Shown here one piece after another: positions 1-64,000 of a stretch of 64,000 nt of DNA. The notes under the pieces were generated by a model that saw only the letters and a program-made list of their open reading frames with translations, ran no database searches and was not told the DNA's origin. This stretch comes from Acidobacteriota bacterium (GTDB lineage: Bacteria; Acidobacteriota; Blastocatellia; Pyrinomonadales; Pyrinomonadaceae), in NCBI GenBank assembly GCA_003385635.1, contig QQUY01000001.1:2023001-2087000 (forward strand). The letters run 5' to 3'. Each line of letters starts with the position of its first letter. Position 1 is the first letter of the stretch. A program made the position numbers and the translations under genes.

Positions 1-1
1 G

Positions 2-1726
2 CCGAACGCCATCTATGACAGTGCGGCAACGGCGCGCGCGCGGGATGAAATGGCCAAAGCCGTTCAGCCTTCGATGATCGAGCTCAAGCGTAGCCAAACG
101 ATAGTCCGCGAAGGAGATACGGTCTCGCCTGGTGCCCTTGCTCAGATAGCGGCGATTCAGAGCTACAGCAACACCAGCCGACAGCTAAACCGTTTCTTTG
201 GTCTTTTGGCAATCATCACTGCCCTGTTCTGGGTCGCCTGGAAGTTCATACAGCACAGGGGGTTTGTGAACAGGCTTTCGCTGTCTGAAGAACATACCTT
301 TGTAATGTTCGGGTTTGTCGTCATCGTCCAGACCCTGCTGATGGCGATATTCTTTCGGATTACCGAATACACCGCTGAATCGAACATGAGCGCCCCTCTG
401 AACGACCCGACCTTATGGGCGTTTGCAATACCGTTCGCTTTTTCCAGCCTGCTGATGACCCTTTTGGCCGACCGCAGGACGGCGCTTTTCACCGGACTCT
501 TCTGCGCGTTGCTGGCAGGTCTTCTGGCGCCTCGCGGACTCGAGTTTGCTATCTATGCCGCAATATCTTCTGCCGTTGCGGTGTACGGGATAGGTCGTTA
601 CAGAAGCAGACAATCGGTCACTTTCGCCGGCATTTTTGTAGGTGCGGCGAACGCAGCTACCGCTGTTGCCTTGATCGCATATACTCAACAGCCACTCATC
701 CTGAACACGATATTGCTTGCGATCAGCTGCGGACTATTGAGCGGTCTCATAACTGCCGCAGTGACGGCGATGTTCCTCCCGATCTGCGAATCATTGTTTG
801 GCATTCTGACCGACGTCAAATTGCTTGAGCTGTCTAACGCCGACCTTCCGCTCCTCGGGCAGCTTGCTTTGCGCGCACCCGGGACGAACCAGCACTCGCA
901 CGCGGTAGGCCAGCTTGCTGAGGAAGCTTGCCGCACGGTCAACGCGAACGGTCTTCTTGCGAGGATCGGTGCGCTGTACCACGACATAGGAAAGACAGCG
1001 GCCCCCGAACATTTTGTTGAGAATCAGAGGGGGAAGAATCCTCACGACCGGCTGAAGCCCGCGCAGAGCGCCCGGATCATCATCAGCCACGTAACGTACG
1101 GCGCGAAGCTGGCAAAGGATATGGGGCTGCCGGCACGCATCGTGGATTTCATACCTCAGCATCACGGAACAAGGACCCTTCACTACTTCCTTACTAAGGC
1201 CCGTAACGAAGCTGGCAAGGGCGAGGAGATTCACGAGAAGGACTTCCGATATCCCGGGCCGAAGCCTCAGTTCAAGGAAGCTGCGATAATGATGATCGCA
1301 GATAGTTGTGAAGCGGCCGCAAGGTCCTTGAGCGAGCCCACGCCGGAGAATATTCGTTTTATTGTTACGAAGATCATCGACGCAATACTTGCTGACGACC
1401 AGCTCGACGAATGCGATCTCACACTCCGCGAACTGACGCAGATCCGCGAGTCGATGATCAAGTCCCTGGTTTCGATATATCACTCGCGCGTGGATTATCC
1501 AGGCTACAATCCGCCTGCTTCAAAAACGCTCGAGAACATCATCATCCCGAAAGACCTGGACGAAGAACCGGTGCGCGGGCCCCGTTACGTCAATCCGGCT
1601 GACATCCCTGTAAGTCCGGGTGGCGAGGTGGAGGACGAAGCGATCGTGCGGACGGTTTCCAGCGATGAAAATGGCAGGAAGGATTCCGAAGAACCCGAGG
1701 TTAAGGCAAAGGGTACGGACCTGTGA
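2..1726 (+). CDS. 7TM-HD domain phosphohydrolase, PgpH/YqfF-like (5' truncated by window)
   Basis: This is the 3' part of a membrane-bound HD-family phosphohydrolase. The reading frame stays open to base 2, and the residues before the track's Met (PNAIYDSAATARARDEM) continue the extracytoplasmic 7TMR-HD domain, so the true start lies upstream of the window. After that domain come several hydrophobic segments (about residues 48-245 counted from the Met at 50). A cytosolic HD domain follows with NQHSHAVG, ALYHDIGK and PQHHGT, the metal-binding His/Asp pattern. Family members of the PgpH type hydrolyse cyclic di-AMP, so a c-di-AMP phosphodiesterase role is plausible but inferred. The C-terminal 60 residues are acidic and low in complexity. 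The stop codon sits at the edge of a tandem repeat. In many bacteria this gene lies near phoH and ybeY; those would be outside the window. Confidence 0.88.
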   Translation, partial: PNAIYDSAATARARDEMAKAVQPSMIELKRSQTIVREGDTVSPGALAQIAAIQSYSNTSRQLNRFFGLLAIITALFWVAWKFIQHRGFVNRLSLSEEHTFVMFGFVVIVQTLLMAIFFRITEYTAESNMSAPLNDPTLWAFAIPFAFSSLLMTLLADRRTALFTGLFCALLAGLLAPRGLEFAIYAAISSAVAVYGIGRYRSRQSVTFAGIFVGAANAATAVALIAYTQQPLILNTILLAISCGLLSGLITAAVTAMFLPICESLFGILTDVKLLELSNADLPLLGQLALRAPGTNQHSHAVGQLAEEACRTVNANGLLARIGALYHDIGKTAAPEHFVENQRGKNPHDRLKPAQSARIIISHVTYGAKLAKDMGLPARIVDFIPQHHGTRTLHYFLTKARNEAGKGEEIHEKDFRYPGPKPQFKEAAIMMIADSCEAAARSLSEPTPENIRFIVTKIIDAILADDQLDECDLTLRELTQIRESMIKSLVSIYHSRVDYPGYNPPASKTLENIIIPKDLDEEPVRGPRYVNPADIPVSPGGEVEDEAIVRTVSSDENGRKDSEEPEVKAKGTDL

Positions 1727-1778
1727 GTCTGTCGGGTCTGTTGAGTCTATAGAGTCTGTCGGGTTTGTTGAGTCTAAC
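1725..1778. repeat. Two tandem 27-bp repeats after the HD gene
   Basis: Two adjacent, nearly identical 27-bp units each begin with GAGTCTGTCGGGT. The first unit overlaps the stop codon of the HD-domain gene. The rest of the 312-base gap (to 2038) contains no gene that I can support. Near its end it carries a short iterated stretch, gacttctgacttctgac, of the language-like type found in many gaps of this window. Confidence 0.7.
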
Positions 1779-2038
1779 CGATTTTGCAGAGCATGGTTGG
1801 CTCAACTTAAGTCGCTCCGCGCCGCATCTTGGGAAGGCAGTTTACCGCAATAGCCTTCTTTGAAACATTAAGCCTGGAATTCAAGATTCGGCCGAAGGCT
1901 GATCTAGCTGATTTTTAGGGGAATGAATTGCTGCACTCTGAGCCGTGCTGCGCACGTCTTTTGCGGCGCAAGCGCTGAGCTAAACGGGTAGTTGATTTCC
2001 GGCTGGCATCTTTGACTTCTGACTTCTGACTACTGCCT

Positions 2039-2533
2039 TCAGAATCTCCCTTTCAGCTTTTCGTAAGTCTTTTCAAGCGTCTCAGGAATCGTGCGCGTCT
2101 CGGCCACGGTCGTCATGAAGTTTGAATCACCGGTCCAGCGCGGCATCACGTGCATGTGAAAATGTTCTTCGACGCCGGCCCCCGCCGCCTTTCCCAGGTT
2201 CATACCAATATTAAACCCGTTCGGTCTATAGACTTCGCCGAGAATCTCCTGTGAACGCTTGATGAGGTCCATCAATTCATCGGTAGACTCCTTGGAGGCC
2301 TGGCTGATCGCAGGAAGATGTTCAAAAGGGACGATCATCAGGTGGCCGGTTATATACGGGAAGATGTTGAGAATCACAAAATTAAAGCCCGCACGGTGGA
2401 CGATGAACTTTTCATCGTCAGCCGCCGGACTCTGCAAAACTTCGCAGAAGACGCAATCCGATGCGCCTCCGGATTCACGCTTTTCGTTGGAGCGTATGTA
2501 GTCGTATCGCCAGGGACTCCAAAGAATGTCCAT
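2039..2533 (-). CDS. HIT family nucleotide hydrolase/transferase
   Basis: A 164-residue protein of the histidine triad superfamily. The active-site signature HFHMHVMP (His124, 126, 128) is intact. An N-terminal CVFC pair (Cys27, Cys30) resembles the zinc-binding half-site of many bacterial HIT proteins. Family members hydrolyse or phosphorolyse AMP-linked dinucleotides such as Ap4A; the WSPWRYDYI start is typical of the Ap4A-phosphorylase-like bacterial group. The substrate is not determinable here. It is last in a minus-strand series rpsA, HU, HIT, lying 45 bases after the HU gene, so co-transcription is likely. Confidence 0.9.
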   Translation of the reverse strand: MDILWSPWRYDYIRSNEKRESGGASDCVFCEVLQSPAADDEKFIVHRAGFNFVILNIFPYITGHLMIVPFEHLPAISQASKESTDELMDLIKRSQEILGEVYRPNGFNIGMNLGKAAGAGVEEHFHMHVMPRWTGDSNFMTTVAETRTIPETLEKTYEKLKGRF

Positions 2534-2578
2534 AGTGCTCCCTTGAAGAACAGGCAGGCCGACCTGCTGCGATACCGT

Positions 2579-2854
2579 CTACTTATTGATTATGTCTTTA
2601 AGGTCCTTGCCGGGCTTAAAGTAAGCTACCCTTTTGGCGGGAATCTCTACAGGTTCTCCGGTCTTGGGGTTCCTGCCCTTTCTGGCGTTCCTCTCACGAA
2701 CGCGAAAACTTCCGAAACCCCTAAGTTCGATCTTCTCCCCTTTGTTAAGGGTGCTGACAATGCTGTCAAAAATGATCTCGACCAACTGTTCGACATCTTT
2801 CTTGGTCATGTCGGCTTCTTTCGCAACGATCTCAACCAGGTCGGCTTTAGTCAT
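2579..2854 (-). CDS. HU/IHF family DNA-binding protein
   Basis: A 91-residue histone-like protein, the usual length for this family. The dimerisation helices are followed by the DNA-binding beta arm with GFGSFRVRERNARKGRNP and the conserved Pro in EPVEIPAKR. HU and IHF dimers bend DNA and organise the nucleoid. Sequence alone does not separate HU from IHF; the phasing MTKADLVEIVAKEADMTKKD, with its position directly after rpsA, recalls ihfB of proteobacteria, which also lies after rpsA. The gene starts 43 bases after the rpsA stop and precedes the HIT gene on the same strand. Confidence 0.95.
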   Translation of the reverse strand: MTKADLVEIVAKEADMTKKDVEQLVEIIFDSIVSTLNKGEKIELRGFGSFRVRERNARKGRNPKTGEPVEIPAKRVAYFKPGKDLKDIINK

Positions 2855-2897
2855 CTCTTATCCTCGTTTTCGCGAACTAATTTTCAGTTGGAACGGC

Positions 2898-5429
2898 CTA
2901 GCTTTTGGCCTTCTTTGTGGATTTCTTTTCGGTTTTTGCTTCAGCTGAAACGTCTTCAGCCTTCGTTTCTTCCGCGGACTCTTCAGCTTTCGCGTCTTTT
3001 TCGGCCTTGTCGGATTTCTCAGACTTGACCGTTTCTTCTTTTACCTCTTCTTTGGGCTTTTCGGCCTTTGCTTCCTTTGCCTTGGCTTTGGTTGCTTTTT
3101 CAGCTTTCTCCTCTGCGGCAGCAGGCTCTTCTTTCTTTTCTTCGGCTTCAGCTTCGGCCTTGGCCTCAGCTTTCTCCCCGGTTTCAGTAGCCTCGACCTT
3201 TGCCTCTTCTTTGGCAGCCTCAGCCTTGGCCTTTTCGTCCGAAGAATCAGCTTTCGCTTCTTCTTCAGCACTCTCGGCCTTTGCTTTATCGTCTGCTTTA
3301 TCGTCGGAAGAGTCAGCTTTCACTTCCTCTTCCTTCTTATCTGCTTTGGATTCCTCGGCCTTTGCTTCCTCGGCCTTTACTTCCTCAGCCTTTGCTTCCT
3401 CGGCCTTCGATTCATCGGGTTTGTCGTCCGCCTTGGATTTCTCAGCAGGCGCCTCAGCCTTTGCCTCGGTTTCTTCCGAACCTTCCGATTCATCAGAACC
3501 GAACTTCAGCTTGGCAAGTTCGCCGAGGGATGCCATTCCGCTCTTGGCCTGGCTGGAGTAGGAACGCGAATCCATAACAGGTTCGTCGTCCTTACCGACC
3601 GCCCTGTGCGAAAGGCCTATCTTCTCGACATCATGCTCGATCCTGAGGATCTTGAACTCCAGTTCCTGACCGATCGAGAACTCGTCCTCCGGATTCTCGA
3701 TCCGGTCGTCCGAAAGCTCTGAGATGTGGCAAAGACCTTCAAGGTCCTGCGCCAGCTCGACAAACACACCAAAGCTTGCAAACCTCGAGATCTTTCCTTT
3801 TATAACGTCACCGGGCTTGTGTTCATTCGTGAACTGCTCCCAGGCACTAGGCGTAAGTTCTTTCATCGAGAGCGAGAGCCGGTGGCCATCGGTATCGATA
3901 TTCGTAATTACGGCTTCGACCTCCTGCCCCTTGTTGAGGACATCTTTCGGATGCTTGATCTTCTTAGACCAAGAGATGTCGGAAACGTGAACGAGCCCGT
4001 CGATTCCTTCTTCAACCTCCACGAAAGCGCCAAAGTCGGTCAGATTTCGGACCTTGCCTTCGATCTTCATACCCGCGGAATAGCGTTCCGCGATCGTATC
4101 CCAGGGGTTAGGCTGCAGCTGCTTCATGCCAAGGCTGATCCTGCGTTCGTCAGGATCGATCCCGAGGACCTGTACCTCTACCTCGTCATTCTTCTTGACC
4201 ACGTGCTTCGGATGCTTAAGCCTCTTTGACCAGGACATCTCAGACACGTGAACAAGTCCTTCGACACCCGGCTCGAGCTCAACAAAAGCACCGTATTCGG
4301 TAATGCTGGAAACCCGGCCCTTTAGTACGGAATCGACCGGATAAAGCTCGGTAACCGTCGACCAGGGATCCGGCAGCAACTGCTTGAATCCAAGCGATAC
4401 CTTTTCTTTATCGCGGTCGAGCTTCAAAATCTTGACCTGTACGGTATCGCCGACCTTGAACATCTCGCCGGGATTGTGAAGTCTTCCCCACGACATATCG
4501 GTTACGTGAAGCAGGCCGTCGATGCCGCCGATATCGATGAACGCACCATAATCGGTCAGGTTTTTGACGATACCTTCCTCAATGTAACCCTCTTCGATCC
4601 GTTCTAGCGTTGCCGCTTTTTCCTTATTAAGGGTCTCGTCAGTGATCACTTTGCGCGAAATGACGATGTTGCTTCGCTTTCGGCTGAATTTGATCACCTT
4701 TGCTTCGATCTCTTCGCCTATAAGTGAATCAAGGTTGCGGACCGGACGTGAATCGACCTGAGAACCAGGCAGAAAAGCTTCGACACCGTTGATGTCAACC
4801 TTCAAGCCGCCTTTCGTTTTCGCGGTGATGTTGCCCTTTATCGGTGTATCAGCGTCATATGCCTGTTCAATCTCGTTCCAGGACTTTCGGCGTTCAGCAT
4901 CAAAGCGTGAAAGGCTGGGAGGAGCGTCGCCTGATCCCATCGAACGGATCACAACCTCCACCTCATCGCCCATCTTGATCGTGACTTCACCTTCGTCATC
5001 GGTGAATTCGTCGGTCGAGACGAGTCCCTCTGATTTATAGCCAAAGTCGATCAGTGCTCCGTGCTCCGAGATCCCAACCACCTTGCCGGTGACGAGTTCC
5101 CCGGTGCTGTAGGTCACCTGGTCCTGCTCGAATTGTTCGAGAATTGCTCCGAAATCCATCTCACCGCCAGATGTCTGATCGGAAGATGCTTCCTGCTCGG
5201 CAGCCGGTTCTTCCGTTACGGGGCTCGCTTCAGGAGCTTTCGCTGGCTCAGCTGCTGCCTGGGGTTCTTCCGTCGGCGCGGCTGCGCCGGCATCGGCCGT
5301 TGATTCGGCCTCGGATGGAGCTTTTTCGGTCTCGGCTTTTACAGCCGCTGCTTCTACGTTGTTTTGGTCCACGGCTTCGGCCTGCTTTTCAGCTTTGTCC
5401 TCAGCCTCCTTGATTACTTCGTTTGACAT
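2898..5429 (-). CDS. rpsA: 30S ribosomal protein S1 with long acidic N- and lysine/glutamate/alanine C-terminal extensions
   Basis: S1 binds mRNA on the small ribosomal subunit and helps unfold and position it for initiation. Six S1 domains are visible at about residues 105-160, 195-262, 280-350, 366-438, 453-522 and 540-610, with repeated motifs such as LTDYGAFIDI and GLVHVSEMSW. The protein is 843 residues, much longer than the roughly 560 usual for six-domain S1. The excess is an acidic Ala/Glu-rich N-terminal segment (about 1-95) and a tail of about 200 residues (645-843) made of KAEE-type repeats. Both look disordered. The start has a poorly placed Shine-Dalgarno, and a short ORF with a good one ends directly at this ATG (see the leader ORF). 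HU and HIT genes follow on the same strand. Confidence 0.95.
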   Translation of the reverse strand: MSNEVIKEAEDKAEKQAEAVDQNNVEAAAVKAETEKAPSEAESTADAGAAAPTEEPQAAAEPAKAPEASPVTEEPAAEQEASSDQTSGGEMDFGAILEQFEQDQVTYSTGELVTGKVVGISEHGALIDFGYKSEGLVSTDEFTDDEGEVTIKMGDEVEVVIRSMGSGDAPPSLSRFDAERRKSWNEIEQAYDADTPIKGNITAKTKGGLKVDINGVEAFLPGSQVDSRPVRNLDSLIGEEIEAKVIKFSRKRSNIVISRKVITDETLNKEKAATLERIEEGYIEEGIVKNLTDYGAFIDIGGIDGLLHVTDMSWGRLHNPGEMFKVGDTVQVKILKLDRDKEKVSLGFKQLLPDPWSTVTELYPVDSVLKGRVSSITEYGAFVELEPGVEGLVHVSEMSWSKRLKHPKHVVKKNDEVEVQVLGIDPDERRISLGMKQLQPNPWDTIAERYSAGMKIEGKVRNLTDFGAFVEVEEGIDGLVHVSDISWSKKIKHPKDVLNKGQEVEAVITNIDTDGHRLSLSMKELTPSAWEQFTNEHKPGDVIKGKISRFASFGVFVELAQDLEGLCHISELSDDRIENPEDEFSIGQELEFKILRIEHDVEKIGLSHRAVGKDDEPVMDSRSYSSQAKSGMASLGELAKLKFGSDESEGSEETEAKAEAPAEKSKADDKPDESKAEEAKAEEVKAEEAKAEESKADKKEEEVKADSSDDKADDKAKAESAEEEAKADSSDEKAKAEAAKEEAKVEATETGEKAEAKAEAEAEEKKEEPAAAEEKAEKATKAKAKEAKAEKPKEEVKEETVKSEKSDKAEKDAKAEESAEETKAEDVSAEAKTEKKSTKKAKS
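2905..3480. repeat. Low-complexity coding repeat in the S1 tail
   Basis: This codes the C-terminal tail of S1. The clearest part, about 3350-3410, is a run of 15-bp units (ttcctcggcctttgc on the plus strand) encoding KAEEA/V/S. Around it the composition stays Lys/Glu/Ala rich without strict periodicity. The same repetition opens long Ser/Ala-rich ORFs on the plus strand, which are shadows. Confidence 0.8.
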
Positions 5430-5489
5430 TTAAGTTTGAGTTAACTTCCTTTTGGTTTTGAGTAGCCGGTCACGCAGTGTGAACGGCAT
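5430..5489 (-). CDS. Putative 19-codon leader ORF abutting rpsA
   Basis: On the minus strand a 19-codon ORF (MPFTLRDRLLKTKRKLTQT) begins at 5489. It is preceded by an excellent ribosome binding site, GGGAGG, with six bases between it and the ATG. Its TAA stop is directly followed by the ATG of rpsA, and both are in the same frame. The rpsA ATG itself has only AGGAAG about 15 bases upstream. The arrangement suggests translational coupling or that ribosomes reach rpsA through this ORF. It is too short for the ORF track. Whether the peptide is made is unknown, and it could be chance. Confidence 0.4.
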   Translation of the reverse strand: MPFTLRDRLLKTKRKLTQT

Positions 5490-5842
5490 CGCTTTCCTCC
5501 CGGAGCCAATTTCAGGCAATAAAAAAAATCAGCCTGGAGAATAGCTAATTTTCACCCAAGAGCGATTTGATTGTGACGAGTATCTTTATATAGGCCAGAA
5601 AGTAGAAGGAAAACCTCCGTGCTTCGAAGACCCGCACGCCGAAGTACTGAATCACGCAAGACCGCACATGTTCGGGTAAAACTAGAATCTACAGCCGAAG
5701 TGCTTTGATGTCAAGATAATAGATGTAGACGCTTCATTACTTTAAGGGCCTCCTCAGAGCTTGCTTGAACGAGCTTGAATTGGACAGGCCGCGAATCTTC
5801 CCGACGGTCGCAACGAGTGTCCGCAAGCCCCGAAACTAATAA

Positions 5843-5876
5843 TGTAGTTGACTACACTTCGGACCGGTCCTATGAT
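5843..5876 (+). promoter_or_regulatory. Putative phzF promoter with overlapping operator-like palindrome
   Basis: TTGACT (5848-5853) and TATGAT (5871-5876) are separated by exactly 17 bases, a strong sigma-70 type promoter facing phzF. The -35 hexamer lies inside the perfect inverted repeat TGTAGT-TG-ACTACA (5843-5856). The spacer contains a second perfect palindrome, GGACCGGTCC (5861-5870). A dyad over the -35 suggests control by a dimeric repressor; which one is not known. The remainder of the 509-base gap between rpsA and phzF (5490-5842) shows no other gene that I can support. Confidence 0.5.
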
Positions 5877-5938
5877 TCGTTGACAACCTGAAAAAAGGTG
5901 GCTAGAGGCGGTGATCTCCAGTCAATGGAAAGCGTGAA

Positions 5939-6853
5939 ATGAGAAAGTACGAATTTTACCAGCTTGATGTCTTCACTGATACCCGATTCGCGGGAAATCC
6001 GCTTGCGGTCTTTCCTGAAAGCGAAGGGCTTTCTTCGGAAGAAATGCAGTCGATCGCGATGGAGATGAATCTTTCCGAAACGGTCTTTGTACTTCCTTCC
6101 GACAAAGCGGTCAGGCGCCTTCGCATTTTCACCCCCAGACAGGAACTCCCGCTTGCAGGCCATCCGGTGGTGGGCACCTGGAACCTGCTCGCCCATCTGG
6201 GCATCGTCGACAATCCAGCGAACGGCCGCATACAGATCGAACAGGAAGTAAGGCTCGGGGTTCTGCCGGTCGAGATCGAATTTGCCGACAACGTACCGAT
6301 GGTTGTGACAATGACTCAGGGCGAGTTCGATCCTGGCCCTATCGTTGACGATGAAGGCGTTCTGAACGATCTAGCATCGAGTTTGAGCCTTGAACTGGAT
6401 GAACTCGCGTGCACCCGGGCCCTGCCGGTCCAGGTGGTCTCGACCGGGATCAGGTCCCTTGCGGTCCCCGTTGTCTCGCTAACAGCCTTAGGCAGGATCC
6501 GGGTAAATACAAGCGCCCTGAGCGATATCTATCTTGAGCCCGGTGCCGTAGGCTGCTTTGCATTTACTTTCGAAACCTTCGAAGAGGGATCCGCGGTCCA
6601 CGCCAGGTTCTTTGCCCCGGCGGATGCTATACTGGAAGATCCGGCTACGGGAAGCGCGGCCGGTTCACTCTCGGGCTACCTTATAAATCACGGCGCACTG
6701 GATCCCGGATCGTTCACGATCGAACAGGGAGACTTCATGGGCCGCCCGAGCAGGATCTACGCAACGATAGATGGCGGGAAAGGCAATGTTGAACGGGTTC
6801 GAATAGGGGGAAGGTCGGTGATCGTCGCTAAAGGAGAGATCTATCTGGATTGA
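5939..6853 (+). CDS. PhzF family isomerase/epimerase
   Basis: A 304-residue PhzF-fold protein (diaminopimelate epimerase-like double hot-dog). The N-terminus YQLDVFTDTRFAGNPLAVF is diagnostic of the family, and Glu47 in NLSETVF matches the catalytic glutamate of PhzF. The second-half signature DPATGSAAGSLSGYL is also present. PhzF itself isomerises a phenazine precursor, but most homologues occur, as here, without other phenazine genes and their substrates are unknown. I therefore do not infer phenazine synthesis. The ATG is preceded by GGAAAG. It stands alone, divergent from the rpsA operon. Confidence 0.9.
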   Translation: MRKYEFYQLDVFTDTRFAGNPLAVFPESEGLSSEEMQSIAMEMNLSETVFVLPSDKAVRRLRIFTPRQELPLAGHPVVGTWNLLAHLGIVDNPANGRIQIEQEVRLGVLPVEIEFADNVPMVVTMTQGEFDPGPIVDDEGVLNDLASSLSLELDELACTRALPVQVVSTGIRSLAVPVVSLTALGRIRVNTSALSDIYLEPGAVGCFAFTFETFEEGSAVHARFFAPADAILEDPATGSAAGSLSGYLINHGALDPGSFTIEQGDFMGRPSRIYATIDGGKGNVERVRIGGRSVIVAKGEIYLD

Positions 6854-6858
6854 CTTTG

Positions 6859-7033
6859 CAGGTTCCAGGTTTCACGGATCAGGTATCTGCTTTCACATGC
6901 GCCAGTAGCCTTACGGACCTGGAACAACATCAACGACTGTTGAGAGTCCGTTTGTCGATAATCGATATCAGTTTAAATACACTTGATCAACGATACGTGA
7001 TCATTGACACCTGATCCATGAACTTGGAACTTG
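6859..7033. repeat. Inverted-pair intergenic repeat (A)
   Basis: Left arm 6859-6887 (caggttccaggtttcacgg...) and right arm 7006-7033 are imperfect reverse complements of each other, both built from ggatcaggt and ggttcca/gttccaag words. They bracket about 120 bases without a gene, between phzF and the convergent pilT-type gene. It could form a long hairpin in either transcript. Confidence 0.55.
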
Positions 7034-7037
7034 AACT

Positions 7038-8192
7038 TTACTCCCGGTCAATAACGTCCGTCACACTTGAGATCTTGCTGAACTGCTCCATCTCTTCCTT
7101 GGCCTGCGCGGTAGTATTCTGAATACCAGCCAGCCTCAAACGGAACTCGTCTGGATTCGTTGAACCGCGGAGAGCCTCGTCAAGCGTAATAAGCTCGGAC
7201 TGATAGAGATAGAAAAGCGACTGATCGAACGTCTGCATACCGTACTGCGAAGTTCCGGCCGCGATAGCATCGCGGATCTGCGAAGTCTTCTCTTCCTGCA
7301 GAACACAATCGCGAATAAGCGGAGTAGATACAAGCACCTCCACCGCCGGGACCCTTGAGTTACCCTTCGAAGACTTCATAAGCCTTTGTGAAATGACTGC
7401 TTTCAAAAGTCCTGCGATCTGGATCCTAATGGATTTCTGCTGGTAAGGAGGAAACGCCGAGATGATTCGGGTGAGAGTTTCTGTCGCGTCGAGGGTGTGC
7501 AGGGTCGACAAGACAAGGTGTCCGGTTTCGGCGGCGACGAGCGCTGTTTCGATCGTTTCAAGGTCTCGCATCTCGCCGACCAGGATCACATCCGGGTCCT
7601 GGCGAAGCGAGCCGCGAAGCGCCTCTGCAAAATTTCTGGTGTCAACATCCACCTCGCGCTGGGTGACATAAGACTGCTTGTCTTTGTGAAGGAATTCTAT
7701 CGGGTCCTCGATCGTGACTATGTGGCAGTTTCGCGAGTTATTGATGTGATCTACCATCGCTGCCAGCGTCGTCGACTTACCGGAGCCGGTCGTGCCAGTT
7801 ACGAGGATCAACCCGCGATTTTCGTCGGAGATCGAGTTGAGCACTGGAGGCAGGCCCAACTCGCTGAAGTTTTTTATGTTGTCGGAAATCACGCGAGCCA
7901 CGATTCCGATCGAACCCCTCTGCTGGAAGATGTTCACCCTGAATCTTCCAAGGCCTGAGACACCGTAGCCTATATCCACCTCGAAATGCTCCTTGAAATG
8001 CATTTTCTGGCGATTCGACATCATCGAGAATGCCATCTCGAGTGTCTCTTCCTGCGAAAGCCTGTTAACGCCGGAAATAGGACGCAGTTCTCCGTTGACC
8101 CTTATGACAGGATAGGAGCCGGCTCGCAGGTGCAGGTCGGACGCACCAAAGCTCATGGACATTCTCAAAAGGTCGTCTATTCTCGTGGACAT
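7038..8192 (-). CDS. Type IV pilus retraction ATPase, PilT/PilU family
   Basis: A 384-residue cytoplasmic secretion ATPase that powers depolymerisation (retraction) of type IV pili in twitching motility. It starts with the PilT-like ASDLHLRAGSYPVIRVNGEL. The Walker A motif GTTGSGKST lies at about 133-141, the Asp box IEDPIEF at 161-167, the Walker B region VILVGEMRDLETI at 202-213, and the His box at 224-232. The C-terminal region has QIRDAIAAGTSQYGMQTFDQ where PilT carries AIRNLIREGK, so it may be closer to PilU. No other pilus genes lie in the window. The gene diverges from the lexA-like gene with 208 bases between them. Confidence 0.9.
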   Translation of the reverse strand: MSTRIDDLLRMSMSFGASDLHLRAGSYPVIRVNGELRPISGVNRLSQEETLEMAFSMMSNRQKMHFKEHFEVDIGYGVSGLGRFRVNIFQQRGSIGIVARVISDNIKNFSELGLPPVLNSISDENRGLILVTGTTGSGKSTTLAAMVDHINNSRNCHIVTIEDPIEFLHKDKQSYVTQREVDVDTRNFAEALRGSLRQDPDVILVGEMRDLETIETALVAAETGHLVLSTLHTLDATETLTRIISAFPPYQQKSIRIQIAGLLKAVISQRLMKSSKGNSRVPAVEVLVSTPLIRDCVLQEEKTSQIRDAIAAGTSQYGMQTFDQSLFYLYQSELITLDEALRGSTNPDEFRLRLAGIQNTTAQAKEEMEQFSKISSVTDVIDRE

Positions 8193-8363
8193 AGTATGGA
8201 TGTGCTTCCTGTAGCGGGTGTGATGATTGGGAACGGAAAAGAAAGCGCAGGATATGCGCTCTTTTGATTTTAACTGTCGGTAAAGAAATCAGTCAATGTT
8301 TTATCGCTTTTAACAGAACCGTTCTCTAGCATCTCCTCGAACGCGATCATGGTTAAAAGTGAT

Positions 8364-8393
8364 TTGACTTAAATTTGAAGGCGTATTTAGAAT
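8364..8393 (+). promoter_or_regulatory. Putative lexA-like gene promoter, leaderless start
   Basis: TTGACT (8364-8369), an 18-base spacer and TAGAAT (8388-8393) form a plausible promoter. Transcription would begin at about 8400, essentially at the ATG at 8401. No Shine-Dalgarno sequence precedes the ATG, so translation from a leaderless mRNA is likely. Confidence 0.45.
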
Positions 8394-8400
8394 CTCGTCT

Positions 8401-9009
8401 ATGCAAACGCGCAGCCGGCGGCAAAGGGAGATCCTGGACTTCATAATCGAGTTCGTAGACTCCCACGGATACGAGCCGTCTTACCAGCAGATCGCGCGTC
8501 ATTGCGGACTGTCCTCGAAAGGCGGCGTCGCCCGCCACATCGAATCCCTTGAGAAAAAAGGACTTCTGAAACGGAACAGGGATGCCGGCAAGTTCCACCT
8601 CGAGATCTATCCAGAATCGTTGATCAAGAACCATATTTGCGAAGTCGAATGGCTGGAAGATCTGACCGCCGGCGGTGGGTCGAACCAAGATCCTCTGTTC
8701 GTACCCCGTTCACTCCTGGGATTTCGCGCTCCAAAGGAAATGAGAGGCATGCTGGTGCCAGACAACGCGATGTCCGGTGAACATATTCTCGAAGGTGATA
8801 TCGCTCTGATCGAACGAAAGTCGTTCGCACGAGACGGAGATTGTGTTGCCGCCCGACTCAACCGGAACCGTCTAACCCTCGGGCGATACTTTCGCAAGGG
8901 TTCAGCAGTCGAGATCCGACCCGCTAACGACAATTATGAGCCGGTGAGAGCCCAAGCAGACAAAGTTGAGATCCTTGGATTGTACAGGGGACTGCTCAGA
9001 CGTGCCTGA
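8401..9009 (+). CDS. LexA-like repressor lacking the catalytic Ser-Lys dyad
   Basis: A 202-residue protein with LexA architecture: an N-terminal winged helix (GYEPSYQQIARHCGLSSKGG, 23-42) and a C-terminal S24 peptidase-like domain (about 85-200). LexA represses SOS genes until RecA filaments trigger self-cleavage at an Ala-Gly bond by a Ser-Lys dyad. Aligned by eye to E. coli LexA (GMSMKDIGIMDGD), this protein reads DNAMSGEHILEGD, so the nucleophile position is Ala123. The catalytic Lys in TVKRL is replaced by Gly161 in TLGRY. An Ala90-Gly91 pair remains near the expected cleavage site. It is thus predicted not to self-cleave and may act as a non-SOS or differently controlled regulator, as known for cyanobacterial LexA. 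Ser125 could be a shifted nucleophile, but Lys is still missing. The malic enzyme gene follows after 42 bases. Confidence 0.85.
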   Translation: MQTRSRRQREILDFIIEFVDSHGYEPSYQQIARHCGLSSKGGVARHIESLEKKGLLKRNRDAGKFHLEIYPESLIKNHICEVEWLEDLTAGGGSNQDPLFVPRSLLGFRAPKEMRGMLVPDNAMSGEHILEGDIALIERKSFARDGDCVAARLNRNRLTLGRYFRKGSAVEIRPANDNYEPVRAQADKVEILGLYRGLLRRA

Positions 9010-9051
9010 CCTCAATACTGCTGTTTCGAGTTCAGAAAGGGAAAATTCATA

Positions 9052-10491
9052 GTGTCAGATAAACAAACGCCGAGCGCGAGCTTCAGCTTTACGATACGCG
9101 TAGACATCCATAACTTGCCCGGAAAATTGGGTGAGATCACTACCACCATAGGCAACGCGGGCGGCAACATTGGCGCGATCGATATCGTCCGCGTCGGCAA
9201 GGACTCGATCGTGAGAGACATCACGATCGATGCTACCTCTGAGGAACACAATCAGAGGATCGTTAAAGAGATACGGCAGATCGACGGCGTTGACGTAATT
9301 CAGTATTCGGACCGGACTTTCCTCATACATATAGGCGGCAAGATAGAAACTGTTTCGAAGATCCCTCTCAACAATCGATCGGACCTTTCGATGGCCTACA
9401 CGCCCGGTGTCGCCAGAGTTTGCCAGGCCATCCACGACGATCCCGAAAAGGTCTACACGCTGACGATCAAGAAGAACACAGTAGCAGTCGTATCTGACGG
9501 TACCGCCGTGCTTGGTCTCGGCAACCTCGGCGCAGCGGCGTCGATGCCTGTGATGGAGGGTAAATGCCAGCTTTTCAAGGAGTTTGGCGGCGTCGATGCC
9601 TTCCCGATCTGTTTGGACACGCGAGACCCCCACGAGATCGTTCAGACGATAAAAAATATCGCCGTGGCATTCGGCGGCATTAATCTGGAGGACATTTCAG
9701 CTCCGAGGTGTTTCGAGATCGAAGAGCGTTTGAAGGAAGAACTGGACATACCTGTCTTTCACGACGACCAGCACGGCACGGCTGTTGTCGTCCTCGCGGC
9801 CCTGATCAATTCACTGAAGATCGTCGGAAAGAGGATGGAAGACGTCAAAGTCGTCGTAAACGGGATCGGAGCCGCTGGAGTAGCGTGTACGAAGATCGTG
9901 ATGGCGGCGGGAGTCCAGAACGTGGTTGGGTGCGATACGAGCGGTTCCATTTACAAGGGCCGGACCGAGAATATGAACTGGGTAAAGGACTGGTATGCCC
10001 GAAACACAAATCCCGGTAAGGAGAAAGGCGACATTCACGATGTCATAAAGGGTGCTGACGTCTTCTTTGGGCTATCCGTGCCCGGGATTCTCACGTTAGA
10101 GGATCTAAAGAACATGAACGAAGACCCGATCGTGTTCGCGATGGCGAACCCTGATCCGGAGATCTATCCCGAAGACGCTGAAGGCCACGTCGCCGTGATC
10201 GCAACAGGGCGCTCGGACTATCCGAACCAGATCAACAACGTGCTTTGCTTTCCAGGTATTTTCCGGGGCGCCTTGAACTGCCGCGCCTCTACGATCAACG
10301 AGGAAATGAAAATCGCCGCCGCGAATGCGATCGCCGGGATAATCACCGACGACGAACTGCATGCTGATTATGTAGTGCCTTCAGTATTCGACAAGAGGGT
10401 TTCAAAAGCCGTCGCGATAGAAGTGGAAAAAGCGGCGAACGAGTCGGGGGTTTCAAGAAGGCGGTCTGCCTTGCCGGACAGCGAGTTCTGA
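9052..10491 (+). CDS. NAD(P)-dependent malic enzyme with N-terminal ACT domain
   Basis: Oxidative decarboxylation of malate to pyruvate with reduction of NAD(P)+. The N-terminal ~80 residues form an ACT domain (FTIRVDIHNLPGKLGEIT), a small-molecule-binding regulatory module. The catalytic part follows with the malic N-domain (SDLSMAYTPGVARVCQAI), the metal-binding FHDDQHGTA and the nucleotide-binding VVNGIGAAGVA. Length is 479 residues; there is no C-terminal phosphotransacetylase-like domain such as that of E. coli MaeB. The start codon is GTG, preceded by AGAAAGGGAAA. It lies 42 bases behind the lexA-like gene on the same strand, so both may share the lexA promoter. Confidence 0.93.
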   Translation: MSDKQTPSASFSFTIRVDIHNLPGKLGEITTTIGNAGGNIGAIDIVRVGKDSIVRDITIDATSEEHNQRIVKEIRQIDGVDVIQYSDRTFLIHIGGKIETVSKIPLNNRSDLSMAYTPGVARVCQAIHDDPEKVYTLTIKKNTVAVVSDGTAVLGLGNLGAAASMPVMEGKCQLFKEFGGVDAFPICLDTRDPHEIVQTIKNIAVAFGGINLEDISAPRCFEIEERLKEELDIPVFHDDQHGTAVVVLAALINSLKIVGKRMEDVKVVVNGIGAAGVACTKIVMAAGVQNVVGCDTSGSIYKGRTENMNWVKDWYARNTNPGKEKGDIHDVIKGADVFFGLSVPGILTLEDLKNMNEDPIVFAMANPDPEIYPEDAEGHVAVIATGRSDYPNQINNVLCFPGIFRGALNCRASTINEEMKIAAANAIAGIITDDELHADYVVPSVFDKRVSKAVAIEVEKAANESGVSRRRSALPDSEF

Positions 10492-10517
10492 GAGTGAGCA
10501 GTGAGCGGAACAAACGA

Positions 10518-10685
10518 AGCGCACGCATCCCGCGTGCATTTCCGCTGCATTGATTCGAACGACGATCACTTTCAGCAGCCTTTCTTTACCTTAAGGCTTT
10601 CGTCATCGACTCAGGATCTGGAATCTGGAATTTCTTGGTTAAGGGGGACTTTTGCTACGCTCACTGCACGCGAGACGCGTGCGCT
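10518..10685. repeat. Inverted-pair intergenic repeat (B), GCACGCG-type
   Basis: Left arm 10518-10538 (agcgcacgcatcccgcgtgc) and right arm 10665-10685 (tgcacgcgagacgcgtgcgc) are near reverse complements. Each arm is itself partly palindromic. When translated, these modules give the recurrent spurious peptide TRDACAP; a third copy occurs near 52880. The gap between the malic enzyme and the convergent response regulator holds no other feature. Confidence 0.55.
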
Positions 10686-10721
10686 CCGGCTTTCAACTCA
10701 CTGCTTACTGCTCACCGCTCA

Positions 10722-11405
10722 CTAAGACACAAACTTATATCCAAGACCGTGTACGGTCTGGATGTATCGCGGCCGCTTGGGATTCTCCTCAAGCTTTTGT
10801 CTCAGCCACGCGATATGAACGTCGACCGTTCGCGTGGTAGGCATTGCGTCGTAGCCCCAGACCGCGTCAAGAAGCTCGTTCCTTGAGTGAACATTGCCGC
10901 GGTTCTCAACGAGGAATTGCAATAGCTTGAACTCCATTGCGGACAGGTCGACCGGCGATTCGGCTTTCAGTACCTCTGCACGGTTGAAATCTATCTCTAC
11001 CTCGCCGAAAGCATATTTTTCGTTTGAAGAGCCGTTCGAATGGACGGGTGAGCGCCTGAGAAGTGCTTCGACCCTTGCCAGCAGTTCCATTACCTCAAAC
11101 GGCTTGGTGAGATAGTCATCGGCGCCGAGCTTCAGACCGAGTACCTTGTCGATCGTCTCCCCTTTGGCGGTGAGCATTAGAATGGGTGTTTCTATCGAGG
11201 ATCTTCGCAAGTCCCTGCACACGTCGAGACCGCTCTTCTTTGGCAACATCAGGTCAAGAATGATCAGATCGAACTCGCTCGACGTGGCCTTCGCAAGTCC
11301 TTCCTCCCCGTCCGAAGCAAAATCGACCTCGAAACCCTCGTTCCTCAGGCGGTCCGAGAGAGTGATCACGAGGCCCTCTTCATCCTCTATGAGTAAAATC
11401 CTCAT
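10722..11405 (-). CDS. OmpR/PhoB family response regulator
   Basis: A 227-residue two-domain response regulator. The receiver domain (1-118) has the acidic pair Glu7-Asp8, the phosphoacceptor Asp51 in LIILDLMLP, Thr in MLTAKG and Lys in YLTKPF. The C-terminal winged helix (about 130-227) ends in RYIQTVHGLGYKFV, typical of OmpR-family output domains. The histidine kinase gene lies just upstream on the same strand, 94 bases away, so the two form a kinase-first operon. A pair of direct repeats in the promoter of the divergent gene at 13607 is a candidate target. Confidence 0.95.
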   Translation of the reverse strand: MRILLIEDEEGLVITLSDRLRNEGFEVDFASDGEEGLAKATSSEFDLIILDLMLPKKSGLDVCRDLRRSSIETPILMLTAKGETIDKVLGLKLGADDYLTKPFEVMELLARVEALLRRSPVHSNGSSNEKYAFGEVEIDFNRAEVLKAESPVDLSAMEFKLLQFLVENRGNVHSRNELLDAVWGYDAMPTTRTVDVHIAWLRQKLEENPKRPRYIQTVHGLGYKFVS

Positions 11406-11426
11406 TGCATGTTTCAGGAACCAGGG

Positions 11427-11573
11427 AACAGGGCTCAGGTATCAAGGATCATGTATCGATTCAAACGACTAATCATGTATTCAAATCTCCGATAATGGAC
11501 TAGGTAGAGTCGTCGGGAATCTGGTCCTTATTCGTAACGCGGACACCTGATCCTTGGTACCTGAGCCCTGATC
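11427..11573. repeat. Inverted-pair repeat (C) running into the kinase 3' end
   Basis: Left arm 11427-11453 (aacagggctcaggtatcaag...) and right arm 11546-11573 are near reverse complements. The right arm lies inside the last codons of the histidine kinase gene, so the repeat supplies the final residues of that protein (DQGSGLRYQGSG). Confidence 0.6.
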
Positions 11574-13446
11574 CTTGATCATTGACACCTGACAAGCTGA
11601 TCTCAAACCTGCTTCCCTTCCCTGGCTCACTTTCAACGGAGATCTCGCCGTGATGGGCGTCGACGATCTGTTTCACAAGACTGAGCCCTAGTCCGTTTCC
11701 GCTGATCTGCTCATCCACGACCTCTCTGGATCGGTAAAATGGCTCAAACAGGTGTTTCTTGTCCCTTGGCGAGATCCCGATACCCCTGTCCTCGACCGCG
11801 ATCTTAACCCTCCCTTCACCGTTCTTGACGGAGACACGGATCCAACGGCTGCCGTTCGAGTACTTCCAGGCATTGCTGATCAGGTTCTGGACCGCCTGGG
11901 TCATCGCCTGTTCGTCAGCCATCACTGACGGTAGATCTTCAGTTATCTGCTTCTCAACCTCGAATCCGCTCTCCTCAAGCTGGGGCCTGCAGTCCTCGAG
12001 AGCCTTTTGGACAACGTCCGAAATATTCACTTCCCTCAGATCGTACTTTCGTTTACCCGAACGGGCGCCGGCAAACTCGAGTATCTGTTCGACCATTCCC
12101 GAAAGCCTGCGGCCTTCGCGCTTTATAAGAGTCCCGTAATCCCCGATCTTCGAACGATCTTCTACCACGCCGTCCGAGAGATTTTCGGCCGCCGAGTAGA
12201 TGACTGCGAGAGGTGTCCGAAATTCGTGAGAAACAGAGGATACGAACTCAAGTTGGTTCTGCGCGAGGCGTTTTGCCCTTTGAGAGGAGATGAAGATAAG
12301 GATCACACTGACGGCCAGGAGACCGAGTATCCCAAAGCTCACGGCCAGATTTCGGTTCCTTGTATTGGCCACGTACTGGTCGAGTGATCCATCGTTGTGC
12401 TGTACATTCAGCGTCCAGATTCCGCCCAGCGGTCCGCCTTTGCTCTCAAAAACAGTAATCCTAGATTCTCCGCTTCCCGAGACATTCACATCTACAACGG
12501 CCTCGTCACTGCGCAAGGGTACGTTTCCTTTTCTGTCCGTAACGGCTGTAACGTTGCGGCTTTCGATCTTTTCGGTCACCACTAGTTCCGATCCGGGTTT
12601 CTTTTCGTCTTGACCGGGTTGTTCTTTCCGTTGGCCGTAAAAGGCGAAGTTGTTGGGTTTTAGGTCTAGTATGGGAACCGATGCGTCCGCAGATGTGACC
12701 TCACCGTTTCCCTTCCGATAGAGAACCTCCCCATTGTCATCAAGAACGGCAAGGTTGAAGTTTGCGCCTTCCGTATCAGAGAAGTACTTTGCTACGAGGT
12801 CCGGAAGCACCGATTCGCTGATCGTTTCGGGGTTAAGCAAAACGATCAGAAAACCGTACTTGTCCGGGAGCGTCATAGCGCCCGGTGAATTCGTAAGCTC
12901 CGAATGAAGGATCTTCCTGGTCCGGATCACAAAATGCTCTACATTCTTCTTTTCTTCAAAAACCGGAAGCGTCAGCGCGATCGGCTCGCTAAGGATAGCC
13001 TGCAGCTTCCTTCCGTCCCCGATCGCCGACCGTACCTCGGACAAAGGAGCAGACCATTCCGCCTCCTCGAAAGCATACTTGTTTCGGTCGAAACGAAGCG
13101 GGACCGCGTCCTCGGAGTTCCGGTAAAAGTAAATTTCATTTATCAGTTCGGGATAAGCTGTGCTCTGCCGCCAGAACTCGTATCTTTTGGCAAACTCGTT
13201 CTTCTCGCCGGGCTTGAACACGTCCGAAGAGGCCTGAAAACCAAAGTAGGCCATTTGGATCTCACGGTTGAAGTCCTCTGAAAATCGTCTGGTGTCGTCG
13301 ACAAGTCGGGACTTCAGACGGACGCTTTCCGCGTCACTGATCTGTCCAAGCCAGCGGTATTGAAGTGCGGCCAGCACCGTCAGCAGCCCCAGAAGGACTG
13401 CGATAAGCACTAAGGGAAGCCAATTTCTTTCTCTTGTCGCAAGCAT
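11500..13446 (-). CDS. Membrane sensor histidine kinase
   Basis: A 648-residue sensor kinase, partner of the downstream OmpR-type regulator. A transmembrane helix (9-30) and a second one (366-387) enclose a large extracytoplasmic sensor region of about 335 residues, in which I recognise no named domain. HisKA follows with the phosphoacceptor His407 in SSVSHEFRTPL. The HATPase domain has the N box NLISNAWKYSNG (Asn524), the G1 box VEDRGIGI and the G2 box NGLGLSL. The protein should end near ISLSGVN (about 620). The last 28 residues are encoded by an intergenic-type repeat and look like an accidental extension. It diverges from the secreted protein gene at 13607. Confidence 0.92.
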   Translation of the reverse strand: MLATRERNWLPLVLIAVLLGLLTVLAALQYRWLGQISDAESVRLKSRLVDDTRRFSEDFNREIQMAYFGFQASSDVFKPGEKNEFAKRYEFWRQSTAYPELINEIYFYRNSEDAVPLRFDRNKYAFEEAEWSAPLSEVRSAIGDGRKLQAILSEPIALTLPVFEEKKNVEHFVIRTRKILHSELTNSPGAMTLPDKYGFLIVLLNPETISESVLPDLVAKYFSDTEGANFNLAVLDDNGEVLYRKGNGEVTSADASVPILDLKPNNFAFYGQRKEQPGQDEKKPGSELVVTEKIESRNVTAVTDRKGNVPLRSDEAVVDVNVSGSGESRITVFESKGGPLGGIWTLNVQHNDGSLDQYVANTRNRNLAVSFGILGLLAVSVILIFISSQRAKRLAQNQLEFVSSVSHEFRTPLAVIYSAAENLSDGVVEDRSKIGDYGTLIKREGRRLSGMVEQILEFAGARSGKRKYDLREVNISDVVQKALEDCRPQLEESGFEVEKQITEDLPSVMADEQAMTQAVQNLISNAWKYSNGSRWIRVSVKNGEGRVKIAVEDRGIGISPRDKKHLFEPFYRSREVVDEQISGNGLGLSLVKQIVDAHHGEISVESEPGKGSRFEISLSGVNDQGSGLRYQGSGVRVTNKDQIPDDST

Positions 13447-13508
13447 CTACCAAAAAATACTAGCACGATTTCAGGCCTTAAATAGGCTTCTGAGCCAGTT
13501 TTTACATT

Positions 13509-13563
13509 CTTAACAATTTCTTTGCGAAATCTTAATCAACACTATTCTGACTGATGCGATACT
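13509..13563 (+). promoter_or_regulatory. Putative regulator direct repeats and extended -10 promoter
   Basis: CTTAAC (13509-13514) and CTTAAT (13531-13536) form a direct repeat with 22-base spacing, two turns of the helix, as OmpR/PhoB-type dimers prefer. An extended -10, TGC-GATACT (13555-13563), follows with no good -35, which fits an activated promoter. It would drive the gene at 13607. The neighbouring response regulator is the obvious candidate; this is inference. Confidence 0.4.
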
Positions 13564-13606
13564 CTTCTCCGTGTTATAGGATCAATTAAGTATTTCGGAG
13601 GCAAAA

Positions 13607-14746
13607 ATGAAAAAGTTCATCACTTCAATTCTCTTTGCGACCCTCTTCTTCCTCGGACTCGGCTATGTGGTCCAGGACGCGGGCGCAAAATTCAAATCGG
13701 ACGACAAAGCCGTGGAGCTGATCAACAGCGCCCGCCAGGCGATCGGCGGAGACACGTATCTAAACGAGGTCAGGAGCATGACGATCATCGGTTCCTCGAC
13801 CCATTTCTTTGAAAAGGACGGCGTTCCGACTACTGAGATCGGCGCAACGGAGATCAACTTCGAGCTGCCCAACCGCTTCAGCAAATCGGTCAAGATCGGC
13901 AACCCGGACCAACTCAGCGGCGGCGAAGTGAAAAAGCACGTCGACGTTGTTGTGATCGACGGCAACGAGAGCGGCGATGCGGCCGTTCAAATGCCTGAAG
14001 GCAAAGAAGGTGTTTTTGTCATCAAGAAAGGCGACGGAAATGTCGAGTGGACCTCTGACGAAGACGTGGAATTCACAAATGATGAAGACAAGATCATCAT
14101 TCGCAAGGACGATGGCACCGTGACGGAGCTGTCCCCCGACGCGAAGCACAAGATCCGCGTTCACAAGGAATCGGCTGAAGGAGCAAACGTTTGGAATACG
14201 GACGACGGCAAACAGGTGATAGTCGAAAAGCACGGCGGCCCGCATTTCGGACATCGCAGTTCCGGTGGTGAAATGCTTCGGACCACGATGGCCCTGCTTG
14301 CAACGGCTCCTGAAGGTCAGGACGTCACTTATAAGTTTGCGGGAACTGGAGATGTCGACGGGTATCCGAGCAACATCGTCGAAGTGTCAACTCCGAGAAC
14401 GAGCTTCAAACTCTTCCTGGATGCCGCGACGAATCTACCCAGGATGATCAGTTACGAAGGTCATAACACCTTGATCTTCCGCAAACGCGACAACTCGATG
14501 GTCTCGAAAGAAGAGTTGATCGAAATGAAACGTGACGCGGCGAGAACGATCGAGCATCAGATCAGGCTTTCCGATTTCAGATCTGTCGGAGGACTTATGC
14601 TGCCTCACAGATGGACAGAATCGGCTGCAGGCAAACAGAGCCGGATCTTTGACATAACTTCTTATGAGATCAATCCAGCGAATATTGCCGACAAGTTCGG
14701 AAACAACAAAGTGTTCGTTAGGAAAATGAAGCCCGAGGGGAACTAG
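13607..14746 (+). CDS. Secreted protein of unknown function, LolA-like fold possible
   Basis: A 379-residue protein with a clear signal peptide (MKKFITSILFATLFFLGLGYVVQDAGA). The start is supported by the ribosome binding site GGAGG seven bases upstream. The mature part starts with ELINSARQAIGGDTYLNEVRSMTIIGSS and ends with DFRSVGGLMLPHRWTES, a layout seen in outer-membrane lipoprotein carrier-like (LolA/LolB-fold) proteins of Acidobacteria. The middle is charged and rich in Asp, Glu and Lys, with a His/Gly stretch. I cannot assign a function. It is divergent from the kinase/regulator pair, which may sense envelope state and control it. A strong terminator follows. Confidence 0.75.
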   Translation: MKKFITSILFATLFFLGLGYVVQDAGAKFKSDDKAVELINSARQAIGGDTYLNEVRSMTIIGSSTHFFEKDGVPTTEIGATEINFELPNRFSKSVKIGNPDQLSGGEVKKHVDVVVIDGNESGDAAVQMPEGKEGVFVIKKGDGNVEWTSDEDVEFTNDEDKIIIRKDDGTVTELSPDAKHKIRVHKESAEGANVWNTDDGKQVIVEKHGGPHFGHRSSGGEMLRTTMALLATAPEGQDVTYKFAGTGDVDGYPSNIVEVSTPRTSFKLFLDAATNLPRMISYEGHNTLIFRKRDNSMVSKEELIEMKRDAARTIEHQIRLSDFRSVGGLMLPHRWTESAAGKQSRIFDITSYEINPANIADKFGNNKVFVRKMKPEGN

Positions 14747-14765
14747 TACCTCCCCTGATTGGAAG

Positions 14766-14807
14766 ATCGGCCGCTCCAGGTTATTACCAGGGGCGGCCGA
14801 TTTTTTT
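14766..14807 (+). terminator. Rho-independent terminator
   Basis: A 12-bp stem (ATCGGCCGCTCC with GGGGCGGCCGAT, one G-T pair), a 12-base loop and seven T residues. It lies 20 bases after the stop of the secreted protein gene. Confidence 0.9.
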
Positions 14808-14870
14808 GTGGAACCCTGATTGCTCTCTAATCGGCGAAGGACAAAAGGCAAAGGAAGGCGGAAGCTGAAA

Positions 14871-14895
14871 AACCGGCCCTAATCGAGGGCCGGTT
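14871..14895. other. Strong hairpin upstream of the Crp/Fnr gene
   Basis: A perfect 10-bp inverted repeat, AACCGGCCCT-aatcg-AGGGCCGGTT. On the minus strand it is followed by TTTTTCAG and would look like a terminator, but no minus-strand gene reads into it. It may instead be part of the regulatory region or 5' leader of the gene at 15004. Confidence 0.5.
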
Positions 14896-15003
14896 GAAAG
14901 TAACTGAGAAAAAGTGGATTGAAATCCTACAGGGCTGGAACCCGCGAACGGCCTGAATTGATACACACAGGCGGGAAATAGAGCAAAAAGGGGAATAGAG
15001 CAG

Positions 15004-15774
15004 ATGCATGGAATATCTACCGGAACAGCAGTCCGGATCGAACACTTCGAACATTCACCGGTCGCGGTTCAGGAACCGCTATCAAGCGGGAATTCGCTTA
15101 TGGACCGTTTTGGGCCCGGCATACGATCTGAGCTCCTTGAGCGCGGCAACGTTGCGGAAGTACAGCGGGGAGAAGTGATCACGAGTCCCGGTGAGAAAGC
15201 GGCATTCGTCGATTTTCCTCTGGACGCGGTTATCAGCCACTACCGGATTTTGATGGATGGCAGAACCGCCGAGGTGGCAATGACCGGAAACGAAGGAGCG
15301 GTCGGCGCTTCGACGGCGCTCGGGAACGGTTTTTCAGGGGAGTTCTCTGAGGTGATCGTTCCCGGAAAGATCGTAAGGGTCGGCTCCGACATTTTTAAGG
15401 ATGTTTCAGAATCGTCAATGGAGCTTTCAAAGACCGTGTTTACTTATCTGAATGAGCACCTTGAGCGGATTTCCAGACGTGTGATCTGCAGCAATTATCA
15501 TTCTGTCGAGGAGCGGCTTGCCCTTTGGCTTCTCCTTGTCCGGGATCGGTGCAACGCGGATGAGCTCGCTTTCACGCAGGAACAGGTCTCATTCTTCCTT
15601 GGCGTCCATAGGCCGAGCGTGACGCTCGCAATGCAGGAGCTACGTGAACTTGGCGTAGTAGACTACCGGCGCGGAAAAATAATCCTCAGGGACTTGCAGC
15701 GGCTACGTCAGGTTTCCTGTTCGTGCTACCCGAGCCTTTCAGTAGGGGAGCCGGAGCAGGCATTCGCGTACTAG
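15004..15774 (+). CDS. Crp/Fnr family transcriptional regulator
   Basis: A 256-residue regulator with an N-terminal cyclic-nucleotide-binding-like beta barrel (about 45-150), a long dimerisation helix, and a C-terminal HTH (about 185-235) with FTQEQVSFFLGVHRPSVTLAMQEL. The Cys pattern of an Fnr Fe-S cluster is absent from the N-terminus, and the usual cAMP-binding phosphate cassette is not obvious, so the signal is unknown. The start at 15004 has AAGGGGAA upstream; an alternative Met lies at 15103. The gene is flanked by a terminator on each side and so appears monocistronic. Confidence 0.88.
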   Translation: MHGISTGTAVRIEHFEHSPVAVQEPLSSGNSLMDRFGPGIRSELLERGNVAEVQRGEVITSPGEKAAFVDFPLDAVISHYRILMDGRTAEVAMTGNEGAVGASTALGNGFSGEFSEVIVPGKIVRVGSDIFKDVSESSMELSKTVFTYLNEHLERISRRVICSNYHSVEERLALWLLLVRDRCNADELAFTQEQVSFFLGVHRPSVTLAMQELRELGVVDYRRGKIILRDLQRLRQVSCSCYPSLSVGEPEQAFAY

Positions 15775-15793
15775 GTAACTCTCCAGAACTGCA

Positions 15794-15830
15794 GCCGAAA
15801 GGTCTTCTTAATCCCGGAAGACCTTTCGGC
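15794..15830 (+). terminator. Perfect hairpin terminator
   Basis: A 14-bp perfect stem, GCCGAAAGGTCTTC with GAAGACCTTTCGGC, and a nine-base loop lie 20 bases after the Crp/Fnr stop. The T tract is weak (TTTGGTATT), so termination strength is uncertain. Confidence 0.7.
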
Positions 15831-15909
15831 TTTGGTATTGGAAGGTTGGAAACCAGGGACCTGAGAAAGTCATTAGGAAAACCTCAGGCAAAACACTTCC
15901 GAATCTGAG

Positions 15910-16902
15910 TTAATCAGCCTTAGCGGCTGTAGTTTTCATTCTGGCCTGCACTGCCGGGATGATCTTTCTGGGAGCTTCGATCGCGGGCTTAATGTGCCTG
16001 TGTCTTGTAAAATGGCCGGCCACGAATATCCCCGGGACGTTTGTTTCGAATGTATCGTCGTCATAGACAGGAACGTTTCCATGTTTTCCTTCCTCGGTCT
16101 CGACCCCAAGCGAGGTCAATAGAGTCAGATCCGCATCCGAGCCGATCAAGACGAACACTACATCGTTCTCAAGTTCGCAGACCCTTCCGTCCTCGCTTTC
16201 GAGCACGACCTTGTCTTCCTTTATCTCGAGAACTTTCCCAAGGAAGAACAGCTTGAGACACCGTTTTTGGAGCTGTTCTTCAAGCGGGTTCTTTACCCAG
16301 TATTTGATACAGCCTTGTTTCGGGTCGGTGTTCTCCCAATCCTCCCGAAAGATCGCGAGCGTGGTTTCAGCGCCCTCGTCGGCCAGGAAAAGCGCCGCCT
16401 CGCCGGCCGAGTTTCCACCCCCTATGACTAGCGCGTTCCTTCGCACCCAGGGGTAAGTTTCGCGAAAGTGATGCGAGACCTTCGGCAGATCCTCTCCGGG
16501 AACATCCAGTTTTCTCGGGAAATCCATCGCGCCGGAAGCGAACAGTAGGCTCGCAGCTGAATACTCTCCCTTGTCGCTTCTGACCTGAAAACCGTCACTT
16601 GTCCTTTTAACCGACAAAACGGTCTCCTCGGTATTCACATTCAGATCGTTCTCGATGACGAAACGTACGTAATAGGAGAGCAGTTCTTCCCTGGTCGGCT
16701 TTTCCCTTGCCGGATCAAGGTCGCCTTCCCGAAATTCCAACTCGTTCGGAGTGGAGAAAACGGTAAGTCCGACGGGATAGTTGTAGATGGTATTGCCGAT
16801 GAGGCCTTTTTCGACTACCAGATATTGAATGCCTGCTTTCTTCGCCTCCCAGGCAGCAGAGATCCCCGCAGGTCCGGCTCCGATTATTAAAAGGTCTAAC
16901 AT
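15910..16902 (-). CDS. YpdA-like FAD/NAD(P)-dependent oxidoreductase (putative bacillithiol disulfide reductase)
   Basis: A 330-residue two-dinucleotide-domain flavoprotein. It starts with the FAD motif LLIIGAGPAGISAA and has a second Rossmann motif VIGGGNSAGEAA. The segment VEKGLIGNTIYNYPVGLTVFSTP is the recognisable YpdA signature; there is no CxxC redox pair as in thioredoxin reductase. YpdA uses NADPH to reduce bacillithiol disulfide in Firmicutes, and bacillithiol is also made in Acidobacteria, so that role is plausible. The track extends the ORF to 17106, but the extra 68 residues are low-complexity and cover repeats; Met at 16902 directly precedes the FAD motif and is chosen as the start. 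Confidence 0.85.
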   Translation of the reverse strand: MLDLLIIGAGPAGISAAWEAKKAGIQYLVVEKGLIGNTIYNYPVGLTVFSTPNELEFREGDLDPAREKPTREELLSYYVRFVIENDLNVNTEETVLSVKRTSDGFQVRSDKGEYSAASLLFASGAMDFPRKLDVPGEDLPKVSHHFRETYPWVRRNALVIGGGNSAGEAALFLADEGAETTLAIFREDWENTDPKQGCIKYWVKNPLEEQLQKRCLKLFFLGKVLEIKEDKVVLESEDGRVCELENDVVFVLIGSDADLTLLTSLGVETEEGKHGNVPVYDDDTFETNVPGIFVAGHFTRHRHIKPAIEAPRKIIPAVQARMKTTAAKAD

Positions 16903-17212
16903 CTTCTTGGTGATGGGTGCTGTCTGCCCTCTCCTGTCTCCTGTCTTCAGCCTCCTGTCTCGCCGCTCCGCGGCGACGAGGTTTAGGGCCTGGCTTTCCC
17001 CGAACTGCGCCTGCAGCTTCCCCGGGACTAACATATACCCGTCGTACCGCGACTCGGTCCGAGCGGTATCGTCGCCGAGTACACGGCCACGTAGACACGC
17101 AGGCATCTATTCACAGTCTTCAGGTTCCAGATTCCGGTCTCCGATCTCCTGCGTCCGGTCTCCAGTCACCGGTCTCCCTCCCCATCTCATTCCGAATATC
17201 GAATCTCGGAAA
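16903..17212. repeat. Repeat-rich intergenic region
   Basis: No gene is supported in these 310 bases. They carry iterated words such as cctgtctcctgtcttcagcc (about 16935-16955) and ggtctcc/ccggtctcc (about 17130-17175), plus the palindrome-like gccgctccgcggcgac. The spurious N-terminal extension of the YpdA ORF comes from here. Confidence 0.6.
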
Positions 17213-17479
17213 TCAGGAACAGCCTTCCAAATCCTCTAGGATCTCCGTAAACTTCTCGATCTGGATCTTCGTGTTCTCGAGCTCACGCTTGGATTCGAGG
17301 TAGCTTTCCCATTCTCCGGTGTTGGTCAGTGCTTTGACCACATCCTCATCGAGCGAATGCGACATGACCACAAGCAGATCGCTTAGAGCCTCGTGTCCTT
17401 TCAGAAGCGACTGGATGATCGTGTATGCGAGCTTCGCCTGCGGCTGGTCAATATCCTGAAGTTCTTCCATCTGATCCAC
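17213..17479 (-). CDS. Small hypothetical helical protein
   Basis: An 88-residue protein, strongly acidic, predicted all-helical, with a probable coiled coil in the C-terminal half (ELENTKIQIEKFTEILEDLEG). There is no signal peptide or membrane segment. I recognise no family. The gene lies three bases after the ygfZ stop on the same strand, which suggests co-translation with ygfZ and the UDG gene. The tight spacing and sensible composition support it as a real gene. Confidence 0.65.
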   Translation of the reverse strand: MDQMEELQDIDQPQAKLAYTIIQSLLKGHEALSDLLVVMSHSLDEDVVKALTNTGEWESYLESKRELENTKIQIEKFTEILEDLEGCS

Positions 17480-17482
17480 TCT

Positions 17483-18469
17483 CTATTCGATGAACGGCAG
17501 GTCAACGACCCTGCAGGTTTGCTGTTCGACCCTCAACTCGGTCCCGTTTTCTATGAAGGCGTTTCTTACGTAGGCCATCGCGATGTGTTTCTTGAGCTTC
17601 GGCGAGTATGCCTTCGATGTCACGACCCCCGCATTTCTATCGTCCTGTGAAATCAGCTCATCACCCGTCTGCAAGATCGCCTCAGGAGCGTCAAACACGA
17701 CGCCTTTCAGTTCCTTTGCAACCTTTCCACGGAAGTGTATCCTTGCGATCACCTCCTGTCCGATATAACAGCCCTTTTGATAGCTGATCAGTTCCTCAAG
17801 CCCTATTTCGGGCACGACCGTTTCTTCGTTCATATCGATCCCGTATTTCGGAATGCCGCTCTCGATCCGGAGAACCTCGGTCAAAAGGGCATCTGGATCG
17901 GCTGCTCCCGCACTTACGAAATCCGCAATGATAGTTTCGCGACCAGAACTCGGTACCCAAACATCGACACCGGCCGGCCGACTGGCATTCGAAACATAAA
18001 CCTCAGCACCTCCGAACTCGATCTTTGCAGACCTGCCCTCTTCAAGCTCAAACTCACCGAGGACCTCCGAGACAAGCTGCACTGCACTCTCTCCAAGAAC
18101 AGAGACGACCGAGCGATCTTCCGTTTGATCTTCAACCTTGAAGTCCCCTGCAAGCGTAAATCTCTCAAGGTTCGAAAGCACGGATTTGTAGGTCGATTCT
18201 TCGGTCGCGAAAATAAACTTGTCGCCTTCTCTTGAGACCCTGACGACGGCGATCAACCTGCCCTTCGCATTCGGAAATGCGGCGAGCATGACTCCGCCTT
18301 CTTCAAGCTTGGCTATGTCGTTAGTGATCAATCCGTTCAGAAACTGGACCGCCTCGTTGCCCGACACGGCGATCAGGCCGGTCTTTGCGGAACGCAACCA
18401 CGGCTTTCCCGCATCGCGGATCGCGGAATATGTGTCCAGATCGAAAGTTTCCCTAAAGCTCTTGTCCAT
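17483..18469 (-). CDS. ygfZ: YgfZ-like folate-binding Fe-S maintenance protein
   Basis: A 328-residue GcvT-fold protein. The family hallmark KGCYIGQE is present near residue 235 with the conserved cysteine, followed by VIARIHFRGKV. YgfZ/IbaG-type proteins bind folate and support the function or repair of certain Fe-S enzymes, including the tRNA-modifying enzyme MiaB. It sits between a UDG with Fe-S ligands (six bases upstream) and a small hypothetical gene, and close to Mrp and an A-type carrier, so the local theme is Fe-S cluster handling. Confidence 0.88.
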   Translation of the reverse strand: MDKSFRETFDLDTYSAIRDAGKPWLRSAKTGLIAVSGNEAVQFLNGLITNDIAKLEEGGVMLAAFPNAKGRLIAVVRVSREGDKFIFATEESTYKSVLSNLERFTLAGDFKVEDQTEDRSVVSVLGESAVQLVSEVLGEFELEEGRSAKIEFGGAEVYVSNASRPAGVDVWVPSSGRETIIADFVSAGAADPDALLTEVLRIESGIPKYGIDMNEETVVPEIGLEELISYQKGCYIGQEVIARIHFRGKVAKELKGVVFDAPEAILQTGDELISQDDRNAGVVTSKAYSPKLKKHIAMAYVRNAFIENGTELRVEQQTCRVVDLPFIE

Positions 18470-18475
18470 CTCGCT

Positions 18476-19081
18476 TTAAATACCCAGACGCGTGAGCGCT
18501 TTACCAAGAACCGCGTAATCTTTTAGCTGAGCTTCCAAATTTCGGTGAGAAGCGATCACCTGCGGGCTAGGATGATAAAGCGGCAGCAGCTCCCTTTTGT
18601 TCCATTTTACAACTCTTCCAACTCCGGTCTTGAGTGTCAAATTGTGCGGTTCAAGCATTCCCAGCGCCTCCAGGGCGACACTGCCGAGCGGCACGATTAG
18701 CCTTGGATCTATCAGCTGAAGCGTCCGCCTAAGGTAGTCTGAACAGTTGTTCATCTCAGACTTTAGAGGCCGCCTGTTCGCTCCGTTCGGTTTTCGCGGA
18801 CTGCAAAGGACGGAGTTGGTGATGAAGATGTCGTCCCGCTTAAGATCTATCGAATCAAGTAGCACCTGGAAATTCTCGCCTGATTTGTCGCCGTAGAATG
18901 GTCTTCTCGTCCGGTCCGCCCCCTGACGGCCGGGCGCTTCCGCAACGAAAAAGACTCTCGGGTCGAGGTTCCCGTTCAGCTTGCTTAGAACCGCGGTTTT
19001 GTCTCGCATTGCCTCGCAAATACAGCACTTTCGCGCTTCCGCCGCGAGGCTTTCGAAGGCCCGGACGCTGGTTGAACTCAT
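18476..19081 (-). CDS. Uracil-DNA glycosylase, Fe-S family 4/5 type
   Basis: A 201-residue base-excision repair enzyme that removes uracil from DNA. Four cysteines match the [4Fe-4S] ligands of family 4 enzymes: Cys19 and Cys22 (CCIC region), Cys93 and Cys113 in the typical [20 protein letters not shown] stretch. Motif [11 protein letters not shown] corresponds to the water-activating loop, and LYHPSPQV is the HPS motif. It is the first gene of the minus set UDG-ygfZ-hypothetical, and diverges from the Mrp gene with only 53 bases between the two starts, so their promoters must overlap. Confidence 0.9.
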
Positions 19082-19134
19082 ATCATCGAAAGTGTATCGT
19101 GATTTATTACAAAAGCGAATTCAGAGGACTTCAG

Positions 19135-20220
19135 ATGAGCCTGGTAACCGAAGAAAAAGTGCTTGAGCAACTGTCCAAGATCACCGATCCGGATCTCGGC
19201 AAGGACATCGTCACGCTCGAGTTCATAAAAGATCTCACTATTGACGAGGGAGACGTTTCGTTCAGGATCGTGCTTACCACTCCCGCGTGCCCGGTAAAGG
19301 ACGCTTTCGAGAAGGAAGCAATGGATCTCGTCGGATCGATCGAAGGCGTTTCGAACGTAAAGGTGACAATGGACGCCGAGGTTCCGAAAGGAAGAGGAAT
19401 CGCCAACAATGTCGCGGTTCCGGGCGTGAAGAACATCATTGCAGTTTCTTCCGGAAAAGGGGGTGTCGGAAAATCCACTGTCGCAGTGAACCTGGCTGTT
19501 GCTCTTCAAAAGGATGGTGCGAAAGTGGGGCTGATGGATGCCGACGTCTACGGCCCGAATATTCCCATAATGCTCGGCATCGGCGGCAATCAGCCGCAGA
19601 TCGGGGAAGGCAACAGACTGATCCCTCTCGAGGCTCACGGAGTAAAGGTGATCTCGATGGCCGTACTTGTGCCGCCGGACAAGCCGATGATCCTGCGTGG
19701 GCCGATGCTTCACGGCGTTGTCCGCCAGTTTTTAGCTGACGTTGATTGGGGAGAGCTGGACTATTTGATCGTCGATATGCCTCCCGGGACTGGAGACGTT
19801 CAACTTTCTCTGGCCCAGCTTGTACCGGTTCAGGGTGCGGTTCTCGTGACGACCCCGCAGAAAGTATCATTGTCCGATGTGACTCGCGCCCACGCGATGT
19901 TCGAACAGGTGAATGTACCGGTCATCGGCGTAATCGAGAACATGTCGTATTTCATTCCGCCCGACATGCCGGACAAGCGTTACGACATATTTGGAAATGG
20001 CGGCGGAGAGAAGTTCGCGAACGACCACGGGATACCGTTCCTCGGAGAAGTCCCGATCGGCCTCGAGGTTCGCGAAGGTGGAGACGAAGGAAAGCCTGTC
20101 GTTGTTTCGCATCCGGGGTCCCCGCAGGCCGAGGCATTCGGGAAGGTCGCAGAAGAGGTGGCACGACAGGTATCGATCGAGGCGATGAAGCCCGAGCTTG
20201 TCGTGATGACCCGTGCTTAG
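19135..20220 (+). CDS. Mrp/NBP35-type Fe-S cluster carrier ATPase
   Basis: A 361-residue P-loop ATPase that carries Fe-S clusters to apoproteins in the cytosol. The N-terminal MIP18/DUF59 domain (1-85: EKVLEQLSKITDPDLGKDIV) precedes the ATPase with the deviant Walker A SSGKGGVGKST, the switch DADVYGPNIP and VDMPPGTGDVQL. The usual C-terminal CxxC ligand pair of many Mrp proteins is not evident, which is noteworthy but not unusual in this family. The track starts at 18898, inside the UDG gene on the other strand. ATG at 19135 has AGAGGA upstream and begins the conserved domain, so it is preferred. Confidence 0.92.
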   Translation: MSLVTEEKVLEQLSKITDPDLGKDIVTLEFIKDLTIDEGDVSFRIVLTTPACPVKDAFEKEAMDLVGSIEGVSNVKVTMDAEVPKGRGIANNVAVPGVKNIIAVSSGKGGVGKSTVAVNLAVALQKDGAKVGLMDADVYGPNIPIMLGIGGNQPQIGEGNRLIPLEAHGVKVISMAVLVPPDKPMILRGPMLHGVVRQFLADVDWGELDYLIVDMPPGTGDVQLSLAQLVPVQGAVLVTTPQKVSLSDVTRAHAMFEQVNVPVIGVIENMSYFIPPDMPDKRYDIFGNGGGEKFANDHGIPFLGEVPIGLEVREGGDEGKPVVVSHPGSPQAEAFGKVAEEVARQVSIEAMKPELVVMTRA

Positions 20221-20397
20221 ACGAAGAAAAGGAGAGAACAGGATAGACAGGATACAAAAGAAATAGGTTACGATCTTTGGAATTCCGGTTTGTACCCTGA
20301 AGTCCGACTTAAGGTCGACGAAATGGAAACTTTGAACTTGGATCGTGGAACTTTGATTCCTGTATAACCTGTCCATCTTGTTTCTCTCCATTTCGTC
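20220..20397. repeat. Inverted-pair intergenic repeat (D), ACAGGAT type
   Basis: Left arm 20220-20255 (...ggagagaacaggatagacag...) and right arm 20362-20397 are imperfect reverse complements. The element begins at the Mrp stop codon and is 178 bases long. The interior (20256-20361) shows ttgaacttggatcgtggaac-type words but no gene. Related arms occur at 29642-29806 and 53175-53382. Confidence 0.6.
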
Positions 20398-20489
20398 TTA
20401 GGGTTGTTTCAATCGCAAAACTAAGATAAAATTCACTTTTTAGTAAAGATTATCGGATTCGATATCATCAGGAGATAAAGAAAAGATTA

Positions 20490-20845
20490 TGTCAGCAGTA
20501 GCAACTCCCGAACTCGAACTGGCGGTAACGCCGCCGGCAATCGAAGAGATCAAGAAGTTTATGGAAGGCGAAGATGACCTTCCGGATTCGGCAGGCCTTC
20601 GCGTGCGGGTCGTACCCGGCGGCTGCTCAGGATTCCAGTACAGTTTGAACATTGAGGAAGAGTCGCGACAAGGCGATCATGTGATCGAAAGGGATAACAT
20701 TCGTCTTTTCGTAGACATGTTCTCGGCTCAGTATTTGAACGGGATCACCATCGACTATGTAACAAATATGATGGGTTCCGGCTTCACTTTCGAGAACCCG
20801 AACGCGACGGGCGGATGCGGTTGCGGTTCATCTTTCTCGGCATAG
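20490..20845 (+). CDS. A-type Fe-S carrier (IscA/ErpA/HesB family)
   Basis: A 117-118-residue protein that binds and delivers Fe-S clusters. The three invariant cysteines are present: one in VVPGGCSGFQYSL and two in the C-terminal GGCGCGSSF. An N-terminal extension (MSAVATPELELAV) precedes the fold. An upstream AGGAGAT supplies the ribosome binding site; the initiator lies at 20489/20490. It follows the Mrp gene with a repeat element between them and has its own strong terminator. Confidence 0.93.
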
Positions 20846-20865
20846 ATTTCCACCAACCAACGTTC

Positions 20866-20900
20866 TGCGGGACCGTTTTCGGACGGTTCCGCATTTTTCT
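20866..20900 (+). terminator. Rho-independent terminator
   Basis: An 11-bp stem, TGCGGGACCGT with ACGGTTCCGCA (one G-T pair), loop TTTCGG region, then ATTTTTCTTTT. It lies 20 bases after the A-type carrier gene. Confidence 0.9.
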
Positions 20901-20970
20901 TTTCGGGGTTTCTGGAGCCGCAGTCCCATTCCGTCTATCAATTAGTATCCAAAGGACAACTTGAAGGAAC

Positions 20971-21066
20971 GGCGGTAGGTCGGAAGGAGAAGTCGGGTGT
21001 ACCGGGGCTGTCAAGAAAGACAGCTCCGGTACGGCCAGAAACGGTACCCCTTTCCGTCCGCTTGCC
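20971..21066. other. Structured intergenic segment, unexplained
   Basis: Inside a 436-base gap without a gene (20846-21281) lies a nested fold. A 13-bp hairpin, TACCGGGGCTGTC/GACAGCTCCGGTA with loop AAGAAA (21000-21031), is enclosed by CGGAAGG/CCTTTCCG and GGC/GCC pairings. It could be a small RNA, a leader of the NlpC/P60 gene or a repeat relic. Just downstream, TTGCCA and TATACT (21062-21092, 19-base spacer) is a possible promoter for the gene at 21282. I recognise no known RNA family. Confidence 0.35.
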
Positions 21067-21281
21067 AACAGACCATACCCACCTGCTATACTGATAGCCA
21101 TCGCTTGCAATCGAGCGTGTGTTGGGAGACAATCCCAGCGTCTTAACCTAAATCAATAAATCATTAGATCGAATCGCGGCTACGCTCACTGGCTTTGGAA
21201 GATTCAGGCTTATCCTGCTTTTCTATAAATAGGGAAGCCTCAACCTGAAACAGCCGCAACCTCCCAAAAATAATCCACTGT

Positions 21282-21956
21282 ATGAATTTTTCTGAACGAT
21301 TCGGAAAACTGCGCATTTTGCTTGCGGTTCCATTCCTGTTCTTGTTTGTGTTTTCTACGACTGCCTCTGCTCAGGACAGAGAGAGGGTCGTTGAAGAGAC
21401 TAACCAGCCTGAAGCCGCGCAACAAAACACCCCCGCCAGAAAACGGCCGGGAATGACAAACGAGATCCGCGTGGTCCGTGAACCTGCGAAACCGCTTGTG
21501 AAAAAGACCGGGTCTTCTTCGATGACCACTTCGTCGAAGGCGGCGGGCGCTGCTTACTACAACGCCACGGTAAGGTCGATGATGCTTAACTCGATCAGGG
21601 AAAAGATCGGAAAGCGCTACGTTTACGGTTCGCAGGGCCCCAACACATACGACTGTTCGGGTTTTGTCTGGAAGGTGTTCGAGGACGCTGGACTTCCTTT
21701 TACGAGGACGAGCGCAGCTCAATACTGGCGGACTTTTGAACCCGTTGAAGGCGATGACCGCTATCAGTTCGGAACTCTCGTTTTCTTCAACCGCCTGGGC
21801 CATGTCGGGATCGTAGTGAACAAGGACGGTTTCTATCACGCCTCGACGAGCAAGGGTGTGACCTATTCGAAGTTCGAGGGCTACTGGGAAAAAAGGATCG
21901 TAGGATACAGACGCGTACCGTTCAGCGCTCTGGTTTTTGAAGGACCTGAGTTCTAG
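21282..21956 (+). CDS. Secreted NlpC/P60 (C40) cell-wall peptidase
   Basis: A 224-residue exported cysteine peptidase that cuts peptidoglycan stem peptides. A signal peptide (LLAVPFLFLFVFSTTASAQ, cleavage after SAQ or ASA) is followed by a disordered linker rich in Pro, Arg and Lys. The catalytic domain (about 100-215) has the nucleophile in NTYDCSGFVW, the His in LGHVGIVV and the third polar residue in FYHAST, the standard Cys-His-His triad. There are no SH3 or LysM domains, so substrate targeting is unclear. It is flanked by terminators and so monocistronic. Confidence 0.92.
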   Translation: MNFSERFGKLRILLAVPFLFLFVFSTTASAQDRERVVEETNQPEAAQQNTPARKRPGMTNEIRVVREPAKPLVKKTGSSSMTTSSKAAGAAYYNATVRSMMLNSIREKIGKRYVYGSQGPNTYDCSGFVWKVFEDAGLPFTRTSAAQYWRTFEPVEGDDRYQFGTLVFFNRLGHVGIVVNKDGFYHASTSKGVTYSKFEGYWEKRIVGYRRVPFSALVFEGPEF

Positions 21957-21978
21957 AAGAATGTTCGAGTTGATTTGA

Positions 21979-22012
21979 AAAGGCCGCCAATTTCCTGGCG
22001 GCCTTTCTTGTT
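21979..22012. terminator. Bidirectional terminator
   Basis: An 11-bp perfect stem, AAAGGCCGCCA with TGGCGGCCTTT, and a six-base loop, with T residues on the plus side (CTTGTTTCTTG) and TTTTC on the minus side. It can serve both the NlpC/P60 gene and the convergent accC operon. Confidence 0.85.
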
Positions 22013-22019
22013 TCTTGTT

Positions 22020-22150
22020 GATAATAGCACCCGGCTTTAGCCGGGTGTCTGGCATTCGAACGATTGACCGGGGCTTTAGCCCCAAGGGAGGCCAGCTAAA
22101 GCCGGCAAATCAGGAGGATTCCGTCGCACGCCGGGCTGATGCCCGGAGGT
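22020..22150. repeat. CTTTAGC-type palindromic repeat cluster
   Basis: Several short palindromic modules share the core GCTTTAGC or its complement: cccggctttagccgggtg, ggggctttagcccc and gctaaagccggc. Modules with this core recur near 35540-35800, 39270-39440 and 58400-58460. Confidence 0.6.
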
Positions 22151-22170
22151 ATTGTCAGAAGATTCCGATC

Positions 22171-22398
22171 TCAAGAATTCAAGAACCCGGGTTTCTTCTC
22201 AGACTCGCTTGCTTCAAGAAAGAACGCGATCTTATCGACCGCAACGTAGATCCTCTGTCCTTCTTCGTCGTCGAGGCTGAGCAATCCGTTCTCCACGCCC
22301 GCGACACGCCCCCGGACAACCGCGGTGTTCCCGAACGAAACATCGATCTTCTTGTCGGCCAGGCTCTTTAGCAATTCTTCCATCGTTTGCAGCTCCAT
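22171..22398 (-). CDS. Small protein, possible Sm-like fold
   Basis: A 75-residue protein. Its core (MEELLKSLADKKIDVSFGNTAVVRGRVAGVENGLLSLDDEEGQRIYVAVDKIAFF) has the strand pattern of an Sm/LSm-like barrel, but I cannot name a family with confidence. No signal peptide. The gene begins 13 bases after accC and is the last gene of the long minus-strand operon. The C-terminus is short and charged. A role in RNA or protein binding is speculation. Confidence 0.6.
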   Translation of the reverse strand: MELQTMEELLKSLADKKIDVSFGNTAVVRGRVAGVENGLLSLDDEEGQRIYVAVDKIAFFLEASESEKKPGFLNS

Positions 22399-22411
22399 CT
22401 CCCTAAATCGA

Positions 22412-23920
22412 TCATCGGCTTCTCAGGCCCGCGATACGAGCCGCCTGTGTCCACTTGCTCTCAGCTTGTACCGGACGAACAGAAGACATCTTTGCCTTTT
22501 CGCTGTCTGAGAACGCAAGAGCGGCAGCCACGATCGCCAGATCGTCGCGGACCTCATCACTTTGATCCAAAGATCTTCGTTCGTTGAATCCGGAAATAAA
22601 CCCCGTGTCCAGTTTTCCGCTGATGAAGACCTCGTCTTCCATTACTTTACGGAAGAACGGGATCGTCGTCTTGATCCCGTCAACACGGTATTCGACAAGA
22701 GCCCTTCGCATCCGGCCAATGGCCTCCTCGCGGTCTCTTCCATACGCGCACAGCTTTGAGATCATCGGATCGTAATGAATAGTGACGTCGGCCCCTTCGT
22801 AGACACCGCCGTCGTCTCTTACACCTGGTCCCTGCGGAAGCCTCAATCTTTCGATCCTGCCCGGTGACGGGAGGAAGTTGTTTTCCGGATCCTCGGCGTA
22901 CACCCTGCATTCGATCGCGTGTCCCGTGATCTCGATATCCTCCTGCGAGAACGACAGCTTTCCGCCGTTAGCGACGTTTATCTGCTCGCGGACAAGGTCG
23001 ATGCCCGTCACGAGTTCTGTCACGGGATGTTCCACCTGAAGCCTCGTGTTCATCTCGAGAAAGTAGAACGAACGGTCGACATCTGAAAGAAGGAACTCAA
23101 CTGTTCCGGCGCCAACATAGTTGACTGCCTGGGCTACCTTTACCGCGCACTCGCCCATCCGCGACCTAAGATCCGGATCGTTGATCGGAGAAGGCGCTTC
23201 TTCGATCACCTTTTGGTGACGCCGCTGGATCGAGCACTCTCTTTCGCCGAGATGTGCATAGTTTCCGTAGGAATCGCCAAACACCTGGATCTCGATATGC
23301 CGCGGCTTGACGACGGCTTTTTCGATATAGACCGAATCGTCGCCAAAACCTGCAAGTGCCTCAGACCGCGCTGTTTCGAACGCCGACCTCATCTCTTTCG
23401 CCTCGTTCACGAGACGCATCCCCTTTCCGCCTCCGCCGGCCGAGGCCTTGAGCATCACCGGATATCCGACCTCTTCAGCCGTCGCCTCCGCGTCATCAAG
23501 CGATGCAAGCGGTCTGTTTGTTCCCGGAACGACGGGCACATCGGCACCGATAGCTATCTCGCGGGCCGAGATCTTGCCGCCCATCGCTTCCATCGCTTCC
23601 GGCTCAGGTCCTATAAATACGATTCCCGCTTCCTTTGCTTTTCTGACGAATCCCGCATTCTCGCTGAGGAATCCGTATCCCGGGTGGATTGCCTCGGCAC
23701 CCGTCTCTTTGGCGGCGGAAATGATCTTTTCACCTTTCAGATAGCTCTCGGATGACTGCGCCGGGCCGATTAGCACGGCTTCGTCCGCCAGCCGGACGTG
23801 AAGAGCATCGGCATCAGGCTCGGAATACACGGCTACCGTCCCGATTCCCATCTCACGGCACGCACGGATGACCCTGACAGCGATCTCTCCCCTGTTGGCG
23901 ACAAGTATCTTTTTGAACAT
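22412..23920 (-). CDS. accC: Acetyl-CoA carboxylase, biotin carboxylase subunit
   Basis: ATP-dependent carboxylation of biotin on BCCP, the first half-reaction of malonyl-CoA synthesis. It begins MFKKILVANRGEIAVRVIRACREMG, has the ATP-grasp glycine loop ASAGGGGKGMR, the EMNTRLQVEHPVTE active-site segment and the GHAIECRVYAEDP motif. At 502 residues it is about 50 longer than E. coli AccC; the extra C-terminal part (after GISGFNERR) has no known domain and no biotinyl motif. BCCP (accB) is not adjacent, whereas accD lies at 56.2 kb. It is embedded in an operon with envelope-related genes. Confidence 0.95.
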   Translation of the reverse strand: MFKKILVANRGEIAVRVIRACREMGIGTVAVYSEPDADALHVRLADEAVLIGPAQSSESYLKGEKIISAAKETGAEAIHPGYGFLSENAGFVRKAKEAGIVFIGPEPEAMEAMGGKISAREIAIGADVPVVPGTNRPLASLDDAEATAEEVGYPVMLKASAGGGGKGMRLVNEAKEMRSAFETARSEALAGFGDDSVYIEKAVVKPRHIEIQVFGDSYGNYAHLGERECSIQRRHQKVIEEAPSPINDPDLRSRMGECAVKVAQAVNYVGAGTVEFLLSDVDRSFYFLEMNTRLQVEHPVTELVTGIDLVREQINVANGGKLSFSQEDIEITGHAIECRVYAEDPENNFLPSPGRIERLRLPQGPGVRDDGGVYEGADVTIHYDPMISKLCAYGRDREEAIGRMRRALVEYRVDGIKTTIPFFRKVMEDEVFISGKLDTGFISGFNERRSLDQSDEVRDDLAIVAAALAFSDSEKAKMSSVRPVQAESKWTQAARIAGLRSR

Positions 23921-23932
23921 AAGACCTGAACT

Positions 23933-24220
23933 CTAGACGACGATCGAATTACTGTGATTCCGGGGATCGTATCTTATCCCGATCGTAGCTCCCGGCGCAT
24001 AGTCCTGCGGGCGGCCGAGTTGTTCATCAGTAAGGAACTCGCAGCTTTCGAATTCGACTCCCTGAACGCTGTATTCGTAGCGTACCATCTCGCGCCCGTC
24101 TTCAGCTTCCGTCTCAATGACGGTCCCGTCCGTAAGCCTCCCGTTTGCGAGCAGGGCCCTTCTTCGTACGACTTCAGGGTCTTCACTGCTTTTCCGGCGA
24201 AATCTGTCTAGTAATCCCAT
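23933..24220 (-). CDS. Small hypothetical protein, DUF3592-like
   Basis: A 95-residue soluble protein (MGLLDRFRRKSSEDPEVV start). The core TDGTVIETEAEDGREMVRYEYSVQGVEFE and IGIRYDPRNHSNSIV resembles the beta-rich DUF3592-type domain that usually sits in membrane proteins; here there are no membrane segments. It is one base from the upstream PGPGW-like gene and 12 bases before accC, so it is clearly in the operon. Function unknown. Confidence 0.65.
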   Translation of the reverse strand: MGLLDRFRRKSSEDPEVVRRRALLANGRLTDGTVIETEAEDGREMVRYEYSVQGVEFESCEFLTDEQLGRPQDYAPGATIGIRYDPRNHSNSIVV

Positions 24221-24221
24221 T

Positions 24222-24647
24222 TCAATCGATCACTAACGGAGGTTTATTGAATCTTGCTCTGAGGCTGTTGATCGCCGAAAGGACTTTTGGGCGTTTGATG
24301 ATCCGCGCTTCGATCGGCCGCTTTCCTGGTATGTCTAGCATTATAAGGCCGAGCAGGATCGTAAGAATGCCTTGTCCCGGGACGCCGGGCAATGAGAGCG
24401 CGATTCCAAGCAGAATAAGCAGAACACCCAACACGTTCTTGAGAATCACCGCGCCCCATCTGACCAGCCAGGGGCTTCCGGGAAGAAAATCCTGTTCGTA
24501 ATGCGAACTGAAGTAATTCTCAGGAATCTTCACCATCACTATCACGATGGCTCCAAAACTGATCGAAATAGAGAGAAGGAAAACGCCGAGGCCGAAGAAA
24601 ATACTGCCCCAGGTCAATCCGTTCCAGAACTCGACAAGAAATTCCAT
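24222..24647 (-). CDS. Small membrane protein, PGPGW-like
   Basis: A 141-residue membrane protein with an N-terminal hydrophobic helix (about 15-40) and a pair of helices around GVLLILLGIALSLPGVPGQGILTILLGLIML. The glycine/proline turn PGVPGQG between the two helices recalls the PGPGW family of small bacterial membrane proteins. The C-terminal tail KRPKVLSAINSLRARFNKPPL is basic and should face the cytosol. Position right after a CDP-alcohol phosphatidyltransferase suggests a membrane-lipid context; function unknown. Confidence 0.65.
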   Translation of the reverse strand: MEFLVEFWNGLTWGSIFFGLGVFLLSISISFGAIVIVMVKIPENYFSSHYEQDFLPGSPWLVRWGAVILKNVLGVLLILLGIALSLPGVPGQGILTILLGLIMLDIPGKRPIEARIIKRPKVLSAINSLRARFNKPPLVID

Positions 24648-24694
24648 ATCCCGGAAACTCCCGGAGATCCGGGCACCTCGTCATTCACAGAAAT

Positions 24695-25330
24695 CTACTC
24701 TCGCCCCTCAAGCTTTCTGAATTCCTTCCAGGTGTGGATCATCCGGTGAATGAATGTCCAGGTCGACCCTATCGCAAGCACCCAAAGGACCTGAGGCATC
24801 CTGTTGAACAAAAAGAAATCTGAGTCCCAATCCCACGTCGAAAGTGCTCCAATGATCAAAAGCACGATCCGCTCGGGGCGCTGCAGGAAGCCGACATTCG
24901 CTTTTACGCCAAGGCTGTCAGACCTGGCAGCGGTGTAGCTCACCATCACAGATGACATCATCGCGAGGCCGGCGAGAAAGACATTCGTCACGGAACGCTG
25001 TGGCGTATTGCTGGCATAGAAGACCATGATCCCAATAAAGGCGATCATGTCCGACACCCTGTCGAGAGATGAATCGAGAAATCCGCCGAACTTCGTGACG
25101 TTCCCTGTCACGCGAGCGACGTTTCCGTCGAGCATGTCAAAGATGTTAGCGACGATCAGGACAATTCCAGCCCAGAAGAACTCGCCGATCCCGAACAGAA
25201 TTCCACATGCAACGCTGATCAAAACGCCGATAACGGTCAGTATGTTCGGATGAACCCCGCTATGGGCCAAACCGCGAACCATCGCATCGATGATCTTCCA
25301 GGCACCTCTGCCGATGCTTGCGCCAAACAT
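24695..25330 (-). CDS. CDP-alcohol phosphatidyltransferase family protein
   Basis: A 211-residue integral membrane enzyme that transfers a phosphatidyl group from CDP-diacylglycerol (or related) to an alcohol. The catalytic motif DGx2ARx8Gx3Dx3D is intact in DMLDGNVARVTGNVTKFGGFLD and DSSLDRVSD, coordinating two metal ions. About six membrane segments are visible. Products of the family include PG-phosphate, PI-phosphate and cardiolipin; the acceptor cannot be told from sequence. It follows greA by 47 bases and precedes the PGPGW-like gene. Confidence 0.9.
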   Translation of the reverse strand: MFGASIGRGAWKIIDAMVRGLAHSGVHPNILTVIGVLISVACGILFGIGEFFWAGIVLIVANIFDMLDGNVARVTGNVTKFGGFLDSSLDRVSDMIAFIGIMVFYASNTPQRSVTNVFLAGLAMMSSVMVSYTAARSDSLGVKANVGFLQRPERIVLLIIGALSTWDWDSDFFLFNRMPQVLWVLAIGSTWTFIHRMIHTWKEFRKLEGRE

Positions 25331-25377
25331 ACTTGTAAGGTGTGTGATCAGCCGCAGCGGAACGCCCGGCCTGCTTC

Positions 25378-25857
25378 CTATTCTTCTTCCTCAAGGAGCT
25401 CGTGAATCGTCACAAGCTCTGCGATCTCAAAATTCCGCGTGCCTTTCGGCGTCTTCACGTGGATCTCGTCGCCCTCTTCCTTTCCCATGAGAGCCTGGCC
25501 AATGGGTGACGATGTCGAGATCCGGCCCTTGTCCGGATCGCTTTCTTCCGAAGAGACCAGCCTGTATTCGATCTCTGTTTCCCTGTCGAGATCGTAAAGC
25601 ACGACTTTTGAGCCGTAGGCGACCCTGTCTTCCGGCAGTTTCTCGATGTCGATAGATTCGAGCTCGCTGATCCGGGTCTGCAGCTGCCCGATTCGCGCGG
25701 ATACGATCGACTGCCTTTCAAGCGCAGCCTTGTATTCGGCGTTTTCACGCAGATCGCCAAACTCACGAGCCTTCTGGATCTCTTTTGGCAGTTTGTGATG
25801 CAACTCGTCTTCCAGCTGCGCAAGCTCTTGCCTCAACTTTTCTCTTACTAATTCCAT
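25378..25857 (-). CDS. greA: Transcription elongation factor GreA/GreB
   Basis: A 159-residue factor that enters the RNA polymerase secondary channel and stimulates cleavage of backtracked RNA. The N-terminal coiled coil carries the tip motif GDLRENAEYKAA with the two acidic residues that bind the active-site metal. The C-terminal FKBP-like domain ends in GTRNFEIAELVTIHE. Length matches GreA. It lies 50 bases after pfkA in the same operon. A greA in an operon with central metabolism is unremarkable. Confidence 0.94.
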   Translation of the reverse strand: MELVREKLRQELAQLEDELHHKLPKEIQKAREFGDLRENAEYKAALERQSIVSARIGQLQTRISELESIDIEKLPEDRVAYGSKVVLYDLDRETEIEYRLVSSEESDPDKGRISTSSPIGQALMGKEEGDEIHVKTPKGTRNFEIAELVTIHELLEEEE

Positions 25858-25907
25858 AATCTAGATCGCCCGCGATCGCGGCAGGCTCATCAAAAATCTT
25901 GCAGAGG

Positions 25908-26993
25908 CTAGTGGTCCTCTTCGTCAGGTGCTGCGAACGAAATGCCTATATCGCGAGCCGTTCGGACGAGCTGCCCGTCCGGGTTTACAGATTTGACATT
26001 GGCGATCGCATCGACAAGCGGCACTGTCACGACCCTACCGGCCCTGAGTGCAACCATCTTACCTCTTTCACCCGTTACCAATGCACGCACCGCACAGGCC
26101 CCGAAGTTGGTCCCGAGCATGCGGTCGAAAGCGTTCGGACTTCCGCCGCGCTGAAGATGTCCTAGGACCACGCATCTCGACTCTTTTCCGGTGACCTTTT
26201 CGAGCTCCACCCGAATGTGATCGCCGATCCCGCCGAGCCGCAACTCTTCCTTATCGAGATATATCTCCGATTTGCCTGCTTCGATCGCACCTTCGGCGAC
26301 GACTATGTTCGTAAAGAGCGATCCCGTCTTTTCCCTCTCGTAGACCTTCTTGACGATCGCATCGAACGAGTACGGAATCTCGGGAATCAGGATCACATCG
26401 GCACTTCCGGCGAGTCCGGCCTCAAGCGCGATCCAACCCGAATTCCGACCCATTACCTCGAGCAACATGACGCGATCATGCGACGCCGCCGTCGTGTGAA
26501 GACGGTCTAGAGCTTCTGTGGCAATGTCGATAGCAGTACGAAATCCGAATGTAAGTTCGGTCGCGGAAAGATCGTTGTCGATCGTCTTCGGAACTCCTAC
26601 AACGGGAAATCCACGCTTGTGGAACTGTTCAGCTATCGCGAGTGTACCCTCACCGCCGATAACGATCAGAGCCTCGATCTTGTTCTGCTCGAGATTCTGC
26701 AGGGCCTCTTCGATCGGCATCTCGGGGATGACCATCTCGCCATCCACGATCTTGCAGAAACTCCCCTTGTTGCGAGTACCAAGGATAGTGCCCCCGCGCG
26801 GCAGGATGCCACTGACGGTCTTGGTGGTCAGCTTGCGCAGCTGGGTCTCGCCGAGAATGCCTTCAAAGCTGTCCTCTATGCCTATACACCTGAGCCCGAA
26901 CTCTCCGATCGCAGTCCGGACCGCAGCACGAATAACAGCGTTAAGACCCGGAGCATCCCCTCCGCCTGTAAGAATTCCAATCTTTTTGAACAT
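25908..26993 (-). CDS. pfkA: 6-phosphofructokinase
   Basis: Phosphorylates fructose 6-phosphate to fructose 1,6-bisphosphate, the committed step of glycolysis. Motifs: GGGDAPGLNAVIRAAV at the start, GGEGTLAIA, PKTIDNDLSATELTFGF, and the substrate-binding LEVMGRNSGWIALEAGLA. In GGEGT the residue equivalent to E. coli Gly104 is Gly, which favours ATP over pyrophosphate, whereas the Lys in PKTIDND resembles the mixed-type enzymes; the donor should be tested. At 361 residues it is longer than E. coli PfkA (320) and fits the actinobacterial-like group. First gene of the minus operon running to 22171. Confidence 0.93.
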   Translation of the reverse strand: MFKKIGILTGGGDAPGLNAVIRAAVRTAIGEFGLRCIGIEDSFEGILGETQLRKLTTKTVSGILPRGGTILGTRNKGSFCKIVDGEMVIPEMPIEEALQNLEQNKIEALIVIGGEGTLAIAEQFHKRGFPVVGVPKTIDNDLSATELTFGFRTAIDIATEALDRLHTTAASHDRVMLLEVMGRNSGWIALEAGLAGSADVILIPEIPYSFDAIVKKVYEREKTGSLFTNIVVAEGAIEAGKSEIYLDKEELRLGGIGDHIRVELEKVTGKESRCVVLGHLQRGGSPNAFDRMLGTNFGACAVRALVTGERGKMVALRAGRVVTVPLVDAIANVKSVNPDGQLVRTARDIGISFAAPDEEDH

Positions 26994-27144
26994 ATTTCGA
27001 GTGTTCGAACAAAGAAAACTAATTCTACAGGAGGCTGCTTAAAAACATAAAGCCGCGCCCTTTGGCACAGCGATAACAAGCGGGAGACCTTAAGTTTTCT
27101 GCTTGCGGACCTAATTCAAGGCTATGCCAGGCAACGGCCAAGAG

Positions 27145-28803
27145 CTATCTTCGGACCATGATCGTCTCGACAAGTTTCCTGGCTTCAGGAATGGATTCGA
27201 CAGCCTTCATCACCTGCGGGTCCTGCTCGATAAACACCTGCTGGCCGGCCTCGCTCGAATACCTTGCCGTTGCGAGCTGTTCTCTCAATTTCGCCCTTGA
27301 GTATCCAGGCTCGCTTTCAAAGTTCTGACGGCTTAGGGCATTCTCTTTGTCCGCAATTGCGTAAGAAACAAACGCATCGTAAAGCGCGTCGTTGATGACC
27401 AGGCCCCCTTCGGGGACGACGTTCTGAAAAGTCTGTTTTCCTGTCTTATAACTGCCGAATCCGGAGATCTGCCCGGCTGCAAGCTGCCTTACAAAGAAAA
27501 ATGCAGCCTGGTTGATCCGGGCTCTGACAGGAGTATATTCGAGGCTTTCAACCTCTATATCCGGTTCTATTCCGCGACCGCCATAGAAGACCCTGTCGCC
27601 GGCGGTCTTTACCGCGGTTCCCTTCGGTTTCGGTTTGGCATCGATCGCACCGTTGCTTTCACCGTTCGCCTCTTCGCCGTCGCTATGCGTGAAATAATCG
27701 TAGATCGATCCGCTCGAATAATCTCTCTGCAGCGAACGTCCGTATGGCGTATAGTACCGCGCTGTGGTAAGCGTCATTCCGGTCCCGTACGGGAGAGGGT
27801 AGATCTTCTGGACAAGTCCCTTGCCGAAACTCTCGCTTCCGACCACCAGTCCCCTTCCGTAATCCTGGACGGCTCCCGCCACGATCTCCGACGCGGAGGC
27901 TGAACCGCCGTTTATTAAAACTATCAGCGGGAAATCGTCCATTTTTCCGCCTTCCGACTCAAGATCGCGGCTGTCGTACCCGCGTGCTCGGCCCTTAACA
28001 GAAACCACCGTCTGACCAGACGGAATGAAATTGCTTGTTACCGCGATCGCCTGGGGGAGAAGGCCACCGGGATTGCCCCGAAGATCAAGCAACAGGCTCT
28101 CCATACCCTTTTTTCTCAGATCGCTTATGGCCTGATCGAGCTCCGCGTCCGTCGTCTCCTGAAATCCTCCTGAAAGTGCGACATAACCGACGTTGTCCTT
28201 GAGCATGAAGTAATTTCGGATGGAAGGAAAAGGAACCCCGTCCCGGACAATCTCGAAAGGAACCGACTCTTTGACGCCGGCGCGCTCAACCTTGATCTTG
28301 ACCGGAGTGCCTCGAATCCCGCGGACGTTCTGCGACACTTCGTAGCTTGACCACTCAGTCGCATCTTTCCCTTCAACCTCGACGATCCTGTCTCCAAACC
28401 GGAGTCCCGCCTTGTCGGCCGGAGTACCGGGGATCACGGACTGGACGTATACGCCATCACGATACTGAAGTATGGAAACCCCGATTCCGTAGAATTCGGA
28501 GGCCTGTTCCTCGTAGAGTTTCCGAAGTTCGTCCTTCGTAAAGAACGCCGAATGCGGATCGAGAGACCAGAGCATCGACTGAATGGAGCTGTCTAGCGTC
28601 TCTTCGCGGTCGATCTCGTCTATATAATTTGCGTCTACAACATCGAGCGCGTCGCCGTAGTCGCTGACAAGATCCTCGGCCGTCAGATTGGCGTTTGCGT
28701 TTGCGGCCCCGGAGAAGGTCCCAAAGATGCCTCCGATCAGCGCTCCGACGAGTACGAGGCCGATCCCTAGAAGCCAAAATTTCCTATAAAACTTCATCAA
28801 CAC
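27145..28803 (-). CDS. S41 family carboxy-terminal processing protease (CtpA-like)
   Basis: A 552-residue exported serine protease. An uncleaved or cleavable N-terminal hydrophobic segment (FWLLGIGLVLVGALIGGIFGTF) leads into the S41 domain. A PDZ domain (about 95-180: SILQYRDGVYVQSVIPGTPADKAGL) binds substrate C-termini. The catalytic Ser lies in GGSASASEIVAGA and the general-base Lys in SESFGKGLVQ. Such proteases trim or degrade periplasmic proteins, including cell-wall hydrolases. The C-terminal ~150 residues form the usual helical extension. Start could be the second Met (28797). It diverges from the GT2 gene. Confidence 0.92.
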   Translation of the reverse strand: MLMKFYRKFWLLGIGLVLVGALIGGIFGTFSGAANANANLTAEDLVSDYGDALDVVDANYIDEIDREETLDSSIQSMLWSLDPHSAFFTKDELRKLYEEQASEFYGIGVSILQYRDGVYVQSVIPGTPADKAGLRFGDRIVEVEGKDATEWSSYEVSQNVRGIRGTPVKIKVERAGVKESVPFEIVRDGVPFPSIRNYFMLKDNVGYVALSGGFQETTDAELDQAISDLRKKGMESLLLDLRGNPGGLLPQAIAVTSNFIPSGQTVVSVKGRARGYDSRDLESEGGKMDDFPLIVLINGGSASASEIVAGAVQDYGRGLVVGSESFGKGLVQKIYPLPYGTGMTLTTARYYTPYGRSLQRDYSSGSIYDYFTHSDGEEANGESNGAIDAKPKPKGTAVKTAGDRVFYGGRGIEPDIEVESLEYTPVRARINQAAFFFVRQLAAGQISGFGSYKTGKQTFQNVVPEGGLVINDALYDAFVSYAIADKENALSRQNFESEPGYSRAKLREQLATARYSSEAGQQVFIEQDPQVMKAVESIPEARKLVETIMVRR

Positions 28804-28905
28804 GTCTTAAAAATATAACACAAGGACACTGTAATACATCTCTTGAAACCCGCTTGCGCGCTTGATTTACAAAAAATATCCAAGCATTTAACATTACTGT
28901 TTCGA

Positions 28906-29646
28906 ATGAACCGCACACTTAGTATCATCGTCCCCGCTTACAACGAACAACGCAGGCTCGGGGCTTCTCTCGCGAAGATAAGCGAATACGTTTCGGCGTC
29001 ACAGCCTGGCGCCGAAGTGATAGTAGTTGACGACGGTTCTTCGGATGGAACTGCGGATGTAGCACGAGACGCATTTGCCGAGTATCCAGACGTAGATTCC
29101 AAGGTCATACGTTACGATGAAAACCGCGGAAAAGGTTTCGCCGTGAGAACGGGCTTCGAGGCGGCAAAAGGCCATGTCGCTTTGTTCAGCGATGCAGATC
29201 TCTCAACGCCGATCTCGGAGACACCGAAGCTGGTGGATCCGATCTTCAATGATACTTACGATGTGACCCTGGGATCCCGCGCACTTGACCGTTCACTGAT
29301 CGGGGTTCACCAGCCGTGGCGCCGCGAACAGGGTGGAAAGGTCTTCAACCTGCTTGTGAGAACCCTGACCGGGCTTCCCTTCTGGGACACGCAATGCGGA
29401 TTCAAGGCATTTAATATGGTAAAGTTCCGGCCGCTTCTTGAAAAGATGACCATCGACCGGTTCGGATTCGACGTCGAGTTCCTATATGCGGCCTATCACA
29501 ACGAATTGCGCTTGAAAGAGATCCCCGTCCGCTGGGACCATTGCGAGGGAACGAAGGTGAGCATTTTCCGCGACAGCACCAGGATGGTTGGCGAGGTACG
29601 GGAGATCCGAAAACGCGGCCGCATTGGGAGTTATTCAGTTGAGTAA
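28906..29646 (+). CDS. Family 2 glycosyltransferase, DPM/ALG5-like
   Basis: A 246-residue GT-A fold transferase. It opens LSIIVPAYNEQRRLGASL, with the nucleotide-binding VIVVDDGSSDGT and the DxD-type FSDADLSTP. RENRGKGFAVRTGF-like and GTKVSIFRDSTRM segments match dolichyl-phosphate glucosyl/mannosyltransferases, so it probably loads a sugar from a nucleotide donor onto polyprenyl phosphate at the membrane face. No membrane helices follow. The track begins at a TTG at 28843; the ATG at 28906 directly precedes the conserved strand and is preferred, though neither has a strong ribosome binding site. Confidence 0.88.
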   Translation: MNRTLSIIVPAYNEQRRLGASLAKISEYVSASQPGAEVIVVDDGSSDGTADVARDAFAEYPDVDSKVIRYDENRGKGFAVRTGFEAAKGHVALFSDADLSTPISETPKLVDPIFNDTYDVTLGSRALDRSLIGVHQPWRREQGGKVFNLLVRTLTGLPFWDTQCGFKAFNMVKFRPLLEKMTIDRFGFDVEFLYAAYHNELRLKEIPVRWDHCEGTKVSIFRDSTRMVGEVREIRKRGRIGSYSVE

Positions 29647-29806
29647 GAGAAACAGGATGAACAGGATCGATAGGATAGCAATTGTGCAGGTATAGCGTTC
29701 ATCTGTCTTCCTGACGGCCCGCTTTGGCGCTTTGAAAGCAAGTAAGTACTTTAGCGGGTCTTATGCGTCCTATCTTGTTTATCCTGTCCATCCTGTTTTT
29801 TCTACT
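29642..29806. repeat. Inverted-pair intergenic repeat (E), ACAGGAT type
   Basis: Left arm 29642-29676 (agagaaacaggatgaacagg...) and right arm 29772-29806 (...atcctgtccatcctg...) are near reverse complements, each made of repeated ACAGGAT words. The left arm starts inside the GT2 stop region and the right arm ends 12 bases before pdxJ. Same family as element D. Confidence 0.6.
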
Positions 29807-29817
29807 CTTGAATCGAA

Positions 29818-30567
29818 ATGACTGCAAAGTTAAACGTAAACATCGACCACGTAGCTACGATCCGCGAGGCCCGGAAGACGATCGAGCCGAGCATTATCAC
29901 CGCCGCCGTCATCTGCGAACAGGCCGGCGCTGACGGCATTACCGTCCACATCCGGGGCGACCGGCGGCACATCCAGGACCGCGATATCGAGCTGCTTCGC
30001 GAGGTCGTCACCACATACTTGAATGTTGAAATGGCAGCGACCGACGAGATGTTGGAGATCGCGTCGATGACAAAACCCGACGCGGTCTCGCTTGTTCCGG
30101 AAAAGCCGAACGAAGTGACTACCGAAGGCGGACTAGATGTGATCGGGAACCAGAAGATCCTGGAACCAGCGGTCAAGAGACTACGGAATGAAGGGATCTT
30201 TGTCAGCGCATTTGTCGATCCTATCACTTCGCAGATCGAAGCGGCCCAATCAATCGGCTGTCAGCAGGTCGAGCTTTGTACCGGCGAGTACGCCGAAATG
30301 ACGCTTGGAGCAAAGTCTGCGCACGGCGAGGGCGCCGTCCGCGCCGCACGAGAAATCGAACGCATTCGAAACGCTGCGGTTCACGGTTCCGCGCTGGGCC
30401 TCAAGATAGCTGCCGGACACGGCCTGACCTACAGGAACGTCGGCGCGCTTGCTGCGATCCCGGAGATCACGGAATTCAACATCGGCCACAATATAGTTTC
30501 CCGCGCCGTCTTCACGGGGCTCTATCTTGCGGTAGAGGAGATGATCGGAAAGATCAGTAAATCGTGA
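29818..30567 (+). CDS. pdxJ: Pyridoxine 5'-phosphate synthase
   Basis: Condenses 1-deoxy-D-xylulose 5-phosphate with 3-amino-2-oxopropyl phosphate to pyridoxine 5'-phosphate, the last step of the DXP-dependent vitamin B6 route. A 249-residue TIM barrel with the PdxJ signatures [50 protein letters not shown] and [11 protein letters not shown]. Length is typical (about 240-250). Presence of pdxJ means the organism uses the DXP-dependent pathway; pdxA and other partners are not in the window. It lies between two repeat elements. Confidence 0.96.
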
Positions 30568-30612
30568 TTTCGGTACCGGGAGCGGTAGCGACCGGCCAAG
30601 AATGGAACTGCC

Positions 30613-30798
30613 AACCGCAGAGGCGCAAAGTCGCAGAGGGATTTTGGCCGGGCTGAGTCCTATGGCTTCCTAAATCCAGTTTGGGACGTTTCAGATCAGA
30701 GCCAGAACGGCCTAAATAGACCTTCAACAGCAAACGATCCCCGCCAATAACCGGCAACAACACTCTCATACTTTGCGCCTCAGCGCCTTCGCGGTTAA
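30613..30798. repeat. Inverted-pair intergenic repeat (F), GCGCAAAG type
   Basis: Left arm 30613-30630 (aaccgcagaggcgcaaag) and right arm 30771-30798 (ctttgcgcctcagcgccttc...) are reverse complements with few differences. Beyond it, 30811-30838 holds iterated attcacgat words, whose reverse complement recurs at 32400-32422 on the other side of the next gene. Confidence 0.6.
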
Positions 30799-30845
30799 CA
30801 TCTTCCTGCTATTCACGATTCACGAATCACGATTCACTGTCCCCA

Positions 30846-32399
30846 ATGAACTTCGGATTCATAATAGACAACCGCAAGTGCATCGGCTGCCATGCGTGCA
30901 CGGTCGCCTGCAAATCCGAGCACGACGTGCCCGTTGGTGTTAACCGAACCTGGGTTAAGTACATAGAAAAAGGCGAGTTCCCCGATACAAGGCGCTTGTT
31001 CAGCGTGATGCGCTGCAATCACTGTGCGGACGCTCCCTGTGTCGACATCTGCCCGACCGAGGCACTTCACACGCGCAAGGACGGCATCGTCGATTTTGAC
31101 GACCGGCGGTGTATCAGCTGCAAGGCGTGCACCCAGGCGTGCCCCTACGACGCGCTCTACATTCATCCGGAAACAAAGACCGCGGCCAAGTGCAATTACT
31201 GTACACACCGTGTCGACATCGGCCTTGAGCCCGCTTGCGTGGTCGTCTGTCCAGAACACGCGATCATTTCCGGCGATATGGACAATCCGGATACGGAGAT
31301 CTCGAAACTGCTTGCCCGGGAACCCGTTTCGGTCCGGAAGGCTGAGAAGGGCACGAATCCGAAGCTCTTCTATATCGACGGCGACAACGCTTCACTCGAG
31401 CCCGGTGAGGCGCATCCCGACACCGAATACATGTGGTCGAGCCAGTCATCGGGCGTCGGCAAGTATGCCAGGTACGCCGAGATGCGTAAGACCAGCAACG
31501 GTTCGAACGGGTTGGTTCAAATCGAGGGGAGAAAGAAGCCGAAGCGTGTTTATGACGCACCGTCAAAGGGAATGCTCTGGGGCTGGGAGGTTTCGGCGTA
31601 CATCCTGACGAAAGCGATCGCGGCGGGGGCATTCATTGTCCCGGTCGTCGCGAGTTCTCAGGCTTACATCATTGGAGAAGTGTTCAAGCAGATCGGGGCG
31701 ATCGTCGCGATGATCTTTCTTTCGATCACAGGCCTTCTGTTGATCAAGGACCTTGGCCGGCCCGACCGCTTCCTGTATGTCTTGTTGAGGCCGCAGTGGA
31801 AGTCTTGGCTGACGCGCGGAGCTTACATAATCACGGGTTACGGAGCCGCACTGACCGCCTGGCTGGCGGCATCGTTCGGCGGATTCCCGCAGTTCCTGCC
31901 TGCGATCGAGATAATCGGTTTGATTTTCGCTGTCTTGTCGGCTGTTTATACAGCCTTCCTTTTCGCCCAGGCGAAGGGACGCGACCTCTGGCAGAGTCCG
32001 ATGCTCGGTCTGCATATGATCGTGCACTCCCTGATGGCAGGACTGGCGGTGTTCCTGATCGCAGGATTCTTTCTTGTGATCAATCCCGGGATCGTGGCAC
32101 TGTTCAAGTTCGCGGCGGTGGGAATGATCCTGATCCATCTTGTAACGCTCGCGATCGAGCTTGTAACACCGCACGGTTCAGAAGACGCCCACAAGACGGT
32201 GAAGATGATCACGAGCGGCAAGTACGCGCGGGAGTTCTGGATCGGGATGGTCCTGTTCGGAAATGTCCTTCCGGCGGCGCTTCTGTTCTATTCGTTCGAC
32301 TATTTCATCATCGGCGCGGCGGGTCTTCTGGTCCTCGTCGGGCTCTATGTCGCGCAGGTGATCTGGGTAAAAGCACCGCAGGAGATCGCATTGTCGTAA
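30846..32399 (+). CDS. Fused four-cluster ferredoxin and NrfD-type membrane subunit
   Basis: A 517-residue fusion of two subunits that are normally separate in complex iron-sulfur molybdoenzymes. Residues 1-130 carry four cysteine groups (CIGCHACTVAC, CNHCADAPCVDIC, CISCKACTQAC, CNYC plus ACVVVC), as in PsrB/DmsB-type electron-transfer subunits with four [4Fe-4S] clusters. After a linker of about 100 residues comes an NrfD/PsrC-like membrane domain (about 235-517) with some eight helices that should bind quinone. There is no Tat or Sec signal before the clusters, so the Fe-S part should stay on the cytosolic side. The molybdopterin catalytic subunit follows 184 bases downstream. Substrate unknown. 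Confidence 0.88.
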   Translation: MNFGFIIDNRKCIGCHACTVACKSEHDVPVGVNRTWVKYIEKGEFPDTRRLFSVMRCNHCADAPCVDICPTEALHTRKDGIVDFDDRRCISCKACTQACPYDALYIHPETKTAAKCNYCTHRVDIGLEPACVVVCPEHAIISGDMDNPDTEISKLLAREPVSVRKAEKGTNPKLFYIDGDNASLEPGEAHPDTEYMWSSQSSGVGKYARYAEMRKTSNGSNGLVQIEGRKKPKRVYDAPSKGMLWGWEVSAYILTKAIAAGAFIVPVVASSQAYIIGEVFKQIGAIVAMIFLSITGLLLIKDLGRPDRFLYVLLRPQWKSWLTRGAYIITGYGAALTAWLAASFGGFPQFLPAIEIIGLIFAVLSAVYTAFLFAQAKGRDLWQSPMLGLHMIVHSLMAGLAVFLIAGFFLVINPGIVALFKFAAVGMILIHLVTLAIELVTPHGSEDAHKTVKMITSGKYAREFWIGMVLFGNVLPAALLFYSFDYFIIGAAGLLVLVGLYVAQVIWVKAPQEIALS

Positions 32400-32583
32400 A
32401 TTGTGAATCGTAAATCGTGAATGTAGAGATCTACAGCGAAGGCGCTAAGGCGCAGAGATTCCTAAGAAACCCATTGGTGTAATTCGTGAAATTAGTGGCC
32501 CATTCTTTGTCCGTGAAATCCGTGTAATCCGTGGCTAAACCATCTTCCGTGAGCTCCGTGTAATCCGTGGCTAACTAAATTCC
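32400..32583. repeat. Intergenic direct repeats, TCCGTGTAATCCGTGGCTAA type
   Basis: Two copies of tccgtgtaatccgtggctaa (about 32519-32538 and 32556-32575) lie in tandem after gaatcgtaaatcgtgaatg (32404-32422) and gcgaaggcgctaaggcgcag. No gene is present. The gap separates two genes that should work together. Confidence 0.6.
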
Positions 32584-35439
32584 ATGACCCACAAGCCTTC
32601 ATTCATAGAATCTATCGCCGAGAAGCTAGGCATAATAGAGGATCTCCACCCGGAAGCTTTTGAAGGTCTTCCGAGGCTCACCGAACCGGGCGATCTTACT
32701 AACTACCCGCCGCCGGACAAATGGGACGATTGGACCGAGTACGAAGCAAAGAGCGGTCTGAAGCGCGAGAGGCGCAACTATCAGATAGTCCCAACCTCCT
32801 GCTTCAACTGCGAAGCGGGATGCGGCCTCCTTTCCTATATCGACAAGGAAACGATGGAGGTCCGAAAATTCGAGGGCAATCCATACCACCCGGGCAGCCG
32901 CGGCAGGAACTGTGCAAAGGGTCCTGCGACTATCAACCAGATCAACGACGTCGACCGAATTCTTTATCCACTGAAACGCGACGGCGAGCGCGGATCAGGA
33001 AAATGGAAGCGCGTCTCGTGGGACGAGGCCCTTGACGATATCGCATCAAAGATCCGTGAGGCGCTGAAAGAAGACCGCCGCAACGAGGTCGTCTATCATG
33101 TCGGACGTCCGGGCCACGAAGGATTTATGGACCGCGTCCTGCAGTCGTGGGGAGTCGACGGCCACAACAGCCATACCAACATATGCTCCGCGGGCGCGCG
33201 CTTCGGTTACGCGATCTGGCACGGAGCAGATCGTCCCTCGCCCGACCACGCAAACGCTCGTTTTATCCTCCTGATCTCGGCGCACCTGGAGTCGGGCCAT
33301 TATTTCAATCCGCACGCGCAACGCATCATCGAGGGCCTTATGAACGGCGCAAAAATGGCCGTGATGGACCCGAGGCTCTCGAACACCGCTTCGATGGCGG
33401 ACTACTGGATGCCGACCTATCCGGGCAGCGAGGCGGCCGTTCTTCTCGCGATGGCTAAGATCATCCTCGACGAAGGCCTGTACAACCGCGACTTCCTCTA
33501 CAACTGGGTCAACTGGCGTGAAAGCCTCAAAGAGCTCAACCCTTCGGCGGATGTGACGTTCGAGAACTTCATCGAGGAAATGAAGAAGCTTTATGCCGAA
33601 TACACGCCGGAGTTCGCTCAGAAGGAGAGCGGAGCCGATCCGGAGATGATCGTCGATGTCGCGCGGAAGATCGGCGAGGCTGGCTCTCGTTTTTCGACTC
33701 ATAACTGGCGGAGCGCCGGAAGCGGAAACCTGGGAGGCTGGGCGGTCTCTAGATGCCTTCATTTTTTGAACGTGCTTACGGGAAGCGTTGGAACGGTGGG
33801 AGGCACGATGCCTTCGGCGTGGAACAAGTTCAAGCCAAAGGGCTTTTCAACTCCGCCTGCGCAGAAGTTCTGGAATACGCTCCACTTCCCCGACGAGTAC
33901 CCTCTTGCTCATTACGAAATGAGCTTTCTTCTTCCGCATTTCCTGAAAGAGGGCCGTGGAAAACTGGCGGTCTATTTCACACGCGTTTTCAATCCCGTTT
34001 GGACCTACCCTGATGGATTCGTTTGGATGGAGGCGCTTTCGGACGAGTCGAAAGTAGGTTTATCGATCGCTTTAACGCCTACCTGGAACGAGACTGCTTA
34101 CTTTTCGGACTACGTCCTCCCGATGGGCCATTCGAGCGAGCGCCACGACCTGATCAGCTACGAAACGCATTCCGGAAAATGGATAGGTTTCCGCCAGCCT
34201 GTTCTACGTGAGGCAAGACGGAAGATGGGCGAAGAGGTCGAATTCACCTACGAGGCCAACCCGGGCGAGGTGTGGGAAGAGGATGAGTTCTGGATCGAGC
34301 TCTCGTGGCGTATCGATCCGGACGGATCGCTCGGCGTCCGCGAACACTTCAATTCACCGTACCGTCCCGGCGAGAAGATAACCATCGAAGAGTATTACCG
34401 ATTCATTTTCGAGAACACGAAAGGGCTACCGGAAAAGGCGGCAGAGGAGGGACTTGAGCCGCTTGAATACATGCGGAAATATGGTGCCTTTGAGGTCGAA
34501 AGCTCGACCTACGGAGTTCATCTTCACGAGCTATCGGGCGATGTGCTTGAAGGCGCCGAAACGATCAGCGAGACTGGTGAGATACGAAAAGACGGCAAGG
34601 TGATCGGGATCTCGATTGACGGAAAGCCGCACCAGGGATTCGGGACCCCCTCGCGCCGGCAGGAGTTCTTCTCGCAGACTCTGAAAGACTGGGGCTGGCC
34701 GGAGTACAAGACGCCGACTTACATCAAAAGCCACATCCACCGCGAGAACCTGAAGGACGACGAGATCGTTCTCGTCCCAACGTTCCGCCTTCCTACGCTG
34801 ATCCACTCACGCTCCGGAAACGCCAAGTGGCTTGCCGAGATCGCAAACCGCAATCCGCTCTGGATGCACCCGGAAGACGCGAAAAAGTGGGGCGTGAAGA
34901 CGAACGACCTGGTCCGCGTAACGACGGACATCGGCTTTTTTGTTAACAAGGCGTGGGTCACAGAAGGAATGAAACCAGGCGTCGTCGCGTGCTCCCATCA
35001 CCTCGGAAGATGGCGGCGGCCGCAAGACGGATCGAACAACCGTTGGGCTTCGAACCTTGTGAAGATCGAGAACGATGGGAAGGGCGGCTGGAAGATGCGT
35101 GTTGAAGAGAGCATAAAGCGTTCGAAATCTGACGACCCTGATACCGAGCGAATCTTCTGGTCAGACGGCGGCGTTCATCAGAACATCACATTCCCCGTTC
35201 ATCCGGACCCGATCAGCGGAATGCATTGCTGGCATCAGCGCGTCCGTGTCGAGAAGGCTCACGATGACGATCAGTACGGCGATGTTTTTGTGGATACCGA
35301 GAAATCGATGGCGAACTATCGCGAGTGGCTTAAGATGGCGCGTCCCGCTCCGGGCCCCGGCGGTCTTCGAAGACCGCTTTGGTTGGCCAGACCGCTCAGG
35401 CCTGTCGAGGAGATGTTCTATCTCGGAAGTGAATCGTGA
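32584..35439 (+). CDS. Molybdopterin oxidoreductase, catalytic subunit (CISM family)
   Basis: A 951-residue member of the DMSO-reductase superfamily, expected to bind bis-MGD molybdenum or tungsten. Cysteines 73, 76, 80 and 110 (CFNCEAGC and GRNCAKG) form the [4Fe-4S] ligand set. Cys201 in HTNICSAGARFGYA lies where the metal ligand is expected, suggesting a Cys-ligated enzyme like polysulfide/thiosulfate reductases, but this needs alignment. The C-terminal MGD-binding domain (about 725-870) has TDIGFFVNKAWVTEGMKPGV. There is no twin-arginine signal; the N-terminus is MTHKPSFIESIAEKLG. With the fused ferredoxin-NrfD upstream it should form a membrane-attached, cytosol-facing, quinone-linked enzyme. 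The substrate is unknown. Confidence 0.9.
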   Translation: MTHKPSFIESIAEKLGIIEDLHPEAFEGLPRLTEPGDLTNYPPPDKWDDWTEYEAKSGLKRERRNYQIVPTSCFNCEAGCGLLSYIDKETMEVRKFEGNPYHPGSRGRNCAKGPATINQINDVDRILYPLKRDGERGSGKWKRVSWDEALDDIASKIREALKEDRRNEVVYHVGRPGHEGFMDRVLQSWGVDGHNSHTNICSAGARFGYAIWHGADRPSPDHANARFILLISAHLESGHYFNPHAQRIIEGLMNGAKMAVMDPRLSNTASMADYWMPTYPGSEAAVLLAMAKIILDEGLYNRDFLYNWVNWRESLKELNPSADVTFENFIEEMKKLYAEYTPEFAQKESGADPEMIVDVARKIGEAGSRFSTHNWRSAGSGNLGGWAVSRCLHFLNVLTGSVGTVGGTMPSAWNKFKPKGFSTPPAQKFWNTLHFPDEYPLAHYEMSFLLPHFLKEGRGKLAVYFTRVFNPVWTYPDGFVWMEALSDESKVGLSIALTPTWNETAYFSDYVLPMGHSSERHDLISYETHSGKWIGFRQPVLREARRKMGEEVEFTYEANPGEVWEEDEFWIELSWRIDPDGSLGVREHFNSPYRPGEKITIEEYYRFIFENTKGLPEKAAEEGLEPLEYMRKYGAFEVESSTYGVHLHELSGDVLEGAETISETGEIRKDGKVIGISIDGKPHQGFGTPSRRQEFFSQTLKDWGWPEYKTPTYIKSHIHRENLKDDEIVLVPTFRLPTLIHSRSGNAKWLAEIANRNPLWMHPEDAKKWGVKTNDLVRVTTDIGFFVNKAWVTEGMKPGVVACSHHLGRWRRPQDGSNNRWASNLVKIENDGKGGWKMRVEESIKRSKSDDPDTERIFWSDGGVHQNITFPVHPDPISGMHCWHQRVRVEKAHDDDQYGDVFVDTEKSMANYREWLKMARPAPGPGGLRRPLWLARPLRPVEEMFYLGSES

Positions 35440-35835
35440 ATGGTGAATCGATAATTGTTAATTGAGAATTGTTAATTGGCTGTTGTTTAGATCAGGGCTT
35501 GCCCTGCATTCGGGGCAAAGCGCCACCTCGGCAAATTGTTGATCCTCTATCAGTTACCCCCTGCTTCAGCTGGGGGTCCAACGGAAAGTCTCATTCTTCG
35601 CCGGCTTCAGCCGGCTTTTTCTTTAGGGCTGAAGTCCTCGTTTTTTCTTCGACGAGTAGCGGCGGTGTATCCTAGCCGTGCGCTTTAGCGCACGGACCGT
35701 TTCCCCAAACCCCGATCCAGCCGCATAGCGGCGTCATATTTGTAAGTCGCTACGCGACTGGAATGTCATTTCGCCCTTGCTCCGTGGGCTGAAGCCCACG
35801 GCTAGGCTCAGATCATCGCATCGCGATGGGACCGA
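35440..35835. repeat. Composite repeat mosaic, downstream side of the TonB receptor gene
   Basis: This 411-base gap has no gene. It is a mosaic of short modules: attgttaattg words, gttgtttagatcaggg, gccggcttcagccggc, gacgagtagcggcggtg, tagccgtgcgctttagcg, ccgatccagccgcatagcgg and ccgtgggctgaagcccacgg. Many of the same modules recur at 39130-39612 on the other side of the receptor gene, including a segment of about 65 bases with one mismatch (about 35672-35737 against 39519-39584). Confidence 0.7.
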
Positions 35836-35850
35836 CTGGAAATTGAATCT

Positions 35851-38800
35851 CTAGAAACTGAACCTGAAACCAAACCTCACGCTTCTCGGGGCCTGAAACC
35901 GGTTGGAGAGGTTGAAGTCACCCCTAACGCCCTGCGAGCCGATGTAATTTTCAACGTACTGCCGCAACCCGCCCCCATTGAACAGGTTGATGTAGACCTG
36001 CCCCTGATCGAGACACGTCGCACAGCCGTTGCTCATCAACAATGAGGAATTGAAACTGGCCGCGCTAATGCTCGTCTGCCGGGCAAGCTCGTTCTCCTCG
36101 TCAAAAACATTCAGAATTTCGGTGGAAAACTCCAGCCGATATCTGTCGATGCTTCCCAGCCGAATCGAATACGATATACGAAAATCGGTCTCGGTGAATG
36201 CCTCGGTCCTGCCAAGATCTCCGCGTTCGTAGAGCACTGAAGTCTCGAGACCGTAAAGCGTGTAGAACGTCGTCAAGGGCGTGCCGCTCTGAGCGGTTGT
36301 GAACCCTGATAGCTGTAGCTGGTTTGTTCTGCCGAAATAGAACGTGTACCCGCCAAATGCCTTTAAGACGTGCGGACGGTCCAAAGGCAATGGCCCGTCG
36401 TCCACATCCCCGTCCGCCGTATATCCCGAAGAAGGCAGATCGAAAATCCGCGTGACATTTGGCGCGATTCGTCCTTGCTCATCGGAGCCTGCAAGTCCCG
36501 AATAGTTTCCACGGAGACTGCTCAAGGTATAGGAGATATCAAAGAAATATCCGTTTGCGTACGACCGCCCAATTCCCACTTCCAGACCGTTGTAAGTTCG
36601 CTTGGGTTTCGGACATTGCAGGCCCGCCGATATCGTCACCTCGCACGGAATGCCTTTTCCGGGATTTGAAATCGAGAATGCCGTGGATCCCTGATTATTG
36701 AACCAGGTGAGATCCTCGATCACATTCTCAATGTCTTTTCGGACGTATCGAGCACGCACCGCAAAACCGCCGTCAAAAACGTGTTCTGCTCCCGTTTCGA
36801 AAACATCGTGACGCGTCGGCCGCAGGTCCGTGTCGATCAAAGGCGGCGGCGGGAACGGATTTGGCTGAAACCCGAAAAAGAGCCCAAGCCGGCAAACCGA
36901 GTAGCCCGTCGGGTTTGAGATCGGACACTCCGACGTGAAGTCATCGGTTGAACTGCCCAGAATGTTCGAATAGGTGTAATCCGTGTACGCAGCGCCCCTC
37001 GACGGAAGGATCTCGAAGTAGTCCCTCGCAAACATACCGAAACCTATGTTTTCGGGCGCGTAGTACCTGAGGCTGTCAAAATATCGCCCGAAGGCAGCGT
37101 AGATCCGGGTCTTTCCGTCCGCGAACGGATCTAGAGCGATTCCGATCCTCGGGCTGATCTTCTCATCCCAGCCAAATTCGATAGCTTCCGTATCAGCGAA
37201 CGCCGGAACATTCTCGGACCCAAATCTGAGTCCTAGATCGAGAGTCACACGGTCGCTTATCTGCCAGGAATCCTGGACGTACAGCGCATGTTCATTGCCG
37301 TTGACGTCCGAACGGTTACCAAACCTCTGTATTAATCCCGAACCCAGATTTCCGTCCGTCGGAGTGATAGGGACAAACGTCGAGATCGGGAGGTTGTAAT
37401 AAAGAACAATGAACCCTGTGTCGATGTAGCCATCTTCGGCTTGACGTTCAAGGCGGTCGTAGTTGTACCCAAAGCGGATTAAGTGCCTTCCTAGTCCTCT
37501 TAGGCCCGCGATACCGGCTTCAGCTGCAAACGAGGTCCGTGACGAAGCATCAGCTCGTTCGGTTGCGTTCGGCCCCGTAGCGAATCCGGGAAAGCAATTC
37601 GAGCCCGGTACATTCTGAGGCTGGCCTGCGGTAGAACAAAGGTACCTTGTTTCGCCGCCGATTCCGTAAGAATCAAGCTTGTCGTTCAGGAACGATCGGC
37701 CTGCCCTTCCGGATAGAAAGAAGTTGTCGTTGACCGACCAAAATACATTCCCGGCGATCAAACTCGAATTGCTCCTCCCGCCCCTTGTCGCAAGAAATTC
37801 AGCGCCGGACAAGCCGTTCCCCGATGGCGGAACACTGAACAGGCCGCTTTCGGGAAAAGGAAGCCCGCCGTCCTGAACTACTGGATTCCAAAGGAATCGC
37901 ACGTCCGCACGAAATCCCCTGAAAGGCGATGCGTCAACTCGCGCAAGCGCGAATTCCCTTTTGACAGTCTGGTCGTATTCGATCGTCTCTAAAACGTTTC
38001 TGTTCTGGAACGGCGTGTCATAGTAGTCGATCGTTCTGGTCGTTTTTTGTATGAGGGGTGAGTAAGAAGCCAGAAATACTAGCTTTTCTTTTATCAGCGG
38101 ACCGCTGACAAACCCGTGTGGGAAGTAGCCGTTCGTTTCGTCCTTGTTTGGCGTGAAGTATTCGACCTGTCCCGGACTCGTACCAAAAGCGTTCAGGATC
38201 GGACGGGCGTCCCCGCTAAGAGATCCCGGCGAGAACGACAACCCTAGATCGGCGTGCCAGTCAGAAGTCCCACCTCTGGTGATCACGTTTATACTGCCGC
38301 CGAGCGAGCCCGGGAATCTCGCCGCGGGCTCTCTCGATACGACACTCACTTCCTGAAGAAGCGAAAGCGGGAGGTCGTAGTTCACATTGAATTCCCCGGT
38401 TACCGGATTGGTCACTTCGTGGCCGTCGATATAGATCGTGTTGTCGGGCTGAGTTGACCCGTCGATCGATATCCCGCCGGCCAAGATTTCGTCGCGCGTG
38501 GAAGGCGCAGTGTCGAGGAGAGATCTGTATGAGGGCGAGGAAGGGAGACGCCCGCCCTGGGTACTCCAAACCGTCGAAGCTGGCTTCGTCGAGTCTCCAG
38601 GAGAGACATTATAGTCAATGGTCGCAGCATCCGGCCCTAGAAATACAAATGCATCTTTCATCGAACCGGAAACCACAAGCACTGTCGTCCACCAAGGTTG
38701 GAATCCGTTCGCATCAGCTTCAACTCGATACAGGCCAACCGGAACGTCTGTGAACTCGGCTATCCCTTTGCTGTCAGTATCGCCGTAAACTGAGAGTGGT

Positions 38801-38982
38801 ACTGATTTCGCCTCAGGAAGGAGCCTCACGGTCGCACCTGGTATCGGCGCACCCTGAAGATCCATTACATTTACAGCAACTCGCCCCGTCGTCGCCTGGC
38901 CATGGGCGGCGATCACTGAAAATGAAGCACACGTGATTGCAATAAGAATCGTAACAGCGACAACTCGATAATCCCGCATCAT
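35851..38982 (-). CDS. TonB-dependent receptor-like outer-membrane protein with carboxypeptidase-regulatory domain (Oar-like)
   Basis: A 1043-residue outer-membrane protein. After a signal peptide (VVAVTILIAITCASFSVIAAHG) comes a carboxypeptidase-regulatory-like beta sandwich (about 32-110: VAVNVMDLQGAPIPGATVRLLP). A plug-like region follows (about 155-235) with IDGHEVTNPV and LGGSINVITRGGT, then a long barrel ending in RSVRFGFRFSF, with the terminal Phe recognised by the BAM machinery. This architecture is strongly expanded in Acidobacteria. The cargo is unknown; there is no obvious TonB box, and no neighbouring transporter or carbohydrate-active gene points to a substrate. It is bracketed by related repeat mosaics. 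Confidence 0.88.
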   Translation of the reverse strand: MMRDYRVVAVTILIAITCASFSVIAAHGQATTGRVAVNVMDLQGAPIPGATVRLLPEAKSVPLSVYGDTDSKGIAEFTDVPVGLYRVEADANGFQPWWTTVLVVSGSMKDAFVFLGPDAATIDYNVSPGDSTKPASTVWSTQGGRLPSSPSYRSLLDTAPSTRDEILAGGISIDGSTQPDNTIYIDGHEVTNPVTGEFNVNYDLPLSLLQEVSVVSREPAARFPGSLGGSINVITRGGTSDWHADLGLSFSPGSLSGDARPILNAFGTSPGQVEYFTPNKDETNGYFPHGFVSGPLIKEKLVFLASYSPLIQKTTRTIDYYDTPFQNRNVLETIEYDQTVKREFALARVDASPFRGFRADVRFLWNPVVQDGGLPFPESGLFSVPPSGNGLSGAEFLATRGGRSNSSLIAGNVFWSVNDNFFLSGRAGRSFLNDKLDSYGIGGETRYLCSTAGQPQNVPGSNCFPGFATGPNATERADASSRTSFAAEAGIAGLRGLGRHLIRFGYNYDRLERQAEDGYIDTGFIVLYYNLPISTFVPITPTDGNLGSGLIQRFGNRSDVNGNEHALYVQDSWQISDRVTLDLGLRFGSENVPAFADTEAIEFGWDEKISPRIGIALDPFADGKTRIYAAFGRYFDSLRYYAPENIGFGMFARDYFEILPSRGAAYTDYTYSNILGSSTDDFTSECPISNPTGYSVCRLGLFFGFQPNPFPPPPLIDTDLRPTRHDVFETGAEHVFDGGFAVRARYVRKDIENVIEDLTWFNNQGSTAFSISNPGKGIPCEVTISAGLQCPKPKRTYNGLEVGIGRSYANGYFFDISYTLSSLRGNYSGLAGSDEQGRIAPNVTRIFDLPSSGYTADGDVDDGPLPLDRPHVLKAFGGYTFYFGRTNQLQLSGFTTAQSGTPLTTFYTLYGLETSVLYERGDLGRTEAFTETDFRISYSIRLGSIDRYRLEFSTEILNVFDEENELARQTSISAASFNSSLLMSNGCATCLDQGQVYINLFNGGGLRQYVENYIGSQGVRGDFNLSNRFQAPRSVRFGFRFSF

Positions 38983-39129
38983 GAGATCTCCAATCTGAAG
39001 ACTAAGAGCCCTATTTCCGAGTTTTCGGATTTTTTACGGCGTTTCGTTCAGAATCGGGGAGATCCAAAGCCGTAAACGGGGAGTTTGCAACGTTAGCCGG
39101 ATTGATGTGCAAAGAGCGAGCCAGAAGCT

Positions 39130-39612
39130 TGTTAGTGAATTGAGAATTGGGAATTGGGAATTGAGAATGGTGAATTGTTAATTGTGATTTGGGTGTTGTT
39201 TAGATCAGGACTTGCCGTGTATTCGGCACAAAAAGCCATGTCGGCAGACTATTGATTCCCCATCAATTGCCCCTCGCTTTAGCGGGGGGATCGTTGGCGC
39301 ATCCCCAAAAGCAGCCGGCTTTAGCCGGCACTCTCCGGGGCTAAAGCCCCGTGTTCTATATCGTCCGTCTTCCATCCCCCGGCTAAAGCCTGGGGCAACT
39401 GATGTTGTTCGCCCGTGCTCCGTGGGCTGAAGCCCACGGCTAAACTCAGATAATCGCTACGCGATGGGTATTCAAGATCTTCTTCGGTGGTTCTCTTCGA
39501 CGCGTAGCGGCGGTGTTTCTTAGCCGTGCGCTTTAGCACACGGACCGTTTCCCCAAACCCCGATCCAGCCGCATAGCGGCGTCATTTCCCAATAAGTCGC
39601 TACACTGCCAAC
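39130..39612. repeat. Composite repeat mosaic, upstream side of the TonB receptor gene
   Basis: Part of a 654-base gap (38983-39636) with no supported gene. Modules in order: gaattgggaattgggaattg-type words, gttgtttagatcaggac, cctcgctttagcggggg, gccggctttagccggc, ggggctaaagcccc, ccgtgggctgaagcccacgg, tcgctacgcgatggg, gcgtagcggcggtg, tagccgtgcgctttagca and ccgatccagccgcatagcgg. Compared with 35440-35835, the module set is shared but the order is partly changed. 38983-39129 should hold the receptor promoter; I see no clear hexamers. Confidence 0.7.
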
Positions 39613-39636
39613 GAGTCCCTATAGACGCAGGATTTT

Positions 39637-41853
39637 CTAAGAAACCGCTGGTCGCTGCGGATTCGGCCAACGATCTGCCAAACCTGGATTTCCGTGAGAT
39701 CCAACTGTGAATCCGGTGTTGAGCAACTCTGCAACCTCGGATAACGCCAATGGCTTCGAGAAAAGGTACCCTTGTCCGAACTCGCATCCCAAAGCCCGCA
39801 AGTGGTCCATCTGATCAGCGGTTTCGATCCCTTCAGCGATCACGTCCAGATCCAGGGTTTTTGCCATCGCCACGATCGTGGCCACGAGTTTCCCGTTTCC
39901 TGTCTCACTGCCGATCCCAGATACGAACGAACGGTCGATCTTTAGTGTCGATACCGGAAACCGGTGAAGATAGCTCAGTGAAGAATATCCGGTTCCGAAG
40001 TCGTCGATCGATACGCGAACGCCCATCCCGCGTATCCTCATCAGCGCCTCGATGGCTGTCTCGGCATTGTCCATTACCGCGCTTTCCGTGATCTCAAGCT
40101 TCAATTGGGAAGCCGCAATCCCGGTCGAATCGAGCACTTCCTTAATATGTTCCAGTATGTCCGGATCCGCGAAATGCCTGCCCGACAAGTTGACACTGAT
40201 AAAGAGCGGAGAATCGGGTAGATACTCTTGTGTCCAATCCGCAGTGCGTTGACAAGCCTCTTTAAGGATCCATCGTGTCAGCGGTACGATAAGGCCCGTA
40301 GATTCGCAGACAGGCACAAACTCGACAGGCGAAACGAACCCTCTAACCGGATGGTTCCACCGGACAAGCGCTTCTAGGCCGCTGATAGCGAGAGTTTCCA
40401 GATCGACTATCGGCTGATAGTTAAGCATGAGTTCGTTGTTTTCGATCGCCTGACGCACGTCCGTTTCTATCTCGAGTTGTTTCACCGCGTACTCGTGCAT
40501 CGCTTTGTCGAACACCACGAAGGGTTTCTTGGATTCCTTTGCGTGATACATAGCTATGTCCGAGTCCCGGATGACCTCCTCGGCACTGTCGTACCCACCT
40601 TCGCAGATAACTATCCCGATACTCACTCCAGTGTAGATCTGCTTTTCGTCGATCTCTACCGGACGTGCTATCGCTTCAGCTATGGAGGAAGCGAACGATT
40701 CGGCAGCCTCGTACGACTCCGGTCGCTCGAGGATCACGCCGAACTCGTCGCCTCCTAAGCGAGAGACCACTTTCCTACCGCATTCAAGAGTTTCGAGGCG
40801 GTTCGCGATCCGTTTCAGATACTGGTCGCCGAACGAATGGCCGAAGCTGTCGTTAATCCTTTTGAACCGGTTCAGATCCAGGAACAGGACCGCAAAATGT
40901 TTTCCGGTACCTGACCGGCGGGAAGCCAGCAGTTCGCCGATACGTTTTCTGAAGTAATTCCGGTTCGGAAGGCCGGTCAACGAATCGTGAAACGCGGCGT
41001 GCCGGAATTTTTCCCTGCTCTTTCGCAGCGCGACCTCGGCCTTGTCCTTTTGTGCGACGTGATGTTCCAGTTCCTCGACGTGCCTTTCGGCTTGTTCCGC
41101 TCTTTCCCTTTCTACCTGCTCGGCTTTGGCCGAAGTCTTCTTGACGTCGGTAACGTACCGCCAGAAGGTGAAGTAGATGAGTCCGGCAGTCGCGAGCCCG
41201 ATGCCCACCAAGAGGGAATTGAAACTATAGATCGCAGTAGCAATGAGACCGGCGAAAAATGCTGCGGTCAAATACAGAATCAGGCCGTTCAGACAATTGA
41301 GATACCAGACTTCCCAGAGCGACCGTCCAGTCTTCAGGGACGTAAACAGAGTGACAAGAACAGAGTTCGTAAGAAAGAGCGTCAGTGCTAAAAATGCTAG
41401 CGTGACGGCCAGGCCGGAGGCGTCGCCGGCGCTGGTCAAAACTTCGGGCGCTCCGATGATCAGTTCTGCGGCCTTTACGGTTGCATAAGTCGAGATCGCG
41501 GCGATCGCGCCATTGAGCAGAATCGTCCGGGTTGTAATGTTGATCCCGCGCTTCTTGAAACTTGCTGATGCTGTGATCGATTCAGCGAAAGCCAGGAGGG
41601 TGGCTATCTCGAGGCCATAGAGAATGATAGCCAGAAAGACCAGTATGTCCGATACGGTGATGTGTACTTTCACCCTGGGTAGCTGGATCTGGGCAAAGGT
41701 ACTGAATATCAAAGTTGCCGAGACTATGACGAACAAACGTCCGTCGACGGAAGCTACCGGAAACGAGTACACGGATGCCCCGAGCGCCGCGAGAGAGAAT
41801 GCGAACGCCCCGATATAGGCAATGTCTAGTCGATTCTTCAATCTGTCTTTCAC
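39637..41853 (-). CDS. Membrane GGDEF-EAL protein (cyclic di-GMP turnover)
   Basis: A 738-residue protein with an N-terminal membrane module of about seven or eight helices (1-235), a coiled coil (about 240-285), a GGDEF domain (285-450) and an EAL domain (460-705). The diguanylate cyclase motif is intact (RLGGDEFGV, 365-373), and the EAL motif is intact (GLEALVRWNHP, Glu494-Leu496), as are DDFGTGYSSL and LKIDRSFV of the phosphodiesterase. Both activities are therefore possible, with one perhaps dominant. No I-site RxxD is evident just before GGDEF (residues VVSRL). The sensor module looks like a MASE-type membrane domain, unnamed here. The end of the gene overlaps the border of the repeat region. 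Confidence 0.92.
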   Translation of the reverse strand: MKDRLKNRLDIAYIGAFAFSLAALGASVYSFPVASVDGRLFVIVSATLIFSTFAQIQLPRVKVHITVSDILVFLAIILYGLEIATLLAFAESITASASFKKRGINITTRTILLNGAIAAISTYATVKAAELIIGAPEVLTSAGDASGLAVTLAFLALTLFLTNSVLVTLFTSLKTGRSLWEVWYLNCLNGLILYLTAAFFAGLIATAIYSFNSLLVGIGLATAGLIYFTFWRYVTDVKKTSAKAEQVERERAEQAERHVEELEHHVAQKDKAEVALRKSREKFRHAAFHDSLTGLPNRNYFRKRIGELLASRRSGTGKHFAVLFLDLNRFKRINDSFGHSFGDQYLKRIANRLETLECGRKVVSRLGGDEFGVILERPESYEAAESFASSIAEAIARPVEIDEKQIYTGVSIGIVICEGGYDSAEEVIRDSDIAMYHAKESKKPFVVFDKAMHEYAVKQLEIETDVRQAIENNELMLNYQPIVDLETLAISGLEALVRWNHPVRGFVSPVEFVPVCESTGLIVPLTRWILKEACQRTADWTQEYLPDSPLFISVNLSGRHFADPDILEHIKEVLDSTGIAASQLKLEITESAVMDNAETAIEALMRIRGMGVRVSIDDFGTGYSSLSYLHRFPVSTLKIDRSFVSGIGSETGNGKLVATIVAMAKTLDLDVIAEGIETADQMDHLRALGCEFGQGYLFSKPLALSEVAELLNTGFTVGSHGNPGLADRWPNPQRPAVS

Positions 41854-42049
41854 CGGAAGAAGGACCGATACGGATTGAGAGCAGGAACTGGATTGAATGA
41901 AAAAGTGACGTGGCGAGGGGACGGCCGTATGGGGTCGTGGCCGGGAATTGCTTCCTGAATAAGTATATGGAATTACAGGCCTTTATGTCCAGAGAATTAC
42001 TCCTGAGGACGTTGCCCGACTTTCTGTAGGAAGGAAGAAAGCATAAAGG

Positions 42050-42087
42050 AAAGGACCACGCAGGTGTAACCCTTCGTGGTCCTTTTT
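42050..42087. terminator. Hairpin terminator after the S8 protease gene
   Basis: An 11-bp perfect stem, AAAGGACCACG with CGTGGTCCTTT, and a 14-base loop. It lies between the S8 gene (ends 42112) and the GGDEF-EAL gene, both on the minus strand. The minus-side T stretch is interrupted (CCTTTCCTTT); the plus side has five Ts. Confidence 0.7.
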
Positions 42088-42111
42088 AAGCGGTTGCGAG
42101 CAGTTGCGTTC

Positions 42112-43605
42112 TTATCTCATATGGCTTGAGTTGTCTCCCGCCACCATCGGACTTGAACTGCCAAACGTCGTGTCGCTCATCAACATTCCGTCGCTCATCA
42201 GCATTCCATCGCTCATCAGCATTCCGTCACTGAGGAGCATGCCGTCACTCATAAGCATTCCGGTGCCAAAAGACTCGCTCCAGTCGTAGAACAACACGCC
42301 GTCGCTTATCAGCATTCCGTCGCTTATCAGCATTCCGTCGCTCATCAGCATTCCATCACTCATCAGCATTCCGTCACTGATAAGCATTCCGTCGCTGAGG
42401 AGCATTCCATCGCTCAACAGCATCCCGAGCCCGTAGACCTTCTGGTAGTTCGTGATGAGTTTGGTACTTTGGATCCAGCCTTTGTCGACAATGATTCCTT
42501 GCGACCAGAGCACGGTTTCACCTTCGATCTCGGACTCCTGCACCGGCATCGACGTGAGCATCGGGTAGTTTAATGAGGTCGAGTTCCCTATACCGCGCTT
42601 TACCAGCTTCGCGAGCCGAATCGACCCCTCAATGTTCAGTAGACCCGCACCCTGCTCAAGATGATTCGCTCCGTGAACCGGCTGAGCCGTGTACTGGAGG
42701 ATCATCTTCACCATATTTGGCGTCAGATCGGGATTCGCCTGAAGCATCAGAGCTACCGCTCCGCTGACGATCGGCGTCGACATTGATGTGCCGCTCAGGT
42801 ACATCTTGGTAGTCGAGTTGAGAAGATCGTTGCTGACGCGCAGTTCCGGATAGTCCCTGAACAGCTTGCTGTGCTTGTCTGCGGACGAGATGATCTTGTT
42901 GCCCGGCGCGACGAGGTCCGGCTTGATCAGATGATCGTAAATCCTGGTACCTTCCGAATCCACGTATGACGACCGGGTGGGACCGCGCGAACTGAATGTC
43001 GTGATCCCGTCGTCGCTCCTTGCGTCAGTACCGTAAGTGTTTGCCGCTCCCACCGTGATAGCGGTAGGGTCATTGCCAGGGGCGTGGATAGCGCCGTAGA
43101 GTTTCTGGCCTTCAGAACCTCTCCCGTTGTTGCCCGCTGCTGCAACTACGACAATTCCGGCAGACGTCAATTTTCTTACCGCACGGCAGATCGGATCGTT
43201 ACGCCATGTTTCGATTGCGGGCGTACCCAGGCTCAGATTCACGACTTTGATGTTGTATCGGCCGCGGTTGGCATATATCCACTCAAGAGCGTTGATCAGG
43301 TCCGCGGTCCGCCCAGTGCCCCTCGAATTCAGGACCTTCAGATTTATGACGTCCGCCTTTGTCGCGATCCCCTCGTATTCGTTCATTTCACCGACGTTAC
43401 CGTTCCCACCTACCGCAAGCGCGGCTACGTGGGTTCCGTGTCCGAACTCGTCGTCGAGTTCACTGTCGCTAGTGAAATCCTTGCTGTACTTGAATCTGCT
43501 GCTAAGAAGGCCGCCGGAAAATGATGAGTGTCCACGGTGAATTCCGGAATCCAGGATCGCGATCCCGATCCCCTTACCGTCATAGTTCCCCGACACACTT
43601 CTCAT
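42112..43605 (-). CDS. S8 (subtilisin) protease catalytic domain with SDGML repeat tail; separated from its prodomain
   Basis: A 497-residue subtilase. The Asp (GIAILDSGI, Asp19), His (FGHGTHVAAL) and Ser (SGTSMSTPIVSGAVALM) triad is intact, as is the oxyanion region AAAGNNG. The C-terminal ~95 residues hold 12 copies of the hexapeptide GML(L/I/M)SD in blocks of seven and five. The ORF begins abruptly with MRSVSGNYDGKGIG and has no signal peptide. The upstream ORF (43602-44594) ends with a prodomain-like sequence (SFGHIEDTTGYSA) and overlaps by four bases (ATGA). In related S8 proteins these parts are continuous, so this is a split or frameshifted protease. See finding. Confidence 0.9.
   Translation of the reverse strand: MRSVSGNYDGKGIGIAILDSGIHRGHSSFSGGLLSSRFKYSKDFTSDSELDDEFGHGTHVAALAVGGNGNVGEMNEYEGIATKADVINLKVLNSRGTGRTADLINALEWIYANRGRYNIKVVNLSLGTPAIETWRNDPICRAVRKLTSAGIVVVAAAGNNGRGSEGQKLYGAIHAPGNDPTAITVGAANTYGTDARSDDGITTFSSRGPTRSSYVDSEGTRIYDHLIKPDLVAPGNKIISSADKHSKLFRDYPELRVSNDLLNSTTKMYLSGTSMSTPIVSGAVALMLQANPDLTPNMVKMILQYTAQPVHGANHLEQGAGLLNIEGSIRLAKLVKRGIGNSTSLNYPMLTSMPVQESEIEGETVLWSQGIIVDKGWIQSTKLITNYQKVYGLGMLLSDGMLLSDGMLISDGMLMSDGMLMSDGMLISDGMLISDGVLFYDWSESFGTGMLMSDGMLLSDGMLMSDGMLMSDGMLMSDTTFGSSSPMVAGDNSSHMR
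42172..42429. repeat. 18-bp coding repeat array (SDGML hexapeptides)
   Basis: Two blocks, about 42172-42263 and 42292-42429, contain five and seven copies of an 18-bp unit (plus strand cgctcatcagcattccgt, with variants). They are separated by a 39-base non-repeat part encoding VLFYDWSESFGT. All units are in frame with the S8 protease and differ mostly at the third and fifth residues (Leu, Ile, Met). Confidence 0.9.
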
Positions 43606-44594
43606 GCTGAGTACCCGGTCGTATCCTCGATATGACCGAAGGAGACCATCTCGTGGTCGAGCGAAAGGTGTCTGGCGGACCGATCAGCGGCAATTGTCTG
43701 CGCAAGCGAAAGCGGTAGGTTGAGCTCAAGAACCCCCATATTTGCAGCCTCGCTTCTGATCTCGATGCCGTGACGGCCAAGCAGGTCCCTGAGAGATCCC
43801 GAGCGCACATCGTCGGCCTGCAATATCACGCTGACGATTTCATTGGGTGACCGCTTAGCGATCGCCTCGCTCAGATCCGGAGAGATCTTTGACCCTACGA
43901 ACGGATCTTCGAGCGTTTCACGATCTGCCTCAACATCCACCTTTGTGAAACGTTTTCTGAGGATCGGATCGGTCGCGACGATCCTTTCAAAATCCGCATT
44001 TGTACCAGAGGTTATGACGATCAAGGATCCTGACTCGACCGCTTCTCTCAGGCTTTTAGCTGCGGCTGCACCCATCGAAGGATTCACCCGCGCGAATGCG
44101 TCGAGCTCGAAGACATCCAGAATGCCCTTCTCTCTGCCCGACGTGATCGATTCGACAGCCTGTTTGACAAGCGCGTCGAATACTGCCGGATCTCCGTCTG
44201 AATCTTTGACCAATGCCGGTATATCAAGCCTGTACAGCCGTTTCTTTTTGAGCTTTGAAGGCACCCTCTCGCTCGAGATCCGATAAGCGAGATTATCGAC
44301 GATCGCCGAATGGCTGAGGTAATACTCGCCAACCAGGACGGCATTCCCGGATACGGACCTGGAAAGCACCGACGCAACGTCGGCGACCTCCTTGTCGAGC
44401 CCGTTGGCGTTCGCCAGAGCACTTGACTCCGCGAGCGACGTCACATCGATCAGGTACCCGGACTTCTTTGCGCCGTCTGCACCTTCAGCGGAGTCAGCCG
44501 CACGCATTTGTGAATTTACCGGAATTCCAGACCAGCTTAAGGCCAGCACAAGAACACCGAGAACTGCGAGGAAAGATAAAGCTCTTGTTTTCAT
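43602..44594 (-). CDS. Signal peptide and prodomain of the S8 protease (separate ORF)
   Basis: A 330-residue exported protein. The track starts at 44663, but Met at 44594 begins a clear signal peptide (MKTRALSFLAVLGVLVLALSWSGIPVNSQ) and is preceded by GGGAGTGAG, so it is chosen. The rest is a two-part prodomain-like region; the C-terminal part (NEIVSVILQADDVRSGSLRDLLGRHGIEI ... LELNLPLSLAQTIAADRSARHLSLDHEM) has the ferredoxin-like inhibitor/propeptide pattern that precedes subtilase catalytic domains. It ends at TGA overlapping the ATG of the catalytic ORF by ATGA. One missing base would restore a single ORF. Confidence 0.8.
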   Translation of the reverse strand: MKTRALSFLAVLGVLVLALSWSGIPVNSQMRAADSAEGADGAKKSGYLIDVTSLAESSALANANGLDKEVADVASVLSRSVSGNAVLVGEYYLSHSAIVDNLAYRISSERVPSKLKKKRLYRLDIPALVKDSDGDPAVFDALVKQAVESITSGREKGILDVFELDAFARVNPSMGAAAAKSLREAVESGSLIVITSGTNADFERIVATDPILRKRFTKVDVEADRETLEDPFVGSKISPDLSEAIAKRSPNEIVSVILQADDVRSGSLRDLLGRHGIEIRSEAANMGVLELNLPLSLAQTIAADRSARHLSLDHEMVSFGHIEDTTGYSA

Positions 44595-44939
44595 ATGCGA
44601 CTCACTCCCAAGGAGTTTCTGAACGTCATTTGGAACTGTTAGGGTCCGCACACCAATGGGCAATCCGTATGCCGCTATTTCAAGGTCTCACAACCCCTTT
44701 GTTTAGTGCGTTTCGTGAAGTTTCGGCCGAGAAGCATTTAGCGGTTAGGTCAAAACCTGCCTGATTGACCGGGTGAATCATTCAATCTGACCGAGAGAAC
44801 GCGTCCCGTTTATCTCGAGCCTGGATTTAGAAGTTCTTCAATGTGGGAATAGAATGTAGGCGGATCTGCCGTTTCAGCTTGGGATTTCGCGGCTCTACGG
44901 CAATGCTGTGCGGTAAGCCTCCGGCTGACCGTAATTCGT

Positions 44940-45005
44940 CCAGCACGACTACTCTGCGCCGCGTAGCGGCGTGATCTCCTTGTAAGTCGCTACGCGATGC
45001 AGTCT
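44940..45005. repeat. GCGTAGCG-type palindromic modules in the KOR/S8 gap
   Basis: The 591-base gap between the S8 prodomain gene and the KOR operon contains gccgcgtagcggcgtgat and gtcgctacgcgatgc, the same modules as near 35650-35760 and 39450-39600. Apart from these I see no gene. The KOR operon promoter must lie within 45005-45185 but I cannot place it. Confidence 0.55.
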
Positions 45006-45185
45006 CAACAGAATCGCGATCAACCTGCCCCTTTCCCCAATAATTAGAAATATCCTCGTGAATTGCTCTATAATGTCGCCCTACACCGATCAGAGGCGCA
45101 AGCGCCCGGGTTCTTTGAATTGACGAGCAAGGTTGGCCGCTCCAAATGCGGCCGGGCAGGATCAGGCAAAAGGGGTCACCACCGA

Positions 45186-46922
45186 ATGGATAATGGTTCT
45201 ATGAAACACGAGCCCTTCGTGTCGAGGGACATCATCGACCGAAAATGGGTAGATATTAATGTGCCCTGCCAGTCCGCCTGTCCTATCAGGACGGACATTC
45301 CGGGTTACATCGAAGCGATAATCCACGAGAATTACGAAAAAGCTTACGAGATAAACCGCCTGGATAACGTCTTTCCCGGCGTCCTGGGAAGGGTGTGCCA
45401 CAGGCCCTGCGAACCGGTTTGCCGACACGGCCGAGAAGGACTAGGGGACCCGGTCCAGATCTGTTTTCTCAAAAGGTCTGCAGCCGATTTCGGGATGGAG
45501 GACCTGCGCCCGCAGATCGCTCCGAACGGCAAAACGATCTGCGTGATCGGAGCCGGCCCGGCCGGTCTCACCGCCGCGAACGACCTCGCATTGCTCGGAT
45601 ATTCAGTAACAGTTATCGAACAGTATGAAGAACCCGGCGGAATGATGCGCTACGGCATCCCGCAATTCCGACTTCCCGCCGACATCGTCCGCACAGACAT
45701 CAAATCCATCACGGACCTGGGAGTCGAGATAAAATGCAACACCCGCATCGATTCCTGGGAAGCACTCGACGATCTGAAAGCGGAATACGACGCCGTGATC
45801 GTTTCGGGAGGCTGCATGCTGCCGACGATGTTCGGTCTGCCCGGAAAGGACGCCGAAGGCGTGTTCTGGGGCCTTGATTTCATGATGCAGGCGAACCGCG
45901 ACGAGCTCGAGGTCCTGCCGAAGAAGACGGTAGTCATAGGCGGAGGCTTCACCGCGCTCGATTGTGCGAGAACTTCATATCGGATCGGAGCCGAGGCGAC
46001 GACTATCGCGTATCGCAGGACGATCGAGTTTATGCAGTTCTCCGGCGAGGAAGAACTTCATCATCTGGCTGAGGAAGAGATCGACCTCCAGCTTCAGGTT
46101 TCGCCTGTCGAAATAGTCGTTGAAGACGGAAAGGCTGTCGGGATAAAGCTGATAAAGAACGAGATCGGCGAAGGCGGAAAGATGTCCGCTGTCGAAGGTT
46201 CCGAATACGTGATCGAGGCAGACACGGTCATCCTCGCGATCGGCCAGACGGCCGAGGAACTCGAAGGCGTCGATGTAAAAGACGAGTCAGTGCCTGAAAG
46301 CAAAGGCAATCTTTTCATGGCGGGCGATTTCCGGAACGGATCCGGAACCGTGATCGGGGCTTGTGCGGACGGCAGAAAAGTCGGCCAGAAGGTCCACGAA
46401 ATGCTTTCGGGAGAGAAATTCGAAGAGATCGTCGAGATCTCCGAGGTCCCGATCAAGTCACTTCCGAGAAACCGCGAGCACGATTTCATTCCTCCCGAAA
46501 AGATGCCTACGATCCCGGTCGCCGAACGCACACAGACCGCGGAAGTGGAAACCGGTCTCCTGAATGAGCAAGCGCACACCGAAGCTCATCGATGCTACCT
46601 CTGTCATTACAACTTCCAGATCGATCTCGACCGATGCATCTACTGCATGAAGTGCATTGACGTGATGCCCGTCGACTGCATCCATCTCGCAAAAGACATC
46701 ACTCTCGGCGAGGACGGAAGCATCAATTACGAGAGGACGAAGAACTGGGAAGAGGTCGAAGCGATCGCGATCGACAATGACGAGTGCATACGCTGCGGCA
46801 ACTGCCTAAACGCCTGCCCGGTACACTGCATATCTGTTTCGAAATATCACCTGAAAACAGTTGTCCAGCCGGTGCAGATCACAAGAGAACGGCCTGAGGC
46901 CGGAACGGAGGTGGCTGCCTGA
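45186..46922 (+). CDS. FAD/NAD(P)H-dependent ferredoxin-linked oxidoreductase (GltD-like) with Fe-S domains at both ends
   Basis: A 578-residue flavoprotein resembling the small subunit of glutamate synthase and NfnB. The N-terminal Fe-S domain has CQSACPIRTDIPGYI and CHRPCEPVC. A first FAD motif VIGAGPAGLTAAND and a second dinucleotide motif VVIGGGFTALDCA follow, then LAIGQTAEE and GTVIGACADGRKVG. The C-terminal domain is a ferredoxin with CIYCMKC and CIRCGNCLNAC. It should pass electrons between ferredoxin and NAD(P)H. The next two genes encode a 2-oxoacid:ferredoxin oxidoreductase and overlap it, so it is the dedicated electron-transfer partner. ATG at 45186 (AAGGGG upstream) is preferred over the track start 45063. 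Confidence 0.88.
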   Translation: MDNGSMKHEPFVSRDIIDRKWVDINVPCQSACPIRTDIPGYIEAIIHENYEKAYEINRLDNVFPGVLGRVCHRPCEPVCRHGREGLGDPVQICFLKRSAADFGMEDLRPQIAPNGKTICVIGAGPAGLTAANDLALLGYSVTVIEQYEEPGGMMRYGIPQFRLPADIVRTDIKSITDLGVEIKCNTRIDSWEALDDLKAEYDAVIVSGGCMLPTMFGLPGKDAEGVFWGLDFMMQANRDELEVLPKKTVVIGGGFTALDCARTSYRIGAEATTIAYRRTIEFMQFSGEEELHHLAEEEIDLQLQVSPVEIVVEDGKAVGIKLIKNEIGEGGKMSAVEGSEYVIEADTVILAIGQTAEELEGVDVKDESVPESKGNLFMAGDFRNGSGTVIGACADGRKVGQKVHEMLSGEKFEEIVEISEVPIKSLPRNREHDFIPPEKMPTIPVAERTQTAEVETGLLNEQAHTEAHRCYLCHYNFQIDLDRCIYCMKCIDVMPVDCIHLAKDITLGEDGSINYERTKNWEEVEAIAIDNDECIRCGNCLNACPVHCISVSKYHLKTVVQPVQITRERPEAGTEVAA

Positions 46923-48703
46923 TGAAGAAACAGCACGCCACAGTACGTTTTTGCGGCATCGCAGGTGACGGCATCGTCACCTCCGGCAAGGTCTTTTCGG
47001 GCGCCGCCGCGGATATGGGCCTCGATGTTCTCGTCAATGACAACTTCAGCGCCGAGATCCGGGGGCTCGGAAAAAGCACTACCGATATTCGTGTCTCTCC
47101 GACGCGCGTACGCTCTATGGGCGACGGAATCGACGCACTCGTCGCGATGTCGGTCGCCGAATCGATACCCGAGATCAAGGACATCACAGAACACGGTTTT
47201 GTTATCTTTGACTGCGAAAACGATCCAGATACACGGAAAGAGCATGGTCTTGAGGAATACATTCCCGAGAACCTTGGATCGTTCGCGGTGCCTCTCAAGC
47301 GGCTTTCCAACGAGAACGCGCGTTCGACGATCGCGAGGAACATCGTGTCGATGGGCGCACTCAGCTACCTGCTCGGCCTGCCACCCGATATATTCACCGA
47401 ACTCATCGACCGAAAGCTCTCGAAAAAGGGTGAAAAGGTAGTTCAGCGAAATGTCGACGCGTTCATGGCGGGGCGTTCGTACTGCGACGAGCATTACGGA
47501 CCGCACACGACGCTCGACACGCCCAAAGATCCGGAACCAAAGAAGCTCGTAACCGGAAACCAGGCCGTCGCACAAGGCGCGCTCGACTGCGGTCTGAAGT
47601 TCTTTGCCGGTTATCCAATCACGCCGGCAACCACCATCATGGAGATCGTGGCCAAGGAGCTGCCAAAACTGGACGGCTGGATGCTGCAGGCTGAGGACGA
47701 GATCGCGGCCATCGGTGCCGTTCTCGGAGCCTCGTTCGCCGGAAAACGCGCGATGACCTCCACTGCCGGTCCGGGGCTCGCTCTGATGAGCGAGATGATC
47801 AACATGGGCGTGATGTCCGAGGTTCCGCTTGTGATAGCAAACGTCCAGCGCGGAGGTCCTTCGACCGGATTGCCGACAAAAGTTGAACAGGGTGATCTGA
47901 ACATCGCGATGTACGGCGGTTCGGGCGATTCACCGCGCGTTGTGATGGCACCGACGAACGCCGAGGAATGCTATTCCGGCATTCAGTACGCTTTCGATAT
48001 AGCCGAGCGTTTTCAGACGCCGGTCATCTTCCTCAGCGATCTTTTCCTCGGGCAGAGGACCGAGGTCGACCGGATCGAACGAAGGGTCGAGCGCGACCGG
48101 AGCACACGCGTAAAGCCTACAAATGACGAACTGACCAGTTACAACAGGTTCGCCGACACTGAGACGGGGATCTCGCCGTGGGTGATTCCGGGAGAGCCAG
48201 ACGCACTGTATTCAGTAACCGGTCTGGAGCACTCCGAAACGGGAAATCCGAATTTCGACGCACAGGTCCATCTCCGGATGCAGGAGAAGCGATACAGAAA
48301 ATTCGAGACGCTTCAAAAGGAATTGCCAAAGCCGCAGGTCATAGGCGATCTAGATGCGGAGATAGGCCTTTCTTGCTGGGGGTCTGTCCGAGGAGCTGTG
48401 ATCGAAGCGATGGACATCGCACGCGAGGAAGGCGTGAAATCAAAGATGATCGTTTCGATGATGATCAATCCTCAGCGCGAAGACGACTTCCGGGCCTTTT
48501 TCGAGTCCTGCAAAGAAGTGATCATTCCCGAGATGAACCATAGCGGTCAGTACGCCGCCTTGATGAAATCGCGATACGGGATACGACCGCGCGAGATGCA
48601 TTTTCCTGGAGTGACACCGGTCAGCCCGAGAAAGATAGCAGACAAAATTAAAGAGGTACAAAATGAACTTGCTACAGAAACGCCACGTCTTGCAATCGTT
48701 TGA
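46922..48703 (+). CDS. 2-oxoacid:ferredoxin oxidoreductase, fused gamma-alpha subunit
   Basis: A 593-residue fusion. The gamma domain (1-190: VRFCGIAGDGIVTSGKVFSGAA, FSAEIRGLGKSTTDIRVS) precedes the alpha domain (about 205-593) with the KOR/POR motif GYPITPATTIMEI and FAGKRAMTSTAGPGLALMSE. With the beta subunit it oxidatively decarboxylates a 2-oxoacid to an acyl-CoA, reducing ferredoxin; the reverse reaction fixes CO2. The substrate is probably 2-oxoglutarate (KorA-like) but pyruvate or branched-chain acids are not excluded. It overlaps the upstream gene by one base (TGATG). Confidence 0.93.
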   Translation: MKKQHATVRFCGIAGDGIVTSGKVFSGAAADMGLDVLVNDNFSAEIRGLGKSTTDIRVSPTRVRSMGDGIDALVAMSVAESIPEIKDITEHGFVIFDCENDPDTRKEHGLEEYIPENLGSFAVPLKRLSNENARSTIARNIVSMGALSYLLGLPPDIFTELIDRKLSKKGEKVVQRNVDAFMAGRSYCDEHYGPHTTLDTPKDPEPKKLVTGNQAVAQGALDCGLKFFAGYPITPATTIMEIVAKELPKLDGWMLQAEDEIAAIGAVLGASFAGKRAMTSTAGPGLALMSEMINMGVMSEVPLVIANVQRGGPSTGLPTKVEQGDLNIAMYGGSGDSPRVVMAPTNAEECYSGIQYAFDIAERFQTPVIFLSDLFLGQRTEVDRIERRVERDRSTRVKPTNDELTSYNRFADTETGISPWVIPGEPDALYSVTGLEHSETGNPNFDAQVHLRMQEKRYRKFETLQKELPKPQVIGDLDAEIGLSCWGSVRGAVIEAMDIAREEGVKSKMIVSMMINPQREDDFRAFFESCKEVIIPEMNHSGQYAALMKSRYGIRPREMHFPGVTPVSPRKIADKIKEVQNELATETPRLAIV

Positions 48704-49523
48704 GCGTGCAAAGGCTACCAAAGCGCGGAAACACCGCGATACATTGCCGACCTGGTGTCCCGGATGCGGCCACTTCACGCCCCTGCAGGCTCTTTACGAG
48801 GCGATGGAAGACCATGCGATCGAGTCGAAAGACTTCGTTCTCGTCTCGGGCATAGGCTGTTCCGGCAGGTTCCCTTTCTTTATCAAGGGCTTTGGCCTTC
48901 ACGGCCTTCACGGCCGTGCGGTTCCGATCGCGACTGGCGTAAAGCTGGCGAACCCGGAGCTTGAAGTAGTTATCGTCGGCGGCGACGGAGACGGTGTGGG
49001 TATCGGCGGAGGCCATTTCCCGCACGCGGCGCGGAGCAACTTCGATCTCACGTATCTTCTGCTCGATAATGCGATCTACGGGCTTACAAAGGGCCAGACA
49101 TCGCCGACCTCGCCGATGGGAATGGTCAGTTCGACATCGCCTTACGGAAACATTTCGAAGCCCCTGAATGCCTCCACGATGGCACTGACGTATGGAGCGA
49201 CCTTTGTCGCTAGAGTTTTTTCGCAGGATCGCGACGAGTGCACAAAGCTGATAGGCGACGCGATGAAGCACAAGGGCTTCTCGCTTGTTCACGTCCTTTC
49301 ACCGTGTATCGAGTTCCACAAGACGGTGACGTACGACAGCGTCCAGGACGAGGTCGCGAGACTGCCAGAGGATTACGAACCGACCGACCGCGTCCAGGCA
49401 CTCGTGCTGTCGGAAAGCACCGATCCTATTTACACGGGACTGTTCTTGAAAGAGGACGCTCCGTCTTATCTTGATCGGGTTGCGGAAGTCAGGAAACAGT
49501 TTGAGGCGCCGGTGATTGCGTAG
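48663..49523 (+). CDS. 2-oxoacid:ferredoxin oxidoreductase, beta (TPP-binding) subunit
   Basis: A 286-residue thiamine pyrophosphate-binding subunit. It has WCPGCGHFTPLQALYEAM, GIGCSGRFPFF, and the TPP/Mg motif GGDGDGVGIGGGHFPHAARSN with LLDNAIYGLTKGQTSPTSP. The first two cysteines of an Fe-S cluster motif (CPGC) are present. The gene overlaps the alpha subunit by 41 bases; AAAGAGG sits just before its ATG, which supports that start and tight translational coupling. Together with the two upstream genes it forms a complete KOR with its own NAD(P)H-linked electron module. Confidence 0.93.
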   Translation: MNLLQKRHVLQSFERAKATKARKHRDTLPTWCPGCGHFTPLQALYEAMEDHAIESKDFVLVSGIGCSGRFPFFIKGFGLHGLHGRAVPIATGVKLANPELEVVIVGGDGDGVGIGGGHFPHAARSNFDLTYLLLDNAIYGLTKGQTSPTSPMGMVSSTSPYGNISKPLNASTMALTYGATFVARVFSQDRDECTKLIGDAMKHKGFSLVHVLSPCIEFHKTVTYDSVQDEVARLPEDYEPTDRVQALVLSESTDPIYTGLFLKEDAPSYLDRVAEVRKQFEAPVIA

Positions 49524-49756
49524 TTTCGAGTCTCAAGTTCCAAGTTCCAAGTTCCAAGCGGGATCGTATCTCAGTGTTCGCGTAGCGAACCCGTATCTTA
49601 GCCGTGGCCTTCAGGCTTCAAGAAGTACTGAGAAGAGAGTACTGAGGACAGAGTGTCGCGTTCGCGTAGCGAACCCGTATCTTAGCCGTGGCCTTCAGGC
49701 CACGGAAATCGAGAATAGAATATATTGAGTCGCGTAGCGACGTCTCTCTTCAGTGG
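49524..49756. repeat. Repeat region with a perfect 41-bp direct repeat
   Basis: Copies at 49576-49616 and 49660-49700 are identical over 41 bases. Each contains the palindrome GTTCGC-GTA-GCGAAC followed by ccgtatcttagccgtgg. The second copy is completed by the palindrome ccgtggccttcaggccacgg, the first is not. Preceding them is a run of aagttcc words (49530-49555); following is gtcgcgtagcgac. No gene is present. Confidence 0.75.
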
Positions 49757-49856
49757 CCTTTGTGTTCACCTTCGTGACCTTTGTGGCTAATTATATCTCG
49801 CAAACTCAGCACGCGGCGTAATAACTAACCACAGAGAGGCACGAAGGAACACGAAG
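49757..49856. repeat. Inverted-pair intergenic repeat (G)
   Basis: Left arm 49757-49793 (cctttgtgttcaccttcgtg...) and right arm 49822-49856 (taactaaccacagagaggca...) are imperfect reverse complements, 100 bases in total. After it, cccgtcgctggcgcttcggg-like words occur twice (about 49868-49930). The element ends close to the uvrA 3' end. Confidence 0.6.
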
Positions 49857-49946
49857 CTTCAGATAATGCCCGTCGCTGGCGCTCCGGGTGATTGCGTATT
49901 CTGATTATGCCCGTCGCTGGCGCTTCGGGTTCCGATTTCTCAGCAC

Positions 49947-52778
49947 TCATTTCTCAGCACTCAGTACTTTCTTCAGCGCTTCCCCAGTATAAGAGCCCTT
50001 CTTCTTCGCCACCGCTTCCGGCTTTCCTTTCGCGACCACCTTTCCGCCGCCTTCGCCGCCTTCCGGTCCGAGGTCGATGATGTAGTCCGCTGATTTGATC
50101 ACGTCCAGGTTGTGCTCGATAACGATCACCGAGTTCCCCTTCTCAACAAGACGGTGCAGCACATCGAGGAGCTTACGAACGTCCTCAAAATGCAATCCCG
50201 TCGTGGGTTCGTCGAGAATGTAGATCGTCTTGCCGGTCGCACGTTTTGAAAGCTCTTTCGAGAGTTTGATCCTTTGCGCCTCGCCGCCGCTGAGGGTCGT
50301 AGCAGACTGCCCGAGCTTGATATATCCAAGCCCGACATCCAAAAGTGTTTGCAATTTCTTCTTTATCTGAGGAATGTTCTCGAGGACCGGAAGTGCGTCC
50401 TCGATCGTCGTGTCCAGTAGATCGGCGATCGAAAGCCCTTTGTACTTAACTGCCAGCGTCTCTCGGTTGTAGCGCTTCCCCCGGCAGACATCGCACGTAA
50501 CATAGACGTCAGGCAGGAAGTTCATCTCGACCCGCTTCATTCCCTGTCCCTCGCACGGCTCGCAACGGCCCGCCTTTACGTTGAATGAAAACCTGCCGGA
50601 CTTGTAACCGCGCTCCCTGGATTCCGGAAGCATCGCGTACAGTTCGCGAATCGGCGTGAATACGCCTGTATATGTAGCCGGATTCGAGCGCGGAGTGCGG
50701 CCGATCGGCTTCTGGTCGATCTCGACGATTTTGTCGACATTGTCGAGACCATTGATCCCGTCGTGCTCGAGTGGAATCGCGTTCGATTTGTAGATGTGTT
50801 TTGCGAGCGACCGGTACAGGATCTCATCAACCAGAGTCGATTTGCCGGAACCGGAAACGCCTGTAACTACGGTCAGAACTCCAAGAGGAAAGGCGACCGT
50901 GACGTTCTTTAGATTGTGGCCACGCGCTCCCTTGACCGTGATCTTCTTGCCGTTCGGTGAACGGCGTTTCTTCGGGATCTCGATCTTCTTCTCGCCCGAC
51001 AAATACTTTCCTGTCAGCGACAACTTCGCGTCTGAGATCTTCGAGGGCGGGCCTTGTGCTACGACTTCGCCGCCGTGAGTGCCAGCGGCAGGACCAAGAT
51101 CGACCACGAAATCCGCCTGCTCGATCGTTTCCTCGTCGTGTTCGACAACAAGAACAGTATTACCAAGGTCCCGGAGCTCCCGGAGCGTCCCAAGCAGTTT
51201 CTCATTGTCTCTCGGATGGAGCCCGATCGATGGTTCGTCGAGTACGTACAGAACGCCGCGGAGCCTCGATCCGATCTGCGTCGCAAGCCGTATCCTCTGG
51301 CCTTCACCTCCTGAAAGTGTCGCCGACGCGCGGTCAAGCGTCAGATAGCCGAGCCCGACCGAATCGAGGAACCTCAAGCGGTCGACTATCTCCCTTAGAA
51401 CAAGCCCTGCGATTGTCTCCTCGCGTTTATCGAGCTTGATCTTCTTAAAGAGCTTATACGATTTTGAGATCGGAACACTGACATAGTCTCCTACGCCCTT
51501 TCCGCCGACCTTCACTGCCAGGCTTGCGCGTTTTAGACGGTGGCCCTCGCATTCCGGACATACGACCGGTGAGATCATCGCCTCAAGTTTCTGGCGGACC
51601 TTTTCCGACCCGGCTTTATGGAGTCGGTCACGCATTACTTTCACGACGCCGTTCCATTCCTGCCGATGCGTCTTGCGATAGAACCGCATCGCGACCTTAC
51701 CTTCTACGCCGTGAAAAAAGTCGTCCTTTATCTTCTGCGGAAGGTCCTTGTAAGGTGTATCGAGAGTGACGTTCTTCTTGTTCTTTCGGTTATAGAGCTT
51801 TATGAGGCCTTCGAGCGCGCCCTTGAAATAGCTTGAAGCGAGCTTGTCGACATCATCTACAAGCGGGAGTTCGTTGGCCGGAACAGATTCGTCCGGAATC
51901 AGCTTCGCCGGATCGACCTCGGCGACCTCGCCGATGCCCTCGCACCTGCTGCAGGCCCCGAATGTCGAATTGAAAGAGAAGGAGCGCGGCTCGAGCGGAG
52001 CGATGTTGACGCCGCAATTAACGCACGCCATCTTCTCGGAGTAAAGCTCTTCCTCGCCATCGATGACCGCAACCTGCACTGCCCCGTTTCCAAGTTTCAG
52101 TGCTGTCTTCACCGATTCCGAAAGCCTTTCCTCCACGCCTTCTTTCATCAGAAGCCGGTCAACGACGACCTCGATCGTGTGGTTCTTGCGCTTGTTAAGG
52201 ACGATCTCTTCGTCAAGGTCGCGCAGTTCGCCGTCGATCCTCGCACGTATGTAGCCTTCCTTGTGAAATTTACGGAGTTCCTTTTTAAATTCGCCCTTTC
52301 TGCCGCGCACTATCGGCGCAAGTATCATCACGCGTTCGCCCATCGGCAGATCGAGGATCGTGTCAATGATGCGGTTTACCGATTGGCGTGTGATCGGGAG
52401 GTCGCAGTTCGGGCAATGAGAAACACCTATCGAAGAGAAAAGAAGGCGGACGAAATCGTAGATCTCGGTAACAGTTCCAACTGTCGATCTCGGCGATCTT
52501 GAAACGGTCTTCTGTTCTATTGAGATTGCAGGCGATAGTCCTTCGACCGAATCGACATCAGGCCTTTCAAGCTGGTCAAGGAACTGGCGCGCGTACGCGG
52601 ACAGGGATTCTACATAGCGGCGCTGGCCCTCTGCGTAGATCGTATCGAAAGCGAGCGACGACTTTCCCGAACCCGACAAGCCGGTAATGACCGTGAATTT
52701 GTCGCGCGGTATATCGATGTCGATGTTCTTGAGATTGTGCTGACGCGCCCCGCGCACGGAGATCTGCTTTATACCCAT
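49947..52778 (-). CDS. uvrA: Excinuclease ABC subunit A
   Basis: The damage-recognition ATPase of nucleotide excision repair. From the chosen start the protein is 943 residues, matching the usual 940. It has two ABC modules: the first Walker [15 protein letters not shown] and the signature [14 protein letters not shown], the second [13 protein letters not shown] and [15 protein letters not shown]. Zinc-finger cysteines are seen in [30 protein letters not shown] and [13 protein letters not shown]. The track starts at 53033, but the extra 85 residues come from repeats (including TRDACAP). Met at 52778 begins the conserved [18 protein letters not shown]. No LexA-type box was identified upstream. 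Confidence 0.96.
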
Positions 52779-52839
52779 TCCCAGTCCCACAGCCAAGAAT
52801 TCCGAGGAGATCCAAATCTTCGATTTTAACAACCGGCAA

Positions 52840-53385
52840 TCACAGTTCCAAGTTCCGGGTTCCAAGTTCCGAATCGGAGCGCACGCGTCCCGCGTGAAGC
52901 GGAAGAGGAGAGGGACACAGATGAACACGGATAAGAAAAGATGGATGAATGCGCGTTTGTTAAGCGCCGACTCAGGGCCGTCGCGCGAACTCCAGTTTGC
53001 GCCTTTTTTATTTTGGCATTGGGGACGCGACAAGCTGAAGCTTGTCGGACTGATCGAAAGGTGACGCCGCTACGCGGCTGAATGATCGGGGCGGGCTGTT
53101 ACCGCGGGCTGAAGCCCACGGCAAAGGTACACCGTCGCTTCGCGACATGGAAACTAGAATTCCGTAGTGACAGGCAGTGAAATCCTATCCATCCTGTATA
53201 TCCTGTTTTTTTCTCTTCGCTTTGCTCAATGCAGGCGGGAGACAGATCTCAAAGTTCAGATTTCAGAACTCAGAATGAAAAAGAGCAACGTATAACCTTT
53301 GTTTCCTCAAGAAAACTGCGAAGTTCGTCAGTAGCAACCAACAATCCTACCCATCCTGTCAATCCTGTTTTTTCTCTTCTTGAGA
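52840..53385. repeat. Repeat-filled gap upstream of uvrA
   Basis: This gap of about 600 bases carries no gene. Modules in order: aagttccgggttccaagttcc (52852), gcgcacgcgtcccgcgtgaa (about 52879), gacgccgctacgcggctg (53059), ggctgaagcccacgg (53107), then two same-orientation copies of atccatcctgtatatcctgt-like sequence (about 53184-53208 and 53349-53373). The last family matches the arms of elements D and E, but here the two copies are direct rather than inverted. The uvrA promoter is not identifiable. Confidence 0.65.
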
Positions 53386-53386
53386 A

Positions 53387-54133
53387 CTAGGTAGCTTTGC
53401 CCTGGTTAGCCACCGCTTCCTGAAGCTTCTTGATCTCTTCCGGATCGCCAAGGTAATAGCTCTTAATCGAGTTCAGGTCGTCATCCAGTTCGTAAACCAG
53501 AGGGATGCCGGTCGGGATGTTGAGCCCCACGATCTCTTCGTCAGGAACGTTGTCAAGATACTTGACCAAAGCTCTCAGGGAATTCCCGTGTGCAGAAATG
53601 ATCACGCGTTTGCCGGCCCTGATCTGCGGCTCGATCTCGTTCTGCCAATACGGTACAAACCGATCGACCGTGTCCTTCAGGCATTCCGTCAGGGGGAATT
53701 TCCCGCCATCGAAGTCCCTGTAGCGAGGATCTTTCCTGTCGTTCCTGGGATCGTCTTCCTCGAGTTCCGGCGGCGGGACATCGTAGCTTCGGCGCCATAT
53801 GTGGACCTGTTCTTCGCCGACCTTGGCTGCCATCTCGGCTTTGTTAAGACCCTGAAGATCGCCATAATGTCTTTCATTCAGACGCCACGACTTGCGAACC
53901 GGCATCCACATCGTGTCCATTTCGTCGAGGATTATCCAGAGCGTTCGGATCGCGCGCTTCAAGACCGATGTGTAGGCGATGTCGAACTCGAACCCTTCTT
54001 TCAAGAGTGTCTCGCCGGCGGTTTTCGCCTCAAGGCGCCCTTGCTCCGTGAGATCAACATCTGTCCATCCGGTGAACCGGTTAGTCTTGTTCCATTCACT
54101 TTGTCCGTGCCGGACGAGTACCAATTTATACAT
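53387..54133 (-). CDS. gpmA: 2,3-bisphosphoglycerate-dependent phosphoglycerate mutase
   Basis: Interconverts 3- and 2-phosphoglycerate in glycolysis. A 248-residue protein, matching the ~250 of dPGM enzymes. The phosphohistidine motif [12 protein letters not shown] is at the N-terminus, with [33 protein letters not shown] and the second catalytic His in [16 protein letters not shown]. The track starts at a TTG at 54148; the ATG at 54133 directly precedes KLVLVRHG and is preferred. It is alone, bracketed by repeat gaps. Confidence 0.95.
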
Positions 54134-54135
54134 AT

Positions 54136-54385
54136 CTGTAAGTTCCAAATTCCAAGTTCCGGGTTCCGAGTCTTACGTATCAGGTTTCAGGGATCAGGTA
54201 TCAATGCTCAATAAACACGGATCGGTTGTCGGTGATCTCGTTTAAGAGATCAAGTGTCTTTGAATTCAGGGGATCTCTTTTGGGACACAAAGCAACCTGA
54301 TCGAAAACCAGTGAAAGTTCCAATTGCCTTCAATTGTCAATTATCCACTCTCAATTATCCACCCCTCATTCCAATCTCTGTGCTC
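54136..54385. repeat. Repeat words upstream of gpmA
   Basis: Contains gttccaaattccaagttccg (54143) and caggtttcagggatcaggta (54181), the same words as elements A and C, then nondescript sequence with attgtcaattatcc-type words (about 54330-54360). No gene is present. Confidence 0.55.
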
Positions 54386-55684
54386 TCAATGCTCTCTGTG
54401 GGTCATTCCTACTCCTTGCAAATGAGCCTGGACCTCACCGATCAGGTATAACGAACCGGTCACGAGTATCAGGCCATCGCCCGCAAATGCCCGCGCAGTT
54501 TCGACTGCCTCCGAAACGCTCGAAGCCTCGGTTACTGATCTCAGCGCAATGTCAGCCGGCACCGAGCCCGCGAGTGCCCTCGTGGTCATCGCTCTCGGAT
54601 TCTCAGGCTTGACGAATATCAGGTTGTCAGCCAAGGGAAAAAGTATCTTCGAGATCTCGGAAATGTCTTTTCCGGTCATCGCTGCGAACATCATCGTGAT
54701 CGGCTCATCAATGTTTTCTTCGATATATGCCCTCAGCGCCTTTGCGCCAGAAACATTGTGCGCGCCGTCGAACAGAATGCCGACTCGGTACTCCAGTCGC
54801 CCTTTGTGCGAGACCTTTTCGAGGCCGCGCGAGACATCGTTAGGGCAGATATCGAACCCCTGGCGCGCAAGCGCTTCAGCTACGGCGATCGCAGTCCGCG
54901 CGTTGTCGACCTGATGGCGGCCTTTCAGACCCAAAGTGACGCTCTCGTACCGTGCGTATTCTGAGATAAAGGTTACGGTTCCGTTAAGGTCTTTGGCAGT
55001 GACTGAGGATGAATCGATCGGCTCGATCCCGAACTGCCCGCATCTGGCTTCTATAACTTCCAACGCCTCCCGATTCTGATCCGATACTACGACCGTGCTG
55101 TCTTCGCTAATGATCGCGGCCTTCTCGGAAGCGATCTCGCGGATCGTCGCGCCGAGCGTGTTCATATGATCGAGGTCGATCGGCGTAATGACCGCAACTT
55201 CCGAATTTGCGGCGGTAGTCGCGTCAAACCGGCCTCCTAGTCCCGTTTCCAGGATCGCAAGATCAACATTGGCCTCAGCAAACGCAAGAAGAGCAATCGC
55301 AGTCACGTGCTCAAAATATGTCGGAAGCGCCTGCAGCCTCCCTTCAGCCACAAGCTCCTCGCCTTTCTCGCGTACGATCGTCGTATACCGTGCAAACTCA
55401 TCCTCGGAAATGTCCTTGCCCCCGATTCGGACCCTTTCGGTTATCGAGACAAGATGCGGTGAAGTGTTCAGTCCGATCTTAAAACCGGCCTCAAGACAGA
55501 TTGCTTCCAGGAATGCACACACCGACCCCTTCCCGTTTGTCCCTGCGACCTGCACCTTCAGGAATTTTTCCTCCGGGTGATCAAGAGCCTCTAGCAGTAT
55601 CTGCGTATTCTCGAGCCCAAACTTCTTTACCGAAAGTTCAAAGCCGAGGCTTAAGAGGTAATCTTGGGATTCCGCAAAGTTCAT
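54386..55684 (-). CDS. folC: Folylpolyglutamate/dihydrofolate synthase
   Basis: A 432-residue Mur-ligase-fold enzyme that adds glutamate to folates and, in bifunctional forms, to dihydropteroate. The P-loop GTNGKGSVCAFLEA, the NTSPHLVSITERVRIGG segment and the ILETGLGGRFDATTA motif are diagnostic. VLFDGAHNVSGAKAL is the C-terminal domain marker. The ATG at 55684 (MNFAESQDYL) is preferred over the TTG at 55690. It is the last gene of an accD-dinB-folC series; accD-folC adjacency is common in bacteria, here interrupted by the DinB-like gene. Confidence 0.93.
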   Translation of the reverse strand: MNFAESQDYLLSLGFELSVKKFGLENTQILLEALDHPEEKFLKVQVAGTNGKGSVCAFLEAICLEAGFKIGLNTSPHLVSITERVRIGGKDISEDEFARYTTIVREKGEELVAEGRLQALPTYFEHVTAIALLAFAEANVDLAILETGLGGRFDATTAANSEVAVITPIDLDHMNTLGATIREIASEKAAIISEDSTVVVSDQNREALEVIEARCGQFGIEPIDSSSVTAKDLNGTVTFISEYARYESVTLGLKGRHQVDNARTAIAVAEALARQGFDICPNDVSRGLEKVSHKGRLEYRVGILFDGAHNVSGAKALRAYIEENIDEPITMMFAAMTGKDISEISKILFPLADNLIFVKPENPRAMTTRALAGSVPADIALRSVTEASSVSEAVETARAFAGDGLILVTGSLYLIGEVQAHLQGVGMTHREH

Positions 55685-55700
55685 TTCCAAACGTATGCGG

Positions 55701-56144
55701 TCAGCCCACTAGTCGGCGGTGATAGTTGATCTGCCCGAGGTGATAATTGAGGTGGGTAAGGAGATGCGCGATCATCCACGCATTTGAAACGGTCTTTCCG
55801 CCGAACTGCTCGGGGAAGTCGTTCCTCAGATCTTCATCTGACATCGAATCAAGAACGTCTTGGACGACGCCGGCGGCATTTCTCAATGCATCGGAGACCG
55901 CTTCTCGAGAAGCGCCCTTTGAAGAGAATTCCAGATCGCGATTGCGCTCGTAATCCGAACTCCCTAGCACACTTCCAAAGAAATGATTGATGTTCCCTGC
56001 AAGATGAAGCCCTAAATTGCCGCCCGAATTATTGATCCCTTCCCTGACTTCCCAGAGCGATTCGTCTGAAGGATAGGAATCGATCTCCTCGGCGGCCGAT
56101 CTGAGGTCGCGCACGAACAGATCTCTTATCGAATGGTTGAGCAT
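55701..56144 (-). CDS. DinB-like four-helix metal-binding protein
   Basis: A 147-residue protein of the DinB/YfiT-type four-helix bundle family. The metal-binding histidines are apparent: LHLAGNINHFF in helix 2, and HLLTHLNYHLGQINYHRR at the C-terminus. Members bind a divalent metal; many are thiol-dependent transferases (with bacillithiol or mycothiol) of unclear substrate. The YpdA homologue in this window makes a bacillithiol link conceivable, but this is speculation. It lies 17 bases after accD and 16 bases before folC. Confidence 0.85.
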   Translation of the reverse strand: MLNHSIRDLFVRDLRSAAEEIDSYPSDESLWEVREGINNSGGNLGLHLAGNINHFFGSVLGSSDYERNRDLEFSSKGASREAVSDALRNAAGVVQDVLDSMSDEDLRNDFPEQFGGKTVSNAWMIAHLLTHLNYHLGQINYHRRLVG

Positions 56145-56161
56145 CGGAGGCAGGCAGGACG

Positions 56162-57022
<861 letters not shown>

Positions 57023-57076
57023 ATTGAGTTTCGATTGTAGTTACAGCGTTTCCGCTTTAGCAAGTCGGAACAAGGG

Positions 57077-57838
57077 TCAGGAAAGCACGGACAGCATCTC
57101 TCCGTGTATCTTTCCGTTGGTTGCGCATAGCGGAGGCCTGTAGATATCGATCTCCGAACCGTCGTAATACGAGATCTTTCCGCCCGCCTCTTTGATCAGC
57201 AGAACCCCGGCGGCAATGTCCCACGGGTTGAGGCCTTCTTCCCAAAAACCGTCGAATCGTCCACAAGCGACGTACGCAAGATCGATCGCCGCGGAACCGT
57301 CGCGCCTTACAGCACGGGAAGCAAGAAGCATTTCCGTGAAATGGCGAGCAAAATCCGTACGCTTCGAGATGTCGTAGGGAAATCCGGTAACAAGCAGTGA
57401 ATCGAGAAGTTTGTCGGTCTCTGATACCTCTATCCTCTTATTGTTCAAGCTGGCGCCCCTTTCCTTCTCAGCCGAGAACATCTCGTCCCGGGTCGGATCG
57501 TAGGTAACACCGATCACGATCTTGCCTTCGTGTTCAAGGGCGATCGTCACGCAAAAACAGGGATAGCCATGGGCGTAGTTTGTGGTTCCGTCAAGCGGAT
57601 CAATTATCCATTTTGAAGAGCCATCGCCGATCTCCACCGCCTTGCCCGATTCCTCGGCAAGTATCGAGTGCCTGGGATAGTGCGTCTTGATCTTTTCGAC
57701 GATGAACTTCTCGGACGCGAGATCGGCCTCTGTGACAAGATTTATCTCGCCCTTCTTATGCACACCGATGTTGCGCCCGAACTTTTCGAGCAAAATGTTT
57801 CCCGCCTCTCTGGCGGTCTCCATCGCAAAATTGAGCAT
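57077..57838 (-). CDS. Inositol monophosphatase family protein
   Basis: A 253-residue Mg2+-dependent, lithium-sensitive-type phosphatase. Metal-binding motifs are intact: EESG (first Glu), WIIDPLDGTTNYAHG, and GLNPWDIAAGVLLIKEAGG. SuhB-like proteins dephosphorylate inositol-1-phosphate and in some bacteria assist rRNA transcription; which role applies is not known. It lies 54 bases upstream of accD on the same strand and could share its transcript. Confidence 0.92.
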   Translation of the reverse strand: MLNFAMETAREAGNILLEKFGRNIGVHKKGEINLVTEADLASEKFIVEKIKTHYPRHSILAEESGKAVEIGDGSSKWIIDPLDGTTNYAHGYPCFCVTIALEHEGKIVIGVTYDPTRDEMFSAEKERGASLNNKRIEVSETDKLLDSLLVTGFPYDISKRTDFARHFTEMLLASRAVRRDGSAAIDLAYVACGRFDGFWEEGLNPWDIAAGVLLIKEAGGKISYYDGSEIDIYRPPLCATNGKIHGEMLSVLS

Positions 57839-57958
57839 ATCCGAAATAGTAAGGACCGGTCCTTTCCGCTCTCAGAGGCAGAACCGATCCCTTCCTTGCT
57901 TGTCTACCTTTACCAGTTACTTTTCTTCCGTCTGCGGCCTTCCCACGTCCTGCAATTG

Positions 57959-58246
57959 CTATCCGAAGAACCGGCTTAGCCAACCCTTTTCATCTTCTGA
58001 ATCGACAATGTGCGCAAGCTCACCTGCATCAAGCCAGACGCCCGAACAGGAATCACACATGTCGATCGCAACACCTTCATACTCCTTTTCAAAAAGATGT
58101 CCGTCACACTTCGGGCAGTCAAGCTCAAGGGCCTTTGTGTCATCGTCCTCGAGCTTTGCCTTCATCTTCTCGATCAGCTCTTTCTCTTTCTGACGAAAAT
58201 ACTCGTTCTCTAGCGCCCGGCCGCGTTCTTCAAGGGTGTCCGACAT
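57959..58246 (-). CDS. TFIIB-type zinc-ribbon protein
   Basis: A 95-residue protein. The N-terminal half is a charged helix (ENEYFRQKEKELIEKMKAKLEDD), and the C-terminal half is a zinc ribbon: LDCPKCDGHLFEKEYEGVAIDMCDSCSGVWLDAGEL. The two CxxC pairs bind zinc, and the GVWLDAGEL end is characteristic of the bacterial zf-TFIIB family. Function unknown; probably protein or nucleic acid binding. It lies 120 bases upstream of the inositol phosphatase gene. Confidence 0.88.
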   Translation of the reverse strand: MSDTLEERGRALENEYFRQKEKELIEKMKAKLEDDDTKALELDCPKCDGHLFEKEYEGVAIDMCDSCSGVWLDAGELAHIVDSEDEKGWLSRFFG

Positions 58247-58394
58247 ACAGTGTTCTTCTCCGTTCTTAATTGTTTTGAGATCTGAAACAGAAAAATAGCA
58301 GAGTGCAGATGAACTATCAAAATGCGGCTTCAGCAGGGGTTGGATCGGGACAATGCTTGGACTGACCTTGGGACTGTGGAGTATGGGCGATATC

Positions 58395-58460
58395 AGTCAC
58401 CCCTCGCTTTAGCGGGCGGCTACGCGGCCTTACATCCGAAAAAAGGGGCTTCAGCCCTTA
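58395..58460. repeat. CTTTAGC/GCTACGCG repeat modules
   Basis: The gap between the zinc-ribbon gene and the DUF2270 gene ends with cctcgctttagcgggcggct, ggctacgcggcc and ggggcttcagccct. These are single copies of modules seen at 35-39 kb. Confidence 0.55.
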
Positions 58461-58461
58461 C

Positions 58462-59373
58462 CTACGCATTAGTCCTGTGAATCGCAGAACTTGTTCGCTG
58501 CCGCGCCCTTCTGGCGCGCCGGATGGTTTTCCGCTTGCGAGTTTTCGAATCCGCCCATTTCGACACCTGCTGAATCGGACGCCATTCGTATTCCTCGTGA
58601 GGCTGGACTTCGCTCGATGCCTGGTTCAGCTTCAATGTGCCGACGGCAAAAGCAAACACGATCGCGTTAAAGACAACTCCTACAGAGATCACAAGCCAGC
58701 CCGGGGCAAGTCCGACCGCTGCCCTTTCTAGAAACACCTCGAATGATGGGGTTGGGAAGGGGTGAAGATATACTTTCAGGGTCCAGCTTAGGGCCAGCAG
58801 AACGAAGATCCATATGTAGTTGCTTCGGAGTCGCCTCCCTATCGCCTCCCATTCGCTGATAGTGAAATGCGGGTCTATCAAGTCTCCAGATACGTGCTCC
58901 GCCCATTCCTTGTCCGGGGGAATCGCCCTGTACGAAAGCATGGGCGCAAAATAGCCGGTTTCCAGCACACGCACCCGGTTTGCCCATACCTCGTAGTAAC
59001 GGTAGCGCCTGGCCTCCATCAAGAGGAAGATCGCGACAAGGATCGAATTGATCGGAATCGCAAAGTGCGGATTGTCTGCTGAGCTGAATACGAAAGAAAG
59101 TGTCGCACCTGCCGTAATGACGGCCCAGTTCGTGGTCGCGTCGAGCCTGGTGCGCCAGGTGTTCGATCGGGACACCTCACCGCGATAGAAGTGGCACATC
59201 GCGGTGTTGAACTCACCGAGCTCAAGCTTTTGTGGGATTGCGGTCGGATCGGTCTTCGGCTTTTGCTTACGTTCTCGGACCTCTTCTGTAAGGGCTACGA
59301 GATCAGGATTATCGCTATGAAGTCTGAGGCCTTTACCAAACGTGTCCTCGTTTTCCTGGATGGGATCGCTCAT
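58462..59373 (-). CDS. DUF2270 family membrane protein
   Basis: A 303-residue membrane protein of unknown function. The segments FNTAMCHFYRGEVSRSNTWRTRLDATTNWAVITAGATLSFVFS and MEARRYRYYEVWANRVRVLE match the DUF2270 family as I know it. Four hydrophobic segments are visible (about 88-105, 113-130, 190-205, 220-250). The N-terminus is hydrophilic, and the C-terminus is strongly basic (RKRKTIRRARRARQR), likely cytosolic. No neighbour suggests a role. Confidence 0.8.
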   Translation of the reverse strand: MSDPIQENEDTFGKGLRLHSDNPDLVALTEEVRERKQKPKTDPTAIPQKLELGEFNTAMCHFYRGEVSRSNTWRTRLDATTNWAVITAGATLSFVFSSADNPHFAIPINSILVAIFLLMEARRYRYYEVWANRVRVLETGYFAPMLSYRAIPPDKEWAEHVSGDLIDPHFTISEWEAIGRRLRSNYIWIFVLLALSWTLKVYLHPFPTPSFEVFLERAAVGLAPGWLVISVGVVFNAIVFAFAVGTLKLNQASSEVQPHEEYEWRPIQQVSKWADSKTRKRKTIRRARRARQRTSSAIHRTNA

Positions 59374-59571
59374 CGTTCCGGGGGGGCATTAGGAACTAAA
59401 AATCGCCAGGACGGCGATTACTATCTTTATTATACACTTGTGCACAAAAGTTTGCCGATCCCGGTAAAGGATCCCAAGGGAACAGAAGGCGAATAGGCCG
59501 CAAACTTGACACCCGAAAGCGCGAAACCTATATTTCCTGTTTGTCCTTTGCACCCGCCAGGCGCGCTTCTG

Positions 59572-60039
59572 ATGACAGATACGGACGAGAAAATGATGAA
59601 GCTGGCGCTTGAGGCTGCCAGGGCTGCGGGAGCACAGGGAGAAGTCCCCGTCGGAGCCTGTGCCGTTGATGATCAAGGCGAGGTGGTTTCGGTCGCGGGA
59701 AATGCGCCGATCTCGACTTGCGATCCGACGGCGCACGCAGAGGTTCTGGCACTCAGAGCGGCGGCTAAGAAGACGGGCAATTATCGGTTGACTGGGTTCA
59801 CGGTTTATACGACCATTGAACCTTGTGTCATGTGCGCAGGAGCTCTCGTAAATGCAAGAGTGGCGCGCCTCGTATTTGGCGCACCCGACGAAAGGTTCGG
59901 GGCTGTGAGATCGATTTACAGGCTCTGCGACGACAGTTCTTTGAATCATCGAATCGACGTGGTTTCAGGGGTCCTTGAGAGTGAATGCTCGGAGTTGATG
60001 AGCTCTTTCTTCAGGGAACGCCGGAAAGAGAAAGCGTAG
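59572..60039 (+). CDS. tadA: tRNA-specific adenosine deaminase TadA
   Basis: Deaminates A34 to inosine in tRNA-Arg(ACG). A 155-residue zinc deaminase: the catalytic HAE in [14 protein letters not shown] and the zinc-ligand [14 protein letters not shown] are intact, with the downstream [14 protein letters not shown]. The track begins at a TTG at 59506; the ATG at 59572 begins the conserved helix ([19 protein letters not shown]) and is preferred. The order tadA, tRNA-Ser, SRP RNA, dnaX is a conserved neighbourhood in several bacterial groups. Confidence 0.94.
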
Positions 60040-60065
60040 ACTTTCTGGCCGCGTCCGCCGTAAAC

Positions 60066-60155
<90 letters not shown>

Positions 60156-60217
60156 TTATCTGATCGCCAAATACAGACTTGCGTGGTATCTCACGCAATT
60201 GCAGAAAACCCGGAAGA

Positions 60218-61252
60218 ATGAAGAGACTGAATGCACACACCTCGATCTCGAGCTTGCTCGGGATTCTTTTACTTCTGGGCGCAGGTCTGGGCTGCAAGCA
60301 GATAACCGACGCAGTTCGTGAAGGGACCTCGGACCTTGAGTCAGGCTCGTCCGAGGAATACTCTGCGGACCCGGCTGCGGGCAATTCGGATGTGAGCGTT
60401 GCCGCGATCACCGAAAAGACGAACCTTTATGTTAGCAAGTGCTACAACTCGTATTCAGCAAGGATCGTCGACAGCTACAACCGCTATGGCTCGTGGGTAA
60501 AGGATATGGATGCCGGTCCCACCGGAAACGAGCGGATCATCTATGGGCTCTACGATGTGAACGGGGACGGGACCGACTGCACCAATGCGATAAAGGAAGC
60601 CGAAGGAAGCGATCCCGACCTCCCCGAGGTCGAGTCTGCGGCGTCTGAGTATTCTGATGCGCTGGCCGACGTCATCAAGCAGATCAGGCGGGTTCACGAT
60701 TACTACGACCGCGAGGATTACAAGGACGACGATTTCGAACTCGGCAAGCGGGCGCACCCGGACCTGATAGCTGCCTTTAACAAGTTTCGCGAGGCGAACG
60801 ACGTCTTCGGCAAAAGGGTCGACGAACTCGAGGACAAGGCCGCAAGTCTTCAGTTGGAAGCGATCAAGGACAATCCGGAACGGCGGTTTGAGACAGTCGT
60901 AATCGAATCTGGTCTCGATGCAAAGAAATTCAAGAGGTTGATCCAGGAAAAGCCGTACGACGATATTACTGTCGACGACCTGAAGCCTTTGATAGACGAG
61001 TTCGAAGGAACGATCCAGGAACTGAAAAAAGAATCGAAGGGCCCGATGGCCGGGATGTACATTTCGGAATGCGAGAAGTTCCTTGTTGCCGCGAAGGAAC
61101 TAATGCGCCGAAAACGGGATGGAACGCCGTTTTCCAGAATTGACAGACTCCAGATTGATTCCGGGGCCGGTTGGATGGTCGAGGGGTCGCCGGACAAAGT
61201 GATCTGGGCGTACAATCAGATGATCCAGCGGCGAAAATTTCTCAGGTTTTAG
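60218..61252 (+). CDS. DUF3829-like lipoprotein
   Basis: A 344-residue lipoprotein. The signal sequence (SISSLLGILLLLGAGLGC) has a lipobox ending in Cys. GGAAGA precedes the ATG at 60218; the track start (60179, TTG) overlaps the tRNA region. The mature protein is acidic and helical with YVSKCYNSYSARIVDSYNRY, and looks like the YiiG/DUF3829 lipoproteins. Such proteins have no established function. The gene is inserted between two tRNA-Ser genes. Confidence 0.75.
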   Translation: MKRLNAHTSISSLLGILLLLGAGLGCKQITDAVREGTSDLESGSSEEYSADPAAGNSDVSVAAITEKTNLYVSKCYNSYSARIVDSYNRYGSWVKDMDAGPTGNERIIYGLYDVNGDGTDCTNAIKEAEGSDPDLPEVESAASEYSDALADVIKQIRRVHDYYDREDYKDDDFELGKRAHPDLIAAFNKFREANDVFGKRVDELEDKAASLQLEAIKDNPERRFETVVIESGLDAKKFKRLIQEKPYDDITVDDLKPLIDEFEGTIQELKKESKGPMAGMYISECEKFLVAAKELMRRKRDGTPFSRIDRLQIDSGAGWMVEGSPDKVIWAYNQMIQRRKFLRF

Positions 61253-61291
61253 TTCGGACCTGGGGAATCGACAGTTGTTTTTGAAAAGTTT

Positions 61292-61381
61292 GGAAAGGTG
61301 CAGGAGTGGTTGAACTGGCAGCACTGGAAATGCTGTGTGCCCTTTCGGGTACCGTGGGTTCGAATCCCACCCTTTCCGCCA
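61292..61381 (+). tRNA. tRNA-Ser (anticodon GGA)
   Basis: A 90-base class II tRNA with encoded CCA. The acceptor stem GGAAAGG pairs with CCTTTCC. The anticodon stem CAGCA/TGCTG closes the loop CTGGAAA, anticodon GGA, reading UCC and UCU. The variable arm and T arm closely match the upstream tRNA-Ser(CGA), suggesting duplication. Confidence 0.95.
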
Positions 61382-61450
61382 GATTACGGATAGTCGGGAA
61401 TCAGTCCGTCGGGAACTGAATTACGTCTCCCCGGCATCCGCTTTTTTTAT

Positions 61451-61550
61451 GGCTTCAGGCTCCGCACAAGGTTTGAATTGTGAACCCCGCCAGACCGGGA
61501 ACGGAGCAACGGTAGCAACTTCATCCTGTGTTGCGGTTAAGTCTGAAGCC
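61451..61550 (+). ncRNA. ffs: Signal recognition particle RNA (small bacterial type)
   Basis: The RNA scaffold that binds Ffh for co-translational targeting. The termini pair perfectly: GGCTTCAG with CTGAAGCC. Inside, CCGCACAAGG pairs imperfectly with CCTGTGTTGCGG. The tip is the diagnostic Ffh-binding domain: CCG-CCAGA-CCG-GGAA-CGG-AGCAA-CGG, with a GGAA tetraloop and the symmetric loop CCAGA/AGCAA. It is the 4.5S-like form without an Alu domain. Not in the ORF track; it lies between tRNA-Ser(GGA) and the dnaX region, a classic location. The rest of the gap (61551-61773) shows no gene. Confidence 0.92.
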
Positions 61551-61773
61551 TCCAAATTGCTACGCAAGCTTTGTCATCCCTGGTTTGGTACTCAGCCAAT
61601 CCGATTCAGGGATTACAGTTCATCGTGATCGGCTCCAGGAGGTTCACCGCATCCTTCCGTGACATATCTGCGTTGCACGCTATTTGAACCCGAGCGGTCG
61701 CCTTATTCTGAAGGGCTTGTCGTTTAGTCCTTGATTTCCAGCCAATCCATTATCAAGTAAACTAGTCGCTACT

Positions 61774-63072
61774 GTGCAGACTGACAGCAGAAAACGACGG
61801 ACTGTGCTGTGGGCAGGTCTGGCCATCGTTACTGGTTTGGCTGTTTGGGCGCTGCTCCGTGTGGAGTTCATCAACAATCTTGACTACTTTGTCTACCTTG
61901 AAAGCGCGCAATCTCTGATCTCAGGCCGAACCGATTTTTACTCGTCTGACTTCGCGATCAACCGGTGGTTGGATTACAGATACCCGCCCCTCTTTCTCTA
62001 TCTCTTTCTGCCATTTGCCACTATGCCTCTCGATCTCGGGGAGTTGGTGTGGACGTGGCTTAGCACACTAAGCTTTATCCTGGCAGCACTCTCTTGGCTG
62101 AAACTGCGCGAACGACTTTCAGGAGATTCTTCCAGTATCGCCCTGGTCGCCTTACTTACCTTTGTTGGGCTGTCCAAATACCTGTTTATTGCGCTTCAGA
62201 ACCAAAACGCAAACATCCTGGTATGGTCCCTTACGATTTTCGGTTTTGTCCTTGCCTACCGGCGAATGGACACAGGCTCCGCTTTCGCGTTCGCCCTTGC
62301 CATCAGTGTCAAGATCTTTCCCGTCCTTATACTCCCGTTTCTGCTAGCTCAAAAGCGTCTGAAATTGGTCGCTTTAACCTCGCTTTTCATAATAGTCCTC
62401 AACCTGCTGCCGATGGCTCACTTGGGTATGCAGGGAGCGGTCACTTCCAATATCGAATGGGCGCGGCACGTCCTGATAGAGAACGATTACCATACAAAGA
62501 ATGGTCCGGTAAATTTGTCACTACAAGGTCTGATCCGTCGATATCTGGTCGAAATCGATTATGATTCAGCCGAATTCAACAGCGACTACGAAAACGTCAA
62601 CCTGATCACGATCAGCGAAGACGGAGCGTTTGGAATATGGCTTGCGATATTCTTCCTGGTCTATTTCGGAACGCTGTTCTTTGTATTGAATCTCCGTAGA
62701 AACGGAGGCAGCAATGAGTCGGCGTTTGGGGGTCGTGCATTTCTTTATGAAACGGGGGCAATTGCAGCCCTTGTATTGCTGACCTCCCCCAGAACGAATT
62801 CGATGTATCTGATCGGTCTCGCAGTACCGATCTCGGTATTGTCAGGAAGACTATTATCTGAAAAGAGCAAGAGCGCTTGGTCCGCCTATCTATTGACAGT
62901 TCTAGTAACCGTACTACTCCCGGTAGCGATTCCCGGAAGTTGGGCGGCAAGGTATTTCGAAGTGCTGGGGGTGGATACCTTCGTTTGTTTCGTTCTCCTT
63001 GTGACCATGCTCTACTACCTCCACAAGGAAAGATCTGTTTTGCCTGATCCAGTTCGAGAACCAACTAGTTAG
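61774..63072 (+). CDS. Integral membrane glycosyltransferase, GT87/DUF2029-like
   Basis: A 432-residue polytopic membrane protein with about 11 hydrophobic segments. The early acidic loop VEFINNLDYFVYLESAQSLISGRTDFYSSD, followed by YRYPPLFLYLFLPFATMPL, is the pattern of GT-C fold polyprenyl-phosphate-sugar transferases of family GT87. It also has LSVKIFPVLILPFL-like and NLSLQGLIRR segments. The expected donor is a polyprenyl-phosphate sugar; the acceptor is unknown. The start is GTG. It separates SRP RNA and dnaX, which are adjacent in other lineages, and may be an insertion. Confidence 0.8.
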   Translation: MQTDSRKRRTVLWAGLAIVTGLAVWALLRVEFINNLDYFVYLESAQSLISGRTDFYSSDFAINRWLDYRYPPLFLYLFLPFATMPLDLGELVWTWLSTLSFILAALSWLKLRERLSGDSSSIALVALLTFVGLSKYLFIALQNQNANILVWSLTIFGFVLAYRRMDTGSAFAFALAISVKIFPVLILPFLLAQKRLKLVALTSLFIIVLNLLPMAHLGMQGAVTSNIEWARHVLIENDYHTKNGPVNLSLQGLIRRYLVEIDYDSAEFNSDYENVNLITISEDGAFGIWLAIFFLVYFGTLFFVLNLRRNGGSNESAFGGRAFLYETGAIAALVLLTSPRTNSMYLIGLAVPISVLSGRLLSEKSKSAWSAYLLTVLVTVLLPVAIPGSWAARYFEVLGVDTFVCFVLLVTMLYYLHKERSVLPDPVREPTS

Positions 63073-63199
63073 ATCCCATTTTTTCTCCACGCCCGGGCCG
63101 GAGAGTCTCAACATTTTGATCGTGAGTATCGGTCCAATAGCGTGTACTACAAAGGTGGTGTAGGATAGTCCGAGAATCACTTATCCGCATTGATCAGGA

Positions 63200-64000
63200 A
63201 TGACTTACCAGGTTTTAGCCAGAAAATGGCGCCCGCAGGTATTCGAAGAGGTCGTGGGCCAGGAGGCCATTACCCGAACCCTTCGCAACGGCATCGAATC
63301 GGGCCGGCTTCACCACGCCTACCTGTTTAGCGGCGCCCGCGGCGTTGGCAAGACCACCACAGCGCGGCTGCTTGCAAAAGCCCTTAATTGCCATAAAAGC
63401 GATGGCCCGAATCCTGTCCCCTGCGTTGTAAACTCCGGAGACGCGTGCGAATCGTGTAAGGAGATCGCCGAGAGCCGCTCGATGGACGTGCTGGAGTTTG
63501 ACGCGGCTTCCCACACAAAAGTGGAAGAGATCCGGGAGATCATTCTCGAAAGCATTAACATAAATCCCGCCCGCGACCGAAACCGCGTCTTTATCATCGA
63601 CGAGGTCCATATGCTTTCGAAGTCTTCGTTCAACGCTCTTTTGAAGACTCTTGAGGAGCCGCCCGAGAACGTCGTGTTCGTCATGGCGACGACGGAACTT
63701 CACAAGGTGCCCGACACGATCACCTCCAGATGCCAGGAGTTCGAGTTCAGGACCATCCCCCTTAAAAAGATCCTTGATCGGCTGACGAAGATCGCAGACG
63801 CAGAAAATATCGAGATATCCGAAGACGCTTTGAAAGAGATCGCGAGGTCCGGCGAAGGCTCGATGCGGGACGCTCAAAGCAATTTTGACCAGGTGATCAG
63901 TTTCTCGGGCGAAAAGATAACGGCCCAGGAAGTTTCCGAGGCGTTGGGAATTGCCGGCATCGAAAACCTTATAAGCGCAATGTCCTCGATCGCGGAGCAA
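63200..64000 (+). CDS. dnaX: DNA polymerase III subunits gamma and tau (3' truncated by window)
   Basis: The clamp-loader ATPase. The first 267 codons are in the window, without a stop, which is why the ORF track omits it. The protein starts [24 protein letters not shown]. The Walker A is [21 protein letters not shown], the zinc module has CESCKEI plus upstream Cys residues, the DEVHMLS Walker B and the SRC sensor (TSRCQEFEF) are intact. AAGGAATG-like spacing (ATCAGGA upstream) supports the ATG at 63200. A minus-strand ORF at 63215-64000 is its shadow. Confidence 0.96.

Follow-up and report, generated by a model that had tools for sequence, protein, structure and literature searches.

The window, which is the whole stretch of 64,000 nucleotides that was analysed, carries on its reverse strand a subtilase locus in which two open reading frames meet at an ATGA overlap and are followed by the gene of a membrane GGDEF-EAL protein. 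The features are, in the order of transcription:

43602..44594, (-): ORF1, with signal peptide, ClpB-like pseudo-AAA+ domain and I9-like propeptide; ATG start, 330 amino acids, ending ...HIEDTTGYSA* at the frame break
44511..44594, (-): signal-peptide-like N-terminus of ORF1 (MKTRALSFLAVLGVLVLALSWSGIPVNS), seen by sequence and hydropathy in ORF1 and 29 relatives; boundary approximate
43902..44462, (-): degenerate large AAA+ subdomain of a ClpB first nucleotide-binding domain (NBD1), ORF1 residues 45-231, with GEYYLSHSA in place of Walker A and ILDVFEL in place of Walker B
43614..43901, (-): I9-like subtilisin propeptide, ORF1 residues 232-327, predicted beta-alpha-beta-beta-alpha-beta
43602..43605, (-): ATGA overlap of the ORF1 stop and the ORF2 start, a one-nucleotide frame break just inside the N-terminus of the mature protease
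42112..43605, (-): ORF2, in which an S8 subtilase catalytic domain is followed by a C-terminal tail; ATG start, 497 amino acids, beginning MRSVSG
42170..42426, (-): C-terminal hexapeptide repeats of the protease, ([MIV]L[MLI]SDG)n or, written more broadly, [MILV]L[MLIV][SG]DG; boundaries approximate
42050..42083, (-): terminator-like stem-loop 3' of ORF2, found by sequence in a scan in which such sites were overall no commoner than expected by chance
39637..41853, (-): gene of the membrane GGDEF-EAL protein, 738 amino acids with about 6 transmembrane helices, whose orthologue is the neighbour of the unbroken protease gene in most of the long-type relatives described below

A sequence-only reading had placed a signal peptide and a prodomain in ORF1 and a complete Asp-His-Ser triad without a signal in ORF2, the two frames being different and joined at the ATGA, and this description was borne out. 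Pfam finds in ORF2 a Peptidase_S8 domain that covers the whole model (positions 1-288 of 288, E=6.7e-50). Its residues Asp19, His56, Asn159 and Ser274 are all present in columns which are invariant among the aligned relatives, the triad of the subtilases is complete, and ORF2 has no signal peptide. ORF1 does begin with a signal-peptide-like hydrophobic stretch; most of what had been taken for its prodomain is, however, a ClpB-type AAA+ domain which that reading had missed. Coding scores are good for both frames. The hexapeptide repeats of the tail are conserved in kind among relatives, which differ from each other in the variable residues, and no fold was predicted for them with confidence in a full-length model of a relative.

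The ORF2 frame is open for 82 nucleotides upstream of the ORF1 stop, and the two frames differ by one nucleotide. In the relatives the conserved TTG is separated from an invariant arginine by exactly four residues, and the same length is obtained here by reading TTG-YSA and the methionine of ORF2 before Arg2. As the spacing of the relatives is matched at the junction, a one-nucleotide net shift accounts for the break. Residue 6 of ORF2 aligns with residue 19 of mature subtilisin (BPN'), and ORF2 lacks approximately the first 13 residues of the mature enzyme. The cut thus falls within the mature enzyme and is at odds with a clean separation of prodomain and protease.

Relatives of the gene were collected in several ways. 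ORF2, searched against 97 genomes, had matches in each of them, and the close relatives (about 50-60% identity) are single open frames, most of 630-930 amino acids. They fall into two architectures, a long one with an ORF1-like region (about 810-990 amino acids) and a short one with the I9-like region alone (about 640-700 amino acids). In the host family, the Pyrinomonadaceae, 119 genomes were searched with a profile of the ORF1-like prodomain, and 73 of them yielded 108 full-length copies in all; a 109th match, G058, was to ClpB only and is not counted. Among the 108, the window copy alone has a short frame that lies within its contig. The frames of five more (G420:C49, G029:C870, G388:C320, G054:C539 and G414:C43) are short and, as judged by position, reach contig edges, and the other 102 complete copies occupy one frame each. 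When one genome of each species was scanned, 19 named loci were obtained; each is a metagenome-assembled record of Acidobacteria, and several are named Pyrinomonadaceae. In three genomes of the same genus (G001, G002 and G003) a single-ORF protease gene is followed by the same GGDEF-EAL gene. As the GGDEF-EAL orthologue adjoins the protease in relatives including these loci, the window gene is the syntenic orthologue of single-ORF genes. The comparison with close relatives which the sequence-only reading had proposed hence gave a uniform answer: a layout with two reading frames occurs in none of the relatives in the 97-genome search, the syntenic loci and the 119 host-family genomes.

Two of the four causes considered in that reading, which had named sequencing error, frameshift mutation, programmed frameshifting and a trans-acting prodomain, lose their footing with these results. 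Programmed -1 frameshifting would fuse ORF1 and ORF2 to one secreted protein, and a -1 shift within the 82-nucleotide frame overlap would indeed give the length found in relatives; the overlap, however, holds no slippery heptamer, and the two-frame layout is not conserved, since each of the 102 other complete copies is read in a single frame. Such a mechanism is extremely improbable. A true two-gene system, with ORF2 translated by stop-start coupling and ORF1 serving as a prodomain in trans, is suggested by the ATGA overlap, which is typical of translational coupling, and by the ability of subtilisin prodomains to act in trans. Against it speak the absence of the layout from all relatives examined, the lack of a signal peptide in ORF2, the lack of a Shine-Dalgarno sequence within 20 nucleotides of its ATG (the nearest similar sequence lies 22-23 nucleotides before the ATG), and the position of the cut within the mature enzyme, so that we regard a two-gene system as very unlikely.

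The other two causes stood up to the comparison, since the split occurs in no relative, and they are given equal weight, each at a little less than an even chance. An indel introduced in sequencing or assembly would mean that the cell has one intact gene. It would agree with the intactness of all relatives and with the state of both halves, which look undecayed and under selection, and a single nucleotide would account for the whole pattern. The plain error is weakened as a reading by the nature of the site, which is not a homopolymer, and by the lack of any second broken gene among those scanned: none was found among the window genes checked by family models, in 28 kinase genes of the genome, or in its strong, clear ABC domain matches. 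Three short kinase matches proved on re-reading to be intact and in one frame, and one partial ABC match (C1:1724346) may not be an ABC gene. Completeness of the assembly is 92.9%, level with genomes of the same genus (85-94%). Indels thus seem to be rare in this assembly, though a lone error may still have occurred at the break site. A real and recent frameshift mutation, on the other hand, would have inactivated this copy and left a pseudogene in the making. The apparent scarcity of indels in the rest of the assembly argues for it, as does an intact paralogue of the same architecture in the same genome (near 2264331 of contig C1, 903 amino acids, with Clp and subtilase models both matching one reading frame), by which the loss could be tolerated; neither half, however, has decayed further, and the change is seen in one strain.

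The part of ORF1 which had passed for an ordinary prodomain was traced to ClpB. With ORF1 as query, proteins of about 870 amino acids were matched across the class over residues 45-231, and the member of this group in the same genome is ClpB by NCBIfam. A profile of 16 prodomains matched the NBD1 of ClpB (1jbk) with E=3e-49, with ClpC, Hsp104 and ClpA ranking behind. An AlphaFold2 model of ORF1 (mean pLDDT 80) gave in Foldseek a match to the same structure with E=4e-14, a TM score (TMt) of 0.82 and an rmsd of 2.0, so that homology and fold both identify the large AAA+ subdomain of a ClpB-type NBD1. The residues of an ATPase (Walker A lysine, Walker B, arginine finger and pore loop) are, as a set, not retained. 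Among 30 distinct protease-fused copies Walker A is lost in 29 and kept only in L048 (G023:C23), as the Walker A-like GETGVGKAA; no copy has pore loop 1 (YRG), and most have lost the arginine-finger pair. In a tree the whole set of protease-fused copies parts from the whole set of true Clp copies by a single change (100/99), a topology consistent with a single capture of a ClpB domain, and for most of the protease-fused copies ClpB is the nearest Clp class, with up to 48.6% identity. In four pairs of relatives the dN/dS of the domain was 0.13-0.33, with dS near saturation, and it was similar to that of the catalytic domain where it could be estimated, again with dS near saturation. The protease-fused copies examined have a signal-peptide-like hydrophobic stretch. 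The full-length prodomain occurs only in the host family among the matches listed from 297 genomes of the phylum, and weaker fused copies may exist elsewhere. We thus read the pseudo-AAA+ domain as a probable exaptation which arose once, is confined to the family and has been kept by purifying selection. With Walker A lost, the domain is unlikely to use nucleotides outside the cytoplasm.

Between this domain and the protease lie residues 232-327 of ORF1, for which a beta-alpha-beta-beta-alpha-beta fold ahead of the catalytic domain is predicted in both the ORF1 model and the full-length model of a relative, as in I9 propeptides. The latter model has a mean pLDDT of 61 and aligns with pro-subtilisin structures over 430-476 columns. 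By sequence these residues found no I9 match in Pfam or PDB, and their predicted membership in I9 is based on fold and context.

With anatomy, homology, uniqueness of the split and synteny directly established, we are highly confident that the locus is one gene broken by a private one-nucleotide change, the intact form of which is a secreted preproprotease. Its signal peptide is followed by an AAA+ domain which descends from NBD1 of ClpB and is exported and no ATPase, and then come the I9-like propeptide, the S8 domain and the hexapeptide-repeat tail. The split in itself is ordinary, and the gene should be regarded as broken or wrongly sequenced; the novelty lies in the prodomain. In the open-access literature searched, which misses most subscription papers, no description was found of the order signal peptide, ClpB NBD1-derived pseudo-AAA+ domain, I9, S8 and repeats.

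Export, processing and loss of activity we infer as follows. In the relatives, by what is common in S8 biology, the intact preproprotease would be exported by Sec, the I9-like propeptide would help the catalytic domain to fold, autocleavage would occur near GHxxxTTG, and the pseudo-AAA+ and I9 parts would be released together. An export signal and a propeptide in one chain with the protease, as in secreted S8 enzymes, are present in these relatives and, owing to the frame break, not in this genome. As sequenced, ORF1 would here be exported without its protease, whereas ORF2, if translated through reinitiation at the stop-start overlap, would be confined to the cytoplasm and lack the first mature residues, so that the window copy, if its sequence is correct, is probably inactive.

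The surroundings of the gene are conserved as well. A GGDEF-EAL orthologue follows the protease in the same orientation in 19 distinct long-type loci, with a gap of 97-283 nucleotides in 15 measured pairs and of about 1 kb in a few others. The orthologues have 6-7 transmembrane helices, and most copies keep the GGDEF and EAL motifs. A second, PAS-containing type of GGDEF-EAL protein is encoded near some protease paralogues (L118 and L098), and in G021 the GGDEF-EAL neighbour is itself split into two frames (L072 8503-10756, equal to L117 9301-11554). An operon of protease and GGDEF-EAL gene was considered and is not assumed because a terminator-like stem and a promoter-like site lie between the two genes. 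Rfam detected no riboswitch between them in the window and five related loci; in the window it reported a small SRP RNA and two tRNA genes (61453-61551, 60066-60152 and 61292-61378). The conserved adjacency of a cyclic di-GMP gene suggests that protein degradation has a regulatory setting in this lineage of Acidobacteria.

Taken together, it is reasonably probable that we are dealing with family-specific secreted subtilases whose prodomain includes an AAA+ domain which was taken from ClpB, is exported and does not depend on ATP. Selection would have kept this domain after its ATPase motifs were lost, and it would serve as a scaffold for folding, as an inhibitor or in targeting, in a conserved neighbourhood with a membrane cyclic di-GMP (GGDEF-EAL) gene. 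Since the pseudo-AAA+ domain adjoins the I9-like part, we favour among these candidate roles that of a scaffold or of an inhibitor in the proform. A domain of a cytoplasmic, ATP-driven disaggregase would thereby have been exported to a normally ATP-free environment and reused in a protease precursor, which raises the question whether the AAA+ fold can serve as a passive chaperone or inhibitor. With the Walker A-like motif retained in L048, intermediates of the decay can be compared.

In comparison with known systems, the protease shares with S8 enzymes having an I9 propeptide, such as pro-subtilisin E (3whi) and ProN-Tk-SP (3afg), the catalytic Asp, His and Ser, the oxyanion Asn and the order of propeptide and catalytic domain, with the beta-alpha-beta-beta-alpha-beta propeptide being a prediction here. 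In contrast to these it has a tail of hexapeptide repeats and, after the signal peptide and ahead of the I9-like propeptide, an additional ClpB-derived domain of about 190 residues, and the window copy is split by the frame break. With the NBD1 of ClpB/Hsp104 (1jbk) it has the fold and a clear homology over the large AAA+ subdomain in common; unlike there, the domain is exported and solitary. Small subdomain, N domain, middle domain and NBD2 are all missing, and Walker A, the pore loop and most arginine-finger residues have been lost. A degenerate ClpB-like domain is also found in the SMAX1-type proteins, the only, weak, Pfam match of ORF1 and a late match in the PDB. These are intracellular signalling repressors of plants and, in contrast to the proteins described here, are neither proteases nor exported. 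A further parallel is the LapD/LapG system, in which a membrane GGDEF-EAL receptor controls a periplasmic protease, LapG, which is not a subtilase. What the two have in common is the conserved position of a membrane GGDEF-EAL gene beside an exported-protease gene. The GGDEF-EAL protein at this locus, whose control of the protease would be hypothetical, differs from LapD in having 6-7 transmembrane helices instead of a periplasmic sensor and in that most copies keep their GGDEF and EAL motifs.
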